Of a DNA stretch of 64,000 nt, positions 1 to 64,000 are shown in pieces. The notes under the pieces are model-generated. The model saw only the letters and a list, made by a program, of their open reading frames with translations, was not told the origin of the DNA and made no database searches. The DNA is from Gammaproteobacteria bacterium (GTDB lineage Bacteria; Pseudomonadota; Gammaproteobacteria; HK1). The DNA is taken from NCBI GenBank assembly GCA_021773795.1, contig JAJFJT010000022.1, forward strand, positions 1 through 64,000, in the 5' to 3' direction. The stretch's first letter is position 1, and each line of letters begins with the position of its first letter. The position numbers and the translations under genes were made by a program.

Positions 1-1
1 G

Positions 2-1681
2 CCCGTGGGGGCACTTGCCGCCTACGCGGCGCTGGCCTTTATCTTTCTTATCGGACTGGTACAGGAGCTGTTTTACGGCTTTGGACACCAGCAGGTGTAT
101 TCCGCGCTTTCCGCCTTGCCCGCCTGGCGGGTTATTGGCGCGCCCACCCTGGGGGGATTGCTGGTCGGAATACTGGTCTGGCGTTTCATGCCCGGTCGCA
201 GGAATTACGGCCCCGCCGATGTCATGCAGGCGGTACGCGAGCACGACGGAAAAATGCCGATCAACGTCGGACTGGGCTCAGCGGCCATCAGTATTCTTTC
301 TATCGGCGCCGGCGCCTCGGTCGGCCGCTACGGGCCGGCAGTACATCTGGGAGCAAGTCTCAGTTCCTGGGTCTCCCGGCACTTCAAGTTCGAGCGCAGC
401 CAGCACTTGGCAATACTTGGCTGCGGAGTCGCCGCCGCCATAGCCGCATCTTTCAACGCCCCGCTGGCGGGCGTGGTGTTTGCCCACGAAGTCATCCTGG
501 GCGCCTATGCCCTGCGCGCCTTCGTGCCCATCATTATCGCCTCCGTCACCGGCACCGTGGTCGCACGCGCCCATATGGGTGACTTTTCCATTTTCGCCAT
601 GAGCGACTATGAAATTCTCTTCAACCACGAATACCTGTTATTCGCCCTGGTCGGCGTGCTCGGAGGCGGGTTGGCCATCCTCTTCATGAACAGCATGAAT
701 CTATCGACCCGCCTGGTTGCCCGGACATCCGTTCCGCTATGGGCACGCCCCATGATTGGCGGCTTTATACTGGGCCTGCTTGCGCTGGCATTTCCCCAGA
801 TCATCGGCCTCGGCGACGAGGCTATACACGATGCCTTTGGCCAGCTGTTTCCCCTGTGGCTGCTGCTGGCGCTGGTAGTCATCAAGCTGATTGCCACCTC
901 GGTCAGCTTCGCCTTTGGCTTCGGTGGCGGCGTCTTCGGCCCCGCCCTCTTTCTCGGTGCCATGCTCGGCAGTGCCTTTGGCAATATCCTCACGCTGGTA
1001 ATGCCGGATGCCATATCACCGCCTGCGATCTACGCGGTAGCGGGAATGAGCGCGGTGATCAGTTGTGTCATCGGGGCACCGCTGGCGACTATTCTGATCG
1101 CCTTTGAATTAACCACCAGCTACTCTCTGACCACCGCCGTCATGCTGGCCGTGGTTCTCGCCAGCATGGTATCGCACCGGTTTTTTCCCTACTCGTATTT
1201 TAACTTTCAGCTGCAACAGCGCGGCATAGATGTCAGCGTCGGCAGAGAGGTGGGCATTCTGAAATCCCGTCTGGTCACGGAGGTGCTCTGTAAGGAGTAT
1301 CTGAGTATCGGGACTGGCGCTACCGCGGTCGAGATCCGGGACATTCTATTGAGGAAAAATGAACGCGAACTGCTGGTTGTCGACGACGCCGGGAAACTCA
1401 TCGGCCAGGTCACCCTGTACGATGTCGTCAAGGCCTGCCATGATGGCGAGGCCGACACTCTGGCCGGCGACCTTGCGACCCTGCCCGACATCATCATCGA
1501 AGGGGATTCCCACCTGCACGCGACCATGCAATCCCTGAACGAGTTTGTTGGCATCAGCGTTCCGGTTATTGATGACCGTGAGCACATGAAACTGCTGGGC
1601 ATCATCTTCGAAAACAGCGTTATCAGCGCTTACAACGAAGCGGTGGAACAGGCTCGGGACGAAGAGCGTGGACTCGTTTAA
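2..1681 (+). CDS. CLC-family chloride channel/transporter with CBS pair, 5' partial
   Basis: The frame is open to the left edge, and the first visible residues already lie in an early membrane helix, so the start is outside the window. Residue numbers here count from the GTG at position 5. About ten membrane segments fill residues 1-405, and two CBS motifs (about 420-545) form the cytoplasmic tail. CLC landmarks are GRYGP (107-111), a glutamate in FAHE (162), GGGVFGP, and TTSYS with Tyr373, which fits the anion-coordinating tyrosine. The position normally held by the gating glutamate (GREGP in ClC-ec1) is Tyr109. The protein should move chloride or a related anion across the inner membrane. 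Loss of the gating glutamate suggests a channel or an uncoupled transporter rather than a 2:1 Cl-/H+ exchanger; that is an inference. Confidence 0.9.
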   Translation, partial: PVGALAAYAALAFIFLIGLVQELFYGFGHQQVYSALSALPAWRVIGAPTLGGLLVGILVWRFMPGRRNYGPADVMQAVREHDGKMPINVGLGSAAISILSIGAGASVGRYGPAVHLGASLSSWVSRHFKFERSQHLAILGCGVAAAIAASFNAPLAGVVFAHEVILGAYALRAFVPIIIASVTGTVVARAHMGDFSIFAMSDYEILFNHEYLLFALVGVLGGGLAILFMNSMNLSTRLVARTSVPLWARPMIGGFILGLLALAFPQIIGLGDEAIHDAFGQLFPLWLLLALVVIKLIATSVSFAFGFGGGVFGPALFLGAMLGSAFGNILTLVMPDAISPPAIYAVAGMSAVISCVIGAPLATILIAFELTTSYSLTTAVMLAVVLASMVSHRFFPYSYFNFQLQQRGIDVSVGREVGILKSRLVTEVLCKEYLSIGTGATAVEIRDILLRKNERELLVVDDAGKLIGQVTLYDVVKACHDGEADTLAGDLATLPDIIIEGDSHLHATMQSLNEFVGISVPVIDDREHMKLLGIIFENSVISAYNEAVEQARDEERGLV

Positions 1682-1686
1682 CGAAC

Positions 1687-1816
1687 CACTGCTGTCCCGT
1701 TAACTCCCGTCATTCCGGGCAGGGTTTTTTGCTGACCCGGAATCCAGGTTTTTCAACCTCTTAAGAACACCGGGTCAAGCACGGCATGACGAATGTTAGC
1801 TAACGGGACAGCAGTG
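1687..1816. repeat. 130-bp inverted-repeat element (MITE-like), family A
   Basis: The ends are a near-perfect 16-bp inverted repeat: CACTGCTGTCCCGTTA at 1687-1702 is matched in reverse at 1801-1816 and just before it. Inside are a second inverted pair based on CGTCATTCCGGG/GCATGACG and the word GACCCGGAAT. No ORF fits inside. A related, decayed end lies at 6375-6390. I see no clear target duplication. It fills the space between the CLC gene and the next minus-strand gene. Confidence 0.65.
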
Positions 1817-1856
1817 TTAACAGACAGGAATATCTTTACCCCACGAGCAGAGCCTG

Positions 1857-2132
1857 CTAGGCCCGTACCCAAAGAAAGAACAGAGCAGGCACCAGAATGC
1901 ACAGCGTCCACAGCCCATACTTCAGCCGGGATGAGCTGGGTGAAAGCAGGGCCATCGCAAGGCCAATGAAGCCGATGAGGGCCATGGGATAGGCCAATAT
2001 GACAGCAGGCCCCCAAGCGCTTTGCGCCTCCCCGGCATCTTCGAGCGCATAGTAACCAAAGCAGGCGACGGCCGGGATCGCCAGAACAACAATCACCCGA
2101 ACAAGCCACTCTGGAAGACGCGGTGTAGTCAT
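1857..2132 (-). CDS. small hypothetical membrane protein, 91 aa
   Basis: I do not recognise a family. The protein begins MTTPRLPEW and shows three hydrophobic segments (about residues 9-26, 40-62 and 70-89), separated by a short acidic loop, and ends in WVRA. It is therefore probably a three-helix inner-membrane protein. An upstream in-frame start at 2156 would add eight residues; I prefer the ATG at 2132, which has a G-rich stretch just ahead of it. It is flanked on both sides by inverted repeats (1687-1816 and 2181-2273), so it stands alone rather than in an operon. It could still be a chance ORF, but the regular helix pattern argues for a gene. Confidence 0.5.
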   Translation of the reverse strand: MTTPRLPEWLVRVIVVLAIPAVACFGYYALEDAGEAQSAWGPAVILAYPMALIGFIGLAMALLSPSSSRLKYGLWTLCILVPALFFLWVRA

Positions 2133-2180
2133 ACGAACCCCGAAACCCCGGATCATGAGCCAGGGAAGCTCAAATTATTT

Positions 2181-2273
2181 CGTCATTCCGGCCGAAGCGA
2201 AGCGGAGATTTGACCAGGGATGGTCTTATGACGCGAAACACAAGGATGTGCGAGAGCGGCCCCCGGAATCCAG
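2181..2273. repeat. dispersed inverted repeat with CATTCCGG/CCGGAAT ends
   Basis: CGTCATTCCGG at 2181-2191 is answered by CCGGAATCCAG at 2263-2273, giving a 93-bp unit with paired 7-bp ends. Inside is GACCAGGGATGGTC, itself palindromic. The same end words occur inside the 1687-1816 element and at 6266-6290, so this is a dispersed extragenic repeat. No coding potential is seen. Confidence 0.55.
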
Positions 2274-2388
2274 ATCATATGAATCAACAGCTTCCCTGAC
2301 AGTGTAACCGGGGAACAATTCCCGCTGCAGCAGCACGCAGTTCAGCCCATATGGCTCGCAGCGTGTTCTCGCCTGCTATATTGCCCCG

Positions 2389-3573
2389 GTGAAAAATTTC
2401 GATGTCATTATTCTCGGTGGCGGTGCCGCCGGACTCATGTGTGCAATAGCCGCCGGGCAGCGTGGCCGGCGCGTGCTCGTGCTCGAAGGTTCCAACAAGG
2501 TCGGCAAGAAGATACTCATGTCCGGTGGCGGGCGCTGTAACTTCACCAACTTATATTGCGAGCCTTCCAATTTTATTTCCGCCAATCCACATTTTTGCAT
2601 CTCTGCCCTGAGCCGCTATAGCCCGTGGGACTTCATTGCGCTGGTGGAAAAACATGGCATCGCCTATCACGAGAAAACCCTCGGCCAACTGTTTTGCGAT
2701 CACTCGTCAAAAGACATCCTCGCCGCACTGACGACTGAATGTGAGCAGGCAAATGTCCACATACTGACGGACAGTGAAATTAGCTCGGTGGTACATCAGC
2801 AGCGCTATATCGTGAGCTGCCGTCATGATGACTTTTCCGGCGAATCACTGGTGCTTGCCACTGGCGGACTGTCCATTCCGAAAATGGGGGCCACTGATTT
2901 CGGTTACCGTCTGGCGAGGCAATTCGGGCTGAAGGTACGCACTACCCGCGCCGGCCTGGTGCCATTTACATTTTCCGGCGCCATGGGCGCTGTCATGGCA
3001 CGGCTATCCGGTGTCAGCTTGCACGCCACCCTTGAGGCCGGTGATGTGGCATTCACCGAGGGCATCCTGTTTACCCATCGCGGCCTCAGCGGCCCTGCCG
3101 CGCTGCAGCTGTCCAGTTACTGGAAACCGGGGAAGGATATTCGCCTCAACCTGTTACCCGGGCACGATGCAACAACACTGCTGTTGAAAGCCAAGGCGAC
3201 ACAGCCCAGAGCGCTCTTGCGAACGGTGTTGTCAGAGCTTCTGCCACGGGCTTTGGTGCTGGAACTGGAGCCGCTTTTCTGGCCCGCATCCGCACAAGTA
3301 CCACTGGCTGAAATTTCCGACGATGTGTTAAAGCAGGTGGCGAAACAGCTAAATGCCTGGATATTAAGGCCCGCCGGCACCGAGGGTTACCGCACGGCGG
3401 AGGTCACTCTAGGCGGCATCGACACCGACGAATTGTCATCCAAGACCATGGAATTCAAACGCCAGCCCGGCCTTTACTGCATCGGTGAAGTCGTCGATGT
3501 CACCGGCCATCTGGGTGGTTTCAATTTCCAGTGGGCCTGGGCCTCCGCACAGGCCGCAGGCCAGGTTGCATGA
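2389..3573 (+). CDS. BaiN/HI0933-family flavoprotein (NAD(P)/FAD-dependent oxidoreductase), 394 aa
   Basis: The N-terminus has a Rossmann FAD-binding loop GGGAAGL (residues 10-16) followed by the family signature GKKILMSGGGRCNFTN (about 39-54). The C-terminal end GGFNFQWAWASAQAAG matches the second FAD contact of the HI0933/YhiN/BaiN family. The 394-aa length is normal for that family. Members are soluble flavoproteins; some act in bile-acid or aminoacetone oxidation, but most have no established substrate, so I assign no reaction. The start is a GTG at 2389, right at the beginning of homology to the FAD fold. It is a single-gene unit; the next 400 bases hold no convincing gene. Confidence 0.88.
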   Translation: MKNFDVIILGGGAAGLMCAIAAGQRGRRVLVLEGSNKVGKKILMSGGGRCNFTNLYCEPSNFISANPHFCISALSRYSPWDFIALVEKHGIAYHEKTLGQLFCDHSSKDILAALTTECEQANVHILTDSEISSVVHQQRYIVSCRHDDFSGESLVLATGGLSIPKMGATDFGYRLARQFGLKVRTTRAGLVPFTFSGAMGAVMARLSGVSLHATLEAGDVAFTEGILFTHRGLSGPAALQLSSYWKPGKDIRLNLLPGHDATTLLLKAKATQPRALLRTVLSELLPRALVLELEPLFWPASAQVPLAEISDDVLKQVAKQLNAWILRPAGTEGYRTAEVTLGGIDTDELSSKTMEFKRQPGLYCIGEVVDVTGHLGGFNFQWAWASAQAAGQVA

Positions 3574-3975
3574 AGCCAATCTGGAAAGACAAGGCAAAGG
3601 ATCTGCGCTAGGCTGTCTATTATCTGGTCAAGGGTCTCACGGAATGAACCGCTCATGACATCTGCCCGACACCATTTCATCTTGGCCCTATCCCGCGGCG
3701 TGGAGCCCTACCCGGCTCACCAAATACTGCACGCGAATGACCCTCGCGAGGTTTCGCTACTTCAATCCGATTATATGGAAAGATGGCGACATAATACGGG
3801 AGAGACAAAAAGTCCGATTATCAAAAAGAACGTCGGAGTGGTTTTTAACATATTGATAAATAGAGGATATTTATGTTTTGGAGAGAAGCATGGACACATT
3901 GAGCGTATGTGCCAATCCGTTTATTGCCGAATCGGCATTAATCATTAAACGAGCCAACTGTCCACATAAATCCTG
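3574..3975. other. 400-bp stretch without a convincing gene
   Basis: Base composition shifts from GC-rich to AT-rich around 3780. An open frame at 3655-3948 has no recognisable domain or good start signal. There is no inverted-repeat end, tRNA or attC here. The stretch ends in the TCCTG just before the cassette boundary at 3975/3976, so it is probably the flank into which the cassette inserted. Confidence 0.5.
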
Positions 3976-4716
3976 TTAGCTGTAGGAAAGAAAATGGATT
4001 CTTCTGAACAAATACTAAAAAGGGCAGGAATTGCACTATTAATTGTTGGCATTATCGACATTGGTGTAATGATTTACTGCATTACTAATAAAATTAGTTA
4101 CTCTTCTAGTTTCAATATATTTGCTGTTATTGCTGGCATATTTCTTATGAGAGGCAGTATACGCACAGCTAGAATAGTTACTTTCTTTAGCGCTTTCATG
4201 CTTGCTGGTTTTCTCGGTCTTGTAGTAATTTTTCCATTTATGGAGCCATTTGAATTAAAAGCTATCACTTTTAAATTAAATCCTATTTCCACAGTTCTTT
4301 CTTATGTTTTTATGTTCGTGGCTATAGGCTTCGTTTATTGGGTATATAAAAACCTTGCAAGTGAGCCTGTGATGACCGCAAGAAAAGAAGCAGGCCTCAG
4401 TTACGGAGTTCCAAAACTAGCATTTGGGTTCGGCGGAGCATTAGTAATTGGTCTATCCATAGCAATGTATTCCTTAAACAACGGTTCAAATGCAGAAATT
4501 GCCAAAGCAAAAGCTCTAGAGCAACTTGGAGATTCGTACAAATATCATGTTACAGCCATGAATTTTTCCGGCAATTATGCAAGCGCTCGTCTCACTGCTT
4601 ACCGTGAGGGTGAAATCAAGGAGCTTAGTGTTGAGTGGAATGAATAAAACAGCTAACAAGGCGCTCGTTCGGACGCAAACTACGCTGCGCTTCGTTTGCG
4701 CCGCACAGCTAGGTCG
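3976..4716 (+). mobile_element. integron-type gene cassette (single, no integrase seen)
   Basis: The left boundary is GTTAGCT at 3975-3981. The right end is an attC hairpin at 4651-4722 whose left core is AGCTAAC (4651-4657), the exact reverse complement of the left boundary. That is what an excised circular cassette closed between G3975 and T3976 would show: its attC would have fully complementary outer cores. One gene (3994-4647) starts 18 bases inside the boundary and stops just before the attC, the standard cassette layout. The cassette is 741 bp and visibly more AT-rich than the core genes. No intI, attI or second attC is visible, so this is either a stray cassette inserted at a secondary site (TCCTG|TTATGTT) or the remnant of an array. 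Confidence 0.72.
3994..4647 (+). CDS. cassette-encoded hypothetical membrane protein, 217 aa
   Basis: I do not recognise a family. Five hydrophobic segments are visible (about residues 10-30, 40-55, 60-82, 98-118 and 138-160), followed by a soluble tail (about 165-217) that reads like a small alpha/beta domain. It begins MDSSEQ and starts 18 bases after the cassette boundary, with GGAAAG upstream as a plausible ribosome site. Codon use is AT-rich (many AAA, ATT and TTA codons), unlike the housekeeping genes in the window, which fits acquisition with the cassette. It likely sits in the inner membrane. Nothing in the sequence tells its function. Confidence 0.75.
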   Translation: MDSSEQILKRAGIALLIVGIIDIGVMIYCITNKISYSSSFNIFAVIAGIFLMRGSIRTARIVTFFSAFMLAGFLGLVVIFPFMEPFELKAITFKLNPISTVLSYVFMFVAIGFVYWVYKNLASEPVMTARKEAGLSYGVPKLAFGFGGALVIGLSIAMYSLNNGSNAEIAKAKALEQLGDSYKYHVTAMNFSGNYASARLTAYREGEIKELSVEWNE

Positions 4717-4722
4717 TTATGT
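4651..4722 (+). other. attC recombination site
   Basis: The site has the parts of an integron attC. The outer core is AGCTAAC (4651-4657). An inner arm, GGCGCTCGTTCGGACG, is followed by a strong central stem, CGCAAAC (4674-4680) pairing with GTTTGCG (4694-4700). CCGCACAGCTAGGTC then precedes the right core GTTATGT (4716-4722). The right core differs from the left core's complement, as expected when the right half belongs to the next DNA after strand exchange. Confidence 0.78.
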
Positions 4723-4759
4723 TCTAAAGCGCTGAACGGAACCTATTTTCAAGCAAGAC

Positions 4760-5296
4760 ATGAGCTACAAAATTCTCGATAAAAACAACAAAGAAGAGGT
4801 GGCGGGCCTTTTCAAATCCGTCTTTTCTTCATCCGAGGGAGAAAAAGAAGGCGAGCTGATTGGTAACCTTGCATCGCAACTGTCTTCAAGAACTGATGAT
4901 CAGGAAATAATTTGTATTGGCGCTTATGAAGACGAATCAATTGTCGGGGCGATTTTTTTAACTCATCTTGGATTTAATGAGCCCGTCACTGTTTACATGC
5001 TTGCTCCTGTAGCAGTTAGCACAAAGCATCAGGGGAAAGGCATCGGGCAGGCGCTAATCAGGCATGGATTGAATGAGTTGAAAAATCGATCTATCGCTGT
5101 AGTCGTCACATATGGTGACCCCTCTTTTTACTCCAGGGTAGGATTTCAAGCCCTATCAGAAGATGTTATCCAGGCGCCGCTGAAACTTTCAATGCCGGAA
5201 GGCTGGCTGGGCCAGTCCTTAACGGGTGAGCCAATTCCAACCATCAATGGGCGTCCCGAATGCGTAAAGGCATTCAACGATCCTGTTTATTGGTAA
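4760..5296 (+). CDS. GNAT-family N-acetyltransferase (YhbS-like), 178 aa
   Basis: The protein carries the GNAT acetyl-CoA motif QGKGIGQALI (about residues 91-100) after the beta strand VYMLAPVAVS, then the FYSRVGF segment typical of YhbS-type members. Length is normal for a single GNAT domain. It would transfer an acetyl group from acetyl-CoA to a small molecule or protein; the acceptor cannot be read from sequence. It starts 44 bases after the attC, and its base composition is lower in GC than the core genes, so it could be a second cassette that lost its own attC. I see no attC between its stop and the nitrilase start. It may be co-transcribed with the nitrilase 25 bases downstream. Confidence 0.85.
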   Translation: MSYKILDKNNKEEVAGLFKSVFSSSEGEKEGELIGNLASQLSSRTDDQEIICIGAYEDESIVGAIFLTHLGFNEPVTVYMLAPVAVSTKHQGKGIGQALIRHGLNELKNRSIAVVVTYGDPSFYSRVGFQALSEDVIQAPLKLSMPEGWLGQSLTGEPIPTINGRPECVKAFNDPVYW

Positions 5297-5321
5297 TGAC
5301 AGAAACACAAGAGGAATCGTC

Positions 5322-6257
5322 GTGGAAACAATTGCAGTAGTACAGGAATCTCCGGCTTTCCTTGATCGTGAGAAAACGATTGCGCTGGCCATTGAATTGG
5401 TCGAAAAAGCCGTTAAGGGTGGCGCCAGGCTGATTGTGTTCCCGGAGGCTTTTATCTCGGGATATCCCGCATGGATATGGCGACTGCGACCGGGAGGTGA
5501 CTGGTCACTTAATGAAGAGTTGCATGCACGCCTGCTGGACAGCTCGGTCAACATCAGCGCCGGCGACCTGGATCCTTTATGTATGGCCGCGAAGGCACAT
5601 AACGTCACAATAATCTGTGGCTTGAACGAAAGAGACGGTGATCTCAGCCAGGCTACCGTCTACAACACGGCAGTTGTTATAGGCAATGATGGCACCATTT
5701 TGAATCGGCATCGGAAGCTGATGCCCACAAACCCGGAACGAATGGTTTGGGGCTTCGGTGATGGAACCGGCCTGAATGTCATCGACACGCCGGTCGGCAA
5801 GGTCGGGACATTACTGTGCTGGGAAAACTACATGCCCCTGGCGCGATATGCACTCTACGGGCAGGGCATACAACTCTATGTAGCGCCAACCTACGACTGT
5901 GGTGATGACTGGATCGGCACCATGCAGCACATTGCCAGGGAGGGGTGCTGCTGGGTTATCTCCTGCGGCGTTGCGCTGACGCGAAGCGATATTCCGTCCG
6001 ATTTCCCCGAGAAGAGCACAATCTACCCGGACTCCGAAGACTGGATAAACGCTGGCGATTCCGCTGTCATTGCACCCGGCGGGAAAATTGTGGCTGGCCC
6101 GATGAGAGAGGCAAAAGGGATTCTGTTTGCCGAGGTGGATCCGAATAGTACGGTCAGTGCCAAACGCGCTCTCGATGTGGCAGGGCATTACTCACGGCCT
6201 GACATTTTTAGCTTGAGCGTCAACAGACAGGCCCAGAAGCCCGTGGTATTCAGGTAG
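5322..6257 (+). CDS. nitrilase / carbon-nitrogen hydrolase, 311 aa
   Basis: All three catalytic residues of the nitrilase superfamily are present: Glu42 in FPEAF, Lys132 in HRKLMPT and Cys166 in LLCWENYMPL. CWEN after the catalytic cysteine, together with the HRKLMPTNPER segment, matches the true nitrilase branch (nitrile to carboxylate plus ammonia) better than the amidase branches. It is expected to be a soluble, spiral-forming enzyme. The start is a GTG at 5322, with GAGGAA at a good distance and MxxIAVVQ at the expected fold start. It follows the GNAT gene by 25 bases. The substrate is unknown. Confidence 0.9.
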   Translation: METIAVVQESPAFLDREKTIALAIELVEKAVKGGARLIVFPEAFISGYPAWIWRLRPGGDWSLNEELHARLLDSSVNISAGDLDPLCMAAKAHNVTIICGLNERDGDLSQATVYNTAVVIGNDGTILNRHRKLMPTNPERMVWGFGDGTGLNVIDTPVGKVGTLLCWENYMPLARYALYGQGIQLYVAPTYDCGDDWIGTMQHIAREGCCWVISCGVALTRSDIPSDFPEKSTIYPDSEDWINAGDSAVIAPGGKIVAGPMREAKGILFAEVDPNSTVSAKRALDVAGHYSRPDIFSLSVNRQAQKPVVFR

Positions 6258-6265
6258 TTGAGGAT

Positions 6266-6390
6266 ACTGCTGACCCGGAATGACGGGAGCCTTTTTTGAT
6301 TTTCTTGTTTCCCACGCTTCTATGCTTCGTTCTGCCCTTTATCAATAGGGCTGCTAACCGAATTTTCCGAAAGTTAACGAGACAACAGTG
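6266..6390. repeat. decayed inverted-repeat element related to family A
   Basis: The right end (6373-6390) reads in reverse as CACTGTTGTCTCGTTAAC, matching the family A terminus at 1687 at most positions. The left end ACTGCTGACCCGGAATGACGGG repeats words seen inside the first element. The pairing between its own ends is poor, so it looks like an old copy or a solo end. No gene lies inside. Confidence 0.4.
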
Positions 6391-6461
6391 AGTTTAGGAA
6401 TAAATATAGCTTGGACGTTACAGAAACCTCCGGACATATTCAGTGACAAACAAGAAGCCTC

Positions 6462-6785
6462 TCAACTTTCAGATCTGGCGTCTCTGATTTCGTCGTCCAG
6501 CGTCCTTATCTGGTTGATGATAAGGAGCAGTTTCCGACCATTTTGGGTCAGGGAATATTCTGTTCTGGGTGGAACTTCCGCATATATCTGCTTGGATAAC
6601 AAACCATAGCCAGTCAGTTTGCGTAGTCGCTCCGAGAGCACCTTGGTGGAAATTCCCTGGATGTGCCGTTCCAAAGCACCCGGACGCGCAATGCCAGCAG
6701 CAACGGCCTGCAGAACCGATACCGACCACTTGCATCCCACTACGTCTTCGAGCTGCCGGTAAACAGGCTTTGTCGATGAGGCCAT
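6462..6785 (-). CDS. HxlR-family winged-helix transcriptional regulator, 107 aa
   Basis: The sequence fits the HxlR DNA-binding domain: QLEDVVGCKWSVSVLQA, then the recognition segment GISTKVLSERLRKL and the wing YSLTQNGRKL. A cysteine (in VGCKW) sits where redox- or quinone-sensing members such as YodB and QorR keep theirs, so sensing thiol stress is plausible but not shown. I place the start at the ATG at 6785 (MASSTKP); another ATG at 6812 would add nine residues. It is divergent from a CxxC thioredoxin-like gene at 6931, and a tandem repeat lies between them, so it probably controls both. Confidence 0.85.
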   Translation of the reverse strand: MASSTKPVYRQLEDVVGCKWSVSVLQAVAAGIARPGALERHIQGISTKVLSERLRKLTGYGLLSKQIYAEVPPRTEYSLTQNGRKLLLIINQIRTLDDEIRDARSES

Positions 6786-6816
6786 TTTTTTATTTTCCTT
6801 AGTTTCCGGCAAGTTA

Positions 6817-6847
6817 CACCAAAAAGTGGGTGGGGCACCAGAAAGTG
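6817..6847. promoter_or_regulatory. tandem operator candidate for the HxlR-type regulator
   Basis: CACCAAAAAGTG (6817-6828) is repeated as CACCAGAAAGTG (6836-6847), 19 bp apart start to start. The second copy is a perfect palindrome over GGCAC-N6-GTGCC. The spacing puts both on nearly the same face of the DNA in the intergenic space between the regulator and the thioredoxin-like gene. HxlR-family proteins are known to bind paired sites, which supports the reading. Confidence 0.5.
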
Positions 6848-6930
6848 CCTGCTATACGGCGGCCATCCTTGCTCCTAACCTAGCTGCGTGCTTGAGGCAC
6901 TCACCGAAACACAGTCAGGAGTAAAACCTT

Positions 6931-7167
6931 ATGAAGACCAAAGCCATTTTTTACCACGCCGGATGCCCAGTATGCATTGCCGCCGAACAAAACGTAGCCG
7001 ATGCGCTTGACCCATCCAGATACGATATTGAAGTGGTCCATCTCGGTACGGATAACTCGCGTCTGAGTGAGGCAGAGTCCGCCGGCGTCAAGTCTGTCCC
7101 CGCCCTCGTTATGGATGGTGCGGCATTTCATATCAACTTTGGCGCAGGTATTGAAGCGTTGAAGTAG
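6931..7167 (+). CDS. thioredoxin-like CxxC protein, 78 aa
   Basis: This is a short thioredoxin/glutaredoxin-fold protein with the redox pair Cys12-Pro-Val-Cys15 near the first strand, a SVPAL cis-proline segment at about residues 55-59 and a compact 78-aa length. It is likely a cytoplasmic thiol-disulfide protein. GGAG lies at a good distance before the ATG at 6931. It is transcribed away from the HxlR regulator across the tandem operator, and a strong terminator follows the stop, so it forms its own transcript. A role in response to thiol or electrophile stress follows from the pairing but is inference. Confidence 0.82.
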   Translation: MKTKAIFYHAGCPVCIAAEQNVADALDPSRYDIEVVHLGTDNSRLSEAESAGVKSVPALVMDGAAFHINFGAGIEALK

Positions 7168-7193
7168 GGTTTTTATTGTACTTGTAGCACCGG

Positions 7194-7225
7194 GGGTGCC
7201 TGTCTCAAGACGGGCACCCTTTTTA
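7194..7225 (+). terminator. Rho-independent terminator of the thioredoxin-like gene
   Basis: GGGTGCCTGTC pairs with GACGGGCACCC around a TCAA loop, with one G-T pair, and is followed at once by a run of T. It lies 27 bases after the stop of the thioredoxin-like gene. Confidence 0.88.
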
Positions 7226-7240
7226 ATTCAGCGGATTTAG

Positions 7241-7298
7241 GGAAGCTCTGATTTATTCTGGGCGCAAGATATGAGTCCACGAATAGATCAGAGCTTCC
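7241..7298. mobile_element. 58-bp miniature inverted-repeat element with TTAG target duplication
   Basis: The ends are 18-bp inverted repeats with one mismatch (GGAAGCTCTGATTTATTC against its complement at 7281-7298), around a 22-bp centre. The element is bounded by the same four bases on both sides, TTAG at 7237-7240 and 7299-7302. A YTAR target duplication is typical of the IS5 group, so this looks like an internally deleted derivative of such an IS. It abuts the stop codon of the ADP-ribosylglycohydrolase gene: the TAA (minus strand) lies in the duplicated TTAG. Confidence 0.72.
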
Positions 7299-8078
7299 TT
7301 AGATCATAAACCGGGTGTAGAAGCGCTCAACCACATCGATAAATTCCCCCGGCATTCTTTTCCGCACCTCGTGAACAATGGCCTCCGGGACACCGCCGTA
7401 GAAGGGCTCGGCGATGCCGCCGGCAATACAGGCCTGGGTATCGCTGTCGCCACCGAGAGAGATGGCTTTGCGCAGCGTGTCCTCAAAATCCTCCCCCTCC
7501 AGAAAGGCGATGATCGCCTCGGGAACCGAGCCCTGGCAGGACACGTCGAAGCGGTAATTCGGGCGAATTTCATCCAGGGTGCGCTTCAGATCGTAGCCAA
7601 AGCGCTGTTCCAGTTCCGTTCGGATGGTGGCCTTGTCCTCACCTTTGCGGGCAAGAAAGATTGCCAGCGCGGTGGCTTGTGCGCCCTTGATGCCTTCGGG
7701 ATGGCTATGGGTTATCGTCGCGGAGCGTCTGGCCTCCCGCAGAACGGCATCGATTGAGTCCGCAGCAAAACCGACCGGGCTGACCCGCATGGCGGAGCCG
7801 TTGCCCCAGCTGTTATAGGGTGCGGGTTCCGCACTGAACAGCCATTGGATGAAGGTGCCACCATAGCCTGCATGGGGGTATTTTCGTCCCCAGCGTTGCA
7901 AGACCACGGCATAATTCCCATCGTCCAACAGTGCTTCGGCCACTGCAATGGTCAACACACTATCGTCGGTAAAGCAGGAGGATTGGGTGTAAAGCGGAAA
8001 ATCAGTGGTTTTGATCGGTGCACCCTCATACACCGAGCCGGCGATATCTCCCGCGATGGCTCCCAGCATCTCCGACAC
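7299..8078 (-). CDS. ADP-ribosylglycohydrolase family protein, 259 aa
   Basis: Metal-binding motifs of the DraG/ARH fold are present: GAIAGDIAGSVYEG near the N-terminus, FTDDS (36-40), the GNGSAMR segment and GGDSDT (209-214), which together supply the acidic residues for two Mg2+. These enzymes remove ADP-ribose from arginine side chains or hydrolyse related ADP-ribosyl compounds in the cytoplasm. No ADP-ribosyltransferase (DraT) or nitrogenase gene is nearby, so the target is unknown. The gene follows the large GGDEF-EAL gene by 26 bases on the same strand, so they are probably one operon. A small mobile element sits at its stop codon. Confidence 0.9.
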   Translation of the reverse strand: MSEMLGAIAGDIAGSVYEGAPIKTTDFPLYTQSSCFTDDSVLTIAVAEALLDDGNYAVVLQRWGRKYPHAGYGGTFIQWLFSAEPAPYNSWGNGSAMRVSPVGFAADSIDAVLREARRSATITHSHPEGIKGAQATALAIFLARKGEDKATIRTELEQRFGYDLKRTLDEIRPNYRFDVSCQGSVPEAIIAFLEGEDFEDTLRKAISLGGDSDTQACIAGGIAEPFYGGVPEAIVHEVRKRMPGEFIDVVERFYTRFMI

Positions 8079-8104
8079 CTCCCAGCAAAAATGAATCGGC
8101 AGCT

Positions 8105-11100
8105 TTAGCGGCGATGCAATGGAGTCACGTTGCCTTTCTGTAAAACCTGTAAAAACAAGGATGCAAATTCATCTGCGGGGATCGGCCGACTGTAGAGATA
8201 GCCCTGGGCAATATCACAGCCCTCTTGCAGCAAAAAGGCGCGCTGTGCCTCCGTCTCCACACCCTCGGCTACCACGCTCAACCCAAGGCTGTGGCCAAGT
8301 GCAATGACGGCACGTGCAATGGCCTCATCATCCTTGTCCTCGGGTATATCCCGCACGAAGGACTGATCCACCTTGAGCACATCGATAGGAAGCTTTTTCA
8401 GATAACTGAGGGATGAGTAGCCGGTACCGAAATCGTCAATGGCCAGGGTGACCCCGATCTGGCGCAAACGCTCCAGGGTGGCCACCGCCCACTCAGCCTT
8501 GCCCATGATAAAACCCTCGGTAACCTCCAACTCCAACAGGCTGGCCGCACAATCGGTTTCCAACAGTACGGTTTCCAGAGTTCCCACTATATCCCCGCGC
8601 TGCAATTGCTGGCCCGAGATATTGACCGCGATGCGCCCAAAATCATGGCCCGCCTGTTGCCAAGCACGCGCTTGGGCCGCGGCAGTACGCAACACCCATT
8701 CACCAATGGGCAGTATCAGGCTGATATCTTCCGCCAATGGAATGAACCGGGCGGGTGAAACAGGGCCGTGCTCCGGGTGTTGCCAACGCAGCAAGGCCTC
8801 CAGCCCCACCAGTGTGCCGCTGGCCATATCCATCTTGGGTTGGTAATAAAGCTCCATTTGCCCTCGTTCGATGGCCAAACGCAGATCACCCGCGAGGGCC
8901 AGTCGCTCGTTGGCGCTATGGGTCAGTTCCTGGGTGTAATACTGATAATTATCACGCCCTTGATCCTTGGCTCGGTACATGGCCGCATCCGCATTACGCA
9001 TCAACGTGGCTGCATCCGATCCATCGCCGGGATACAGGCTGATACCGGTGCTGGCACTGAGATAAAGCGCGTGACCATCCAAATGAAAATTTTCCTTAAA
9101 GGCTGCATGCAATTTGTCCGCCACTGCCCCGGCATCCTCGGCGTGCGCCACTCCCTCCACCAATACCGCAAACTCATCGCCCCCGAGGCGTGCAATCATG
9201 TCTTCATTACGAAGCTGGCACTGCAAGCGTTCAGCCACCTGGCACAGCAACCGATCGCCAATACCATGACCCAGACTATCGTTAACGTTTTTGAAGCCAT
9301 CCAGATCGAGGAATAACACGGCGACTTGGCTATTCACCCGGGAAGCATGGGCCAGAGCATGGTCCAGGCTGGCATTGAATAGCAGACGGTTAGGCAGCCC
9401 GGTCAGCGCATCGTGATGGGCCAGAAACTCGACTTTCTGCTGGGATTTTTTTATCCCGGTAATGTCCGACAGGATGGCCACGTAGTGGGTCAATTCACCT
9501 TGCTCGTTGCGCACCCCCTTGATGGTTTGCCACGCCGGGAAGATCTCCCCGTTCTTGTGGCGATTTAAAATCTCTCCCTGCCATTGATCCGTCTCTTCAA
9601 GCGCGTCCCACATGGCCTGATAGAAGCCTTCGTCATGCCGGCTGGATTTCAGCAAGCGTGGACTGGCTCCCAAGGCATCCAGCTCACTAAAACCGGTGAT
9701 CTGGGTAAAGGCCTTATTGATGGCCACTATCTGCGCTGCCGCGTCGGTCACCATCACGCCTTCCAGGGCATGCTCAAACACCGCCGCCGCCAGCCGCAGG
9801 TGTTCCTCATTACGTCGGCGTACCGTGACATCCTGTAGCGTTCCCTGCATCCATACCGCCCGGCCTTTTGTGTCGAGGCCCACCTCCGCATGCTCATGCA
9901 CGATACGCTCCTCACCGTCCGGGCGAATTATCCGGTGATCAAGAGCGTAGTGGCCGCCAGATTCCAGCGCCCCATCCACCGCACGCATGACTTTGCCCCG
10001 ATCATCAGGATGCACCCGCTCCAGAAAGGCCTCGTAGCTCATCCCGAACTGCCGTGACCCCAAGCCAAAAATACGGTAGATCTCTTCAGTCCATTCCAGC
10101 CGTTTATCAGGGATACTCCAGTCCCAACTGCCGACATGGGCGATACGCTGTGCGTTTTCCAGGCGATCCCGGCTTTCTCCCAGCCGCTCCTTGGCCGCCT
10201 GTAAGCTTGCGGTATGGCCGCGCACAGAACGGAAATAGGCGGCAATCATAAAGCTGAGGCATAGGCCGATAAGAAACGGCAAGCCAAAATGCCAGCCAGA
10301 CGGCTGATAGGCATGACCCCTGCTATAGGCCCGAATCAACCACTGGTGATCTGCCACAATGATGTGCCCCTCCATCTTTTGTGGCCTATGGAGCAACGTG
10401 CCCATATGGCTTTTGTGCTCCCTCAAGGATGCGCTACGGTATTCCATATTCCCATAATGGTGAATGAAATATCCTTCGCCAGCATTCCCCCCATCCTCCA
10501 GGTGAAGCTCTAGATCACCCGCTTGCATTCCCTCCATAGCGAGGGAAATCAGGGCTCCCATATCAAAGACGCCAGCGACGATGCCATCCACGTGTTGGCG
10601 CGAATCGTCCAGTCTGTGATCCACCAGATCTTTACCGTAGACCGGCTGTGCCACCAGGAAAAAAACCTCGCTCCCATCACTGTCAGGCGTGAACGGAAAG
10701 CTTGCAGCCTGCACATCGTTAGCAACAGCGTGCTGCAACACACCACGAAAGCGTGCATCCGCCCAGAGGTCATAGTCGTAAAGAGGAGGGAAAGGTGATG
10801 AAGACAGGGATACGGCATATTCCACCGGAAAATTTCCGTCACGCTTGGGAATCCACAGTAACTCTTGAATGCTGCGATCAAACCAGAGATTACGCTGGAT
10901 AAAGGTGCGGAACTCTCCGGCGTTAACCTGCTGCGAGGCATAGAACAGCGCAACCAGTGACTGCACCGCCTGCAAGCGTGTATCCACCGACTTTTGCACC
11001 AGGGCAATGCGCTCCTGGGCGATTTGGTTAAAACGCGCCGTCTCCCTGGCCGCTTCTGAACCATACAGCCAAGCGGCAACCAGCCACGCCACACCGATGC

Positions 11101-11161
11101 CGACGAGTAGAATAATCACCAGGCGCATCGAGCCTGGCTGTCCGTACCCTTTAGTCACCAT
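8105..11161 (-). CDS. CHASE-PAS-PAS-GGDEF-EAL sensor protein, 1018 aa
   Basis: A membrane-anchored cyclic-di-GMP enzyme. A first helix at about residues 11-30 is followed by a periplasmic CHASE domain (about 70-265), a second helix near 293-311 and two PAS domains (about 335-445 and 455-570). Then come a GGDEF domain with an intact LGGDEF motif (about 580-735) and an EAL domain (about 755-1000) with EALLRWQHP and DDFGTGYSSLSYL. Both catalytic motifs look intact, so it could make (diguanylate cyclase) or break down (phosphodiesterase) c-di-GMP; which dominates cannot be told. CHASE binds small ligands outside the cytoplasm. It is co-oriented with, and 26 bases from, the ADP-ribosylglycohydrolase gene. 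Confidence 0.92.
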   Translation of the reverse strand: MVTKGYGQPGSMRLVIILLVGIGVAWLVAAWLYGSEAARETARFNQIAQERIALVQKSVDTRLQAVQSLVALFYASQQVNAGEFRTFIQRNLWFDRSIQELLWIPKRDGNFPVEYAVSLSSSPFPPLYDYDLWADARFRGVLQHAVANDVQAASFPFTPDSDGSEVFFLVAQPVYGKDLVDHRLDDSRQHVDGIVAGVFDMGALISLAMEGMQAGDLELHLEDGGNAGEGYFIHHYGNMEYRSASLREHKSHMGTLLHRPQKMEGHIIVADHQWLIRAYSRGHAYQPSGWHFGLPFLIGLCLSFMIAAYFRSVRGHTASLQAAKERLGESRDRLENAQRIAHVGSWDWSIPDKRLEWTEEIYRIFGLGSRQFGMSYEAFLERVHPDDRGKVMRAVDGALESGGHYALDHRIIRPDGEERIVHEHAEVGLDTKGRAVWMQGTLQDVTVRRRNEEHLRLAAAVFEHALEGVMVTDAAAQIVAINKAFTQITGFSELDALGASPRLLKSSRHDEGFYQAMWDALEETDQWQGEILNRHKNGEIFPAWQTIKGVRNEQGELTHYVAILSDITGIKKSQQKVEFLAHHDALTGLPNRLLFNASLDHALAHASRVNSQVAVLFLDLDGFKNVNDSLGHGIGDRLLCQVAERLQCQLRNEDMIARLGGDEFAVLVEGVAHAEDAGAVADKLHAAFKENFHLDGHALYLSASTGISLYPGDGSDAATLMRNADAAMYRAKDQGRDNYQYYTQELTHSANERLALAGDLRLAIERGQMELYYQPKMDMASGTLVGLEALLRWQHPEHGPVSPARFIPLAEDISLILPIGEWVLRTAAAQARAWQQAGHDFGRIAVNISGQQLQRGDIVGTLETVLLETDCAASLLELEVTEGFIMGKAEWAVATLERLRQIGVTLAIDDFGTGYSSLSYLKKLPIDVLKVDQSFVRDIPEDKDDEAIARAVIALGHSLGLSVVAEGVETEAQRAFLLQEGCDIAQGYLYSRPIPADEFASLFLQVLQKGNVTPLHRR

Positions 11162-11352
11162 ATCTATATCCCGTGAGCATACTGCCCATATCGCGAAGCC
11201 GAGAGAAATATCTTCAAGGCTAGCGGCACGGCCAAGCCTAAACTTTAGAGAGGACGGGTAAGCGACTGGAATAATTTAATAAAACGCCCCAGCATTTTGT
11301 CCTGTGGGCTGCCGCTGTGGCGTTCCAAATTGCAGATTTACCACTTTTTGTT

Positions 11353-11429
11353 TGGCGCGCCCGACAGGATTCGAACCTGTGACCCTTGGCTTCGGAGGCC
11401 AATACTCTATCCAGCTGAGCTACGGGCGC
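11353..11429 (-). tRNA. tRNA-Arg (anticodon CCG)
   Basis: The minus strand folds into a complete cloverleaf. The acceptor is GCGCCCG pairing with CGGGCGC, the D arm has AGCTCAGCTGGATAGAGT, and the anticodon stem TTGGC/GCCAA encloses the loop CTCCGAA. The T arm is ACAGGTTCGAATCCTGT. The CCA end is encoded (11353-11355). The anticodon CCG reads CGG arginine codons. No integrase or duplicated tRNA end lies nearby. Confidence 0.96.
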
Positions 11430-11549
11430 TGAAAAATCGGGTGGCCAAGGATACCGATTCACCGTTGGGAAATCCATGCACCAGTGTCCACCGCGTCTCA
11501 TTGCCAGTATACTTACCCCTGCCAAAATCAAACCATGAAAGGACATACC

Positions 11550-12026
11550 GTGAGCCAAGGGGACGACACCGTAATTCGCAATCTTGTACTGGTCATAGCC
11601 GCACTGGTGATCTTCATGCTATTCGCCATTGTTCTGGCCCAGTTTCTTCATTCAAAAGTTGAGCCCGCACAAGCCAGTGCTGCCGTTGAGCAGCGCATCA
11701 GCGCAGTTGGTAAGGTCAATATGAAAGGCGCAGCAAGCTCGGCCAAGGCCGCTGCATCGACTGGCACCGCCGCAACCGATGGCGCCACGGTCTATCAGAC
11801 CGCCTGCTTTGCCTGTCATGGTACCGGGGCCGCCGGGGCACCCAAACCGGGTGACAAGGCAGCTTGGACGGAGCGGGTGAAGCAAGGGCTCGACACCCTG
11901 GTTGCCAGTGCCGTAAATGGCAAGAATGCCATGCCCCCGAAGGGTGGCAATATGAGCCTCAGCGAAGACGCCATCCGCGCCGCCGTCAATCACATGCTCA
12001 GCGAGACCGGCCTTTCTGCTAATTAA
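11550..12026 (+). CDS. membrane-anchored cytochrome c5-like protein, 158 aa
   Basis: An N-terminal helix (about residues 11-33) acts as a signal anchor. An Ala/Ser-rich linker follows, then a single class-I cytochrome c domain with the heme site Cys86-x-x-Cys89-His90 and a methionine in AMPPKGG as the likely sixth ligand. This matches the cytochrome c5 family. It should face the periplasm and carry one electron. I choose the GTG at 11550 because AAAGGA sits six bases upstream; an ATG at 11535 would add five residues, and longer in-frame starts overlap the promoter. It stands alone between tRNA-Arg and the convergent uvrD. Confidence 0.87.
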   Translation: MSQGDDTVIRNLVLVIAALVIFMLFAIVLAQFLHSKVEPAQASAAVEQRISAVGKVNMKGAASSAKAAASTGTAATDGATVYQTACFACHGTGAAGAPKPGDKAAWTERVKQGLDTLVASAVNGKNAMPPKGGNMSLSEDAIRAAVNHMLSETGLSAN

Positions 12027-12087
12027 AGGCCCGCTTCAAAAAAACTTTGACCTTCAGCTACGCCGCCTGTTGAACCTATCGATTGTT

Positions 12088-14274
12088 TTAAACCACCTGC
12101 AGACCTGCCAGCGCGGCAATTAGCCATTTGCTGCCGGCGCGGGAGAAATTCACCTGCACCCGAGCCTGCGCGCCACTACCTTCGCAACGCAACACCACGC
12201 CATCACCAAACTTGGGGTGGCTCACCTGCGCCCCCAAGGCAAAGGGGGCCGTATCGTCAACGATACGTTGTCGCCGTGGCCGAGCGCGCGGCGCCGCACT
12301 TGCGGCATAGGCCGCAGCCGGGCGTGATACTCGGCCCTGCATGCGTACTTCCTCCACTACCTCAGCAGGCAACTCGCCGAGAAAGCGCGAGGGTGAGGCC
12401 ATATACTCCTTGCCGTGCAAGCGGCGACTCTCGGCGTGGCTAATGATTAAGCGCTTGCGAGCACGGGTGATGCCCACGTAACAAAGCCGGCGCTCTTCCT
12501 CCAATTGGCCTGGATTCTCCACGCTGCGCTGGTGGGGAAATAAACCATCCTCCAAGCCACAGAGAAAGACCAGCGGAAACTCCAGACCCTTAGCGGCATG
12601 CAAGGTCATGAGATGGGTGCATTCCTCGTTGCCATCTGCACGTGCTTCCCCCGCCTCCAACGCGGCGTGGGCAAGAAAATTCGTCAATACGCTGCCCGCC
12701 TCATCTTCGGAAGGTACAAACTGGCGGGCAGCCGTAACCAACTCTGCCAGGTTCTCCACTCGCATCTCGGCCTTTTCGCCCCGCTCTTTGCCGTAGTGAC
12801 GAGCCAAGCCACCAACATCAATGGCCGCATCCACCTGTTCGTGTAGCGACAAGCTCTCAGTGCTTGCCGCCAGCTCATCGATCAGTTGTAAAAAGGCGGC
12901 GACGGCACTGGCTGCGCGGGCCGCCAGCCCCTGCTCGGAAAGCAACGCCCGAGTCGCCTGCCACAAGGGGAGATTACGCGCCCGAGCTACCTCTCGCAGG
13001 GATTCCACGGTACGCAAACCAATGCCCCGGGGCGGCATATTGACCACCCGCTCGAAGGCCGCATCATCATCACGGTTAGCCAGCAGGCGCAGATAACCCA
13101 GCGCATCGCGGATCTCAGCGCGCTCATAAAAACGCATGCCACCATGGACCTGGTAGGGAATGGATGCGGCGATCAGCGCCTCTTCAAAAACCCGCGACTG
13201 CGCGCTGACCCGGTAGAGCAGGGCGCTACCTTCCAGGCTATTCCCCTCGGCACGCCACTGACGGATGCGATCGATAACAAAACGCGCCTCCTCGAGGTCA
13301 TTAAAGGCGGTATAGATATAAACCGGCTCACCGGCATCATCGCTGGTCCATAGTTTTTTGCCGAGACGCCCCTGATTGTTGGCGATCAGCGCATTGGCGG
13401 CGGCCAGGATATTGCCCGTGGAACGATAATTACGTTCCAGCCGATAGGTATGAACCGGCGCATAGTCCCGTGGAAACTGCTGAATGTTTTCTATTTTTGC
13501 ACCGCGCCAGCCATAGATAGACTGATCGTCATCACCCACACAAAAGAGCTTGCCGGTACTGCCAGCCAGCAGCCGCATCCAGGCATACTGGATGGCATTG
13601 GTATCCTGAAACTCATCCACCAGAATGTGCTGGAAGCGTTCCTGATAGTGCTTACGCAGGGCTTCCTGATCACGAAACATCTCGTGCACCCGCAGCAATA
13701 ACTCGGCAAAATCCACCAGCCCGCCGCGCTCACAGGCCGCCTCATAGGCACGGTAGATCTTCAGCATGGTCTCCATCCAGCGGTCACTACCACCCTCAAG
13801 ATGGCGTGCCCGCAGTCCCTCATCCTTGCGGCTATTGATGAAGCCCTGCACCTGTCGGGGCGGCCATTTGGCCTCATCCAGGGCAAAGCTGCGCATGATG
13901 CGGCGCAGCATGCGTAATTGATCATCGCTGTCGAGGATCTGAAAGCCCTCGGGCAATCCCGCCTCACGCCAATGGCTACGTAGCAGGCGGTGAGAGAGGC
14001 CATGAAAGGTGCCCACCCACATGCCGCCGATGGGGCGACCCAGCATGGCCTCGATGCGCCCACGCATCTCCGCCGCTGCCTTGTTGGTAAAGGTCACGGA
14101 AAAAATCCCCATGGGACTGGTCGCACCCGTATCAAGCAACCAGGCAATACGATGCACCAGCACCCGGGTCTTGCCACTGCCGGCACCGGCCAGCACCAGC
14201 GCATGCTCCGCGGGAGCACTCACCGCCTGGCATTGTTCATCGTTGAGGAAATCGAGTATCGGGTTATTATTCAT
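12088..14274 (-). CDS. uvrD: DNA helicase II (UvrD)
   Basis: At 728 residues it is close to E. coli UvrD (720). All SF1A helicase motifs are visible: the Walker A loop LAGAGSGKT near residue 30, the Walker B-like VDEFQDTN, GDDDQSIYGWRGA, LERNYRS, the motif-V segment LMTLHAAKGLEF and VGITRARK. The C-terminal tail ends in a Tudor-like region (HPKFGDGVVLRCEG). The enzyme unwinds DNA 3' to 5' in nucleotide excision and mismatch repair and removes RecA from DNA. It converges with the cytochrome gene 61 bases away and diverges from pmbA (gap 93 bases). Confidence 0.96.
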   Translation of the reverse strand: MNNNPILDFLNDEQCQAVSAPAEHALVLAGAGSGKTRVLVHRIAWLLDTGATSPMGIFSVTFTNKAAAEMRGRIEAMLGRPIGGMWVGTFHGLSHRLLRSHWREAGLPEGFQILDSDDQLRMLRRIMRSFALDEAKWPPRQVQGFINSRKDEGLRARHLEGGSDRWMETMLKIYRAYEAACERGGLVDFAELLLRVHEMFRDQEALRKHYQERFQHILVDEFQDTNAIQYAWMRLLAGSTGKLFCVGDDDQSIYGWRGAKIENIQQFPRDYAPVHTYRLERNYRSTGNILAAANALIANNQGRLGKKLWTSDDAGEPVYIYTAFNDLEEARFVIDRIRQWRAEGNSLEGSALLYRVSAQSRVFEEALIAASIPYQVHGGMRFYERAEIRDALGYLRLLANRDDDAAFERVVNMPPRGIGLRTVESLREVARARNLPLWQATRALLSEQGLAARAASAVAAFLQLIDELAASTESLSLHEQVDAAIDVGGLARHYGKERGEKAEMRVENLAELVTAARQFVPSEDEAGSVLTNFLAHAALEAGEARADGNEECTHLMTLHAAKGLEFPLVFLCGLEDGLFPHQRSVENPGQLEEERRLCYVGITRARKRLIISHAESRRLHGKEYMASPSRFLGELPAEVVEEVRMQGRVSRPAAAYAASAAPRARPRRQRIVDDTAPFALGAQVSHPKFGDGVVLRCEGSGAQARVQVNFSRAGSKWLIAALAGLQVV

Positions 14275-14367
14275 CTTTGGATCATACCGGATCCATGTGC
14301 CGCAATGCTCCCGGACGGGCTGTCTTCAGGTTAAAATTCCCGGCTCTTCAACGTCAACGGAATCCCT

Positions 14368-15705
14368 ATGCAAAGTCCCGAGCAAGCGACCCAGGCCCGA
14401 TTGAATCAGCTATTGGACCTAGTCCTGAGCGATGCCACCAGCCACGGTGCTGATGCCGCTGAGGCGGCAGTCCACGAAAGTGCCGGCCTGTCGGTCAGCG
14501 CCCGCATGGGTGCCCTGGAAACCATCGAGCACACCCGCGACAAAAGCCTCGGCCTGACGGTCTATTTCAATCACTGCAAGGGCTCTGCCAGCACCACGGA
14601 CTTTAGCGAAAAGGCGCTACGCGAGACCGTGGCAGCGGCCTGCTCCATGGCCCGCTACACCACCGAAGACCCCTGTGCCGGGTTAGCCGATGCCGAACGC
14701 ATGGCCACGGAGATCCTCGATCTCGACCTCTACCATCCGTGGAATCTGGAGGCGGAGGCGGCCACGCAAATTGCACTCGAAACTGAGGATGCCGCGCGCA
14801 AGGCTGATAGCCGCATCAGTAACTCCGAGGGTGCCACCGTGGCCCGCCACGACGGCTGTAATTTCTATGGCAACAGCCACGGCTTTCGTGGTGGCTGGCA
14901 CGGCAGCCGTCAAAGTATCTCGGTAGCGGTCATCGCCGAGGACGACGACGGCATGCAGCGGGACGGCTGGTACAGCACCGCCCGCGCCGCAGATGCACTG
15001 GAAAGCCCTACGGATATTGGTGCTAAAGCGGCAGACCAGGCACTGGCGCGATTGGGCTCACGCAAACTCGACACCTGCTCGGTACCGGTACTCTACGCGG
15101 CGGATGTGGCCACCGGATTGTTTCGCCACTTCATCCAGGCGATCAGTGGTGCCAGCCAGTACCGCAAGGCCAGCTTCCTGCTTGATCAGCTTGACCAAGC
15201 CGTTTTCCCCACCGGCTTTCGGATCCACGAACAACCCCATATACCGCGCGGCCTGGGCAGTGCGCCCTTTGACAGCGAAGGGGTTAGTACACCGGTGCGG
15301 GATGTGGTGAATGACGGCATCCTTCGCGGCTATGTGTTGGACAGCTACGCAGCCCGCAAGCTCCATAAGGAGACCACTGGCAATGCGGGCGGGGTGCACA
15401 ACCTTACGGTGGAGGCGGGCAGTTACGACCGCTCCGGATTGCTAGGTGAAATGGGCACCGGATTATTGGTAACGGAGCTAATGGGGATGGGGGTGAACAC
15501 CGTTACCGGCGATTATTCCCGCGGTGCCAGCGGCTACTGGGTGGAAAATGGCGAGCTCTGCTATCCAGTGCAGGAAATCACCATCGCCGGCAAACTCCAG
15601 GATATGTTCATGGGAATTCGTGAAGTCGGCACCGATACCGAGCTGCGCGGCAATATACGCACCGGCTCGGTGCTGATTGACCGCATGACCGTTGCCGGCG
15701 GCTAA
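14368..15705 (+). CDS. pmbA: metalloprotease-complex subunit PmbA/TldE
   Basis: This 445-aa protein belongs to the TldD/PmbA family: GLSVSARMGALETIEHTRDK near the start, SNSEGATVARHDGCNFYG in the middle, and the C-terminal GVNTVTGDYSRGASGYWVENGE block. PmbA (TldE) pairs with TldD to form a heterodimeric protease that matures peptide toxins such as microcins and removes unfolded peptides; TldD carries the zinc site. tldD is not in this window. The gene is divergent from uvrD and its last bases overlap the end of the convergent TSUP gene by four bases (15702-15705). Confidence 0.94.
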   Translation: MQSPEQATQARLNQLLDLVLSDATSHGADAAEAAVHESAGLSVSARMGALETIEHTRDKSLGLTVYFNHCKGSASTTDFSEKALRETVAAACSMARYTTEDPCAGLADAERMATEILDLDLYHPWNLEAEAATQIALETEDAARKADSRISNSEGATVARHDGCNFYGNSHGFRGGWHGSRQSISVAVIAEDDDGMQRDGWYSTARAADALESPTDIGAKAADQALARLGSRKLDTCSVPVLYAADVATGLFRHFIQAISGASQYRKASFLLDQLDQAVFPTGFRIHEQPHIPRGLGSAPFDSEGVSTPVRDVVNDGILRGYVLDSYAARKLHKETTGNAGGVHNLTVEAGSYDRSGLLGEMGTGLLVTELMGMGVNTVTGDYSRGASGYWVENGELCYPVQEITIAGKLQDMFMGIREVGTDTELRGNIRTGSVLIDRMTVAGG

Positions 15706-16481
15706 AGGATGCTGAACCCAACGATCAACAGGATGATGCCCAGCAGGGTCCGCATCACTTGTTCTGGCAGGTAGCGACCAACACGACTCCCCAGCATGAT
15801 TCCCGGCAAGGAACCCAGCAGCAATAAGCCAAGTAGTTGAAAATCAACGCTGCCCAACTGCCAGTGCCCAAGGCCCGCCAGGGCAGTCAGCGGTACCGCA
15901 TGAGCTAGATCAATGGCCACCACGCGGCGCATGGGCAAGCGTGGATAAAGGGTGACCAGTATGGCGGCCCCCAAGGCACCCGCACCCACGGAAGACAGGG
16001 TAACCAAGGCACCGAGGAGCAGTCCCGCCAGCACAGTCAACGGGCCGGTCCAGCGCTCGCGCCAGGCAATGGCGGCGGCAACAAAGTCGGATTTCTTCCC
16101 CAGCCCGTGCAAGTGCCCACTCGCCAACAACACCACCCCCGTGAGTAACAGGCTAAAGCTGAGAGTGCGGGTGATCAGCAATTGGTAATCGAAACCCAGG
16201 GACTCCAGGCGAGCCAGCAGGCCAATGGTCAGTGCCGTGGCTGGCAGGCTACCAAGCGCCAGTAAGGCCACCACCCGCCAACGGATCAGGCATTCACGCT
16301 GGTAGGCAAAGATGCCGCCGGATTTGGTGATAGCGGCAAATAGCAGATCGGTACCCACCGCCACCGCCGGCGCGATACCGACAAATAGCAGAAAGGGGGT
16401 CATCAGCGAACCGCCGCCAACCCCGCTCATGCCCACCAGTAGGCCGACCAGAAAACCTGCAATGCTAAAACTGAAATCCAT
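15702..16481 (-). CDS. TSUP (TauE/SafE) family permease, 259 aa
   Basis: About eight membrane helices span the whole protein, with the two family signatures: GMSGVGGGSLMTPFLL near the N-terminus and LSSVGAGALGAAIL in the middle. The TSUP family moves small anions, in known cases sulfite, sulfonates or other sulfur compounds. Its position beside the cysH/cysI operon makes sulfite or sulfate handling a reasonable guess, not a finding. It is on the same strand as cysI-cysH but 123 bases from the CxxC gene, so it may be a separate transcript or the end of that operon. Its stop overlaps pmbA. Confidence 0.88.
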   Translation of the reverse strand: MDFSFSIAGFLVGLLVGMSGVGGGSLMTPFLLFVGIAPAVAVGTDLLFAAITKSGGIFAYQRECLIRWRVVALLALGSLPATALTIGLLARLESLGFDYQLLITRTLSFSLLLTGVVLLASGHLHGLGKKSDFVAAAIAWRERWTGPLTVLAGLLLGALVTLSSVGAGALGAAILVTLYPRLPMRRVVAIDLAHAVPLTALAGLGHWQLGSVDFQLLGLLLLGSLPGIMLGSRVGRYLPEQVMRTLLGIILLIVGFSIL

Positions 16482-16603
16482 CGTGCCGGGGGGCTAAGTA
16501 GCACCTGTTTGGAAAGGACTTGCCACTATAGCGGAGACAAGATGTATCGGGGAAGAAGAGATGTATGTACCCACGGATGAAACACCGTGGGCAGGGGAAT
16601 TAC

Positions 16604-16939
16604 CTACAGGAAATCGAGGTCCGAATTCTGTTCCAGAATCTCCTGTGCCTCGGCCTGCTCATTGGTACGCACACGCAGGACTTCTTTTAGAAATTTGAGG
16701 TAGACAGTATAGACTCGGGTACCGCCATCGGCGTCGCTAACCAAGAAAAAAGGCGCCCGTTCCACCTCGAATTTCGCCGCCAGTTGCATCCCTTCGCTCT
16801 CCGGATTGCGCTCATCGGCTACCACGATACGGTCGATGGCCTCCATATAGCCATCGCGCTCAAGACGCTCAAGCACGTCGGCACATTTACGGCAGGGCGA
16901 ACCATCCAGCTTGATCTTTTTTACCAGAGTGATGCTCAT
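16604..16939 (-). CDS. CxxC thioredoxin/glutaredoxin-like protein coupled to cysH, 111 aa
   Basis: The first strand is followed by a redox pair, Cys16-Arg-Lys-Cys19. RAPFFLV (about residues 60-66) matches the cis-proline strand of the thioredoxin fold, and the tail is acidic (EQNSDLDFL). The ATG at 16939 overlaps the cysH stop as ATGA, so the two are translationally coupled; a longer frame upstream is only the shadow of cysH. APS/PAPS reductases are re-reduced by thioredoxin or glutaredoxin, so a dedicated electron donor for CysH is the natural inference. I do not know a gene name for it. Confidence 0.8.
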
Positions 16940-17661
16940 GGTTTGGCCATGACTTTGACGTTGCCCTGATGCAAACCACATTCTTTCCTGGCCTCATCCT
17001 CCCACCACCAACGTCCCTCGCGCTCGTGCTGATTAGGCAGAGTGGGGCGTGTGCAGGGCTCGCAACCAATGCTGATAAAGCCCCGGGCATGCAAGTCGTT
17101 GAAGGGCACATCGTGCTCGTGGATATATTCCCACAGACGAGCAGAGCTCCAGTTGGCCAGCGGATTAAATTTGATCACCGGATGCCCGGCGGTAGAAAAG
17201 GCACGATCTTCCTGTACCTCCGGCAATGCCGCCCGGGTGCCCAGGCTCTGGTCACGGCGCTGACCGGTAATCCACGCATCCAGATGCGCCAATTTGTGCC
17301 GCAATGGCGCCACCTTACGGATGGCACAGCATTCCTGATGGCCATCCTGATAGAAACTGAACAGCCCTTTCTTCCGTACCAACGTCTCTACCGCCACGGC
17401 ATCGGGGCTAAGTAATTCCAGTTTCAGGCCATAATGCTCACGTACCGCTTCAAAATAACGGTAGGTCTCGGGGTGCAAACGCCCGGTGTCGAGGGAAAAG
17501 ACCGCAACCTTCGGATCGATGCGAGTCGCCATATCCACCAGTACCACATCCTCGGCACCACTGAAGGAGATGGCAATTTTTGGAAAGGCCCCAAGGGCCT
17601 GACCCAGGATCTCTTCGGGCTCACAGCCCGCCAGTCCCTTTGCCAGCCGCTTGAAGTTCAT
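16936..17661 (-). CDS. cysH: assimilatory APS reductase, iron-sulfur type
   Basis: The PP-loop nucleotide site is [10 protein letters not shown] (about 32-41). Four cysteines arranged as Cys111-Cys112 and Cys200-x-x-Cys203 are the [4Fe-4S] ligands of the APS-using enzymes, which E. coli PAPS reductase lacks. The catalytic cysteine is Cys228 in ECGLH. The protein should reduce adenylyl sulfate to sulfite and AMP in the cytoplasm. At 241 residues it is full length. It sits in the operon cysI, DUF934, cysH, CxxC protein, with 8 bases to the DUF934 gene upstream and an ATGA overlap downstream. Confidence 0.95.
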
Positions 17662-17669
17662 ATCCGGAC

Positions 17670-18155
17670 CTAGCCCTGCTCGCGTCGGTGGAAGATCAGA
17701 GTCTCGTCGTCGGCCGCCGGCTGATAGCGCACGGAAACCTCACCAAAGGCCTGCAAGGCATCGTCGATATCGCGATCTTCACGGACTACGAAACTGTCGA
17801 TCCCACAACGCTGCATGAAGGACAGCTGGTCATGCTGGACATCGCCGGTAGCACGGATCTCGCCACTGTAGCCATGACGGGTCCGCAACAAACGCGCTTG
17901 GGTATAACCCCGGCCCTCGGTAATAGCCGGAAATTCCAGCACCAGCAAACTAATCTGCGCCAGGTCGGCGAGCAACTCGTCCAACTCATCCGCCGGCGCC
18001 AGACGCACGCCGATGTCGCCACGAGCACTGAGCGTATCCCGCTCTTCCAGCCAACGCTTCAGGCTAACGGTAACCGGCCCCTCCACCAAGGGCTCACCGT
18101 CGGACACATGCTGCCAGGTGTCTTCCTCGACCCTTTGATTACGGATGATCTGCAT
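17670..18155 (-). CDS. DUF934 family protein of the sulfite reductase operon, 161 aa
   Basis: The protein starts [12 protein letters not shown] at 18155 with AAGGAG a few bases upstream; the longer open frame to 18419 is only the shadow of cysI. It overlaps the cysI 3' end by 17 bases. The sequence has the DUF934 pattern: [18 protein letters not shown], a LVLEFP strand and [11 protein letters not shown]. In many Proteobacteria this gene lies between cysI and cysH and is treated as an accessory of assimilatory sulfite reduction, with no biochemical function shown. It is cytoplasmic, with no membrane segment or metal-binding cysteine cluster. Confidence 0.9.
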
Positions 18156-19800
18156 AAACACGCTCCTTAAAGGGGGCAATACCGGTTCTGCGAACGGTAT
18201 CGACAAAACGTTCACCTTCCTCACGTAACTCAACATAGAGCACGAGGATCTTTTCAATCGCATCAGCCACGCCATCGATGGGAATCGCCGGGCCAATGCG
18301 CCGGCCCAGGGCGGCGTCATTACCTGCCGAACCACCCATGGTGATCTGGTACCACTCGCTACCTTTCTTATCCACACCCAACAGGCCCAGATGGCCCACA
18401 TGGTGGTGACCACAGGCATTCATGCAGCCGGACATCTTCAGCTTCAGTTCGCCCAGATCATAGAGATAATCGAGGTCAGAAAATTTCTCGTTAATCTGCG
18501 CCGCCACCGGAATGGTACTGGCCTTGGCCAGTGCACAGAAATCGAGACCGGGACAGCAGATCATGTCGTTCAGGGTGCCAATGTTGGGAGTGGCCAACTC
18601 CAGCGCCTTGAGCCCTTCCCACAATGCCTGCAGAGAACCCTCGGCCACATCCGCCAACACCAGATTCTGCTCGTGGGTAGAACGCAGTTCACCAAAGCTG
18701 AAGCGCTCGGCGAGATCGGCGATGCCATCCATCTGGGCATCGGTGAGATCTCCCGGTGGCGCGCCAGGCGCCTTCACCGAAACGATGGCAATGCGGTAAC
18801 CCGCTACCTTGTGGGGACGGGTATTGCGCTTAACCCAACGGGCAAAGGACGGGTCTGCCGCCATCTGCTGCTCCAGCTCCGCTGCACCATTGCCCGCGGC
18901 CTGATAATCCGGCGGCGCAAAAAAGCCCTGCATGCGCTCGATCTCGGTAGTGGTCAACTCCAGCCCATCATCCCGGCTGAGCTCCCATTCCGCTTCCACC
19001 AACTTGCGGAAACGCTTGATACCCAGACTGCGCACCAGAATCTTGATACGTGCCTTGTTGTTATCATCACGGCGGCCAAGCTGGTTATAGACCCGCAAGA
19101 CGGCCTCGACGTAGGTGAGCAAGTGGCGTTTTTCGAGATATTCACGGATCACCTTGCCAACGATGGGGGTACGGCCCATGCCACCACCCACAAAGACCTT
19201 GAAGCCCACTTCGCCATTCTCGCCAGACACCAGCTCTAGGCCAATATCATGCAGACGAATAGCGGCACGATCCTCGGCAGCACCGGTGACGCCAATCTTG
19301 AATTTACGCGGCAACCAGCAAAACTCCGGATGCAGGGTGGACCACTGGCGCAGGATCTCGCAGTAGGGCCGTGGATCTTCCAACTCATCAGCCGCTACCC
19401 CGGCATACTGGTCGGCGGTGACGTTGCGCACCACGTTGCCCGAGGTCTGAATGGCGTGCATCTGCACCTTCGCCAGTTCCTCCATGATCTTCGCCACATC
19501 CTCCAGCTCCGGCCAGTTGAACTGAATATTCTGGCGGGTAGTGAAGTGGCCATAGCCACGGTCGTAGGTACGTGCGCAATGGGCCAGGGTGTGCATCTGC
19601 CGGGAGGAAAACAGGCCGTAAGGCACCGCGATGCGGAACATATAGGCATGAAGCTGGTAATACAGGCCATTGCGCAGGCGCAACTGGCGGAATTCCTCAT
19701 CGCTCAGCTTGCCGTCCAGGTGACGTCGCACCTGACCGCGAAACTGCGCAACGCGTTCATTGACCAGCGTCTGGTCATAATTATCATATCGATACATCAA
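18139..19800 (-). CDS. cysI: sulfite reductase hemoprotein (CysI-type)
   Basis: At 553 residues this is a single-chain siroheme/[4Fe-4S] reductase with the duplicated nitrite/sulfite reductase fold. The cluster ligands are in CCPGLDFC and SGCMNACG (C-x5-C and C-x3-C). The ferredoxin-like repeat has HFTTRQNIQFNW near residue 85. It should reduce sulfite to sulfide with six electrons in the cytoplasm. No CysJ flavoprotein is nearby, so ferredoxin is the likelier donor, as in other operons of the form cysI-DUF934-cysH. It is the first gene of the operon; a 17-bp palindrome lies 90 bases upstream. Confidence 0.93.
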   Translation of the reverse strand: MMYRYDNYDQTLVNERVAQFRGQVRRHLDGKLSDEEFRQLRLRNGLYYQLHAYMFRIAVPYGLFSSRQMHTLAHCARTYDRGYGHFTTRQNIQFNWPELEDVAKIMEELAKVQMHAIQTSGNVVRNVTADQYAGVAADELEDPRPYCEILRQWSTLHPEFCWLPRKFKIGVTGAAEDRAAIRLHDIGLELVSGENGEVGFKVFVGGGMGRTPIVGKVIREYLEKRHLLTYVEAVLRVYNQLGRRDDNNKARIKILVRSLGIKRFRKLVEAEWELSRDDGLELTTTEIERMQGFFAPPDYQAAGNGAAELEQQMAADPSFARWVKRNTRPHKVAGYRIAIVSVKAPGAPPGDLTDAQMDGIADLAERFSFGELRSTHEQNLVLADVAEGSLQALWEGLKALELATPNIGTLNDMICCPGLDFCALAKASTIPVAAQINEKFSDLDYLYDLGELKLKMSGCMNACGHHHVGHLGLLGVDKKGSEWYQITMGGSAGNDAALGRRIGPAIPIDGVADAIEKILVLYVELREEGERFVDTVRRTGIAPFKERVYADHP

Positions 19801-19889
19801 TACACCCCTGGGTCACATATCATCAGGTTGGATGGCCACTGTCTGGTGCCGGTAGAGCCTGACGAGCCAATGGCTACAAGGCCAAATAC

Positions 19890-19906
19890 CCTAGTAAAAC
19901 ACTAGG
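19890..19906. promoter_or_regulatory. palindromic operator candidate upstream of cysI
   Basis: CCTAGTAAAACACTAGG has perfect 6-bp arms around a 5-bp spacer; the flanking ATAC and GATA extend the symmetry. It lies about 90 bases upstream of the cysI start, in a place suited to control the sulfate-assimilation operon. The size and the ATA flanks recall sites of Rrf2-type regulators. This is inference; no such regulator gene is in the window. Confidence 0.4.
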
Positions 19907-20049
19907 ATAATACGCCTCCGCGGCCATGATGGGAAAATTTTAAGAAACGCCCACGCTTCAACGGCTTGTACAGCACTCAAAACGCTGGGATTGTACCCGC
20001 AAAGGGTCTCTCACGAAAGATTCGTGCCGCAGGAGAAACCCTGTGGACT

Positions 20050-20192
20050 TAAGGGTGCCTCTGGAAATTCAAGTTTCCACGCAAGGCAAGAGTAAAAAAG
20101 TTGATCGCAGCATTATAGTGAATATGTAAGCGAAGCTTTTTTTGCGAGAAACGCCGTATTGCGACGATAGCGTGTTTTTAGAGGGCCCCTTA
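20050..20192. repeat. 143-bp MITE-like inverted-repeat element, family C
   Basis: The ends are imperfect inverted repeats, TAAGGGTGCCTCTGGAAA at the left against AGAGGGCCCCTTA at the right. Inside is GCAAGGCAAGAG followed by GCGAAGC and TTTGCGAGAAACGCC. No ORF is present. Elements of this plan (TCTAAAAA-type ends with a CGAAGC/GCTTCG interior) are common as dispersed copies in Gammaproteobacteria. Confidence 0.5.
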
Positions 20193-20429
20193 TCTTGGTT
20201 CTATCCTTCGTCACCATAGTAATTTTCAGCATGCGCATCTCCCGGGAAAAGGGAAATAAAGGCCATCCGGCTCAGGCTACAGATAAAAACCCCATATAAT
20301 TTGTGGTTATCAATTAAAGTTTCGCCACTTCCCGCCGCTAGCACGAAGACATAAATAAATATTTAGACAGTCTGTCCAGGATAAATAGCATGGCCCCACG
20401 AACGCGGCCATGAAACAAGGAGGAACATT

Positions 20430-21458
20430 TTGCCCGCCCAAACCACCCATGCTGAAGCAGCCCAAACCCTGCGCCTGGCACTCCCACTCATGTCCCAACA
20501 TGGGGTTCCCGCAACCCCATCCCATTACGCCGTATTTTATAATTATGTTGCAGGGTTTGATCCGGCACTGAAAGAAGCCTTCGATCAAAGCGTTGCCGCC
20601 GACGAACCCATTACCGAGGCCCTGAGCGAAGATTTATACCGGCGCTTTCTCTGTGGTGGTGGGGAAGAACGCATCAGTCAGGTCAACGAAGCCATGTGCA
20701 AGATGTTGCTTGAAATTAGCAGCCTGGTGAAAACCGCAGGTGGCGATGCCTCTACATATGGTGGCGCCATAGCGAAAATCTCCGAGAGCATCCAGCAGAG
20801 CCCCGATGAAACAGACTTCAAGCGTGCCCTTGATGAACTCTCCCAAGCCACCCTCGTCATGCAGACCTCAAGCAGCTCCCTCCAGCAGCGCCTTAGTAAC
20901 AGCCTGGCGGAAAGCAACGCCCTGCGCAATGAGCTCGATACAGCCAAACAAGAAGCGGTGACCGACCCGCTTACCGGGCTGGCCAATCGTAAAGCCTTCG
21001 ATCTGCGTATGAAGGAATTGTCCGCCACCACCGATGGGGCCAGCAGCTACTGCCTGGTGATGGCCGACATTGATAAATTCAAGCGTATTAATGACACCTA
21101 TGGACACCTGTTGGGCGACAAGGTCATTAAATACCTTGCCCGAATCCTCAAGGACTCGGTCAAGGGTCACGATCTGGTGTGTCGCTATGGGGGCGAGGAA
21201 TTTGCCATCCTGCTACCCGATACCCCACTCAGCGGCGCGCTGACAGTAGCGGAGTCCATCCGTGCCAGTGTAGAAAAAGGACGCCTGGTAAAAAGTGGTA
21301 CCCGCGAGTCTATTGGCACCGTCACCGTTTCCCTGGGCGCCGCTCTCCACCGCCCTGGAGAGGATGCCGATGCCCTGATTGCGCGGGCCGATGCCGCCCT
21401 CTACCGTGCCAAGGAAACCGGCCGCAATCGGGTTCAGGCGGAAAAAGCAGCCTCCTGA
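20430..21458 (+). CDS. diguanylate cyclase with GGDEF domain, 342 aa
   Basis: The N-terminal half (about residues 1-165) is all-helical with a predicted coiled coil near 130-170 and no membrane segment. The C-terminal half is a GGDEF domain with TDPLTGLANRKAF, MADIDKFKRIND and an active-site GGEEF motif. It should make c-di-GMP in the cytoplasm. The start is a TTG at 20430, chosen because AAGGAGG stands six bases ahead and no nearer ATG or GTG fits. The N-terminal region HGVPATPSHYAVFYNYVAG is typical of a group of soluble DGCs seen in Pseudomonas and relatives. It may be a single-gene unit; an inverted repeat separates it from moxR. Confidence 0.92.
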   Translation: MPAQTTHAEAAQTLRLALPLMSQHGVPATPSHYAVFYNYVAGFDPALKEAFDQSVAADEPITEALSEDLYRRFLCGGGEERISQVNEAMCKMLLEISSLVKTAGGDASTYGGAIAKISESIQQSPDETDFKRALDELSQATLVMQTSSSSLQQRLSNSLAESNALRNELDTAKQEAVTDPLTGLANRKAFDLRMKELSATTDGASSYCLVMADIDKFKRINDTYGHLLGDKVIKYLARILKDSVKGHDLVCRYGGEEFAILLPDTPLSGALTVAESIRASVEKGRLVKSGTRESIGTVTVSLGAALHRPGEDADALIARADAALYRAKETGRNRVQAEKAAS

Positions 21459-21497
21459 GGCGCTACTTCTAGCGTAGCAAAGCGCTAGATACAGGCG

Positions 21498-21528
21498 CTA
21501 TCATGGCGGCAGTACGCAGCCATGATAG
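21498..21528. promoter_or_regulatory. perfect 10-bp inverted repeat before moxR
   Basis: CTATCATGGC (21498-21507) pairs with GCCATGATAG (21519-21528) around an 11-base loop. It ends just before the AAGGGGA ribosome site (21529-21535) of moxR and lies 40 bases after the diguanylate cyclase stop. There is no T run, so it is more likely an operator or a leader hairpin than a terminator. Confidence 0.45.
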
Positions 21529-21540
21529 AAGGGGACTCCC

Positions 21541-22494
21541 GTGCACTTTGGCCTGACTGCCACCATTGAAGATCCTGAAACCTGTGAGCTGCTGGAGCGG
21601 ATAGTCCAGCAAGTAAGCACCGTGGTGCTGGGTAAAGAACACGCCACCCGGCTCTCTCTTGCTTGCCTGCTGGCCCAGGGCCATCTGCTCATAGAGGACA
21701 TTCCCGGGGTCGGCAAAACCACTCTTGCACACACGCTAGCCCAGGTACTTGGTCTGGGCTTCCAACGCATCCAGTTCACCAGTGATTTATTGCCCGCCGA
21801 TATCCTCGGGGTGTCGATTTATGATCGCGAGGCTGTCACATTCAAGTTTCATCCGGGGCCGATCTTTGCTGAGCTTATACTCGCCGACGAGGTCAACCGA
21901 GCCACCCCAAAAGCCCAGAGTGCGCTGCTGGAGGCCATGGAGGAAGGGCAAGTTACCCACGAAGGCGAGACCCGCCGTCTGCCCGAGGCCTTCTTCGTCA
22001 TCGCCACTCAAAATCCCTCTCACCAGATCGGCACCTTTCCACTACCGGAATCCCAGCTTGATCGCTTTCTCATGCGCGTGGATCTCGGTTATCCAGGAAG
22101 ATCTGCGGAGCGGGCACTGCTGCAGGGGAGCGATCGGCGTGCACTGATCCACACGCTTGAACCGGTCCTGGATGTGGCCCGCCTCATGGCCCTCCAGCGC
22201 CAGACCCACGAGATCCACGCCAGCGAGGCGTTGCTCGATTATCTCCAGGCCTTGCTCGACTATTCCCGCAATGCCCCGGAATTTCACACCGGCCTGTCGC
22301 CACGAGCGGGTCTGGCCCTACTCCACAGTGCCCAGGCCTGGGCGCTGATGGCCGGACGGACTCACCTGCTGCCAGAAGATCTCCAGGCAATCCTGCCGGC
22401 AGCAACCAATCATCGCCTGCGCTGGGCGAGCAATGTCCAAGGCACGGATAGCAGTGCCTCAGCTCATCTGCTGGCACAAGTGGCCATCCCCTAG
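21541..22494 (+). CDS. MoxR-type AAA+ ATPase, 317 aa
   Basis: The Walker A loop PGVGKTT (about residues 56-62), Walker B LILADEVNRA, sensor 1 FFVIATQNPS and the DRFLMRVDLGYP segment define the MoxR group of AAA+ chaperones. These soluble ATPases assist assembly or metal insertion of partner proteins, usually encoded beside a DUF58 protein, as here. The GTG at 21541 is the start, with AAGGGGA at a good distance. It is the first gene of a three-gene operon: the next start is 17 bases away and the third overlaps the second. The exact client is not known. Confidence 0.93.
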   Translation: MHFGLTATIEDPETCELLERIVQQVSTVVLGKEHATRLSLACLLAQGHLLIEDIPGVGKTTLAHTLAQVLGLGFQRIQFTSDLLPADILGVSIYDREAVTFKFHPGPIFAELILADEVNRATPKAQSALLEAMEEGQVTHEGETRRLPEAFFVIATQNPSHQIGTFPLPESQLDRFLMRVDLGYPGRSAERALLQGSDRRALIHTLEPVLDVARLMALQRQTHEIHASEALLDYLQALLDYSRNAPEFHTGLSPRAGLALLHSAQAWALMAGRTHLLPEDLQAILPAATNHRLRWASNVQGTDSSASAHLLAQVAIP

Positions 22495-22511
22495 CGGGCT
22501 GTCACAGGGCT

Positions 22512-23429
22512 ATGCAGGAGCCACTGCCAGGGACCCGCCTGTATATATTGCCCACTGGCAACGGCCTGCTGTTTGCCATGGCGCTGCTGGTCATGCTGCT
22601 CGGCGCCATCAATTACGATAGCGGACTCGGCTATCTCTTCACCTTTTTACTCACCGGCCTGGCGCTGGTAACCATCCTCCACACTCACCGCAACCTCACC
22701 GGCGTACAGCTGCGCACCGCTGATGCAGCCCCGGTCTTTGCCGGTGAACCCGCCATCTTCCAACTTTGCCTCGACAATCACACAGACCAGCCCCGCCAGG
22801 ATATACGTATCCGTATCCAGACCAGGCCGGCACCTGTTCATTCGTCTCGCAGTGCCCCCATCTCCCTGGATGCAGGTTTGCGAAATATCGAACTGCCACT
22901 CCCTACTCATCGCCGTGGCTGGCTGAGACTAAAGCAGCCACGGCTATCGAGCACTTTTCCACTGGGATTATTTCGGGCCTGGACCCAGCCCTCCATGGAA
23001 CCGACCTACCTGGTCTATCCACCACCCCATGGGTCGCTGGCGCTGCCTTCCCCACGGGGCGGTGCTGGCAGCGAGCGCAGGGGGGAATCCGGGGGCGATG
23101 AAGACTTCTCCGGATTTCGCGAACACCAGCGAGGTGACTCGCCACGCCAGATTCACTGGAAGGCCGTGGCCCGCGAACAGGGGATGCCGGTAAAACTCTT
23201 TTCCGGCGCTCAGCCCCGGGAGCTGGACCTGTGTTGGGAAGATGTGCCACTGGCCGATTCTGAACAGCGCCTGGCACAGCTTTGCCGCTGGATCCTGGAG
23301 GCGGAGAAACAGGGATATAGCTACCGTCTCAAGCTACCCGACAGCCAGAGCGTGGCGGGCAATGGCAACGCGCATCAGCATGCCTGCCTGAAAATGTTGG
23401 CCCTGTATCCGGCATCAGACGAATCATGA
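22512..23429 (+). CDS. DUF58 membrane protein, 305 aa
   Basis: Two close hydrophobic helices at about residues 16-58 anchor the protein. The rest is a soluble domain with the DUF58 core: RGWLRLKQPRL, FPLGLFRAW, and the signature GDEDFSGFREHQRGDSPRQIHWKAVAR. DUF58 proteins lie next to MoxR ATPases in many bacteria and are thought to be MoxR partners; their chemistry is not known. The stop overlaps the next start as ATGA (23426-23429), so the operon is translationally coupled. Confidence 0.9.
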   Translation: MQEPLPGTRLYILPTGNGLLFAMALLVMLLGAINYDSGLGYLFTFLLTGLALVTILHTHRNLTGVQLRTADAAPVFAGEPAIFQLCLDNHTDQPRQDIRIRIQTRPAPVHSSRSAPISLDAGLRNIELPLPTHRRGWLRLKQPRLSSTFPLGLFRAWTQPSMEPTYLVYPPPHGSLALPSPRGGAGSERRGESGGDEDFSGFREHQRGDSPRQIHWKAVAREQGMPVKLFSGAQPRELDLCWEDVPLADSEQRLAQLCRWILEAEKQGYSYRLKLPDSQSVAGNGNAHQHACLKMLALYPASDES

Positions 23430-25387
23430 CTCTGGTACAACAACAGCCGCCATCAGCCGCTCAAATGCACTGGCTATGTGCCTCCATGGCGTTGGTCATT
23501 GTGCCGCATCTCACACGGCTACCCCTATGGGCGGGCATCAGCTTTGCTTTGCTGGCGCTATGGCGCCTGGGCATAGCCCATGGCCACATCACCCGGCCAG
23601 CGCGCTGGCTGCGGGTGTTTCTGGTGCTGGCCATTCTGCCCGCGGTCTACTTGAGTCAAGGCACCCTGTTCGGGCGCAGCGCCGGACTCACCCTGCTCAC
23701 CGCCCTGGCCGGCATGAAATTACTGGAAACCCGCTGTCCACGAGATGCCTACGTGGTCACCCTGCTTGGTTTCTTTCTGGTAATTACTCACTTTCTCTAC
23801 CAGCAAAATATCGCTATCGGCCTCTATATGCTGCTTGTCGTGGTTCTCATCACCGCCACCCTGATGACCATCCACGGACACGGGATGAGCCTGACGCCTA
23901 TCCGGCGCCTTCGCTACGCCGGCATTCTGGTGCTGCAGGCCTTTCCCATCGCGCTGCTACTTTTTCTTCTCTTCCCACGCCTCCCCGGTCCGTTGTGGGG
24001 CCTGCCCAAAGATGCCTACAGCGCAGTCACGGGCCTCGGCGAGACCATGAGCCCCGGCAGTGTCAGCCGCCTGGGTTTATCGAATGCAGTGGCCTTTCGG
24101 GTTGAGTTCGAAGGGCCGCCACCGCCAACGGCGGCACAGTACTGGCGCGGGCCGGTGCTATGGAACACCGATGGCCGTACCTGGACGGGTGGTACCCGTG
24201 GACCCACCCACCGCCTGAGCCAAGGCAATGGCGACGGCAATGGAATTCACTACACCGTCACCTTGGAACCACACCATCAGCGCTGGCTATTTGCCCTGGA
24301 TCTGCCCGTCAGCACCCCCCACGGCAGCGTTATCAATGAGGACTTTCAGCTGTTTAAGCGCAAACAGATACGCCGGCGCCTACGCTATCGCGCCCACTCA
24401 CGCCTCGATCAGCGGCCCCGCAACATCTCCACCCTCAGCGCTGCACGCGCCCTCGCCTTGCCCAATGGCGCCCATCCCGCCAGCCGGGCTCTGGCACAAC
24501 GCTGGCGCCAGGAAAGCGATACTGAACAAGCCTATATTCAACGGGTGCTGGCACATTTTCGTCAACAACCTTTTTACTACACCCTCAGGCCACCGCGCCT
24601 TGCTGGCGATACGGTGGATGAATTCATGTTTTCCAGCCGCCGCGGTTTTTGTGAGCACTATGCTGCCGCCTTCACCGTCTTCATGCGTGCCGCCGGCATC
24701 CCCGCACGTATCGTCACCGGCTATCAGGGCGGGGAATACAATCCGGTGGGGGAATATCTCATCGTCCGCCAGCGCGATGCCCATGCCTGGGTAGAGCTCT
24801 GGCAGGCCGATCAGGGCTGGATACGAGTGGATCCCACCGCAGCGGTCTCGCCCTCGCGCATTGAACTTGGCATGGACGCCACCATACCCCAAGCCCTTGG
24901 GCCACCGCTGCTCGGGCTCGCTGACAATGCCGCCGCACGCGAGCTATGGCGCAATTTCCGCCAAAGCTGGGATGCGCTCAACAATGGCTGGAATCAGTGG
25001 GTGCTAGGCTACGGCATGGAACGCCAACGCCAGCTACTGGCGCGCATCCATATTGATTCGCGCGAGCTCACAGACATCGCCATAGCACTGATAGTCTCCA
25101 TCACCCTGAGCCTTGGCCTTCTCGCCCTGTGGCTGTGGCGACGCCGCGCCCCGAGCGATCCGGTACTGCGTCTGTATGGGCGCTTCTGTCACAAACTAAA
25201 ACGACGCCATATTGTGCGTGGTCCTACCGAAGGACCACTGGATTATTGCCAACGGCTGGTCCGCGAGCACCCCCGGTTTGCCACCGAGGTCACGGAGATC
25301 AGCCGTCTCTACATGGATCTCCGCTATGGTTCAAAACAGGTGGACATCGGCCTGCTACGACGGGCTGTGAAAGCCTTTCGCCCTTAA
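23426..25387 (+). CDS. TgpA-like transglutaminase-domain membrane protein, 653 aa
   Basis: The N-terminal part (about residues 15-190) has about six membrane helices (DUF3488). A periplasmic transglutaminase-like domain follows (about 330-480) with the catalytic cysteine in RRGFCEHYAAAFTVFMRAAGIPARIVTGYQGGE, the histidine in DAHAWVELW and the aspartate in WIRVDPTAAV. A further helix near 555-575 and a short cytoplasmic tail complete it. The layout matches Pseudomonas TgpA, a periplasmic transglutaminase reported to be essential there. It works with the MoxR and DUF58 genes in the same operon, probably in the inner membrane; the substrate is unknown. Confidence 0.93.
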   Translation: MTLVQQQPPSAAQMHWLCASMALVIVPHLTRLPLWAGISFALLALWRLGIAHGHITRPARWLRVFLVLAILPAVYLSQGTLFGRSAGLTLLTALAGMKLLETRCPRDAYVVTLLGFFLVITHFLYQQNIAIGLYMLLVVVLITATLMTIHGHGMSLTPIRRLRYAGILVLQAFPIALLLFLLFPRLPGPLWGLPKDAYSAVTGLGETMSPGSVSRLGLSNAVAFRVEFEGPPPPTAAQYWRGPVLWNTDGRTWTGGTRGPTHRLSQGNGDGNGIHYTVTLEPHHQRWLFALDLPVSTPHGSVINEDFQLFKRKQIRRRLRYRAHSRLDQRPRNISTLSAARALALPNGAHPASRALAQRWRQESDTEQAYIQRVLAHFRQQPFYYTLRPPRLAGDTVDEFMFSSRRGFCEHYAAAFTVFMRAAGIPARIVTGYQGGEYNPVGEYLIVRQRDAHAWVELWQADQGWIRVDPTAAVSPSRIELGMDATIPQALGPPLLGLADNAAARELWRNFRQSWDALNNGWNQWVLGYGMERQRQLLARIHIDSRELTDIAIALIVSITLSLGLLALWLWRRRAPSDPVLRLYGRFCHKLKRRHIVRGPTEGPLDYCQRLVREHPRFATEVTEISRLYMDLRYGSKQVDIGLLRRAVKAFRP

Positions 25388-25475
25388 CCGCGAACCAACT
25401 TTCCCCGGCACGCTGCTATACTACGACGCTAGACTACGGCGCCGGGCGAACTAGCCCCTACAGGGAGTGCAGACT

Positions 25476-26132
25476 ATGCGATCCATCCTGATTCTTAACC
25501 CCAAGGGTGGCTGCGGGAAAACCACCATCGCCACCAACCTCTCGGCCCACTACGCACTCCGAGGCCACTCGGTGGTGCTGGTAGATTTCGACCCCCAGGG
25601 TTCCTCCATGGATTGGCTCGCCGTACGACCGGAAGATCGTCCACCCATACGAGGTATTGCCGGCTGGGAAAGGCCGGTGCGGATTCCCAAGGGTACAGAT
25701 TACGCCATCCTCGATGCCCCGGCCGGAATTCACGGTCGTAGCCTGTCCAATCTGCTGCGCCGGGTACAAACCGTAGTGATACCGGTATTGCCCTCACCCA
25801 TCGATCTGCGTGCGGTGGAACATTTTCAGGCGGAACTGATGCATCTGGGTGGGGTACTGCGCAAAAAGGTGAAAATCACCACCATCGCCAACCGGGTGCG
25901 GGAAAACTCCCATACCCGTGAAATTCTGGAAGATTATTTGCGCTCCCTGAAGCTCCCCGAGGGACGCAAGCTGCCCTTTAGTACCTATCTGCGCAACAGT
26001 TATATCTACCTCAAGGCCGCAGAGCGGGGACTGGGCATCTGCGAACTGGCGCCCTCTCTGACCGTCCATGAACTGGAGCTCTGGAAACCCCTGATTCGCT
26101 GGTTAAACAGCCGCTGGAGCCTACCGGCATAA
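25476..26132 (+). CDS. solitary ParA-family ATPase, 218 aa
   Basis: The protein begins MRSILILNPKGGCGKTT, with the deviant Walker A lysine pattern KGGCGKTT of the ParA/MinD superfamily, followed by VVLVDFDPQGSSMDWL and the switch region AILDAPAG. GGGAG sits eight bases before the ATG at 25476; an in-frame GTG at 25467 would add three residues. No parB, parS-like gene or known cargo gene is adjacent: it lies between tgpA and leuS. Such single ParA proteins place protein complexes or microcompartments on the nucleoid, but no cargo can be named here. Confidence 0.9.
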   Translation: MRSILILNPKGGCGKTTIATNLSAHYALRGHSVVLVDFDPQGSSMDWLAVRPEDRPPIRGIAGWERPVRIPKGTDYAILDAPAGIHGRSLSNLLRRVQTVVIPVLPSPIDLRAVEHFQAELMHLGGVLRKKVKITTIANRVRENSHTREILEDYLRSLKLPEGRKLPFSTYLRNSYIYLKAAERGLGICELAPSLTVHELELWKPLIRWLNSRWSLPA

Positions 26133-28712
<2,580 letters not shown>

Positions 28713-28735
28713 ATCGACACAGGACGCTCGCGCTC

Positions 28736-29242
28736 ATGCCCCAAAGCCAAATCCTTAGCCGCCTGGCCATCATCTTGCTGTGCCTCGCTACCCTTTCCGC
28801 CTGTGGATTCAGTCTGCGTGGTCGCGCGCCCCTGCCCAGTGGTATCAACGCAGTTCACCTGCAGGCGGGTAGCGCCGCCCTGCGCAACCACTTGCGGCTT
28901 GCCCTGGAGGCCAATGGCGCCCGCATCGTAGTGGAGAAAAAGACCGCGGATGCCACCCTGATCATCGCCGCGGAGTCTTTCGATCGACGCGTCCTCGCGG
29001 TGGATCCGGGCACCGGCAAGTCCCGGGAATTCGAGCTTGTCTACAATCTCAATTTCCACTTCAGTGGGCGTGATGGCAAGGCGCTGCTAGCGACACAACA
29101 ACTCAAACTTCGCCGCGACTTCGTTTTTGATGACGATGCCGTGATCGGCAAGAGCCGTGAAGAAGGGGTGTTGATCGAGGAGATGCGCCGTGACGCTGCC
29201 AGCCAAATTATGCGACGTCTATCAGCCCTCGCCCGCAACTAA
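28736..29242 (+). CDS. lptE: LPS-assembly lipoprotein LptE
   Basis: A short signal peptide ends in the lipobox LSAC, so the mature protein is a lipoprotein that begins with cysteine. The sequence CGFSLRGRAPLPSGI after it is the LptE start. LptE plugs the LptD barrel in the outer membrane and helps insert lipopolysaccharide. At 168 residues from the ATG at 28736 it is of normal size; a TTG at 28709 that overlaps the leuS stop would add nine residues and is less likely. The operon is leuS-lptE-holA, with 17 bases to holA. Confidence 0.93.
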   Translation: MPQSQILSRLAIILLCLATLSACGFSLRGRAPLPSGINAVHLQAGSAALRNHLRLALEANGARIVVEKKTADATLIIAAESFDRRVLAVDPGTGKSREFELVYNLNFHFSGRDGKALLATQQLKLRRDFVFDDDAVIGKSREEGVLIEEMRRDAASQIMRRLSALARN

Positions 29243-29259
29243 CTGCCTGTCAGGTACTA

Positions 29260-30279
29260 GTGCAACTCAAACCGGAGCAACTGCCGCAACACCTTTCCCG
29301 CCCCCTCGCAGCGGTCTATATCGTCAGCGGCGATGAGCCCCTGCAGCTTACCGAAGCCGCCGATGCCATACGTGCTGCCGCGCGCGCCCAGGGCTTTTCC
29401 GAGCGTATCATTTTCAACATCGATAAGAAGTTCGGCTGGGATAGCCTCGCCACCGAGGCCGCTAATTTGTCCCTGTTTTCCCAAAAAAAACTCATCGAAC
29501 TGCGCATGGCCCAACCACGGCCCGGAAAAGTCGGGGGTCAGGCCCTGCGTGATTACGTTGCCCAGACCGATAGCGATAAGCTGCTGCTCATCAGCACCGG
29601 TAGAATCGATGCCCGCACCCGCCAGACCCAATGGTGCCGTGCTCTGGAGCGCGCAGGTGTCAGCGTGGCGGTATGGCCCGTCGAAGCCAGTAGACTCCCA
29701 GGCTGGATCGGTCAACGTGCCGCCCGTCAGGGCCTGAGCCTTGACCCCGAAGCCACCCGGTTGCTGGCGGAACGCTTTGAAGGAAACCTCTTTGCCTGCG
29801 CCCAGGAGCTGGAAAAACTCGGCCTGCGCCATGGCAAAAACCCCATCGGTGTCCGTGAGGTACTCGGCGGTGGCAGCGAAGGTGCGCGCTTTGATGGCTT
29901 CGATCTGCTCGAATACAGCTTTGCCGGTAATGCAGCACGTAGCCTGCGGGTACTCAACGGGCTGAAGGAGGAGGGGATCGAGGCATTGCTAATTTTGGGT
30001 TCACTGACTTGGGGAATCCGTGAAATGGCCCTCTTCGCCGGAGCCATGGAGCGCGGCGACCCCCTGGAACGCCTGCTGGATCGCTCGCCCGCCTGGAGCA
30101 GACGTCGCGCCGCAGTGCAATGCGTGCTGGGGCGACATCCCCGTAAACAATGGTGGCAAATGCTGCGCTTTGCGGGTCAGGTAGACCGCAGCCTCAAAAC
30201 CGGCGACCATGAGAAAGGGTGGGAGCTACTGACACGCCTTAGCCTGATGCTCTGTAGTCTAGGAGTCTGTCGGACTTAG
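29260..30279 (+). CDS. holA: DNA polymerase III delta subunit, tail rewritten by a repeat element
   Basis: The sequence fits HolA: QLPQHLSRPLAAVYIVSGDEPL at the start, EIRAAARAQGF-type helices, FDLLEYSFAGNAARSL in the middle and QVDRSLKTG near the end. The subunit opens the beta clamp within the clamp loader. The start is a GTG at 29260. The last five residues (GVCRT) and the stop codon are encoded by the left inverted-repeat end of the element at 30262, so the natural tail was replaced when the element inserted; the core fold is complete. It is the last gene of leuS-lptE-holA. Confidence 0.93.
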   Translation: MQLKPEQLPQHLSRPLAAVYIVSGDEPLQLTEAADAIRAAARAQGFSERIIFNIDKKFGWDSLATEAANLSLFSQKKLIELRMAQPRPGKVGGQALRDYVAQTDSDKLLLISTGRIDARTRQTQWCRALERAGVSVAVWPVEASRLPGWIGQRAARQGLSLDPEATRLLAERFEGNLFACAQELEKLGLRHGKNPIGVREVLGGGSEGARFDGFDLLEYSFAGNAARSLRVLNGLKEEGIEALLILGSLTWGIREMALFAGAMERGDPLERLLDRSPAWSRRRAAVQCVLGRHPRKQWWQMLRFAGQVDRSLKTGDHEKGWELLTRLSLMLCSLGVCRT

Positions 30280-30422
30280 GACTGCTCTACTGCGGAAAAG
30301 CCATTTTGGCCATATTTCTCGCTCCTTTTCGTCTAATAGCTCGGTTATTATCCTCAAATGACCGAAAAATCTGTCTCAAAATGACTTCCCCTCGCTACGA
30401 GAGCCTAAATCCGACAGGCTCC
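30262..30422. repeat. 161-bp inverted-repeat element, family D
   Basis: The ends are 19-bp inverted repeats with three mismatches: GGAGTCTGTCGGACTTAGG (30262-30280) against the reverse of CCTAAATCCGACAGGCTCC (30404-30422). The interior is AT-rich without an ORF. The left end runs into holA and supplies its stop. A lone sequence very like one end (GGAGCCTGTCGAATTCAGG) lies at 48401-48419. I see no clear target duplication. Confidence 0.72.
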
Positions 30423-30479
30423 GAGCGATAATGCCGTATAATCTTCAGCCTTGAATAAGGCCGATACCACAGATTCCTA

Positions 30480-31730
30480 ATGGATATTTCCAGCTACATG
30501 CACACCCTGGGCGAGCACGCCCGGCTTGCCTCCCGGACACTCGCCGCCGCCAGTACCGGACAGAAAAATGCTGCCCTGCACGCCATCGCACGGGCCATTG
30601 AGAATGGCAGAGCCAGCTTGCTGGCCGCCAATACCAAAGATCTGGAAGCAGGCCAGCATCTCGACGGTGCCATGCGGGACCGGTTAACGCTCAATGATAT
30701 CCGCATACAGGGCATGGCCGATGGCATCCGCCAGGTAGCGGAACTGCCAGATCCCATCGGCGCCATCAATCAGCTCAATTACCGCCCCTCGGGGATCCAG
30801 GTGGGACGCATGCGCGTACCGCTCGGAGTCATCGGTATCATTTATGAATCCCGTCCTAACGTCACCGCGGACGCCGCGGCGCTATGCCTGAAATCCGGTA
30901 ATGCCGCCATCCTGCGGGGTGGCTCCGAGGCGGTGCATTCCAATCGGGCCATCGCCACCTGCATCCAGAAAGGCCTGGAGGAAGTCGGGCTTCCACGTAC
31001 CGCGGTGCAGGTGGTGGAAACCACCGATCGCGAGGCGGTGGGGCATCTGGTCCGGGCCAAGGAACATGTCGACGTCATCGTGCCACGGGGTGGCAAGGGT
31101 CTCATTGAACTGGTGAGCCGCGAGGCGACGGTACCGGTGATCAAACATCTGGACGGCATCTGCCACGTCTATATCGACGACCGGGCGGACTGGGACAAGG
31201 CGATACGCATCGCCATCAATGCCAAGACCCACCGCTACGGTGTCTGCAATGCTATGGAAACCCTGCTCATTGCCCGGGATGCGGTAGCACAAGTACTACC
31301 AGAGCTTGATCGACGCTACCGTGAGCTTGGCGTGGAACTCCGTGGTTGTGCGGAAACCTGTGGTCAGTTAAGCGATATCGGGGCCGCCAGCGAGGCCGAC
31401 TGGGATACCGAGTATCTCGCCCCGATTCTCAGTATCCGTATCGTTGATGGCCTGGAGCAGGCCATCAAGCATATCAATACCCACAGCTCTCAGCATACCG
31501 ATGCCATCATTACCGAGGATTTCAGCCGTGCACGACGCTTTCTCAGCGCGGTGGATTCCAGCTCGGTGATGGTCAATGCCTCAACCCGTTTCGCCGATGG
31601 CTTTGAGTATGGCCTCGGAGCGGAGATCGGTATCAGCACGGATAAAATCCATGCCCGTGGTCCGGTGGGGCTGGAGGGCCTGACCTCGGAAAAGTACATC
31701 GTTCTCGGTGATGGCCACATCCGAGAGTGA
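30480..31730 (+). CDS. proA: gamma-glutamyl phosphate reductase
   Basis: At 416 residues it matches ProA throughout: [27 protein letters not shown], the catalytic-cysteine region [12 protein letters not shown], and [25 protein letters not shown] near the end. It reduces gamma-glutamyl phosphate to glutamate semialdehyde with NADPH, the second step of proline synthesis. proB is not in the window. A family D repeat lies before the gene and a family E repeat after it, so it was probably part of a nearby operon broken up by these insertions. Confidence 0.97.
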
Positions 31731-31758
31731 CCACTCACTTTGTATTTATACGTGGGTG

Positions 31759-31897
31759 CAGGCTGTTGAAAGAGGTTCAGGCGAGTGCAAGACAAGGCAA
31801 AAATTGGCGAAAAGGCGGAATTTACAAATAGTAAATGAGCATTTTGAGCCGATTTTTAACGCAGTATGGTGCCGAATGAAGGTTTTTCAACAGCCTG
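31759..31897. repeat. 139-bp inverted-repeat element, family E
   Basis: Ends CAGGCTGTTGAA (31759-31770) and TTCAACAGCCTG (31886-31897) are perfect 12-bp inverted repeats. The centre has GGCGAAAAGGCGG and the palindrome TTTACAAATAGTAAA. It sits between proA and nadD, ending 19 bases before the TTG start of nadD, so it supplies most of the nadD upstream sequence. I see no transposase or target duplication. Confidence 0.72.
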
Positions 31898-31916
31898 TTA
31901 GCGAGGCACTCTCCCC

Positions 31917-32558
31917 TTGCCACTAATCGGTCTACTCGGCGGTACCTTCGACCCGATACACTGCGGCCATCTACGCCTCGCCATCGAAATGAAGGAGCAA
32001 CTTGGGCTTTCCCGGGTGCTGCTTATCCCTGCTCATCTGCCACCGCATCGGGATACCCCGCAAGTGGATGCACCTACCCGCCTTGCGCTGGTCCGTGCCG
32101 CCATCGACGGCATTCCCGGACTCGAGGTTGACGACCGTGAGCTACAACGGGCAGAGGCGTCTTACACCATTGAAACCCTGCGCTCACTGCATGGGGAGCA
32201 CCCCGGACAACGTTATTGCCTGTTGCTCGGCATGGATGCATTTTGCCACTTCAATAGCTGGTATCAATGGCAAGATATACTGCAGTTTTGTCACCTGGGT
32301 ATTGCGGGACGCCCCGGCTCAAGCCGTCCACAGGCTGGCCCGGTGGCAAAGCTGCTGGCACATTCTCAAATCAACGAGGTTGCAGGGCTAGATACCACTC
32401 CCGCAGGTAAAATTATCATCCGGGAAATTCCGGCACTGGAGATATCCGCCACTGGAATTCGCCAAAACATCGCCACTAAGCGCACTATCAGCTTTCTGGT
32501 ACCCCCCAAAGTTCAACAAATAATTCGCGAGAAATGGTTATATCAAGATGCAAAGTAA
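31917..32558 (+). CDS. nadD: nicotinate-nucleotide adenylyltransferase
   Basis: The HxGH-type nucleotidyltransferase signature appears as GLLGGTFDPIHCGHLRLA (residues 5-22). SxTG-like EISATGIRQNI near the end carries the second substrate site. NadD makes deamido-NAD from nicotinate mononucleotide and ATP. The start is the TTG at 31917 because the conserved first strand begins there; no ATG or GTG in frame fits, and there is only a weak GAGG upstream. Its end overlaps rsfS by 11 bases. It is the first gene of nadD-rsfS-rlmH-maf. Confidence 0.95.
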   Translation: MPLIGLLGGTFDPIHCGHLRLAIEMKEQLGLSRVLLIPAHLPPHRDTPQVDAPTRLALVRAAIDGIPGLEVDDRELQRAEASYTIETLRSLHGEHPGQRYCLLLGMDAFCHFNSWYQWQDILQFCHLGIAGRPGSSRPQAGPVAKLLAHSQINEVAGLDTTPAGKIIIREIPALEISATGIRQNIATKRTISFLVPPKVQQIIREKWLYQDAK

Positions 32559-32907
32559 TGAATTGAAAGACCTGGCCATTCAAGCCCTAAAAGATCTCAA
32601 AGCCAATGATATTCAGGTGATGGATGTACGCAAACTCACCTCCATCACTGATTACATGATCATTGCCAGCGGGCGCGCCGATCGCCATGCCAAGGCCATC
32701 GCAGAAAACGTGGTCATGGAGGCCAAGCATGCGGGTGAAGCTCCGCTCGGAGTAGAAGGGCTACAGGAAGGTCGCTGGGTGCTGGTGGATCTGGGCGATG
32801 TGGTGGTCCACGTGATGGCACCCGAAACTCGTGAGTTCTACAAGCTGGAAAATCTCTGGTCCGAAGATAACAAACATCGAAAACCACTACCCGAGGAATC
32901 AGTCTAG
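32548..32907 (+). CDS. rsfS: ribosomal silencing factor RsfS
   Basis: This 119-aa Iojap-family protein has KLTSITDYMIIASGRADRHAKAIAENV and EGLQEGRWVLVDLGDVVVHVM, the family's diagnostic blocks. RsfS binds ribosomal protein uL14 and keeps the large subunit from joining the small one when nutrients are short. It overlaps nadD by 11 bases and precedes rlmH by 6, so it belongs to the same operon. Confidence 0.96.
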   Translation: MQSNELKDLAIQALKDLKANDIQVMDVRKLTSITDYMIIASGRADRHAKAIAENVVMEAKHAGEAPLGVEGLQEGRWVLVDLGDVVVHVMAPETREFYKLENLWSEDNKHRKPLPEESV

Positions 32908-32913
32908 GCCCAC

Positions 32914-33384
32914 ATGCGCTTTGACCTCATCACTGTAGGCGAGCGTCAGCCAAAGTGGGTGGACTCGGGTTTTGATGAGTATGCACGCCGGCTCACCGGT
33001 GGCTGGCGGCTCAAGCTGGTTACCGTCGCCGCCGCAAGGCGTAACAAGGGGCGTTCCGAGGCGAAGCTACGGGCAGAGGAGGGCAAACGGCTGCTGGCCG
33101 CGATACCGCGGGATGCCCGGGTCATTGCCCTTGATGCCGACGGGCAGAGCTGCAGCAATGAAGCCTTAGCTGACAAATTTCGCCCGTGGATGATCGATAG
33201 TCGGCCAGTGGCACTATTTATAGGCGGGGCCGATGGCCTCGCACCCGCTTGTATGGAGCGCGCAGATTTTCGCTGGTCACTGTCGCCGCTAATTTTCCCT
33301 CACGGTCTGGTGCGGATCATGGTGGCGGAGCAAATCTATCGGAGCTGGTCGATCATTAACGGCCATCCCTATCACCGCGGATGA
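32914..33384 (+). CDS. rlmH: 23S rRNA pseudouridine-1915 N3-methyltransferase
   Basis: At 156 residues it has the SPOUT trefoil-knot motifs FIGGADGLAP and SLSPLIFPHGLVRIMVAEQIYR, together with ALDADGQ. RlmH methylates pseudouridine 1915 in helix 69 of 23S rRNA using S-adenosylmethionine. Its stop overlaps the maf start as ATGA (33381-33384), which gives translational coupling. Confidence 0.97.
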   Translation: MRFDLITVGERQPKWVDSGFDEYARRLTGGWRLKLVTVAAARRNKGRSEAKLRAEEGKRLLAAIPRDARVIALDADGQSCSNEALADKFRPWMIDSRPVALFIGGADGLAPACMERADFRWSLSPLIFPHGLVRIMVAEQIYRSWSIINGHPYHRG

Positions 33385-33995
33385 AGCCCCCGGTTATCTA
33401 TCTGGCCTCATGCTCGCCGCGCCGCCACGAGCTACTGGCCCAGCTGGGAATCGCCTTCGAGAGTCTGGCCTTTGAGATCCCTGAAGTGCAGCAGGCCAGC
33501 GAAAGTCCCGAGCACTTTGTCCGCCGCATGGCCATGGAAAAGGCGCGTGAAGGCCAGCGCCAACTTCCTGCTGCCACAATGACCACACCGGTCCTCGGCG
33601 CCGATACCATCGTGGTACTCAATGAAACCGTGTTCGGAAAACCTGCGAATCGCCAGCAGGCAGAGCAACAACTGAGCCGGCTCTCAGGCCAACGCCACCA
33701 GGTTATTACCGCCGTCGCCTTGCGCGCAGCAAAGCGTGAAGCCGTCCGCGTGAGTACCACCACGGTCTGGTTTCGCGAACTCCGGGCCAGCGAATACCAC
33801 GCCTATTGCGCTACTGAAGAGCCCTTGGACAAGGCCGGAAGTTACGCCATCCAGGGCCTCGCCGCCGCCTTTATTCGGCGCATCGACGGCAGCTACTCCG
33901 GCGTCATGGGGCTACCGTTATACGAAACAGCAGAGCTACTGGCCGAGTTTGGTCTTGGGGTATTCAATACGATGAATAGCAACCAACCCGCATGA
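33381..33995 (+). CDS. Maf-family nucleotide pyrophosphatase
   Basis: The N-terminal LASCSPRRHELLAQLGI and the later VLGADTIVVL and KAGSYAIQGLAAAFIRRIDGSYSGVMGLP are the Maf signature. At 204 residues it is full length. Maf proteins hydrolyse modified or canonical nucleoside triphosphates to the monophosphate; the E/D/Q choices that split dTTP/UTP from 7-methyl-GTP enzymes are not assigned here. It overlaps rlmH and, at 33992-33995, the next gene as ATGA. Confidence 0.92.
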   Translation: MKPPVIYLASCSPRRHELLAQLGIAFESLAFEIPEVQQASESPEHFVRRMAMEKAREGQRQLPAATMTTPVLGADTIVVLNETVFGKPANRQQAEQQLSRLSGQRHQVITAVALRAAKREAVRVSTTTVWFRELRASEYHAYCATEEPLDKAGSYAIQGLAAAFIRRIDGSYSGVMGLPLYETAELLAEFGLGVFNTMNSNQPA

Positions 33996-34627
33996 TTAAT
34001 AGCCCGCAAAAATTATGGCAGGCCCTGTATACCAACGACAAGCTGCGGGTACGGATAAAACATTATATCGCCCTGACCGGGGTGTTGTTGTTATTCCTTA
34101 ACGGGCTGCTATTTATCCGTGGCTTACAAAGCCTGGAGGCAATGGATGCCGCCGAAACCAGACGCCTTGCCGAAATTGCCCGCGATACCCTGCTCACAGA
34201 TCTGGCCTCGGCAACACTTATGAAGATGCCTCTGGCAACTGGCATGGACACGCCCACAGCACTCATTGCCATGTCCGCCTACGCCAAACACCGCAAGTTT
34301 CTACTGCGAGTGGATGCCAAAAACCTGGCTAAAACCAGATCATCCTCACCTTATCTTGCGCACGCTCAAGCCTGTGATGATGCCACGCTGCAGGCCCTTG
34401 GCGAGGCTCATCCGCTATTCCTCGCCCACCTCCCCTGCCAGATTGTTGTGCTTGAAATTCCGGGTCAGGGGCTATGGCTTGCCACCCTGGATCCCGAACG
34501 TTTGCTTTCCGGTGGCCATAGCCTAAACCCGCGGCATCAGGCTCTGGTACGCAGCATCAAGGCTCGGCTACTCGGCCTCATGGCCGCCGGCTCGGGGCAA
34601 CCTCCACCACCGGATCCTATGCCTTAA
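33992..34627 (+). CDS. hypothetical single-helix membrane protein coupled to maf, 211 aa
   Basis: I do not recognise a family. One strong hydrophobic segment lies at about residues 26-44, followed by a long mixed domain with a Leu-rich end and a proline-rich tail (PPPPDPMP). It probably sits with the N-terminus in the cytoplasm and the rest outside or as a signal anchor. The ATG overlaps the maf stop, so it is translated with maf. A strong terminator follows at 34667-34698, which ends the nadD-rsfS-rlmH-maf-orf operon. Confidence 0.7.
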   Translation: MINSPQKLWQALYTNDKLRVRIKHYIALTGVLLLFLNGLLFIRGLQSLEAMDAAETRRLAEIARDTLLTDLASATLMKMPLATGMDTPTALIAMSAYAKHRKFLLRVDAKNLAKTRSSSPYLAHAQACDDATLQALGEAHPLFLAHLPCQIVVLEIPGQGLWLATLDPERLLSGGHSLNPRHQALVRSIKARLLGLMAAGSGQPPPPDPMP

Positions 34628-34666
34628 AGATAATTTTCAGAATGGTAATAGGAACCAGACACGCAT

Positions 34667-34698
34667 AAAAAAAGGCCAGCATGACGCTGGCCTTTTTT
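34667..34698. terminator. bidirectional terminator between the maf operon and hppA
   Basis: A run of A, then GGCCAGC (34674-34680), a five-base loop, GCTGGCC (34686-34692) and a run of T. A-rich on one side and T-rich on the other, it can end both the plus-strand maf operon and the minus-strand hppA transcript. Confidence 0.9.
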
Positions 34699-34738
34699 CG
34701 TTTACTAGCAACCGCTAGGTCACCAGCAATTTCCCACC

Positions 34739-36748
34739 TTAGATAATCGGCACAATCAAGAGAGCAACAATATTGATGATCTTGATCAGCGGATTAATGG
34801 CCGGACCGGCAGTGTCCTTGTAGGGGTCGCCTACGGTGTCACCGGTTACCGCCGCGCGATGCGCATCGGAACCCTTGCCGCCCAAGGCACCATCCTCGAT
34901 GTACTTTTTGGTGTTATCCCAAGCGCCACCACCGGCGGTCATGGAGATAGCAACAAACAGACCGGTGACAATGGTACCTACCAGCATGCCACCCAAAGCC
35001 GCTGGACCGAGCAGCAAACCGACCACCACCGGTGCCACCACAGGCAACAGGGAAGGAACGACCATTTCCTTAATTGCCGACTTGGTCAGCAAGTCCACAG
35101 TCAGGGAATAATCCGGCTTTTCACTGCCATCCATAATGCCCTTGATTTCCCGGAACTGACGCCGCACCTCATTCACCACGGAACCCGCAGCACGCCCCAC
35201 CGCCTCCATCGCCATAGCGCCGAAGAGATAAGGAATCAGGCCGCCAATAAAGAGGCCAATGATTATGTCCGGATTGGAGAGGTCAAAGTCAACATGTATG
35301 CCATTATGCTCAAGCGTGTGGCGGTAATCGGCAAACAACACAAGTGCCGCAAGACCGGCGGAGCCAATGGCATAACCCTTGGTCACCGCCTTGGTGGTGT
35401 TACCTACGGCGTCCATGGGGTCCGTAATACCGTCACGAATTTCCTTTGGCAGATTGGCCATTTCGGCGATGCCACCAGCGTTATCGGTGATCGGACCGTA
35501 AGCGTCCAGGGCCACGATGATACCGGTCATGGACAACATGGAGGTGGCCGCAACCGCGATGCCATAGAGACCCGCCCAGTCGTAGGTCAGCCAGATGCTG
35601 GCACAGACCGCGAGTACGGGCAGCGCTGTCGCCTTCATGGAAATACCCAAACCCGCAATGATGGCGGTGGCATGACCCGTGGTACAGGCCTCGGCAATGG
35701 TACGTACCGGCTTGAACTCCGTGGAGGTGTAATACTCGGTGATGTACACCATGGCACCGGTCAGGGCCAAACCAACCAGACCACAAGCGAATAGCGCCAT
35801 GACGGAATACTGCCCATTGTCACCCATGACATAGGAAGTCACCGGATAGTAAGCAGCACCAGCCAGCACACCGGCCACGGCCAAACCGCGGTAAAGCGCC
35901 TTCATGATGTTGTCGTCGTCTCCGGTCCTGACGAAAAACACGCCAATGATGGAAGCGATGATGGAGACCCCGCCCAGCACCAGCGGATAGAGCGCAGCAG
36001 TAGCCGCCATATCCTTGAATACCAGGGTGCCGAGCAACATGGTGGCAATGATGGTCACCGCATAGGTTTCAAACAAGTCGGCAGCCATACCAGCACAGTC
36101 ACCCACATTGTCACCCACATTATCGGCAATCACCGCCGGGTTGCGGGGGTCATCCTCAGGAATGCCAGCCTCTTGCTTGCCCACCAAGTCGGCGCCCACA
36201 TCCGCGCCCTTGGTGAAGATACCGCCACCAAGTCGAGCAAAGATGGAGATAAGGGAACCGCCGAAGCCGAAGCCAAGCATCGGCCCCATCACGTCGCCAC
36301 CCGGATTCATCTTCAGGAGCACGGCATAGTAGCCGGCAACACCGAGCAGGCCGAGGCCTACCACCAGAAAACCGGTGATGGCACCACCACGGAAGGCAAT
36401 CTGCACGGCCGGGGCAAGGCCGTCATGGGCCGCCTGAGCGGTACGAATGTTGGCGCGTACGGAGATATACATGCCGATAAAGCCGGCGGCAGCGGAAAGC
36501 ACTGCGCCCAATGCAAAGCCAATGGCCGTTTGCCACTCCAGCATAAAGCCGAGGATAACGAACAACACGACACCCACATATGCAACCGTCGTATATTGCC
36601 GGTTCATGTACGCTGCGGCGCCCTCTTGAACAGCAGTGGCAATTTCGCGCATCCGATCGTTGCCAGTAGGCTTGGCCAAGATCCAGGAAATCGAGACCGC
36701 CCCGTAGATGAGTGCGGCAACCGCACACAGCAAGGCAAAAGCAAGCAT
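34739..36748 (-). CDS. hppA: K+-independent H+-translocating pyrophosphatase
   Basis: This 669-aa protein has about 16 membrane helices and the pyrophosphatase motifs [38 protein letters not shown] and the C-terminal [20 protein letters not shown]. It uses pyrophosphate hydrolysis to pump protons across the inner membrane. [10 protein letters not shown] carries the lysine that replaces the K+ in the K+-independent class (the K+-dependent class has alanine there), as in Rhodospirillum rubrum. The leader upstream has several stacked hairpins (36758-36874). It is a single-gene transcript ending at the 34667 terminator. Confidence 0.97.
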
Positions 36749-37108
36749 GAATATTCTCCCAAGTTAACGAATTTGGGACTCTTGAAAGTCCCTAGTTTTA
36801 ACTTGGCCGACTTGACCAAGTCGTTGAAATCAAACGATCTGACAACTACTTATTTGGGCACTTTCCGGCCCAAACTTTATGGCTTTCACCCCCAACACCC
36901 CGTCCCGCCACAACGGACCCGAAACCAGGAACGCCGAATCTATACAAGTTTGTGGTATTTTTCCCGGATTATTTAGGCTGGTGCGAGGCCAATAAACGGC
37001 GGCAATTGTAGCGGTTTTACAGGCGTCGGGAAAGGCGGATTGGGCACTAGGCTACTGATAAAATGAGCATATTCATCCACTTTTCACTCACAGCTATAGC
37101 ACAAAACC
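36749..37108. other. 360-bp divergent intergenic region (hppA / thiD)
   Basis: It separates hppA (minus) from thiD (plus). The half nearest hppA holds the four hairpins described separately. The rest (36875-37108) is pyrimidine-rich, then AT-rich ahead of thiD; I see no gene or repeat end in it. Confidence 0.6.
36758..36874 (-). promoter_or_regulatory. stacked hairpins in the hppA leader
   Basis: Four inverted repeats lie in 117 bases just upstream of hppA: CCCAA/TTGGG (36758-36777), GGGACT/AGTCCC (36775-36792), ACTTGG/CCAAGT (36801-36821) and TTTGGGC/GCCCAAA (36853-36874). The first two share the GGG at 36775-36777, so they cannot form together. The nearest to the start codon would also cover the region just before the ribosome site. 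Alternative folds in a leader suggest regulation of hppA; I know no match. Confidence 0.4.
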
Positions 37109-37936
37109 ATGACGCCACAGCCCCCCCAACCAAACCAACAGATTGCCCTTACCATCGCCGGCTCTGATGGCAGTGGCGGTGCTGGAATTCAGGCCGACCT
37201 AAAAACCTTCGCCGCCCTGGATGTCTATGGCGCCTCGGTCATCACCGTATTAACTGCCCAAAACACCCTGGGCATACGCGCCAGTGTGGCGATCGCTCCA
37301 GACTTTATCGGAACACAAATTAATGCCATCGGCGAGGATCTGGCGGTTAAGGCTACAAAAATCGGCATGCTCGGGAATGCGGATATTATTAGCGCAGTGG
37401 CCTTGGCGATTAGCTGCCACCAACTCGGCCCCCTGATACTGGACCCCATACTCGCAGCCACCACCGGAAGAAAATTGCTGAATAGCGAAGGCTTGCACGC
37501 CCTACGCGAGGAACTACTGCCCCGTACCAGCCTGCTCACTCCAAATCTGTATGAAGCCGGTATATTAGCCGGGCTACCCACACCACACGACGAGGCAGCC
37601 ATGCGTACGGTCGCCCGGACCCTGGCAGAGCTTGGTGCGGCCGCAGTATTGATCAAGGGCGGCCATCTGGGTGGCGAGCAATGTATCGATATCCTCTGGG
37701 ACGGTGAAAACTTTCATCGTTTCGCCTCGGCGCGCCTCCCCAGTCGCAATACCCACGGCACCGGTTGCACCCTGTCCGCCGCCATTACCGCCCTCTTAGC
37801 CCGCGGTCTTGATCTGGTTGCCGCAGTGGCCGAAGCCAAGACCTACCTGTATGGCGCCATTGCGGCGGCCGACACGCTGTCGGTAGGCAAGGGCAGTGGT
37901 CCACTACAGCATTTCTGGTCACGTTATACCCCTTAA
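37109..37936 (+). CDS. thiD: hydroxymethylpyrimidine/phosphomethylpyrimidine kinase
   Basis: At 275 residues it carries the ribokinase-fold ThiD signature: ALTIAGSDGSGGAGIQADLKTFAALDVYG at the start and the anion-hole/catalytic block SRNTHGTGCTLSAAITALLA near the end. It phosphorylates the pyrimidine half of thiamine twice. No TPP riboswitch is seen upstream, and no other thi gene lies beside it. The last four bases overlap the end of the convergent MFS gene. Confidence 0.96.
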   Translation: MTPQPPQPNQQIALTIAGSDGSGGAGIQADLKTFAALDVYGASVITVLTAQNTLGIRASVAIAPDFIGTQINAIGEDLAVKATKIGMLGNADIISAVALAISCHQLGPLILDPILAATTGRKLLNSEGLHALREELLPRTSLLTPNLYEAGILAGLPTPHDEAAMRTVARTLAELGAAAVLIKGGHLGGEQCIDILWDGENFHRFASARLPSRNTHGTGCTLSAAITALLARGLDLVAAVAEAKTYLYGAIAAADTLSVGKGSGPLQHFWSRYTP

Positions 37937-39162
37937 GGCTGTGTGCCCACATCCTTACTCTGACCGTAAAGCGGCGTCTCTCTAATTGGCAGATGGCAAA
38001 GTGCTGACAATAAGCCGAGCAACACGGCAACTCCCCAGATTGGCTGATACGAACCAAAGAAATCAAAGGCAATACCACCAAGCCAGGCGCCAAAAAAAGC
38101 ACCCGCCTGGTGACTGAGATAGACAATTCCAAACAGGGTCGCCATGTAGCGCACCCCAAAAATATGTGCCACCAGGCCGCTGGTCAGGGGCACCGTTGCC
38201 AGCCACAATAAGCCCATAGCGGCGGCAAAAATCAATACCGCAGCCTCGCTAGCGGGAGCAAACATAAACAGGAAAATCACCACCGCACGCATAAAATAAA
38301 GTCCCGCGAGCAGCCTTGTGCGGCTGAAACGATCCGCAAGAAAGCCAAATAGCGTGGTGCCAATGATATTGAAGAAGCCGATCAGTGCCAGCGCGCGGGC
38401 GGCCGTAGGCGGGCTCAGTCCCACGTCGCCCAGATAGGCAGGCAGATGCACGGCGATAAAGCTCACGTGAAATCCACAGACAAAGAAACCCACACTCAAT
38501 AACTGATAGGCACGCTGGGATACGGCCTCTCGCACCGCACTGGAAAGCACCGTTGGGGCTTCCTCGGAGGGCAACTCCACGGCGGCTGGAGCCTTGCTAA
38601 AGGCCAGCGCCAACGGCAGCACCAGTGCGGCTAATAACGCAAGCACCAGCAACGCGCCCGACCAGCCATAACTGGAGATCCATAGCTGCGTCAGCGGGGG
38701 CAAGACAAACTGCCCAATGGAACCACCTGCAGTGGTAAGGCCCAGGGCAATGCCCCGGCGCTCGGGAGAAACCAGGCGCCCCACCGCCCCCAGCACTACC
38801 GCAAAACCGGCAGCAGAGGCCCCAAAGCCCACCATCAAACCGGCACCCAAATTGAGGTCAAATGGCCCCGAGGCCTGCGCCATCACGGATAAACCACCCC
38901 CATAGGCCAAACTGCCGATGATGAGCACCCGTGCCGCCCCAAATTTGTCCGCCAACGCCCCCGTCAACGGCTCACACAGACCGATAACAATGCTTTGCAG
39001 CGCCAACGCAAAACCAAAGCTTCCCCGATCCAGAGATAGGTCGACGGATATTGGATAGAGAAATAGCCCGAAGACCTGACGTATGCCGCGGCTCAGGGTA
39101 ATGATGATGGCCGCACAGCCCGCGACGAATATAAACCGGCCGGACAGACTGGCCGTACGCAT
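37933..39162 (-). CDS. MFS-family transporter, 409 aa
   Basis: Twelve membrane helices, with the MFS loop 2-3 pattern GALADKFGAARVL and the second-half copy FLADRFSRTRLLAG. The N-terminal TLSRGIRQVFGLFLYPIS and SPERRGIALGLTTAGGSIGQF resemble monocarboxylate-type or oxalate/formate-type members, but the substrate cannot be named. It ends inside the last codons of thiD (convergent) and lies 48 bases downstream of the heme O synthase gene on the same strand, where an oxidase cluster often keeps heme A synthase. Confidence 0.9.
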   Translation of the reverse strand: MRTASLSGRFIFVAGCAAIIITLSRGIRQVFGLFLYPISVDLSLDRGSFGFALALQSIVIGLCEPLTGALADKFGAARVLIIGSLAYGGGLSVMAQASGPFDLNLGAGLMVGFGASAAGFAVVLGAVGRLVSPERRGIALGLTTAGGSIGQFVLPPLTQLWISSYGWSGALLVLALLAALVLPLALAFSKAPAAVELPSEEAPTVLSSAVREAVSQRAYQLLSVGFFVCGFHVSFIAVHLPAYLGDVGLSPPTAARALALIGFFNIIGTTLFGFLADRFSRTRLLAGLYFMRAVVIFLFMFAPASEAAVLIFAAAMGLLWLATVPLTSGLVAHIFGVRYMATLFGIVYLSHQAGAFFGAWLGGIAFDFFGSYQPIWGVAVLLGLLSALCHLPIRETPLYGQSKDVGTQP

Positions 39163-39210
39163 CTCAGGAAGCCGCTATAGCCATCAAGTCAGCTTGCGTA
39201 GGAAGGCAGC

Positions 39211-40116
39211 TCAAAACAGCAACAGGTAATGGTCAGCCAGCAGCAGACTAAACAGGCCCATGAGATAAACGATGGAGTAATTGAAGGTCTTCATGGGGAT
39301 CTTCTTGTCCTTCCCCAGGTACAGGGTGATGGCGTAATAAAGGAACACGCCGTCGAGCACCAATGTACCTAGCAGGTAAAGCAAACCGCTCATACGGGTG
39401 ATAAAGGGCAGCAGCGTCACCAACGTCAATACCACCGTATAGAGCAATACCTGCAGGCGGGTAAAAGCCAAGCCGTGGGTAACCGGCAACATGGGGATAT
39501 CTGCCTTGGCATATTCCTTTTGGCGATGGATGGCCAGGGCCCAGAAGTGTGGCGGTGTCCAGGCAAAAATGATCAGAAAGAGCAGCCAGGCATTGGGATC
39601 GATACTACCGGTTACCGCGGTCCAGCCCAGCACCGGGGGCATGGCACCCGCAGCCCCACCGATGACGATATTCTGTGGCGTAGCCCGCTTGAGAAACATA
39701 GTATAGATCACCGAATAGCCCACCATGGACGCCACCGCCAGGGCCGCGGTGAGCCCGTTCACAAAAAGCCCCAGGCTAACGGCTGAAAACACACAAAGCG
39801 CAATGGCAAACAGCAGGGCAGGGAGGACATCAATAGCCCCGGTGGGCAGGGGGCGACGCCGGGTGCGAGCCATCAGCCCGTCAATGCGCTGGTCGACCAC
39901 ATGATTGACTGCCGCACCAGAGGCGGCCGCGAGACCGATACCAATACTGCCCCAAAAAAGCGCGCTGGCTGGCACCATTCCAGGTGCCGCCAAAAACATT
40001 CCCACGATGGCGGTAAAAACGATAAGCACCACCACCCGTGGTTTACATAATTCGAGATAGTTGCGCCAGCCAGCGATAGGCGCATTAGCCACGGTAGTTT
40101 GTTCGGGGGTGGACAT
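39211..40116 (-). CDS. ctaB: heme O synthase (protoheme IX farnesyltransferase)
   Basis: At 301 residues it is a nine-helix UbiA-family prenyltransferase with the two aspartate-rich sites NHVVDQRIDGLMARTRRRPLPTG and the second-half LAIHRQKEYAKADIPMLPVTHG. It adds a farnesyl group to heme B to form heme O, the precursor of heme A. It is the last cox-related gene in the cluster. Heme A synthase (ctaA), which normally precedes it, is absent between 40117 and 40198. Confidence 0.96.
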   Translation of the reverse strand: MSTPEQTTVANAPIAGWRNYLELCKPRVVVLIVFTAIVGMFLAAPGMVPASALFWGSIGIGLAAASGAAVNHVVDQRIDGLMARTRRRPLPTGAIDVLPALLFAIALCVFSAVSLGLFVNGLTAALAVASMVGYSVIYTMFLKRATPQNIVIGGAAGAMPPVLGWTAVTGSIDPNAWLLFLIIFAWTPPHFWALAIHRQKEYAKADIPMLPVTHGLAFTRLQVLLYTVVLTLVTLLPFITRMSGLLYLLGTLVLDGVFLYYAITLYLGKDKKIPMKTFNYSIVYLMGLFSLLLADHYLLLF

Positions 40117-40198
40117 CGAAAGGCCTCAGCGGCACGCAACAGGGAAATGCATTATAGCCCGAGAATATAGCCGGCTCAGACCCTGCTTGCCGGGGTCA

Positions 40199-40780
40199 TC
40201 AGGCCAGCTTCATCAGGCGCTGTAAATCCTTTAACAGCCCCTTTGCCGGCAAGCCCGCGGGAAAATACATCATCAGCAGACCCTTGGGGTCTACCAGATA
40301 AATCCGGCCCGACTCGAAGGGATTGTTTAGCTGCGGATCGGGCAGGCCGCCCCACTGACTATCAGCCTGCATCAACAGTAGCTCTGGATGCTGCTCCAGT
40401 AGAAACTTTCGTAACTCCGCTCCCACCCGCTCCCGGGATATATACAGGCGCCGGACTCGATCCATGTCCTTCCCTGTAGCGAGCCGTACCTGGCGCGTAT
40501 CATGCAGCGATTGGCGGCAGGCTTCGACGCATTGGCCCCCTTCATTAATAATGACCAGTGTCCATTTTTCCTTGAGTTGGACGTTCTTGCCGTTCTCGGC
40601 TTGTAAACCGGCCACGGCGAAAGGCTGGGGAGGAATAACCAAGATTCCGTGATTCGCCATACCCGTGGGACGCCACTCCTCGGGCCCCCAAACCAGTAAA
40701 ACAGATAAAAGCACCGGCGCAATAAACAAGCCGAGCACCGCCAGCATATAGATTCGTGTTTTAGCGATCTTCGTAAGCAT
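40199..40780 (-). CDS. Sco-like/thioredoxin-fold protein of the oxidase cluster, 193 aa
   Basis: One N-terminal helix (about residues 11-31) anchors the protein; the rest should face the periplasm. The strand WTLVIINEGG is followed by Cys84-x3-Cys88, the cysteine spacing of Sco copper chaperones, and IYLVDPKGLLMMYFP matches the Sco strand after the metal site. The conserved copper-binding histidine before that strand is missing (NNPFESGR stands there). So it may be a thiol-disulfide protein that prepares CuA rather than a copper carrier. It lies between surf1 and heme O synthase, where many gammaproteobacterial clusters carry this small protein. Confidence 0.78.
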   Translation of the reverse strand: MLTKIAKTRIYMLAVLGLFIAPVLLSVLLVWGPEEWRPTGMANHGILVIPPQPFAVAGLQAENGKNVQLKEKWTLVIINEGGQCVEACRQSLHDTRQVRLATGKDMDRVRRLYISRERVGAELRKFLLEQHPELLLMQADSQWGGLPDPQLNNPFESGRIYLVDPKGLLMMYFPAGLPAKGLLKDLQRLMKLA

Positions 40781-40917
40781 GAAATAAATCTTCTCTAAGC
40801 CGTGTTGCTCGCCAAGCCAAAATAACTGGCTCAGTAAACACTCCGCGGAGTTGGAGGATTAAAAGTTGAGATGTATACAATTGTGTTAGCTGCTTCGGTT
40901 GGCCTATAAGCCACTGA

Positions 40918-41643
40918 CTAAGCTGTCCGCCGCGCCACCAGGAAACAGACAAACACAAAGATGAGCGCCAGGCCAAACCATTGTATGGCATAAGCCCGAT
41001 GTCTCGCGGCACCGAGGCTGCTACCCACCGGTTGCCATGCGCGCACAAAGCCACTAGGGCTATCCGGGTTGAGCAACACCACCACAGGTAACAGATTAAG
41101 CCCCGTAGCCTGTTCCATGCGATTGAAATCCACATACTGGATTACGCGCGGCCACGCACTGGCTTCATAGCCGCCGGGGCCAAGGAGCAACACCTCGGCC
41201 GGCGGCAAGGTGATAAGTCCCTGCAGTTGCAATTCCTCTGTCAACGTCGCGATAACAGGCAAGTGCTCACGACTTGATCCCAGTGCCAGCCAGCCGCGGT
41301 TTATCAACACTGCATCCTTGCCATTGGCCAATAGCAAGGGGGACAACACATGGTAGCCTGCCACGCCGCGATGGACGCGATTATCGAGCAAAAAATCGTC
41401 TCCCTGGACAAAACGACCTGCCAGGCGTGTGCGCCGATAACGCAAGGCCTGATAATCGAGCACCGAGCCATTCAGGACTGCGGGGGCTTGCTGGGCCCGG
41501 GCTGCATAGCGGTCATCCAAGGCCTGCTTTTCGGCGGACCGTGATAACTGCCAGATACCCAAGCCAACGAGCAATCCCGCCGCAGCAATAACGATAATCA
41601 GGATGCCTGCCCGATATAAAATATCGCTCCTTAAACCTGGCAT
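40918..41643 (-). CDS. SURF1-family oxidase assembly protein, 241 aa
   Basis: Two membrane helices, near residues 10-30 and at the C-terminus (FGLALIFVFVCFLVARR), enclose a periplasmic domain with the SURF1 pattern: GIWQLSRSAEKQAL, RRTRLAGRFV, LLDNRVHRGVAGYHVLSPL, and NRGWLALGSSR. SURF1 (Shy1) helps put heme A into CoxA. I place the start at the ATG at 41643 (MPGLRSDILYR); an upstream frame to 41679 would add twelve residues. It is divergent from the DUF2909 gene, sharing a 72-base promoter space. Confidence 0.9.
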   Translation of the reverse strand: MPGLRSDILYRAGILIIVIAAAGLLVGLGIWQLSRSAEKQALDDRYAARAQQAPAVLNGSVLDYQALRYRRTRLAGRFVQGDDFLLDNRVHRGVAGYHVLSPLLLANGKDAVLINRGWLALGSSREHLPVIATLTEELQLQGLITLPPAEVLLLGPGGYEASAWPRVIQYVDFNRMEQATGLNLLPVVVLLNPDSPSGFVRAWQPVGSSLGAARHRAYAIQWFGLALIFVFVCFLVARRTA

Positions 41644-41715
41644 CACGCAGCCTGAATCCCCATTGTAGCGCCGGCCCATCGTATAATGCCGTGTATTGTC
41701 ACTGGAGGCACACCG

Positions 41716-41928
41716 ATGCTGGGAAAATACCTCGTAGTTGCACTATTTATCGCCATTCTTCTGAGTCTGGGCTCGGCACTATACGCCATGCTCAACAGCA
41801 AAAAAGGCGGTCCGGAAAAAACCGCGCGAGCCCTGACGCTACGCATCGGTCTGTCCCTCGGATTATTTCTGTTGTTGCTTGGACTGTTTGCCTCAGGATT
41901 TATCCAGCCACATGGCGTCATTCCCTGA
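41716..41928 (+). CDS. DUF2909 twin-helix membrane protein, 70 aa
   Basis: Two hydrophobic helices (about residues 4-24 and 44-64) with a short basic link (KKGGPEKTARALTLR) give the DUF2909 twin-transmembrane plan. The gene lies in the oxidase cluster, opposite in direction to the cox genes, as it does in many Proteobacteria, and is presumed to take part in oxidase assembly. GGAGG stands eight bases before the ATG at 41716. A terminator shared with coxC follows. Confidence 0.88.
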   Translation: MLGKYLVVALFIAILLSLGSALYAMLNSKKGGPEKTARALTLRIGLSLGLFLLLLGLFASGFIQPHGVIP

Positions 41929-41952
41929 CGCGCTAATTCGCCACAAAAAAAA

Positions 41953-41973
41953 GGCGCTGCCTATGGCAGCGCC
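41953..41973. terminator. bidirectional terminator between DUF2909 and coxC
   Basis: GGCGCTGCC pairs with GGCAGCGCC around TAT, with a run of A before and T-rich bases after. It lies between the ends of the convergent DUF2909 (plus) and coxC (minus) genes. Confidence 0.9.
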
Positions 41974-41993
41974 TTTGCTTTCAATAAGAACTG

Positions 41994-42860
41994 CTACAGC
42001 CAGTACACAAAGATAAACAGGCCCAGCCACACCACATCCACAAAGTGCCAGTACCACGCCACTGCCTCAAAGGCGAAATGATTGTCCGGAGTGAAATGCC
42101 CCTTCAGTGCACGGAAAAAAATCACTGCCAGCATGATGGCACCAATAGTGACGTGCAGGCCATGGAAACCAGTCAACATATAGAAAGTTGATCCGTAAAT
42201 CCCTGACTCCAGAGTTAAATTCAGTTCGCTAAAGCCATGGGCATATTCGGTTGCCTGAAAGCCGATGAACAAGGCCCCCAAAATCACCGTCAGCGCGAGG
42301 CCCAGAGTAAACTGGGTACGATTGTTCTTGAGCAAACCCCAGTGCGCCCAGGTAACCGTGGCGCCACTGGAAAGCAGAATGATGGTATTCAGGGCCGGCA
42401 ATCCCCAAGCCCCCATGGCCTCAAAATGGCCACCCAACTGCCCTGGACCATTGGTTGGCCACACCGCATCAAATGTTGGATGCAATAGCTGACCAGTCAG
42501 CGCCTCGCTACCCAAACCACCCAACCAGGGCACCGAGAAGTTACGCACGTAATAAAGAGTGCCAAAAAAAGCTGCGAAGAACGCCACCTCAGAGAAGATG
42601 AACCACGCCATACTCCAACGATAACTATGATCAACCTGATCGTTGTAAAGCCCCGCCTCGCTCTCACGGATAACCGCGCTAAACCAACCAAAGATCATCA
42701 CCAGCAGAATGACGAAACCAAGCAACATCGCCATTGAACCCGCACTGGCACCATTTAAAAAGGCACCAAAACCGGCAAATAGCGTGAATAGCCCCGCAGT
42801 TCCAACAAAGGGTAAGACACTACCTTCAGGTACGTAATAAGCGCTCTGTGCGTCAGACAT
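41994..42860 (-). CDS. coxC: cytochrome c oxidase subunit III
   Basis: Seven helices and the subunit III signature: YRWSMAWFIFSEVAFFAAFFGTLYYVR, WGLPALNTIILLSSGATVTWAHWGL and the C-terminal GLHVTIGAI ... WYWHFVDVVWLGLF. The 288-aa length fits an aa3-type subunit with a slightly extended loop. It lies in the cox operon after ctaG (gap 50 bases). Confidence 0.97.
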   Translation of the reverse strand: MSDAQSAYYVPEGSVLPFVGTAGLFTLFAGFGAFLNGASAGSMAMLLGFVILLVMIFGWFSAVIRESEAGLYNDQVDHSYRWSMAWFIFSEVAFFAAFFGTLYYVRNFSVPWLGGLGSEALTGQLLHPTFDAVWPTNGPGQLGGHFEAMGAWGLPALNTIILLSSGATVTWAHWGLLKNNRTQFTLGLALTVILGALFIGFQATEYAHGFSELNLTLESGIYGSTFYMLTGFHGLHVTIGAIMLAVIFFRALKGHFTPDNHFAFEAVAWYWHFVDVVWLGLFIFVYWL

Positions 42861-42910
42861 CGTCGCGCATCCTCTCGTTAAGACTTAACTCAGTATGGGT
42901 CCGGGCTAAA

Positions 42911-43438
42911 TCAGCCCTCACCCCCGGATTTAAAAAACGTATAAGCCAGCGTAATGGTATTGATCTCTTTGGGAAGCGCCTTGTCCACGATAAAACGTAG
43001 CGGCATTTCCTCCTCTTGACCCGCCTCCAGGCGTTGCTGGTTAAAACAAAAGCATTCAGTCTTGCTGAAATAACGCGCTGACCGGCTGGGGGTCACACTG
43101 GGCACCGCCTGTCCCACCACCGCTACTTCAGATAAATTCCTGGCGTAATAGCTGGCTGCGTACACCTTGCCCGGATGAACCCGCAGACTCTTCTGGTTCG
43201 GATGGAACGTCCACGGCAGCTGACTGTTCACATTCGCCGTAAACTCCACCGTTACCCAACGCTTCTCATCTACAATCCCGTCCAGTCCCTCGGCGTTGGC
43301 CACCCCGGTTTTGCCATTAAGCCCAGTCAGATCACAAAGCACGTCATAGAGCGGCACCATGGCGAAACCAAAACCGAACATCGCCACCGCCACCAGGGCA
43401 AGCCGCGCGGTAACACGCCTGTTAGCGACATCTCCCAC
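42911..43438 (-). CDS. ctaG: cytochrome c oxidase copper chaperone CtaG/Cox11
   Basis: One N-terminal helix (about residues 10-30) is followed by a periplasmic beta-sandwich with the Cox11 copper site: KTECFCFNQQ (C-x-C), and YDVLCDLTGLNG next to the helix. Cox11 delivers copper to the CuB site of CoxA. The start is a GTG at 43438. It lies just after the 36-aa assembly protein (5-base gap) and before coxC. Confidence 0.94.
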   Translation of the reverse strand: MGDVANRRVTARLALVAVAMFGFGFAMVPLYDVLCDLTGLNGKTGVANAEGLDGIVDEKRWVTVEFTANVNSQLPWTFHPNQKSLRVHPGKVYAASYYARNLSEVAVVGQAVPSVTPSRSARYFSKTECFCFNQQRLEAGQEEEMPLRFIVDKALPKEINTITLAYTFFKSGGEG

Positions 43439-43443
43439 GTCTC

Positions 43444-43554
43444 TTATGTCCCGCGCGCAACCTGCAACAAGATAAAGCCCAGATAAAAACTGAAGGCTAC
43501 GGTTATAAGGATCAGCGCAGTGCGCAGATTGGCACGACGCAAATTCTTATTCAT
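43444..43554 (-). CDS. small cytochrome oxidase assembly protein, 36 aa
   Basis: This tiny frame begins MNKNLRRANLRTALILI and has one membrane helix (about residues 12-33), ending VARGT. It lies exactly between coxA and ctaG, with GAGAGG ahead of the ATG at 43554. A basic 10-residue head then a single helix is the form of the small oxidase assembly protein often found at this position in gammaproteobacterial cox operons. Confidence 0.8.
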   Translation of the reverse strand: MNKNLRRANLRTALILITVAFSFYLGFILLQVARGT

Positions 43555-43581
43555 GGCCACCTCTCTCATCCCGGATGCCAA

Positions 43582-45150
43582 CTAACTGACCTTTGGCGCT
43601 TCATTAAAGCTGTGATAAGGCGGAGGAGAGCTCAGGGTCCATTCCAAACCCTCGGCATCTTCCCACACCTCATCAGTGGCCGGTTCGCCACCGCGCACGG
43701 CCTTGATCACGACCCAGAGGAAAATCAGCTGCACCACACCGAAGACAAAACCACCGATGCTGGAGACCATATTCCAATCCGCGAACTGCAGCGCGTAGTC
43801 AGGAATACGACGTGGCATGCCGGCAAGCCCCAGGAAGTGCTGAGGGAAGAACAACACGTTAAAGGAGATGGCGGTCAGCCAGAAATGCAGCTTACCGAGC
43901 TTCTCGTCGTACATATAACCGGTCCACTTGGGCAGCCAATAATAAGCACCACTGAAGATTGCGAAAACGGCACCCGTCACCAGCGTGTAGTGGAAGTGGG
44001 CGACGATGAAATAGCTATCGTGATACTGCACGTCAGTGGGTGCGGTGCCCATCATCACCCCAGTAAAACCACCGAAGGTAAACATCACTACCACTCCAAG
44101 GGCAAACAGCATCGGTGTTTCGAAGGTCATAGAACCGCGCCACATAGTGGCCAGCCAGTTGAATACCTTGACCCCGGTAGGCACGGCAATCAGCACCGTT
44201 GCATACATGAAGTAGAGCTGACCGGAAATCGGCATGCCCACGGTGAACATATGATGCGCCCAGACGATCATGGACAGGAAGGCGATGGCCGCGGTGGCAT
44301 ATACCATGGAGGCATAGCCAAACAGCGGCTTACGGGCAAAGGTCGGAATGACCTGGGAGATAAGCCCGAAGGCCGGCAGGACCATGATGTAGACCTCGGG
44401 ATGCCCGAAGAACCAGAACAGGTGCTGGAACAGTACCGGATCACCACCACCCGCAGTATTAAAGAAGGAGGTGCCGAAGTACTGGTCGGTGAGCAGCATG
44501 GTCACCGCACCGGCAAATACCGGCATCACCGCAATCAACAGGAAGGCGGTAATCAACCAGGTCCAGACGAACATCGGCATCTTCAACAAGGTCATACCCG
44601 GTGCGCGCATATTAATGATGGTCACGATGATGTTAATGGCGCCCAGAATGGACGACATGCCCAACAGGTGCACGGTGAAGATCAGGAAGGGAAAGGCATC
44701 ACCGGTTTGCTGTACCAGCGGTGGATACATGGTCCAGCCAGCAGCGGGTGCACCGCCCTCCATGAATAGCGTGGAAACCAGCATGACTGCCGCAAAGGGC
44801 AACAACCAGAAACTCCAGTTATTCAATCTAGGCAGGGCCATATCCGGCGCCCCGATCATCAGCGGCACCTGCCAGTTGGCAAAACCCACCATGGCCGGCA
44901 TGACCGCACCAAAAACCATGATGAGCGCGTGCAGCGTAGTCATCTGGTTAAAGAAATGCGGGTTGACCAGCTGCAAACCCGGCTGGAACAGTTCGGCACG
45001 AATGACCAGTGCCATGGCACCACCCACAAAGAACATCGCCAAGGCAACGATGAGGTACATGTTGCCGATGTCTTTATGGTTAGTAGTGGTTATCCAGCGC
45101 ATGATGCCGCTCTTGGGACCATGTGCATCGTGATTACTTGCGGTATTCAT
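43582..45150 (-). CDS. coxA: cytochrome c oxidase subunit I (aa3 type)
   Basis: At 522 residues with 12 helices it has the heme-copper centre ligands: the histidine in TTLHALIMVF for the low-spin heme; WFFGHPEVY with the cross-linked His-Tyr pair; VWAHHMFTVG for the CuB histidines; and HFHYTLVTGA for the two heme ligands. The GHPEVY tyrosine and the helix-VI context fit an A-type proton-pumping oxidase. It is the second gene of the operon, 23 bases after coxB. Confidence 0.98.
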   Translation of the reverse strand: MNTASNHDAHGPKSGIMRWITTTNHKDIGNMYLIVALAMFFVGGAMALVIRAELFQPGLQLVNPHFFNQMTTLHALIMVFGAVMPAMVGFANWQVPLMIGAPDMALPRLNNWSFWLLPFAAVMLVSTLFMEGGAPAAGWTMYPPLVQQTGDAFPFLIFTVHLLGMSSILGAINIIVTIINMRAPGMTLLKMPMFVWTWLITAFLLIAVMPVFAGAVTMLLTDQYFGTSFFNTAGGGDPVLFQHLFWFFGHPEVYIMVLPAFGLISQVIPTFARKPLFGYASMVYATAAIAFLSMIVWAHHMFTVGMPISGQLYFMYATVLIAVPTGVKVFNWLATMWRGSMTFETPMLFALGVVVMFTFGGFTGVMMGTAPTDVQYHDSYFIVAHFHYTLVTGAVFAIFSGAYYWLPKWTGYMYDEKLGKLHFWLTAISFNVLFFPQHFLGLAGMPRRIPDYALQFADWNMVSSIGGFVFGVVQLIFLWVVIKAVRGGEPATDEVWEDAEGLEWTLSSPPPYHSFNEAPKVS

Positions 45151-45173
45151 CTATCTAATCCTCCGACCCGGCC

Positions 45174-46313
45174 TTAGTGCCGTTTCGCCTTAACATCAGA
45201 CGGCTGGACAGAATCGCCCACGGAATTCCCCAGTGCATTACGTTGGTAGCTGACTACGGCTGCAATATCGGTATCGCTGAGTTGCGCCGCAAAGGCCTGC
45301 ATCGCCGTGCCCTTTTTACCGTTCATCACGATATCGAGGTGACCATCCTGGGACCCGGTGACAATTGCGCTTCCGGTAATTGCCGGAAACACGCCAGGAA
45401 GACCCGCGCCATTAGCCTGATGACACGCTGCACAAGCGGTGTTGTAAACCTGCTCACCACGGGCCAGCAGCTCTGCCTTGCCCCAGCTCTTGCCGGCAGC
45501 GGCCTGTTCGGCCTTGGCGGCACCCTGCTTCTCGGCAATCCACTGGCGATATTCAGACTCGGACTTGGCCACTACGACAATAGGCATATAGCCATGGTCC
45601 TTGCCACACAGCTCAGCACACTGACCTCTGTAGGTTCCGGGGGTATCTATGCTTGCCCACATTTCGTTCATAAAGCCCGGGATGGCATCGCGTTTCATGC
45701 CGAAGGCCGGTATCCACCAGGAATGGATAACATCATCGGCAGTGATCAGGAAGCGGATACGCTTATTGACGGGGACCACCAACTCATTATCTACCTCAAG
45801 GAGATAATTCTTCACGCCGCTGGGATCACCGCCGTTTCTGACCTCCCGGCTAGTGGCGGCGAGATTACTGAAAAAGGAAACATCCTCATCCACGTATTCG
45901 TATTTCCATTTCCACTGATAACCGGTGACCTTGATGGTGATATCAGCCGCCTCACCCGTCTCCTCCATCAGAATGATGGCCTTGGTAGCGGGAATAGCCG
46001 TCCCGATCAGGATAAGAAAAGGAATGGTAGTCCAAACCACCTCGACAATGGTGCTGTGGGTGAACTTGGCAGCCACTGCTCCCTTGGATTTGCGATGATG
46101 GAGAATGGACCAGAACATGACCCCGAAAACACCGATAGCGATAACGACACACACCCACATCAGCAGAGTATGAAGGTCGAAAACAGCGCGGCTTATAGGA
46201 GTAACCCCTGGACTGAGGTTGAGGCTCCACGCTGCGAGCGCATCTGCCGTCCCCAGTGTTAGTCCAACACCCAACAGACCGTTGAGTCTCGTGCTTGTCT
46301 TGCTCCGGAACAT
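45174..46313 (-). CDS. coxB: cytochrome c oxidase subunit II with C-terminal cytochrome c domain
   Basis: The start at 46313 (MFRSKTSTRLNG) gives 379 residues: a signal peptide or first helix, two helices (about residues 50-75 and 90-112), then the CuA domain. The copper ligands are in IHSWWIPAFGMKRDAIPGF and QCAELCGKDHGYMPIVV (two Cys, two His, one Met). The last 80 residues add a cytochrome c domain with CAACH (near residue 300), so electrons enter through a fused cytochrome and the enzyme can be called caa3. A longer open frame to 46514 is not part of it. It is the first gene of the cluster. Confidence 0.96.
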   Translation of the reverse strand: MFRSKTSTRLNGLLGVGLTLGTADALAAWSLNLSPGVTPISRAVFDLHTLLMWVCVVIAIGVFGVMFWSILHHRKSKGAVAAKFTHSTIVEVVWTTIPFLILIGTAIPATKAIILMEETGEAADITIKVTGYQWKWKYEYVDEDVSFFSNLAATSREVRNGGDPSGVKNYLLEVDNELVVPVNKRIRFLITADDVIHSWWIPAFGMKRDAIPGFMNEMWASIDTPGTYRGQCAELCGKDHGYMPIVVVAKSESEYRQWIAEKQGAAKAEQAAAGKSWGKAELLARGEQVYNTACAACHQANGAGLPGVFPAITGSAIVTGSQDGHLDIVMNGKKGTAMQAFAAQLSDTDIAAVVSYQRNALGNSVGDSVQPSDVKAKRH

Positions 46314-46623
46314 CCCTTGGTTACTCCCAAGTTGGTGAACTTGTCGTATAAAAAATGGGGCTTCTATTGTTGCCATCACGCAGATGGCGGCAGACGAACG
46401 TCTGGCACAATGGCTTAATTCCCCTACCACCGCACGCTGATACCCAAAGCAAAGGAACTTTACCGAACCCTCCCTCGTATCAACACGCGAAAGATTTGCG
46501 CCGTCGTACGCCAAATTATTTTTCCGGCCATGGAGACCGTATTACCAGAGCGCACCAGCGCATACCCCGAAAACTCGCGCGAGCACAATACACCAGCCGT
46601 TTTAGGCGTGCAAGACCCTAAGT
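46314..46623. other. 310-bp region between coxB and bioC
   Basis: On the minus strand this is the cox promoter and leader region. It ends with AACTTGGGAGTAACCAAGG before the coxB ATG. The far end carries the hairpin described at 46612. I find no gene on the plus strand; the open frames there lack any start signal. Confidence 0.5.
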
Positions 46624-46638
46624 TTATAGGGTCTTTTT
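46612..46638. terminator. hairpin with T-run at the bioC stop
   Basis: AAGACCCTA (46612-46620) pairs with TAGGGTCTT (46627-46635) around a six-base loop; the plus strand then runs TTTTT. The bioC stop codon (46624-46626) lies in the loop. As drawn it would stop plus-strand transcription more than bioC, whose strand lacks the T-run. Confidence 0.45.
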
Positions 46639-47529
46639 CGTGGCTGGGGCCCTGTTCACCGGTATCCCTCGTAGTTGGGAAGCCGTGGCTAACTCTCGCC
46701 CTGGCTCAGCGCACCAAGCATGTCCATAGACTACCTCGTAGCTGGCCGGAAGTTTGCCCTGGTGGCGAAACTGTTCGTAGTGTTCCTCAAGCCCGAGCAG
46801 ACGGGCTCGGCCATACAGACCACGATTTCTTCCCGTCGTCACATTATGTGCACCGATCGCTTTCAATTCGCGCAGGAGAAAACGCAGATCAGAATACTGT
46901 ACCGTTATTTGCTCCCGGTCCATCACCACGTCGCCAAAGCCCGAACCCACCAGGGCGTCACCAAGCTCATGCATGTCCGCAAAACGGTTCACGTGTGAAT
47001 ACTCATCCACCGCCTCCCAGCTGGCACGTAGTTCTGCGAGGGTATCGGGTCCAAAGGTTGAGAACAGGATCAAGCCGCCAGGGCGCAGCACGCGCGCGCA
47101 TTCCGCAAACAGACGACCAAGATCGTTGCACCACTGAATGGTGAGATTGGAGAGAATCAGATCCACGCTGTCCGCCGCCAACGGCAAGGCTTCCGCATCG
47201 GCACATACATAGGCCGGCCGACGCCAGGGCCATCGTTGCTTGTTCCGCGCTTGTTGGAGCATGGCCACGGCCAAATCCAGAGCGAATATCGAAGCACGGG
47301 GATAACGACGCTTGAGTTCAGCCAGACCAGCGCCCGTTCCGGTTCCCAGGTCCAGCACCCGCTCGGGCTGCAATAAAACAGGGTCCAAATGCTCGAACAG
47401 GCGTGCGCCAATCTCTCGCTGTAGATAGGCCGCCCCATCGTAGGAAGAGGCCGCGCACTCAAATGCCTTGCGCACCAGGGCCTTGTCCAGCAACCAGGGC
47501 AAATCAGCCTCAGCCCTTATCTCACTCAC
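46624..47529 (-). CDS. bioC: malonyl-ACP O-methyltransferase
   Basis: A class I methyltransferase: DLPWLLDKALVRKAFECAASSYDGAAYLQREIG at the start, SAM loop VLDLGTGTGAG, and SDVDLILSNLTIQWCND, which match BioC. It methylates malonyl-ACP to begin biotin synthesis. I choose the GTG at 47529 (301 aa); the frame stays open upstream to a TTG at 47607, but that start is poor and the homology begins near 47500. It is divergent from comF; the biotin genes bioF, bioH and bioD are not in the window. Confidence 0.88.
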   Translation of the reverse strand: MSEIRAEADLPWLLDKALVRKAFECAASSYDGAAYLQREIGARLFEHLDPVLLQPERVLDLGTGTGAGLAELKRRYPRASIFALDLAVAMLQQARNKQRWPWRRPAYVCADAEALPLAADSVDLILSNLTIQWCNDLGRLFAECARVLRPGGLILFSTFGPDTLAELRASWEAVDEYSHVNRFADMHELGDALVGSGFGDVVMDREQITVQYSDLRFLLRELKAIGAHNVTTGRNRGLYGRARLLGLEEHYEQFRHQGKLPASYEVVYGHAWCAEPGRELATASQLRGIPVNRAPATKKTL

Positions 47530-47702
47530 ACTCTTATACCTGTTAACAAATTGTACAATGGCTCTAAATAAGGGATATATTCGAAAGTGTGCACTTACTA
47601 TTGCCAATAAATTATGCTCAAGGTGCTACTCGCTTTAGCCCCGTGTCCCATCTTAAGATAGGGCCTTCATCCCCTCAATAAAAACACGTCAAGGAAGACG
47701 TC

Positions 47703-48400
47703 ATGTGCTTTTTTTTAACCCACCCCCTGCGCGCCATAAATTGCTTCGAATGCCTGCTTTGTGGCGGCATGGCAACATACGGAACAACTATCTGTGAGCC
47801 ATGTAAACGTGAGCTGCCCCGCATCCATCACGCCTGCCCCACCTGCGCGCAGCCGCTCGCAGTCTCTCTTTCTTGTCCGGCGTGCCAGCGCCACCTGCCA
47901 CCTTTTTATAACTGTCGTGCGATATTTCATTACCAGGGGGTCATTCGTCACCTGATACACCGCCTGAAATATCATAACGACTTGGCGGCCGCGAAACTCC
48001 TGGGGCGCTTAATGGCCGATGCCCTCGGTAGCCACCACCCAGAAATGCCAGAGTGTCTGGTTCCCGTGCCACTGCATCCGGCACGTCTAAGACAACGTGG
48101 ATATAACCAGGTAGTGGAGATGGGAAGGGCTATCTCCCATGAACTGAATCTTCCCATGGAACTCAAGCTAGTCCACAGGCTTTGGCCCACGGAAAGCCAG
48201 CAAAAACTTTCCGCCGTGGCGCGGCGGCTAAATGTCCGCGATGCTTTCCGAGCCCGGAATAAACCGCAATACCATCACATCGCCTTATTGGATGATGTAA
48301 TGACCACCGGCGCGACCGCAACGGAGCTGGCCCACTGCCTTCGCAAGGCAGGAGTTCGGCGAGTCGAGCTATGGGTTTGTGCCCGAGCCACAAACCCATA

Positions 48401-48401
<1 letters not shown>
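47703..48401 (+). CDS. comF: ComF-family phosphoribosyltransferase-like protein
   Basis: Four CxxC-type pairs in the first 60 residues form a double zinc ribbon (CFECLLCGG, CEPC, CPTCAQP, CPAC). The rest is a type I PRTase fold with the PRPP-like loop HIALLDDVMTTGATATEL. Proteins of this family are needed for DNA uptake in naturally competent bacteria (ComFC, GntX). It is divergent from bioC, the usual partner in Gammaproteobacteria. A perfect 11-bp inverted repeat covers its last codons (48371-48399). Confidence 0.93.
48371..48399. terminator. hairpin at the convergent comF/gyrB end
   Basis: ATGGGTTTGTG pairs perfectly with CACAAACCCAT around a seven-base loop, inside the last codons of comF. 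It has no T run, but it sits exactly between two convergent genes, where it would help stop transcription from both sides or protect their ends. Confidence 0.5.
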
Positions 48402-50901
<2,500 letters not shown>

Positions 50902-51978
50902 TTATACCACCCTGCGCATGGCCCCCTGTTCCACGTGAAACATTGCCGCCTCTGCCGAGCAATCCGTCTCTAACAAACGAGGCTCTGAGGCAGTTATGAA
51001 TACCTGGATCCCCATTCCAGCCACCGCATCCAGAAATAGATGCCGATTTCTCTCATCGAGTTCCGCCGCTAAATCGTCGATAAGCAATACCGGCTTGTGG
51101 CCTGTGCGCGTAGTCACGTATTGTGCGTAGGCTAGAAATACCGCTACAGCCAATAACTTGGCCTCTCCTCTCGACAATCTTCCCCGCACCGCCACCCCCT
51201 CAGATGACAATTCAAGATCGGCCCGATGTGGCCCCACCGTCGTACTCCCCCGACGTCTATCTGCATCCAAACTCCGCCCCAGGGCAAGCTTCAAGCTAAT
51301 GTCATCTTTCCAGCCTGGTCGATAACGAACATCTACAGGGATACCCAACAATCGTTCACTGAATCCACGCACAATATCCTGGGCATCGCCCAGATATTCT
51401 TGTCGCCAACTATGCAACAGCTGGCCGAACTCTCCGACTCGCTCATCCCAACTTTCCAGGGCAATGCCACCTCCACCCTGACGCAGGAGTGCATTTCTTT
51501 GGCGTAGCGCCTGCTTATAGGATTGCAATACCGACAAATACCCCGGTTTCACGTGAAACAACGCCCAATCCATGAGACTACGCCGTAAGTCTGCGCTACC
51601 GGTAACCACCCCCAGGCTATCGGGAAGTATGGCCATCACCGGCAGGCTCTGTGCCAAACTGGAGGCATTCCACATATTCTTGCCACCGATACGAATACGG
51701 GTAGCACTCACCGTCTTTTCTACACCCAAGATCTGCTGATCACCGGTCCCCGATACTACGGTGGCACTCACGCAGAGTTTTTCTTCACCACGCTGGATCA
51801 ACTCACTATTACGTCGTGTACGAAATGAGCGACCCGTTCCGAGGAGGTAAATCGCTTCCAGCAGGCTGCTTTTCCCACTGCCGTTAGCGCCGGTGATGAA
51901 ATTGAGATGGGGCGATGGATCCAGGCTCACACTATCAACGATACGCAAGCTCTGTACCCGAACACGAGAAAGATGCAT
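50902..51978 (-). CDS. recF: DNA replication and repair protein RecF
   Basis: At 358 residues it shows the SMC-like ATPase parts: Walker A FITGANGSGKSSLLEAI, the LSRGEAKLLAVAVFLAY signature and Walker B PVLLIDDLAAELDERNRHLF. RecF loads RecA at gaps with RecO and RecR. I take the ATG at 51978; a TTG in front would add one residue. It belongs to the dnaA operon. Confidence 0.97.
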   Translation of the reverse strand: MHLSRVRVQSLRIVDSVSLDPSPHLNFITGANGSGKSSLLEAIYLLGTGRSFRTRRNSELIQRGEEKLCVSATVVSGTGDQQILGVEKTVSATRIRIGGKNMWNASSLAQSLPVMAILPDSLGVVTGSADLRRSLMDWALFHVKPGYLSVLQSYKQALRQRNALLRQGGGGIALESWDERVGEFGQLLHSWRQEYLGDAQDIVRGFSERLLGIPVDVRYRPGWKDDISLKLALGRSLDADRRRGSTTVGPHRADLELSSEGVAVRGRLSRGEAKLLAVAVFLAYAQYVTTRTGHKPVLLIDDLAAELDERNRHLFLDAVAGMGIQVFITASEPRLLETDCSAEAAMFHVEQGAMRRVV

Positions 51979-52047
51979 CAAAAGCGGCCAAATATAAGAC
52001 TTATGCCTGCTGTAGCGCTCATACAGACAAGCAGCCTGAAAATAGAA

Positions 52048-53160
52048 TTAAAGACGAATGGGCATAACCACGTACTCGCAGTCATCCACATCCAGGCCCC
52101 GGACGAGGCAACTTCTATCAGCCTCCCCGAAATAAAAGCGAACCCTGTCCGATGGAATGGCGGCCAACACATCCAGCAGATACGTTACGTTGAAGCCGAT
52201 CTCCATGGTCTCCGCGCTGTAATCCACATCAATGACTTCCTCGGCCTCTTCCTGCTCTGGATTGTTGGCAACGACCTTCAGCTCCCCTGCACTTAAAGCA
52301 ATGCGAACGGTCCGGTATTTTTCGTTGGAAAGTATCGCGGCCCGGGCCAAGCCTTGCCGAAGCATCGATCTATCCGCCTCAAGAATGCGCTGATTATCCT
52401 CCAGGTCCGGTATCACTCCGCGGTAATCCGGATACTGCCCGTCTACAAGCTTGGTACTAAAACGCACCCCACCCAGCACCAATTGCAAAGATTGCGCTGC
52501 CACAGCCAACTCTACCGTTTCATTTCCCTCCGACAATAACCTTCCCAGTTCCACAACGGCCTTGCGCGGTACAATAGCCTGCCTGAATTCACCCTCCACG
52601 GGCTGCTCTAAACGCAATTCCCCTTTTGCCAAACGATGTCCATCGGTAGCTACCAGTCTAAGGCGATCGCCATCCACTTCGAGTAACAGCCCGTTGAGAT
52701 AATAGCGAACATCATCATGAGCCATTGCAAACTGGGTCATGTCAAGCAGCTGTTTTAATGAAGCTGGCTGTACCACCAGTTTTACAACCTCGCTGGCTAA
52801 TTCCGTATTCGGAAAGTCCAAAGCATCCAGGGTGCTGAGACTAAAGCGACTACGACCCGAGCGAATACTGGCGCGCCGATCTTTTGCGGAGAAATTTATC
52901 TCTGAATCTTGTGGTAGCGCTTTGCAGATAGAAAGTAGCTTGCGTGCCGGTACGGTCGTTTCTCCTGCTTCCTTAGCGGTACCTACCGCTACTTCGGAAA
53001 CAAGTTCTACCTCCATGTCCGTAGCTGTAATACTCAGATGTTCATTTCCCAAGTTTAGTAAGACGTTAGATAAAATAGGCAAGGATTGGCGTTTTTCTAC
53101 CACACCATAGACATTCTGTAGTGCCGACAGTAACTTTTCCCTAGTTATAATAAATTTCAT
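52048..53160 (-). CDS. dnaN: DNA polymerase III beta clamp
   Basis: The 370-aa protein starts MKFIITREKLLSALQNVYGVVEKRQSLPILSN and ends CEYVVMPIRL, both diagnostic for the sliding clamp; three clamp domains are present. It forms the ring that ties polymerase III to DNA. In front (53161-53355) lies an AT-rich spacer with DnaA boxes, the candidate origin. Confidence 0.98.
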   Translation of the reverse strand: MKFIITREKLLSALQNVYGVVEKRQSLPILSNVLLNLGNEHLSITATDMEVELVSEVAVGTAKEAGETTVPARKLLSICKALPQDSEINFSAKDRRASIRSGRSRFSLSTLDALDFPNTELASEVVKLVVQPASLKQLLDMTQFAMAHDDVRYYLNGLLLEVDGDRLRLVATDGHRLAKGELRLEQPVEGEFRQAIVPRKAVVELGRLLSEGNETVELAVAAQSLQLVLGGVRFSTKLVDGQYPDYRGVIPDLEDNQRILEADRSMLRQGLARAAILSNEKYRTVRIALSAGELKVVANNPEQEEAEEVIDVDYSAETMEIGFNVTYLLDVLAAIPSDRVRFYFGEADRSCLVRGLDVDDCEYVVMPIRL

Positions 53161-53355
53161 CTCTTTTAAAAACCTATTGTTATAATTAGTAAAAAAATAT
53201 CTGTGTGTTAGTTATAATTAACCATATAAATCATTGCTTTAAGTTAATTATTACCCTGTTTATAAAATGCTTGTTTTTTGAGGAGTATCTGTAGATAAGT
53301 TGTATATAACGCAGGTTTATATTTTTCAGTGACTTTTATCCACAAGATTCCTTCA
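53161..53355. other. candidate replication origin (dnaA-dnaN spacer)
   Basis: The 195-bp spacer is markedly AT-rich, unlike its neighbours. It holds an exact DnaA box, TTATCCACA at 53336-53344, and two near matches on the other strand (TGTAGATAA at 53290-53298 and TGTATATAA at 53301-53309). The AT-rich stretch 53165-53280 could serve as the unwinding element. The dnaA-dnaN spacer is one of two usual places for the origin; a further exact box is in the dnaA-rpmH spacer (54800). The choice between them is not settled by sequence alone. Confidence 0.55.
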
Positions 53356-54696
53356 TTAAGTGCTCAGGGTTCTCAACAAAATAGTGTAGTCCTCTCCAAT
53401 GGCGGCATCAGTAGTTTTGAGTTCAGCTATCTTTCGGCATCCATACAGTATCGTGGTGTGGTCCCGACCACCGAAGGCATCACCGATTTCTGGCAAGCTG
53501 TGATTAGTCAGCTCTTTGGATAGTGCCATAGCTACCTGGCGCGGACGGGCGATAGAGCGACTGCGCCGCTTTGAAAGGAGATCAGCGACCCGCAATTTAT
53601 AGTATTCCGCAACGGTTTTCTGAATGTTATCAATCGTAATGAGTTTGTCCTGGAGAGCAATGAGATCTTTCAGAGCCTCCTTACAAAGATCGAGGGAAAT
53701 CGGACTACCGGTGAAATGGGAACTTGCGATAACCCGGCGCAGGGCCCCTTCCAACTCGCGGACATTGGAACGTATACGCTTGGCAATGAAAAAGGCGACC
53801 TCATTGGGCAAGATAGCATCCACCTGAGCAGCCTTTTGCATCAAGATAGCGACCCGCGTTTCCAACTCTGGCGGCTCTATGGATACCGTAAGACCCCAGC
53901 CGAAGCGGGATTTCAGGCGTTCTTCAAGCCCATCTACTTCCTTCGGATAGCGATCGCTGGTCATTACGATCTGTTGCTGATCCTCAAGCAAGGCATTGAA
54001 CGTATGGAAGAATTCTTCCTGAGATCGCTCTTTTCCAGCAAAAAACTGGATATCGTCTATGAGCAAGGCATCTACTGAGCGATAGAAACGCTTGAATTCA
54101 TTGATTGAGTTGTGTTGCAGGGCCTTGACCATATCGGCCACAAAACGCTCCGAGTGCAGATAAACGACGGTAGCGTCGGGTCTTGTTTCGAGAATGCTGT
54201 TGCCAATGGCATGCATCAGGTGGGTTTTTCCAAGGCCGACCCCACCGTAAAGAAACAACGGGTTATAGGCATCCCCTGGATTTTGTGCTGTTTGCATGGA
54301 GGCAGCACGGGCAAGTTGATTCGATTTTCCTTCAACAAAGTTTTTGAAATTAAAATCGGGACGAACGCGAGCCGTATTAGCACGGCGGGCATTTGCAGAA
54401 GGCTGCGGTTTATTTATTGGCGGGGTCGCCGAGCTTGTTGCCGGCGTGACGTCGACGCCGCCCACCTGTATGACTACGGAGGCAGATTCGATGGCATTTT
54501 GTTGAACGTAGAGTTCGGTTATACGGCTGGAAAAGTGATTAAGCACCCAATCCTGGACGAATTGATTGGGGGCATACAAATGCAGGGTGTCGCCTTTTTC
54601 CACGGCCTGTAGTGGTCGAATCCAGGTATTAAATTGCTGGGATGGCAGTTCCCCTTCCAGTCGGCCAAGGCATTGCTGCCAGAATTTGGATTTCAC
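53356..54696 (-). CDS. dnaA: chromosomal replication initiator DnaA
   Basis: At 446 residues it has the four DnaA domains: [26 protein letters not shown] (domain I), a Pro/Ala-rich linker (about 90-110), AAA+ domain with [22 protein letters not shown] and the arginine-rich box VI, then the DNA-binding domain IV with [18 protein letters not shown] and [12 protein letters not shown]. The GTG at 54696 is the likely start, with GAGG six bases ahead; the GTG at 54702 has none. It is divergent from rpmH. Confidence 0.98.
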
Positions 54697-54799
54697 TCTC
54701 ACCCTCGCAACCCGTTGTTAGCTGGATTCTTTTTTGTAAGTTTGTTTGCCGGGGCTTTTTCCCGGCGCGGGAGCGCCAGTGTAAACTTCCGGTGGGTAC

Positions 54800-54808
54800 T
54801 TATCCACA
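54800..54808. promoter_or_regulatory. DnaA box in the dnaA-rpmH spacer
   Basis: TTATCCACA, an exact consensus box, lies about 104 bases upstream of dnaA and about 100 bases upstream of rpmH. CACAGATAA overlaps it as a weaker inverse match. DnaA binding here would fit autoregulation of dnaA, or a second origin part. Confidence 0.7.
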
Positions 54809-54823
54809 GATAAGGAGTGCGCA

Positions 54824-54853
54824 TTGACAGCCTGCGGCCCCGGTGGTTAGAAT
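54824..54853 (+). promoter_or_regulatory. rpmH promoter
   Basis: TTGACA (54824-54829), an exact sigma70 -35 box, is followed by TAGAAT (54848-54853) with an 18-base spacer (TTAGAA with 17). It directs transcription to rpmH-rnpA-yidD, whose first codon is 57 bases downstream. Confidence 0.78.
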
Positions 54854-54909
54854 CCCGCTCCTTTTGTCTCTAACATATTAAATCCGCAAGGATTTTCGCA
54901 GGTCTCGCT

Positions 54910-55044
54910 ATGAAAAGAACTTTCCAACCCAGCACCCTGAAGCGGGCTCGCCGGCATGGCTTTCGGGCTCGGATGCAGACCAAGGGTGGTCGCCTGATTA
55001 TCAAGGCGCGTCGCGCCAAGGGCCGCGCACGCCTGAGTGCCTGA
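54910..55044 (+). CDS. rpmH: 50S ribosomal protein L34
   Basis: The 44-aa protein begins [19 protein letters not shown] and ends RARLSA, the L34 pattern, very basic. It is part of the large subunit, next to the polypeptide exit region. It overlaps the rnpA start by eight bases. Order rpmH-rnpA-yidD-yidC-mnmE is the standard origin-side operon. Confidence 0.98.
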
Positions 55045-55426
55045 CACGCCTGCTGCTGGCGTTTGTGTGTCTTGTAAGACTTTCGATAAGCGAAAGCGGC
55101 TTACTACCGCGCCACAGTACAAGGCTGTTTTTCGCGCTCCCGAGCGTTCATCGGATCGGTCGTTAACGGTGCTGGCGTGCAGAAATGATCTGGGCCATCC
55201 CCGCCTGGGTCTGGCCATACAGAAAAAAATTCTCAAGCAAGCGGTGGCAAGAAATCGGGTGAAACGCATCGTACGCGAGAGCTTTCGCCATCATCAAAGC
55301 CTACTTGGCGGCCTGGATATCGTCGTCATTGGTCGCCAGGATCTTAGGTGCGCCGAGAACCAACAATTGTTTAGCTCTCTGGAAAGGCACTGGAACAGGT
55401 TGGCAAAGCAATGCGCATCCTGCTGA
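55037..55426 (+). CDS. rnpA: ribonuclease P protein component
   Basis: The RnpA signature is [27 protein letters not shown] (about residues 62-90), and [14 protein letters not shown] begins the fold. It assists the RNase P RNA in maturing tRNA 5' ends. The GTG at 55037 (129 aa) overlaps rpmH; another GTG at 55067 would give 119 aa, the E. coli length, and cannot be excluded. It overlaps yidD by 16 bases. Confidence 0.93.
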
Positions 55427-55665
55427 CTTCCATCATTCGCCTGTACCGTTATCTATGTAGTCCGTGGTTGGGCGTGCATTGCAGATTTACCCCTACCTGC
55501 TCCAGCTATGCTTTGGAGGCCATTGAGCATCACGGTGTGCTGCGGGGATTGTGGCTGTCCGCGGGTAGATTGCTGCGTTGTCAGCCCTGGTCCACTGGTG
55601 GTTATGACCCGGTGCCCCATGATGCTGCGGATTGTACCGTACACAAACATACCAACTGCCGTTAA
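55411..55665 (+). CDS. yidD: membrane protein insertion efficiency factor YidD
   Basis: At 84 residues it has the YidD block [49 protein letters not shown], with its conserved cysteines. It is a small amphipathic inner-membrane protein that helps YidC insert proteins. It overlaps rnpA. Confidence 0.96.
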
Positions 55666-55693
55666 CTAATTTTTCACCTTCTGGATTCTCTTC

Positions 55694-57355
55694 GTGTCTC
55701 TCGAACAAATACGTCCCTATTTGCTGGCCGGCTTAGGCCTCGTTCTAATCCTGCTTTGGCAGGCCTGGCAGCGTGATTATCCCGCTCGTGTTCCCGCCGT
55801 TGATGTGGCGGAGACCACCCAGGGTGGTGCGGATCCTGCGGTGCAGCCGGACCTTCCCCCAAGTCCCCAATCGGTTACGGCAGGAGCGAGCGCACCCGTA
55901 CCCACCCTGCCAACGATGCAGGCACCGGTCAGTCAGGCGCCATCGGTGTTGGTAGAAACCGACCTTATAAGTGCGCGCATCAGTCTTGATGGGGGCGATC
56001 TTCGCAATCTGGAGTTGCTGCGATACCCAGTTTCGCTAGAGCAGCCCGATAAGGCTTTCCATCTGTTGCAAGAACGCCCCGATAATTTTTTCATTGCCCA
56101 GTCGGGTTTGCTGGCAGCCAATGGTGCACCTAATCACCACAGTCGTTTTGTTGCAGACCGGGAGGATTATCGGCTTGCCGACGGAGCAGATGAACTCAGG
56201 GTGCGACTGGACTGGCAGAGCGATACGGGTCTGCGAGCCAGTAAAACCTACATTTTCCACCGCGGTAGCTATCTCGTTGATGTGCTTTTCCAGGTAGAGA
56301 ATGCCAGCGGTGCGCCTTGGAGTGGTCGCATGTATGGGCAGTTTCAGCGTGGGATTCCCGAAGATACGGGTGGCCGCTTCATCTATACCTATACCGGTGG
56401 CGTGTTTTCCAGCGAGGAAAAGCCCTATGAGAAGGTTGATTTCGACGATATGGCGGCGCAGGACGTAGGACGTAGTGTCACCGGCGGCTGGGCGGCGATG
56501 ATTCAGCATTATTTCGCGGCGGCCTGGATACCGGACAATAAAGCCAGCAACCATTATTACACCAAGGCACTGCCCGATAGCCGCTATGTTCTGGGGGTGA
56601 TCTCACCGGAGCGGGTTGTGAGCCCCGGAACTACTGAGGAGTTCCGGCTTAAGACCTACGTTGGTCCGAAGCTGCAGGATCGCCTGGAGCAGGCCGCGCC
56701 GGGACTAGAACGCACTGTGGACTACGGCTGGTTGTTTTTCATTGCCCAGCCTATCTACTGGCTGCTTTCCCTGATCCATGGCGTTATTGGCAATTGGGGT
56801 TGGGCCATTATCCTCGTTACTGTGGTGATCAAGGGGCTGTTTTTCAAGCTGTCGGCGGCCAGCTACCGTTCCATGGCGAAGATGCGCAAATTTCAACCCC
56901 GCATGGTGGAGTTGAAAGAGCGTTTTGGCGGTGATCGGGCCAAGCTCAATCAGGCCATGATGGAGCTCTATAAGAAGGAAAAAATCAATCCTCTGGGTGG
57001 TTGCCTCCCTATCCTGGTACAGATCCCGGTATTCATTTCCCTTTATTGGGTGCTACTGGAGAGCGTCGAGCTGCGCCAGGCAGATTTCATGCTCTGGGTG
57101 CACGATCTTTCTGCCTACGATCCCTATTACGTACTGCCGATACTCATGGGCATTTCCATGCTGATTCAGCAGAAACTAAACCCGAAGCCGCCGGACCCGG
57201 TGCAGGCCAAGGTGATGATGGCCCTGCCCTTCATTTTTACCTTTATGTTTCTCAACTTTCCCTCGGGACTGGTGCTTTATTGGTTCGTCAACAATGTGTT
57301 ATCCATTACCCAGCAGTGGGTGATTACCCGGCGCATAGAGGCGCAGCCAGCCTGA
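55694..57355 (+). CDS. yidC: membrane protein insertase YidC
   Basis: At 553 residues it has the gram-negative plan: a first helix (about residues 8-24), a large periplasmic beta-sandwich (about 75-340), then five core helices. Core motifs are AQPIYWLLSLIHGVIGNWGWAIILVTVVIKGLFF, and MMELYKKEKINPLGGCLPILVQIPVFISLYWVL. It inserts and folds inner-membrane proteins. The start is a GTG at 55694. mnmE follows after 24 bases. Confidence 0.97.
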   Translation: MSLEQIRPYLLAGLGLVLILLWQAWQRDYPARVPAVDVAETTQGGADPAVQPDLPPSPQSVTAGASAPVPTLPTMQAPVSQAPSVLVETDLISARISLDGGDLRNLELLRYPVSLEQPDKAFHLLQERPDNFFIAQSGLLAANGAPNHHSRFVADREDYRLADGADELRVRLDWQSDTGLRASKTYIFHRGSYLVDVLFQVENASGAPWSGRMYGQFQRGIPEDTGGRFIYTYTGGVFSSEEKPYEKVDFDDMAAQDVGRSVTGGWAAMIQHYFAAAWIPDNKASNHYYTKALPDSRYVLGVISPERVVSPGTTEEFRLKTYVGPKLQDRLEQAAPGLERTVDYGWLFFIAQPIYWLLSLIHGVIGNWGWAIILVTVVIKGLFFKLSAASYRSMAKMRKFQPRMVELKERFGGDRAKLNQAMMELYKKEKINPLGGCLPILVQIPVFISLYWVLLESVELRQADFMLWVHDLSAYDPYYVLPILMGISMLIQQKLNPKPPDPVQAKVMMALPFIFTFMFLNFPSGLVLYWFVNNVLSITQQWVITRRIEAQPA

Positions 57356-57379
57356 GCAGCCGCGGCCCCTGAGCTGATT

Positions 57380-58732
57380 ATGCAGGCCGGGGACGACACC
57401 ATCGCGGCTATTGCTACCCCGCCCGGGCGGGGCGGTATCGGCATCGTCCGGGTCTCCGGTCCAAATGCCGAGTTTATTGCCAAAAGCCTGCTGGGGGCGG
57501 TACCCGTCCCCCGGGCCGCTGCTTATCGTGACTTTCATGATGCCGGTGGCCAGGTCATCGATACCGGCATCGCGCTGTATTTCCCCTCTCCTCGTACCTT
57601 TACTGGCGAAAATATCCTTGAATTGCAGGGCCACGGTGGTCCAGTGGTGATGGATCTGTTGCTGGCACGAGTGCTGGAACTGGGGGCGCGGCAGGCACAA
57701 CCGGGGGAATTCAGTCAGCGTGCTTTTCTCAACGGCAAGATGGATCTTGCCCAGGCGGAGGCGGTGGCCGATCTCATCGATAGTGCAACGGCGACCGCGG
57801 CACGTGGCGCTCAGCGCTCCCTTGCCGGTGACTTTTCTCGGAAAGTACGGGCGCTAAGCCGGCAGATTGCCGAACTGCGAGCCTACGTCGAGGCGGCCAT
57901 CGATTTTCCCGAGGAGGAGATCGATTTTCTCGCGGATAAGACCCTGCTCGGGCGCCTGGATGCGCTCGCCGAAGAACTCAAGCAAACGCTTGCCTCCACA
58001 CGCCAGGGTGTACTCCTGCAAGAAGGTCTCCGTGTGGTCATCGCGGGACAGCCCAATGTTGGCAAGTCGAGTTTGCTCAATGCGCTTGCCGGCAGTGATA
58101 CGGCTATTGTCACCCATCTTCCGGGTACCACCCGGGATCTGCTGAGGGAGCAGATTCACCTCGATGGCTTGCCACTGCATATTATCGATACCGCCGGATT
58201 GCGTCATACCGAAGACTTGGTAGAACAGCACGGCATACACCGTGCCCGTGGTGCGATAGCTGAGGCTGATGTGCTGCTGCTGGTGGTTGAAGCGGGTACG
58301 GGCATTACTGAAACCGATCGTGCTTTACTTGCAGAGCTTGAACCGGCTCGCCGGTGTATCGTGGTACGCAACAAGATAGACCTCGCAGGAGAAGCTGCAA
58401 CGATTTACACGGGTGAGTTTGGTCCGGAAGTCGCGCTATCGGCCAAGTTGGGGCCAGGTATTGAGCTGTTGCGTGAGTGCCTTAAAAAACAGACCGGTTA
58501 TGAGCAGGGTGGTGAAGGGGCCTTCACGGCGAGGCGGCGTCATCTGGATGCGCTGCGTCGTGCCGAGCAGCATGTTGCGGTGGCCCACCAGTGTCTGCAA
58601 GGATCGCGAGCGGGCGAGCTCATGGCGGAAGATCTACGTTCCGCTCAACACGCATTGGGTGAGATTACCGGAGAATTCAGCAATGAGGAGCTTCTGGATT
58701 TAGTTTTCAGTGAATTCTGTATCGGCAAATAA
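57380..58732 (+). CDS. mnmE: tRNA modification GTPase MnmE
   Basis: At 450 residues it begins with the tetrahydrofolate-binding domain ([22 protein letters not shown]). A GTPase domain inserted after about residue 215 has [22 protein letters not shown] and NKID. The C-terminal FCIGK supplies the essential cysteine. With MnmG it adds the carboxymethylaminomethyl group at wobble uridine 34. mnmG is not in the window. It is the last of the rpmH operon genes. Confidence 0.97.
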
Positions 58733-58767
58733 CATCGTAAAAAAATAATTTTTCAGGAGAATGAATC

Positions 58768-59364
58768 ATGGATATCGCAAGCATCGTGTTTCTGATTGTT
58801 GTTCTCGGCATTATTTTTTATGTCGTCGGTATCTATAACCGTCTGGTGATGCTGAAAAATCGTTACATCAATGCCTTCAGTCAAATAGAAATCCAGTTAA
58901 AGCGTCGCTACGATTTAATTCCTAACCTGGTGGAAACCGCGAAGGGATACATGAAGCATGAACGCGAGACCCTGGAGGCGGTGATCAGCGCGCGCAATGC
59001 AGCATCATCCATACTCAGGCATGCTGCTGCCGATCCCACCAGTGCACGGGCCATAGGAGAGCTTGCTGGTGCCGAGGGTGCCTTGCATCAGGCCATGGGA
59101 AAATTAAACGTGGTGATGGAGGCCTACCCGGATCTGAAGGCCAGTGAAAATATGATGCAATTATCGGAAGAGCTCACCACCACAGAAAACCGGGTGGCCT
59201 TTTCCAGGCAGGCCTTTAACGATTCGGTCACTGCCTACAATACCTATCGTCAGACCTTTCCCCCGGTATTTTTTGCCGCACGATTTGGTCATCCCACGGA
59301 CGCAAGCTTGCTGGAATTTGAAGACAGCGCGGAGATACAAGCTGCCCCCAAAGTCTCCTTTTAA
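58768..59364 (+). CDS. LemA-family protein, 198 aa
   Basis: One N-terminal helix (about residues 4-23) is followed by a four-helix bundle with the LemA signature NRYINAFSQIEIQLKRRYDLIPNLVETAKGYM and ENRVAFSRQAFNDSVTAYNTYRQTFP. LemA proteins sit with the N-terminus out and often lie beside M48 or other membrane proteases, as here (14 bases before the M48 gene). The role is not established. A GGAG stands ahead of the ATG at 58768. Confidence 0.94.
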   Translation: MDIASIVFLIVVLGIIFYVVGIYNRLVMLKNRYINAFSQIEIQLKRRYDLIPNLVETAKGYMKHERETLEAVISARNAASSILRHAAADPTSARAIGELAGAEGALHQAMGKLNVVMEAYPDLKASENMMQLSEELTTTENRVAFSRQAFNDSVTAYNTYRQTFPPVFFAARFGHPTDASLLEFEDSAEIQAAPKVSF

Positions 59365-59378
59365 CAGCTCTCTTCCGC

Positions 59379-61310
59379 ATGGATTTTTTTGCCCAGCAGG
59401 ATAAGGCCCGGCGTCATACCACGACCCTGGTTTTGTTGTTCATTCTGGCCGTTATCGCGCTCATTGTAATTACCAACATACTGGTTATGGTGGTCTTCAT
59501 AGGGGCGGCCGGGCAGACCAATATGGTCTCTCAGCTGGGGGGCTATTTTTCCTGGCGCGCCTTTGGAATGATCAGTCTCGTGGTCACTGGCATCGTCGCC
59601 TGCGCCATAGTCTACAAGTGGATTCAACTTTCTGCGGGCGGCAAACGGGTGGCAGAGTCGCTAGGCGGGCATCGCATTTCCCCCAACACTCGTGATGCGG
59701 ACGAAAACCGCATCCTCAATGTGGTGGAGGAAATGGCCATTGCCTCGGGCATGCCAGTCCCCCCCGTTTACCTGCTGGCAGAAGAAGCCGGTATCAATGC
59801 CTTTGCTGCGGGGAATACTCCGGCCGATGCAGTGATCGGGGTGACTCGGGGCTGTATCGAGCAATTTGATCGGGAGCAATTGCAGGGCGTCATCGCCCAC
59901 GAGTTCAGCCACATATTAAACGGCGATATGCGCCTGAATATTCGCCTGATTGCATTGCTTAACGGCATCCTGTTCATTGGTGGTGTCGGCGAGGTGTTGT
60001 TGCGCGGCAGCTCCCGCCGTCATCGAAGTTTTAACTCAAGTCGTCGCTCCGGGAATAATCGCCTGGCCTTGTTGGGGCTTGGTCTGCTCATCATAGGCTG
60101 GCTCGGTGGTTTCTTTGGCAAGCTGATTAAATCCATGGTCAGCCGTCAACGTGAATTTCTTGCCGATGCATCGGCGGTGCAATTCACCCGCAATCCTCAG
60201 GGTATTGCTGATGCGCTGAAAATTATCGGTGGCCACAGCCTGCACGCCACGGTCAATAATCCACAGACCCAGGAAGTGAGCCATCTCTTTTTTGGTCAGG
60301 CGATCAATAAAATGGGCGGGATGTTTGCGACCCATCCGCCCTTGGAAGATCGTATTTCCCGCATAGAACCACACTGGGATGGACGGTTTATCTATCGCCA
60401 GCCGGTTACTGCAAGCGAGCAAAACAAGAGCTCCGGGGCATCTAAAAATGCCAAAGTGGCGGTTATGGCGGCAATATTGACCGGCCAAATACCCGCTGTG
60501 CTGGCGGGCGAAGATGCTTCCCCCGAGTCGGAAGCCGCGAGCGAGCTGACCAAGGCCCGAAACAGTATTAACAATATTCCTGCAGCACTACTCCAGCATG
60601 CCCACGACCCCTTCGGTGCCAGTGCCCTAGTCTACGCTTTATTGCTCAATCGTGATGAAGTCGTACAGACAAAACAGCTGAATTATATAAAGCAGGGCAA
60701 GGTGGCGGGCCTGGCACTGCAGACCTCGGAACTGGCCCCAATCATTGCCAGGATGAATAGCCGTTTTCGGTTGCCGCTGCTGGAACTCTCGCTGCCAGCG
60801 TTGAAATGTCTTTCCCACAGCCAATATAAAGTTTTTAAGAAGACCCTTAATTTGCTCATACGCGCCGACCGCAAGCTGGAATTATTTGAATGGTGTCTGT
60901 ATCAGTTACTTATTCACTATCTGGATCCCGAACATGTTCCAGTCAAGCCAACCCGGCCCTCGTACAAGAAAGCCTTGCAAGTAGCCGCAGAGTATCAGTT
61001 GGTGCTATCTACGCTTGCTCATTATGGAGATCAGCATGAGGCTGATCGTACCAAGGCCTTTGGTCGCGGCACTAACATTGCAACTCTGTACAACATTGCG
61101 TTATTACCAAAACAGAAATGCAAGTTGGATGATTTTATCGACGCAGTAAATAAACTCGCCAACTGTTACCCGTTAATAAAATATCGGCTATTAAAAGGCC
61201 TGGTGCACTGTGCCCGGGAGGATGGTCGGATCACGATCGCAGAACAGGAAATTATTGCGAGTGTAGCTGCGGTGATGGATTGCCCGATGCCACAGTTGGA
61301 GAGGCTTTGA
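59379..61310 (+). CDS. M48-family membrane metalloprotease with long TerB-like tail, 643 aa
   Basis: Four membrane helices are seen (about residues 18-42, 60-82, 188-206 and 228-250). The zinc-binding motif HEFSH is at 174-178 in HEFSHILNGD, and the third ligand is in REFLADASAVQF. Beyond about residue 330 a soluble tail of 300 residues carries two acidic patterns, ADRKLELFEW and AREDGRITIAEQE, which resemble the TerB metal-binding repeats; this is my reading of a pattern, not a search result. M48 proteases such as HtpX degrade membrane proteins. It follows lemA by 14 bases. Confidence 0.92.
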   Translation: MDFFAQQDKARRHTTTLVLLFILAVIALIVITNILVMVVFIGAAGQTNMVSQLGGYFSWRAFGMISLVVTGIVACAIVYKWIQLSAGGKRVAESLGGHRISPNTRDADENRILNVVEEMAIASGMPVPPVYLLAEEAGINAFAAGNTPADAVIGVTRGCIEQFDREQLQGVIAHEFSHILNGDMRLNIRLIALLNGILFIGGVGEVLLRGSSRRHRSFNSSRRSGNNRLALLGLGLLIIGWLGGFFGKLIKSMVSRQREFLADASAVQFTRNPQGIADALKIIGGHSLHATVNNPQTQEVSHLFFGQAINKMGGMFATHPPLEDRISRIEPHWDGRFIYRQPVTASEQNKSSGASKNAKVAVMAAILTGQIPAVLAGEDASPESEAASELTKARNSINNIPAALLQHAHDPFGASALVYALLLNRDEVVQTKQLNYIKQGKVAGLALQTSELAPIIARMNSRFRLPLLELSLPALKCLSHSQYKVFKKTLNLLIRADRKLELFEWCLYQLLIHYLDPEHVPVKPTRPSYKKALQVAAEYQLVLSTLAHYGDQHEADRTKAFGRGTNIATLYNIALLPKQKCKLDDFIDAVNKLANCYPLIKYRLLKGLVHCAREDGRITIAEQEIIASVAAVMDCPMPQLERL

Positions 61311-61440
61311 TTTATTTGTATGTATAGCGCCCCTGGTCGTTTGTACATTGCCAGGGCATCTACCTACGCGAGCCGCTGATGGTTGAATGATTTGGGCAGT
61401 GTTCCGATCACCTCAAAGGGCCGTATCTTAATCACTTTCG

Positions 61441-61839
61441 CTAACTGGGCCGGCGGGCCAGTATGTCGATTTCCACCAAGGCATCGCGTGCGAGTGCCGT
61501 GACCCCGACACAGGTTCGGGCCGGGCGGCCGTTGATGGGAAAATAGCTGGCATAAGTGTTATTCATTTCTGCGTAATCCTGCTTGAAGTGGGTGAGATAA
61601 ACTCGCGCCTGCAACACGTGCTCAAGGCCAAGATCAAGTTCATCGAGAACGATGATCAGGTTATCCATTACCTGGCGGGTCTGGGCGATGATGCCTTCAG
61701 GCAAGGGGGCATCATCTATGACCGGGTCGGTTGGCATCTGGCCGCTGACGAATATCCAGCCGTCACTTTCCGCGGCATGACTGAAGGGTGCTACCGGCAC
61801 TGGCGCAGCATTGAGTTTATGAAAGATTGGCGTGGACAT
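61441..61839 (-). CDS. RidA/YjgF-family protein, 132 aa
   Basis: The RidA pattern is clear: FVSGQMPTDP near residue 32, QTRQVMDNLIIVLDELDLGLEHVLQARVYL, and GRPARTCVGVTALARDALVEIDILA. The arginine in RPARTCV is the residue that holds the substrate carboxylate. Most members hydrolyse reactive enamine/imine intermediates from PLP enzymes. The protein is cytoplasmic and trimeric in known cases. It stands alone, divergent from the glycosyltransferase genes by 276 bases in which I see nothing. Confidence 0.92.
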   Translation of the reverse strand: MSTPIFHKLNAAPVPVAPFSHAAESDGWIFVSGQMPTDPVIDDAPLPEGIIAQTRQVMDNLIIVLDELDLGLEHVLQARVYLTHFKQDYAEMNNTYASYFPINGRPARTCVGVTALARDALVEIDILARRPS

Positions 61840-62115
61840 GAAGGTTCCTTGTCGGGATCAGATTTAACGGCAGGCCTTTGCCCCCTCCGTTCGGTGGTAG
61901 ACCTGGACGCTGCCTCCGAGCATCACTGAATAAAGCATAGCGCAGCTATCCTGCAGCATGGAAGGCGGGTTCCATCGCGCTTCTATTCCTAGGATAATGG
62001 CACGGATTTCCTGCGATGCCTCCCATGATTCCATCGAATGCTGTGACTGACTATAGCCTGGGTTATTTGTGCCGTCTGGTGGCTGTCCCCTGTTTAACGC
62101 TTGGGAGGGTGATAC

Positions 62116-62916
62116 GTGGAGGCTAATCCATCGCAGGCCGACAAATTAAGCCTGTCGGTTTTTATCATCGCCTGCAATGAAGTGGATCGGATTCCGCGTA
62201 CCATCGCCAGTGTGCAGGGCTTGGTGGGCGAGATCATCGTGGTGGATAGCGGCAGTACCGATGGCACGGTGGAACTTTGCTGTGAACTGGGCGTACGGAC
62301 CGAGTTTCGCGAGTGGAGTGGCTACGGTGAGCAGAAGCGTTATGCTGAATCGCTGTGCCGTAACGACTGGGTGCTGAATCTGGATGCCGACGAGGAATTG
62401 AGTGCAGAGTTGCAGGCCGAGATCCGCTCCTTATGGCGTTCTGGTGAACCGGCATGTACGGCCTATCAGCTGCCTTTTCTCGGTGTGCATGCCTGGCAGG
62501 AAACAGGCCATTCCTGGACCGTCAGTAATTATCCCGTACGCTTGTATCGGCGTAGCTGTGGCAGTTTTGATCCCAGCCCGGTACACGATTCGGTGCGGAT
62601 GAGCCGCGGCTCCGTGGGCCGGTTAAAAGGCATGGTATTACATCGTTCCTTTCGTTCCCTCGACCACCATGTGCGGAAGGTCAATGAGTATTCCAATGCC
62701 CAGGCCGATGATCTTTTTCGAAAGGGCCGGAATCCGGGGCTCCTGAAACTATTGTTTTCTCCCCCGGTTACCTTCCTTGTTTGTTATTTTCTGCGGCGTG
62801 AGTTTGTCAATGGTGTGGATGGCATCATCACCAGCTATCTGCATGCCTTCAAACGTTTTATTCGACTTGCCAAGGCACGCGAGTGTTTCCAGCAGGCGCG
62901 CCGCAAGCAAGTCTGA
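62116..62916 (+). CDS. family 2 glycosyltransferase (WaaE/KdtX-like), 266 aa
   Basis: The GT-A fold signature is LSVFIIACNEVDRIPRTIASV, then VDSGSTDGT and the metal-binding motif LNLDADEEL. The YGEQKRYAESLC segment and the C-terminal LLKLLFSPPVTFLVCYFLRREFVNGVDG match the family that adds a glucose to the LPS core heptose. It should act on the cytoplasmic side of the inner membrane. The start is a GTG at 62116 with GAGGGTGATAC upstream. It precedes a second glycosyltransferase by 17 bases. Confidence 0.88.
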   Translation: MEANPSQADKLSLSVFIIACNEVDRIPRTIASVQGLVGEIIVVDSGSTDGTVELCCELGVRTEFREWSGYGEQKRYAESLCRNDWVLNLDADEELSAELQAEIRSLWRSGEPACTAYQLPFLGVHAWQETGHSWTVSNYPVRLYRRSCGSFDPSPVHDSVRMSRGSVGRLKGMVLHRSFRSLDHHVRKVNEYSNAQADDLFRKGRNPGLLKLLFSPPVTFLVCYFLRREFVNGVDGIITSYLHAFKRFIRLAKARECFQQARRKQV

Positions 62917-62933
62917 AGCGAGGTTATTACAGG

Positions 62934-64000
62934 GTGCACATTCTTCTGGTCAGCGTGGATTTCCCTCCCAATGTGGGCGGTGTGGCGGCTCACGTCTATG
63001 AGCTTGGACGTGAACTGGCGCGCCAGGGAAATCATGTCGAGGTGATTACCTCTGTTGATAGTACGGGCACTGAAGGCGTGACAGATATGGCCGGTATGCG
63101 GGTCCACCGTTATCGTCTGGGGCATCGGCTGTGGATGCGTCGGCGCCTTGCCGCCATCCTTCGCCGCGAGGTGCCGGTTATGGCGCCAGCGGTTATTCAC
63201 GTACACGGCATCAAACCCCTCACTGCGACCCGAAACCTAGGGGTCCCCATCGTATTCACCAATCATACCTCGGGTTTCCTGCAGCGCATCGAGCGTGGTG
63301 CGCGTGCGGTACGTCGGGTGGCGCGCATGATGTCCCATCTGTCACTGGTAATTTCGCCGAGCCGGGAGTTGATGGATGCAGCAGTGACTGCCCATGTGCC
63401 AAAAGAGAAAGCCGTGTTTCTTGCCAATGGCGTCGATATCGAACGCTTCAGGCCGGATCTGGATGGGCAGACTCTGCGATCCCGTTGGGGCGTCGGGGCG
63501 GAGGAAGTGGTGATATTGGCGGCGCGGCGCATGGTGGAAAAGAACGGCCTGATATACCTCGCCGAGGCAGCACCGGATTTTCTTCGGGCCGGGGTCAGGC
63601 TGGTGCTGGTGGGTGATGGCCCGGAGCGTCCCCGGGTTGTTGAGAGCCTGCGTGCGGCGGGTCTTGAGCAATACAGCCTGTTGACTGGCAGCATCGATAA
63701 TGGGCAGATGCCTGAAGTCTATACAGCCAGTGACATCGTGGTGCTGCCTTCCCTGAAGGAGGCCACGAGTATTACCGGCCTTGAGGCCATGGCCTGCGCC
63801 AAACCGTTGGTAGGTACCCGGGTGGGCGGAATTCCAGAGCTTGTTATCGAGGGTGAAAATGGTCTGTTGGTGCCGTCTGCTGACCCCCGGGCGCTAGGTC
63901 AGGCGATAGCAACAATGATCCATGATAAGGGATTCCGGCAAGCCGCTGGTGCGGCCAGTCGTCGGCGTGTGGAGGGGCACTTTTCCTGGCATGTCATTGT
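62934..64000 (+). CDS. glycosyltransferase family 4, 3' partial
   Basis: The frame is open from the GTG at 62934 to the window edge (355 codons seen). It begins MHILLVSVDFPPNVGGVAAHVYELG, a GT-B acceptor domain, and goes on with the donor-domain motifs LANGVDIERFRPD, AARRMVEKNGLIYL, LVGDGPERP and PSLKEATSITGLEAMACAKPLVGT. The E-x7-E pair in this last block marks retaining GT4 enzymes that use a nucleotide sugar. With the upstream GT2 gene it forms an envelope-polysaccharide cluster that runs off the window. Confidence 0.9.
   Translation, partial: MHILLVSVDFPPNVGGVAAHVYELGRELARQGNHVEVITSVDSTGTEGVTDMAGMRVHRYRLGHRLWMRRRLAAILRREVPVMAPAVIHVHGIKPLTATRNLGVPIVFTNHTSGFLQRIERGARAVRRVARMMSHLSLVISPSRELMDAAVTAHVPKEKAVFLANGVDIERFRPDLDGQTLRSRWGVGAEEVVILAARRMVEKNGLIYLAEAAPDFLRAGVRLVLVGDGPERPRVVESLRAAGLEQYSLLTGSIDNGQMPEVYTASDIVVLPSLKEATSITGLEAMACAKPLVGTRVGGIPELVIEGENGLLVPSADPRALGQAIATMIHDKGFRQAAGAASRRRVEGHFSWHVI

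What the first reader, a model, noticed from the sequence alone, without database searches (positions are those of the whole stretch)
3976..4716. Single integron-type cassette with perfectly matched outer cores and no integrase
The DNA between GTTAGCT (3975-3981) and the attC hairpin (4651-4722) has the exact form of a gene cassette: the attC left core AGCTAAC is the reverse complement of the left boundary, and one gene fills the space. It lies alone, with no intI, attI or second attC in view. If the sequence TCCTG|TTATGTT was the empty site, then an integrase put the cassette at a secondary (non-attI) site. The cassette protein is an unknown five-helix membrane protein.
Basis: partly seen in the sequence, partly recalled or inferred. 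Interest (0 to 1): 0.65.

Follow-up and report, generated by a model that had tools for sequence, protein, structure and literature searches.

The report
Integron with many scattered attI sites
The lone gene cassette is real, but it sits behind a copy of the genome's own integron insertion site (attI); this gammaproteobacterium has seven such sites scattered over its genome and only one intact integrase gene, so one enzyme probably loads genes at many places.

Summary
In detail: window 3976-4716 is a gene cassette with matched outer cores and an attC (4651-4722). Two parts of the interpretation fail. (1) The genome does have an integron integrase: an intact intI with a LexA-like operator on another contig (C33). 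(2) The left boundary is not a secondary site. Window 3756-3975 is a copy of the ~225-bp attI that lies beside that intI. The genome carries seven full copies of this module; homology among copies stops at CCTG|TT, where a different gene follows each time. Only one copy has an intact intI beside it; attC candidates, some weak, follow all seven. Two sister species show the same design. Three attI positions are shared between species with different sequence behind them; the window's locus and two others are empty in a relative. Four copies, the window's included, share an intI-less left flank yet carry different cassettes, so loading probably happened in trans. One cassette occurs at two loci, with homology starting exactly at the cassette boundary. 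Best reading: a distributed integron, one SOS-regulated integrase serving many attI stations. Trans activity is inferred, not shown. How the modules spread is unknown. Integrons, CALINs and attG sites are known; I found no description of dispersed intI-less attI modules.

The parts
3598..3755 (.). Left extension of the module: intI-less flank shared with the copies on C17, C20 and G001:C4; on the - strand it reads as an ORF start (MSGSFRET...)
   Evidence: blastn matches of 73%, 73% and 66% reaching query 1399/1409; alignment
3756..3975 (+). attI module copy; recombination point after G3975 (CCTG|TT at 3972-3977)
   Evidence: nhmmer with the 13-copy profile 208.9 bits (the window is one of the 13); blastn 78% to the attI beside intI on C33; homology among copies stops at CCTG|TT
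3764..3782 (.). Left inverted repeat of the attI module (ATCCGATTATATGGAAAG), inverted relative of the core region at 3960-3975; role unknown
   Evidence: Conserved in the alignment of copies; weak reverse-strand self hits in several copies
3976..4716 (+). Gene cassette 1
   Evidence: Boundaries GTTAGCT (3975-3981) and AGCTAAC...G|TTATGT (4651-4722)
3994..4647 (+). Cassette gene: 217-aa predicted membrane protein of unknown function
   Evidence: No Pfam family over its cut-off and no NCBIfam match; no homologue in 369 genomes of the class or 72,556 plasmids; low-confidence model
4651..4722 (+). attC site (R'' 4651-4657, R' 4716-4722; the last six bases belong to the following DNA)
4717..6423 (+). 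Possible second, decayed cassette: GNAT acetyltransferase (4760-5296) and nitrilase-family hydrolase (5322-6257), ending in a weak attC-like stretch (6380-6423)
   Evidence: Part of the stretch absent from the G001 locus; begins GTTATGT like other cassettes; attC-like end only 8.2 bits, E 0.78 in 4 kb, so unproven
2389..3573 (+). Left flanking chromosomal gene (HI0933-like flavoprotein), conserved in both sister species
6462..6812 (-). Right flanking chromosomal gene (HxlR-type regulator), conserved in both sister species and next to the HI0933-like gene in G001

Best explanation
The window holds one station of a distributed integron. A ~225-bp attI module exists in seven full copies across this 2.56-Mb genome. 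Only one copy, on contig C33, lies beside an intact intI. That intI has a LexA-like operator, so it is probably induced by DNA damage. The integrase made there is proposed to act in trans: it recombines folded attC sites of cassette circles with the CCTG|TT core of any attI copy, so cassettes enter the genome at many places. The window's station carries one clear cassette, perhaps followed by a decayed one. Shown: the attI copies, their precise junctions, the different cassettes behind them, the intact integrase, empty loci in relatives and attI positions shared between species. Inferred: that loading happened, and may still happen, in trans, and that the modules are kept by selection. Unknown: how the modules themselves spread.
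For: Intact intI: TIGR02249 455 bits against a cut-off of 265, tyrosine-recombinase motifs visible, CTGTTTATATATACAG upstream. attI identity: the module lies between intI and the first cassette in all three genomes of the genus. Thirteen full copies in three genomes (7, 3, 3), with homology ending at CCTG|TT and unrelated sequence after it. attC candidates follow all seven G000 copies, though those on C14, C20, C30 and C3 (far side of the C19 locus, assigned by synteny) score only 26-34 bits; C17 has at least four. Trans loading: C15, C17, C20 and G001:C4 share an intI-less left flank but have different genes right after attI. C20 and G001:C4, C19 and G002:C11, C24 and G001:C28 are orthologous loci with attI sequence in both species (partial on C24) and different sequence behind it. 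One cassette (153 aa, 88% protein identity) is first at C20 and internal at C17; homology starts at GTTATGTGCAATAAGG although one copy follows attI and the other an attC. Empty loci: C15 in G001; C17 and C30 in G001 and G002. In G001 the intI lacks its C-terminal end with the catalytic tyrosine, and two of its three attI copies are the most divergent.
Against: No recombination was observed. The shared cassette differs at about 22% of bases between its two loci, so that move is old; no identical recent copies were found. C30 keeps an intI fragment and C14 a decayed LexA box, so at least those two look like decayed complete integrons. No clearly empty, intact attI copy was found in the genome. 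Orthologous attI copies are not more alike than paralogous ones and the attI tree is mostly unresolved. No promoter above chance was found in the module. The genomes are draft assemblies and arrays at contig ends are incomplete.
Confidence: 0.75

Rival explanations
1. Graveyard of complete integrons: the whole intI-attI platform was duplicated or acquired several times, cassettes were loaded in cis, and intI then decayed at all but one place. The orphan attI copies are relics with no present function.
For: C30 retains an intI fragment (residues 163-234); C14 retains the intI upstream region with a decayed LexA box; a further intI-like fragment of another lineage lies on C20 (57% identity); the intI platform sits at different places in G000 and in G001/G002.
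Against: C15, C17, C20 and G001:C4 share an intI-less flank with no intI trace but different cassettes, so at least those loadings came after intI was gone. Blocks of the module stay near-invariant over 13 copies that are only 62-90% identical overall, which suggests constraint.
Confidence: 0.2
2. Secondary-site insertion: IntI put a lone cassette into a non-attI genomic site (an attG-type event).
For: A single attC without a neighbouring integrase is the form such events would take; attG insertion is described in the literature (Loot et al. 2024, cited in PMC12444791). G002 has an attC candidate but no detectable attI in the same intergenic gap (L050:4750-4860), and a cassette cluster at C11:355-364 kb without detectable attI.
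Against: The 220 bp left of the window's cassette are a copy of the attI that lies beside intI.
Confidence: 0.03
3. The ~225-bp module is a miniature transposon (MITE-like) with terminal inverted repeats that happens to contain a cassette insertion site and also landed beside intI.
For: Inverted repeats near both ends (GGATTATGTGGAAA / TTTCCACATAAATCC); dispersed copies; lineage-specific presence at several loci.
Against: Left ends vary (intI-side spacer, shared 150-bp extension, truncations), no target duplication could be defined and no transposase partner was identified. The module lies in the same place beside intI in all three species.
Confidence: 0.1

Closest known systems
Sedentary chromosomal integron (intI + attI + attC cassette array)
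   Same: intI of the TIGR02249 family, divergent from the array; LexA-like operator; attI between intI and the first cassette; attC-bearing cassettes, mostly of unknown function
   Different: Seven full attI copies over the genome instead of one; only one beside an intact intI
CALIN (cluster of attC sites lacking integrase) and single-attC equivalents
   Same: Cassettes with attC away from any intI; said to be mobilisable in trans by a functional IntI (PMC12444791)
   Different: Here the arrays examined in G000 start at a recognisable attI copy. IntegronFinder 2.0 states that attI sites outside class 1 are poorly described and not detected (PMC9024848), so such arrays would be filed as CALIN
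Xanthomonas CALINs at conserved loci (PMC12444791)
   Same: Several chromosomal cassette loci away from intI, at positions shared between species
   Different: No attI copies are reported at those loci in the passages read; whether they exist there was not tested
attG insertion (cassettes in non-classical genomic sites)
   Same: Single cassette outside a complete integron
   Different: The window's cassette lies at an attI copy, not at an unrelated genomic sequence
Delta-attI-type cassettes of class 1 and 2 integrons (PMC12901181)
   Same: attI sequence found away from its place beside intI
   Different: There attI fragments replace the attC downstream of a gene inside an array; here full modules lie upstream of cassettes at separate loci

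Membership tests
Integron gene cassette | attC with R''/R' cores and a hairpin-forming bottom strand | tested here: met
Integron gene cassette | Cassette start complementary to R'' and a gene filling the space up to attC | tested here: met
   GTTAGCT / AGCTAAC, ORF 3994-4647
Integron attI site (window 3756-3975) | Homologous to the sequence between intI and the first cassette, ending at the recombination point | tested here: met
Integron attI site (window 3756-3975) | Recombined by the cognate IntI | not testable with these tools
   Needs a recombination assay
Complete integron at this locus | intI adjacent to attI | tested here: not met
   The only intact intI is on C33; no intI match in the window
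CALIN | At least two attC sites without a neighbouring intI | tested here: not met
   One clear attC in the window; C17 and C30 of the same genome would qualify
attG (secondary site) insertion | Left flank is neither attI nor attC sequence | tested here: not met
   Left flank is an attI copy
MITE | Fixed ends with target-site duplication | tested here: inconclusive
   Inverted repeats present, but left ends vary and flanks are too diverged to define a duplication

The most novel reading that the evidence does not exclude
A distributed integron: attI modules behave as satellite capture stations that spread through the genome, exist without their own integrase, are kept by selection and are loaded in trans by one SOS-induced IntI. 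Some cassette arrays now filed as CALIN in other bacteria could be attI stations of this kind.
Probability: 0.45. Interest if true: 0.8.

Novelty: new variant of a known kind. Interest (0 to 1): 0.6.

Why it matters
Integrons are understood as one attI next to one intI, with cassettes elsewhere explained by intI loss or by attG insertion. A genus with three to seven full attI copies per genome and one integrase makes two questions testable: where integrase-less cassette arrays come from, and whether an integrase serves distant attI sites. It also means that one inducible enzyme could feed several loci, each perhaps with its own expression context. Standard annotation does not look for attI outside class 1 integrons, so such systems may be overlooked.

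Tried and rejected
Rfam scan: nothing at the locus. DNA folding energy as evidence for attC: too weak alone. attC DNA against the own genome: only itself. Exact 19-base attI core in public genomes: 18 stretches, of which 6 lie in the two sister MAGs OFTM67 and OFTM98; the rest are scattered unrelated taxa, taken as chance; one viral contig hit was not pursued. attI in other genera: none in 369 genomes of the class outside this genus and none at two intI loci of other genera in the family. Target duplications at C17 and C30: flanks too diverged. Promoter in the module: not above chance. Cassette protein: no homologue in plasmids or in 369 genomes; structure model too poor for a fold search. attI tree: mostly unresolved. 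Second attC model R2 found no consensus pairs, so it tests sequence only. Literature searches for multiple or additional attI sites returned nothing on point, but the library lacks most subscription papers.

Full report
Observation. GTTAGCT lies at 3975-3981, AGCTAAC at 4651-4657 and GTTATGT at 4716-4722, and one 217-aa ORF (3994-4647) fills the space. The attC has independent support. A Thiolapillus brandeum plasmid with a series of attC-like sites matches it at 92% over 77 nt. A sequence-only model made from 19 other attC sites, without this one, puts it first in the 64-kb window (E 0.003, next 3.3). In a 12-site alignment four of nine arm pairs show compensatory changes. Folding energy alone is not convincing (z -1.1).

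The integrase exists. The genome (2.56 Mb, 36 contigs) has an intI on C33 that scores 455 bits against a cut-off of 265. Its sequence shows tyrosine-recombinase motifs, including HTLRHS and QIYTHV. A LexA-like operator, CTGTTTATATATACAG, lies upstream. A cassette array with at least two detectable attC sites runs from it to the contig end.

The left flank is attI. The 220 bp left of the window's cassette match the stretch between that intI and its first cassette (78%, E 2e-45) and several more places in the genome. A dedicated search finds seven full copies in the own genome (C14, C15, C17, C19, C20, C30, C33) plus partial ones (C24, C11), three full copies in G002 and three in G001. In the alignment of 13 full copies homology stops at CCTG|TT, and a different sequence follows each time. 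In all three genomes one copy is the sequence between intI and its array, so it is attI by position. Among 369 genomes of the class sampled, the module was found only in this genus. The two sister genomes carry public names, Gammaproteobacteria MAGs OFTM67 and OFTM98.

What the copies carry. attC candidates follow all seven full copies in the own genome: one in the window, at least four on C17, two on C30, at least two on C33, one each on C20 and C14, and one on C3. C3 is by synteny with G002 the far side of the C19 locus. The C14, C20, C30 and C3 candidates are weak with the model (26-34 bits). Cassette proteins are mostly unknown. One first cassette in G002 encodes a Shedu-type SduA (573 bits) and one cassette on C33 an nSTAND-type NTPase.

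Why trans loading is likely. First, the copies on C15, C17, C20 and G001:C4 share about 150 bp of left flank with no trace of intI, yet each has a different gene right after attI. The intI-less state is thus older than the present cassettes there. Second, three loci are orthologous between species, with attI sequence in both and different sequence after it: C20/G001:C4, C19/G002:C11 and C24/G001:C28. Third, one cassette is first at C20 and internal at C17; homology begins exactly at GTTATGTGCAATAAGG although attI precedes one copy and an attC the other. The two copies differ at about 22% of bases, so this exchange is old. Fourth, the C-terminal end of G001 IntI, with the catalytic tyrosine, is missing, and two of its three attI copies are the most divergent. 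This fits relaxed selection, but it is a single case and could be an assembly fault.

History of the loci. The window's locus is empty in G001, with the HI0933-like and HxlR-type genes about 80 bp apart. In G002 the same gap holds other genes with an attC candidate in the opposite orientation and no detectable attI. The C17 and C30 loci are empty in both relatives. The intI platform sits between different genes in G000 than in G001 and G002. So attI modules and cassettes have come and gone at several places. How the modules spread is not known. They have inverted repeats near their ends, but left ends vary and no target duplication could be defined. C14 and C30 show signs of derivation from complete platforms that lost intI.

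Downstream of the clear cassette. DNA from about 3590 to about 6480 is absent from G001, including the GNAT and nitrilase genes. These could be a second cassette whose attC has decayed; a weak attC-like end lies at 6380-6423 (8.2 bits, E 0.78). This is unproven.

Comparison with what is known. CALINs, trans mobilisation of CALINs and attG insertion are described. Delta-attI cassettes place attI fragments inside arrays. I found no report of dispersed full attI modules served by one integrase, but only open-licence papers were searchable. IntegronFinder 2.0 does not detect attI outside class 1. I therefore rate this a new variant of a known kind.

Weak points. No recombination was observed, the genomes are drafts, several attC calls are weak, and the relic hypothesis remains possible for some copies. 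Orthologous attI copies are not closer to each other than to paralogues, and the attI tree is mostly unresolved.

Noticed in passing
L045:5506-5675 (G000:C17) and dozens of places in all three genomes: A ~165-bp dispersed repeat with dozens of copies, mostly 80-94% identical, in the genus genomes; nature unknown, possibly a miniature mobile element.
   Followed up: no
window 6270-6396: A stretch that recurs at several places in the sister genomes, near the right end of the inserted segment.
   Followed up: partly
L050:3432-5323 (G002:C42): The orthologous gap in G002 holds three other genes with an attC candidate (4750-4860) in the opposite orientation and no detectable attI: the same intergenic site seems to have been filled independently.
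   Followed up: partly
L104:5986-6027 (G002:C11) and L107:5315-5393 (G001:C4): Two shortened attI copies, one with only the last ~42 bp and one with a large internal deletion, both still ending in CCTGTTAG followed by an ORF; they may mark the minimal attI.
   Followed up: partly
L056:6096-7253 (G002:C29): A Shedu-type SduA defence gene is the first cassette behind an intI-less attI, with a weak attC at its end.
   Followed up: partly
L008 (Thiolapillus brandeum plasmid pTBH13): A 13-kb plasmid carrying a run of about nine attC-like sites with toxin-antitoxin, TIR-domain and caspase-family genes and no annotated integrase.
   Followed up: no
L011:9043-9279 (G000:C20:26043-26264): A fragment of a second, different integron integrase (57% identity to the C33 IntI, C-terminal part only).
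   Followed up: no
L045:9200-9420 (G000:C17): The right end of the C17 array seems to carry a decayed partial duplicate of the 3' end of the flanking cca-like gene, perhaps a trace of how the segment was inserted.
   Followed up: partly
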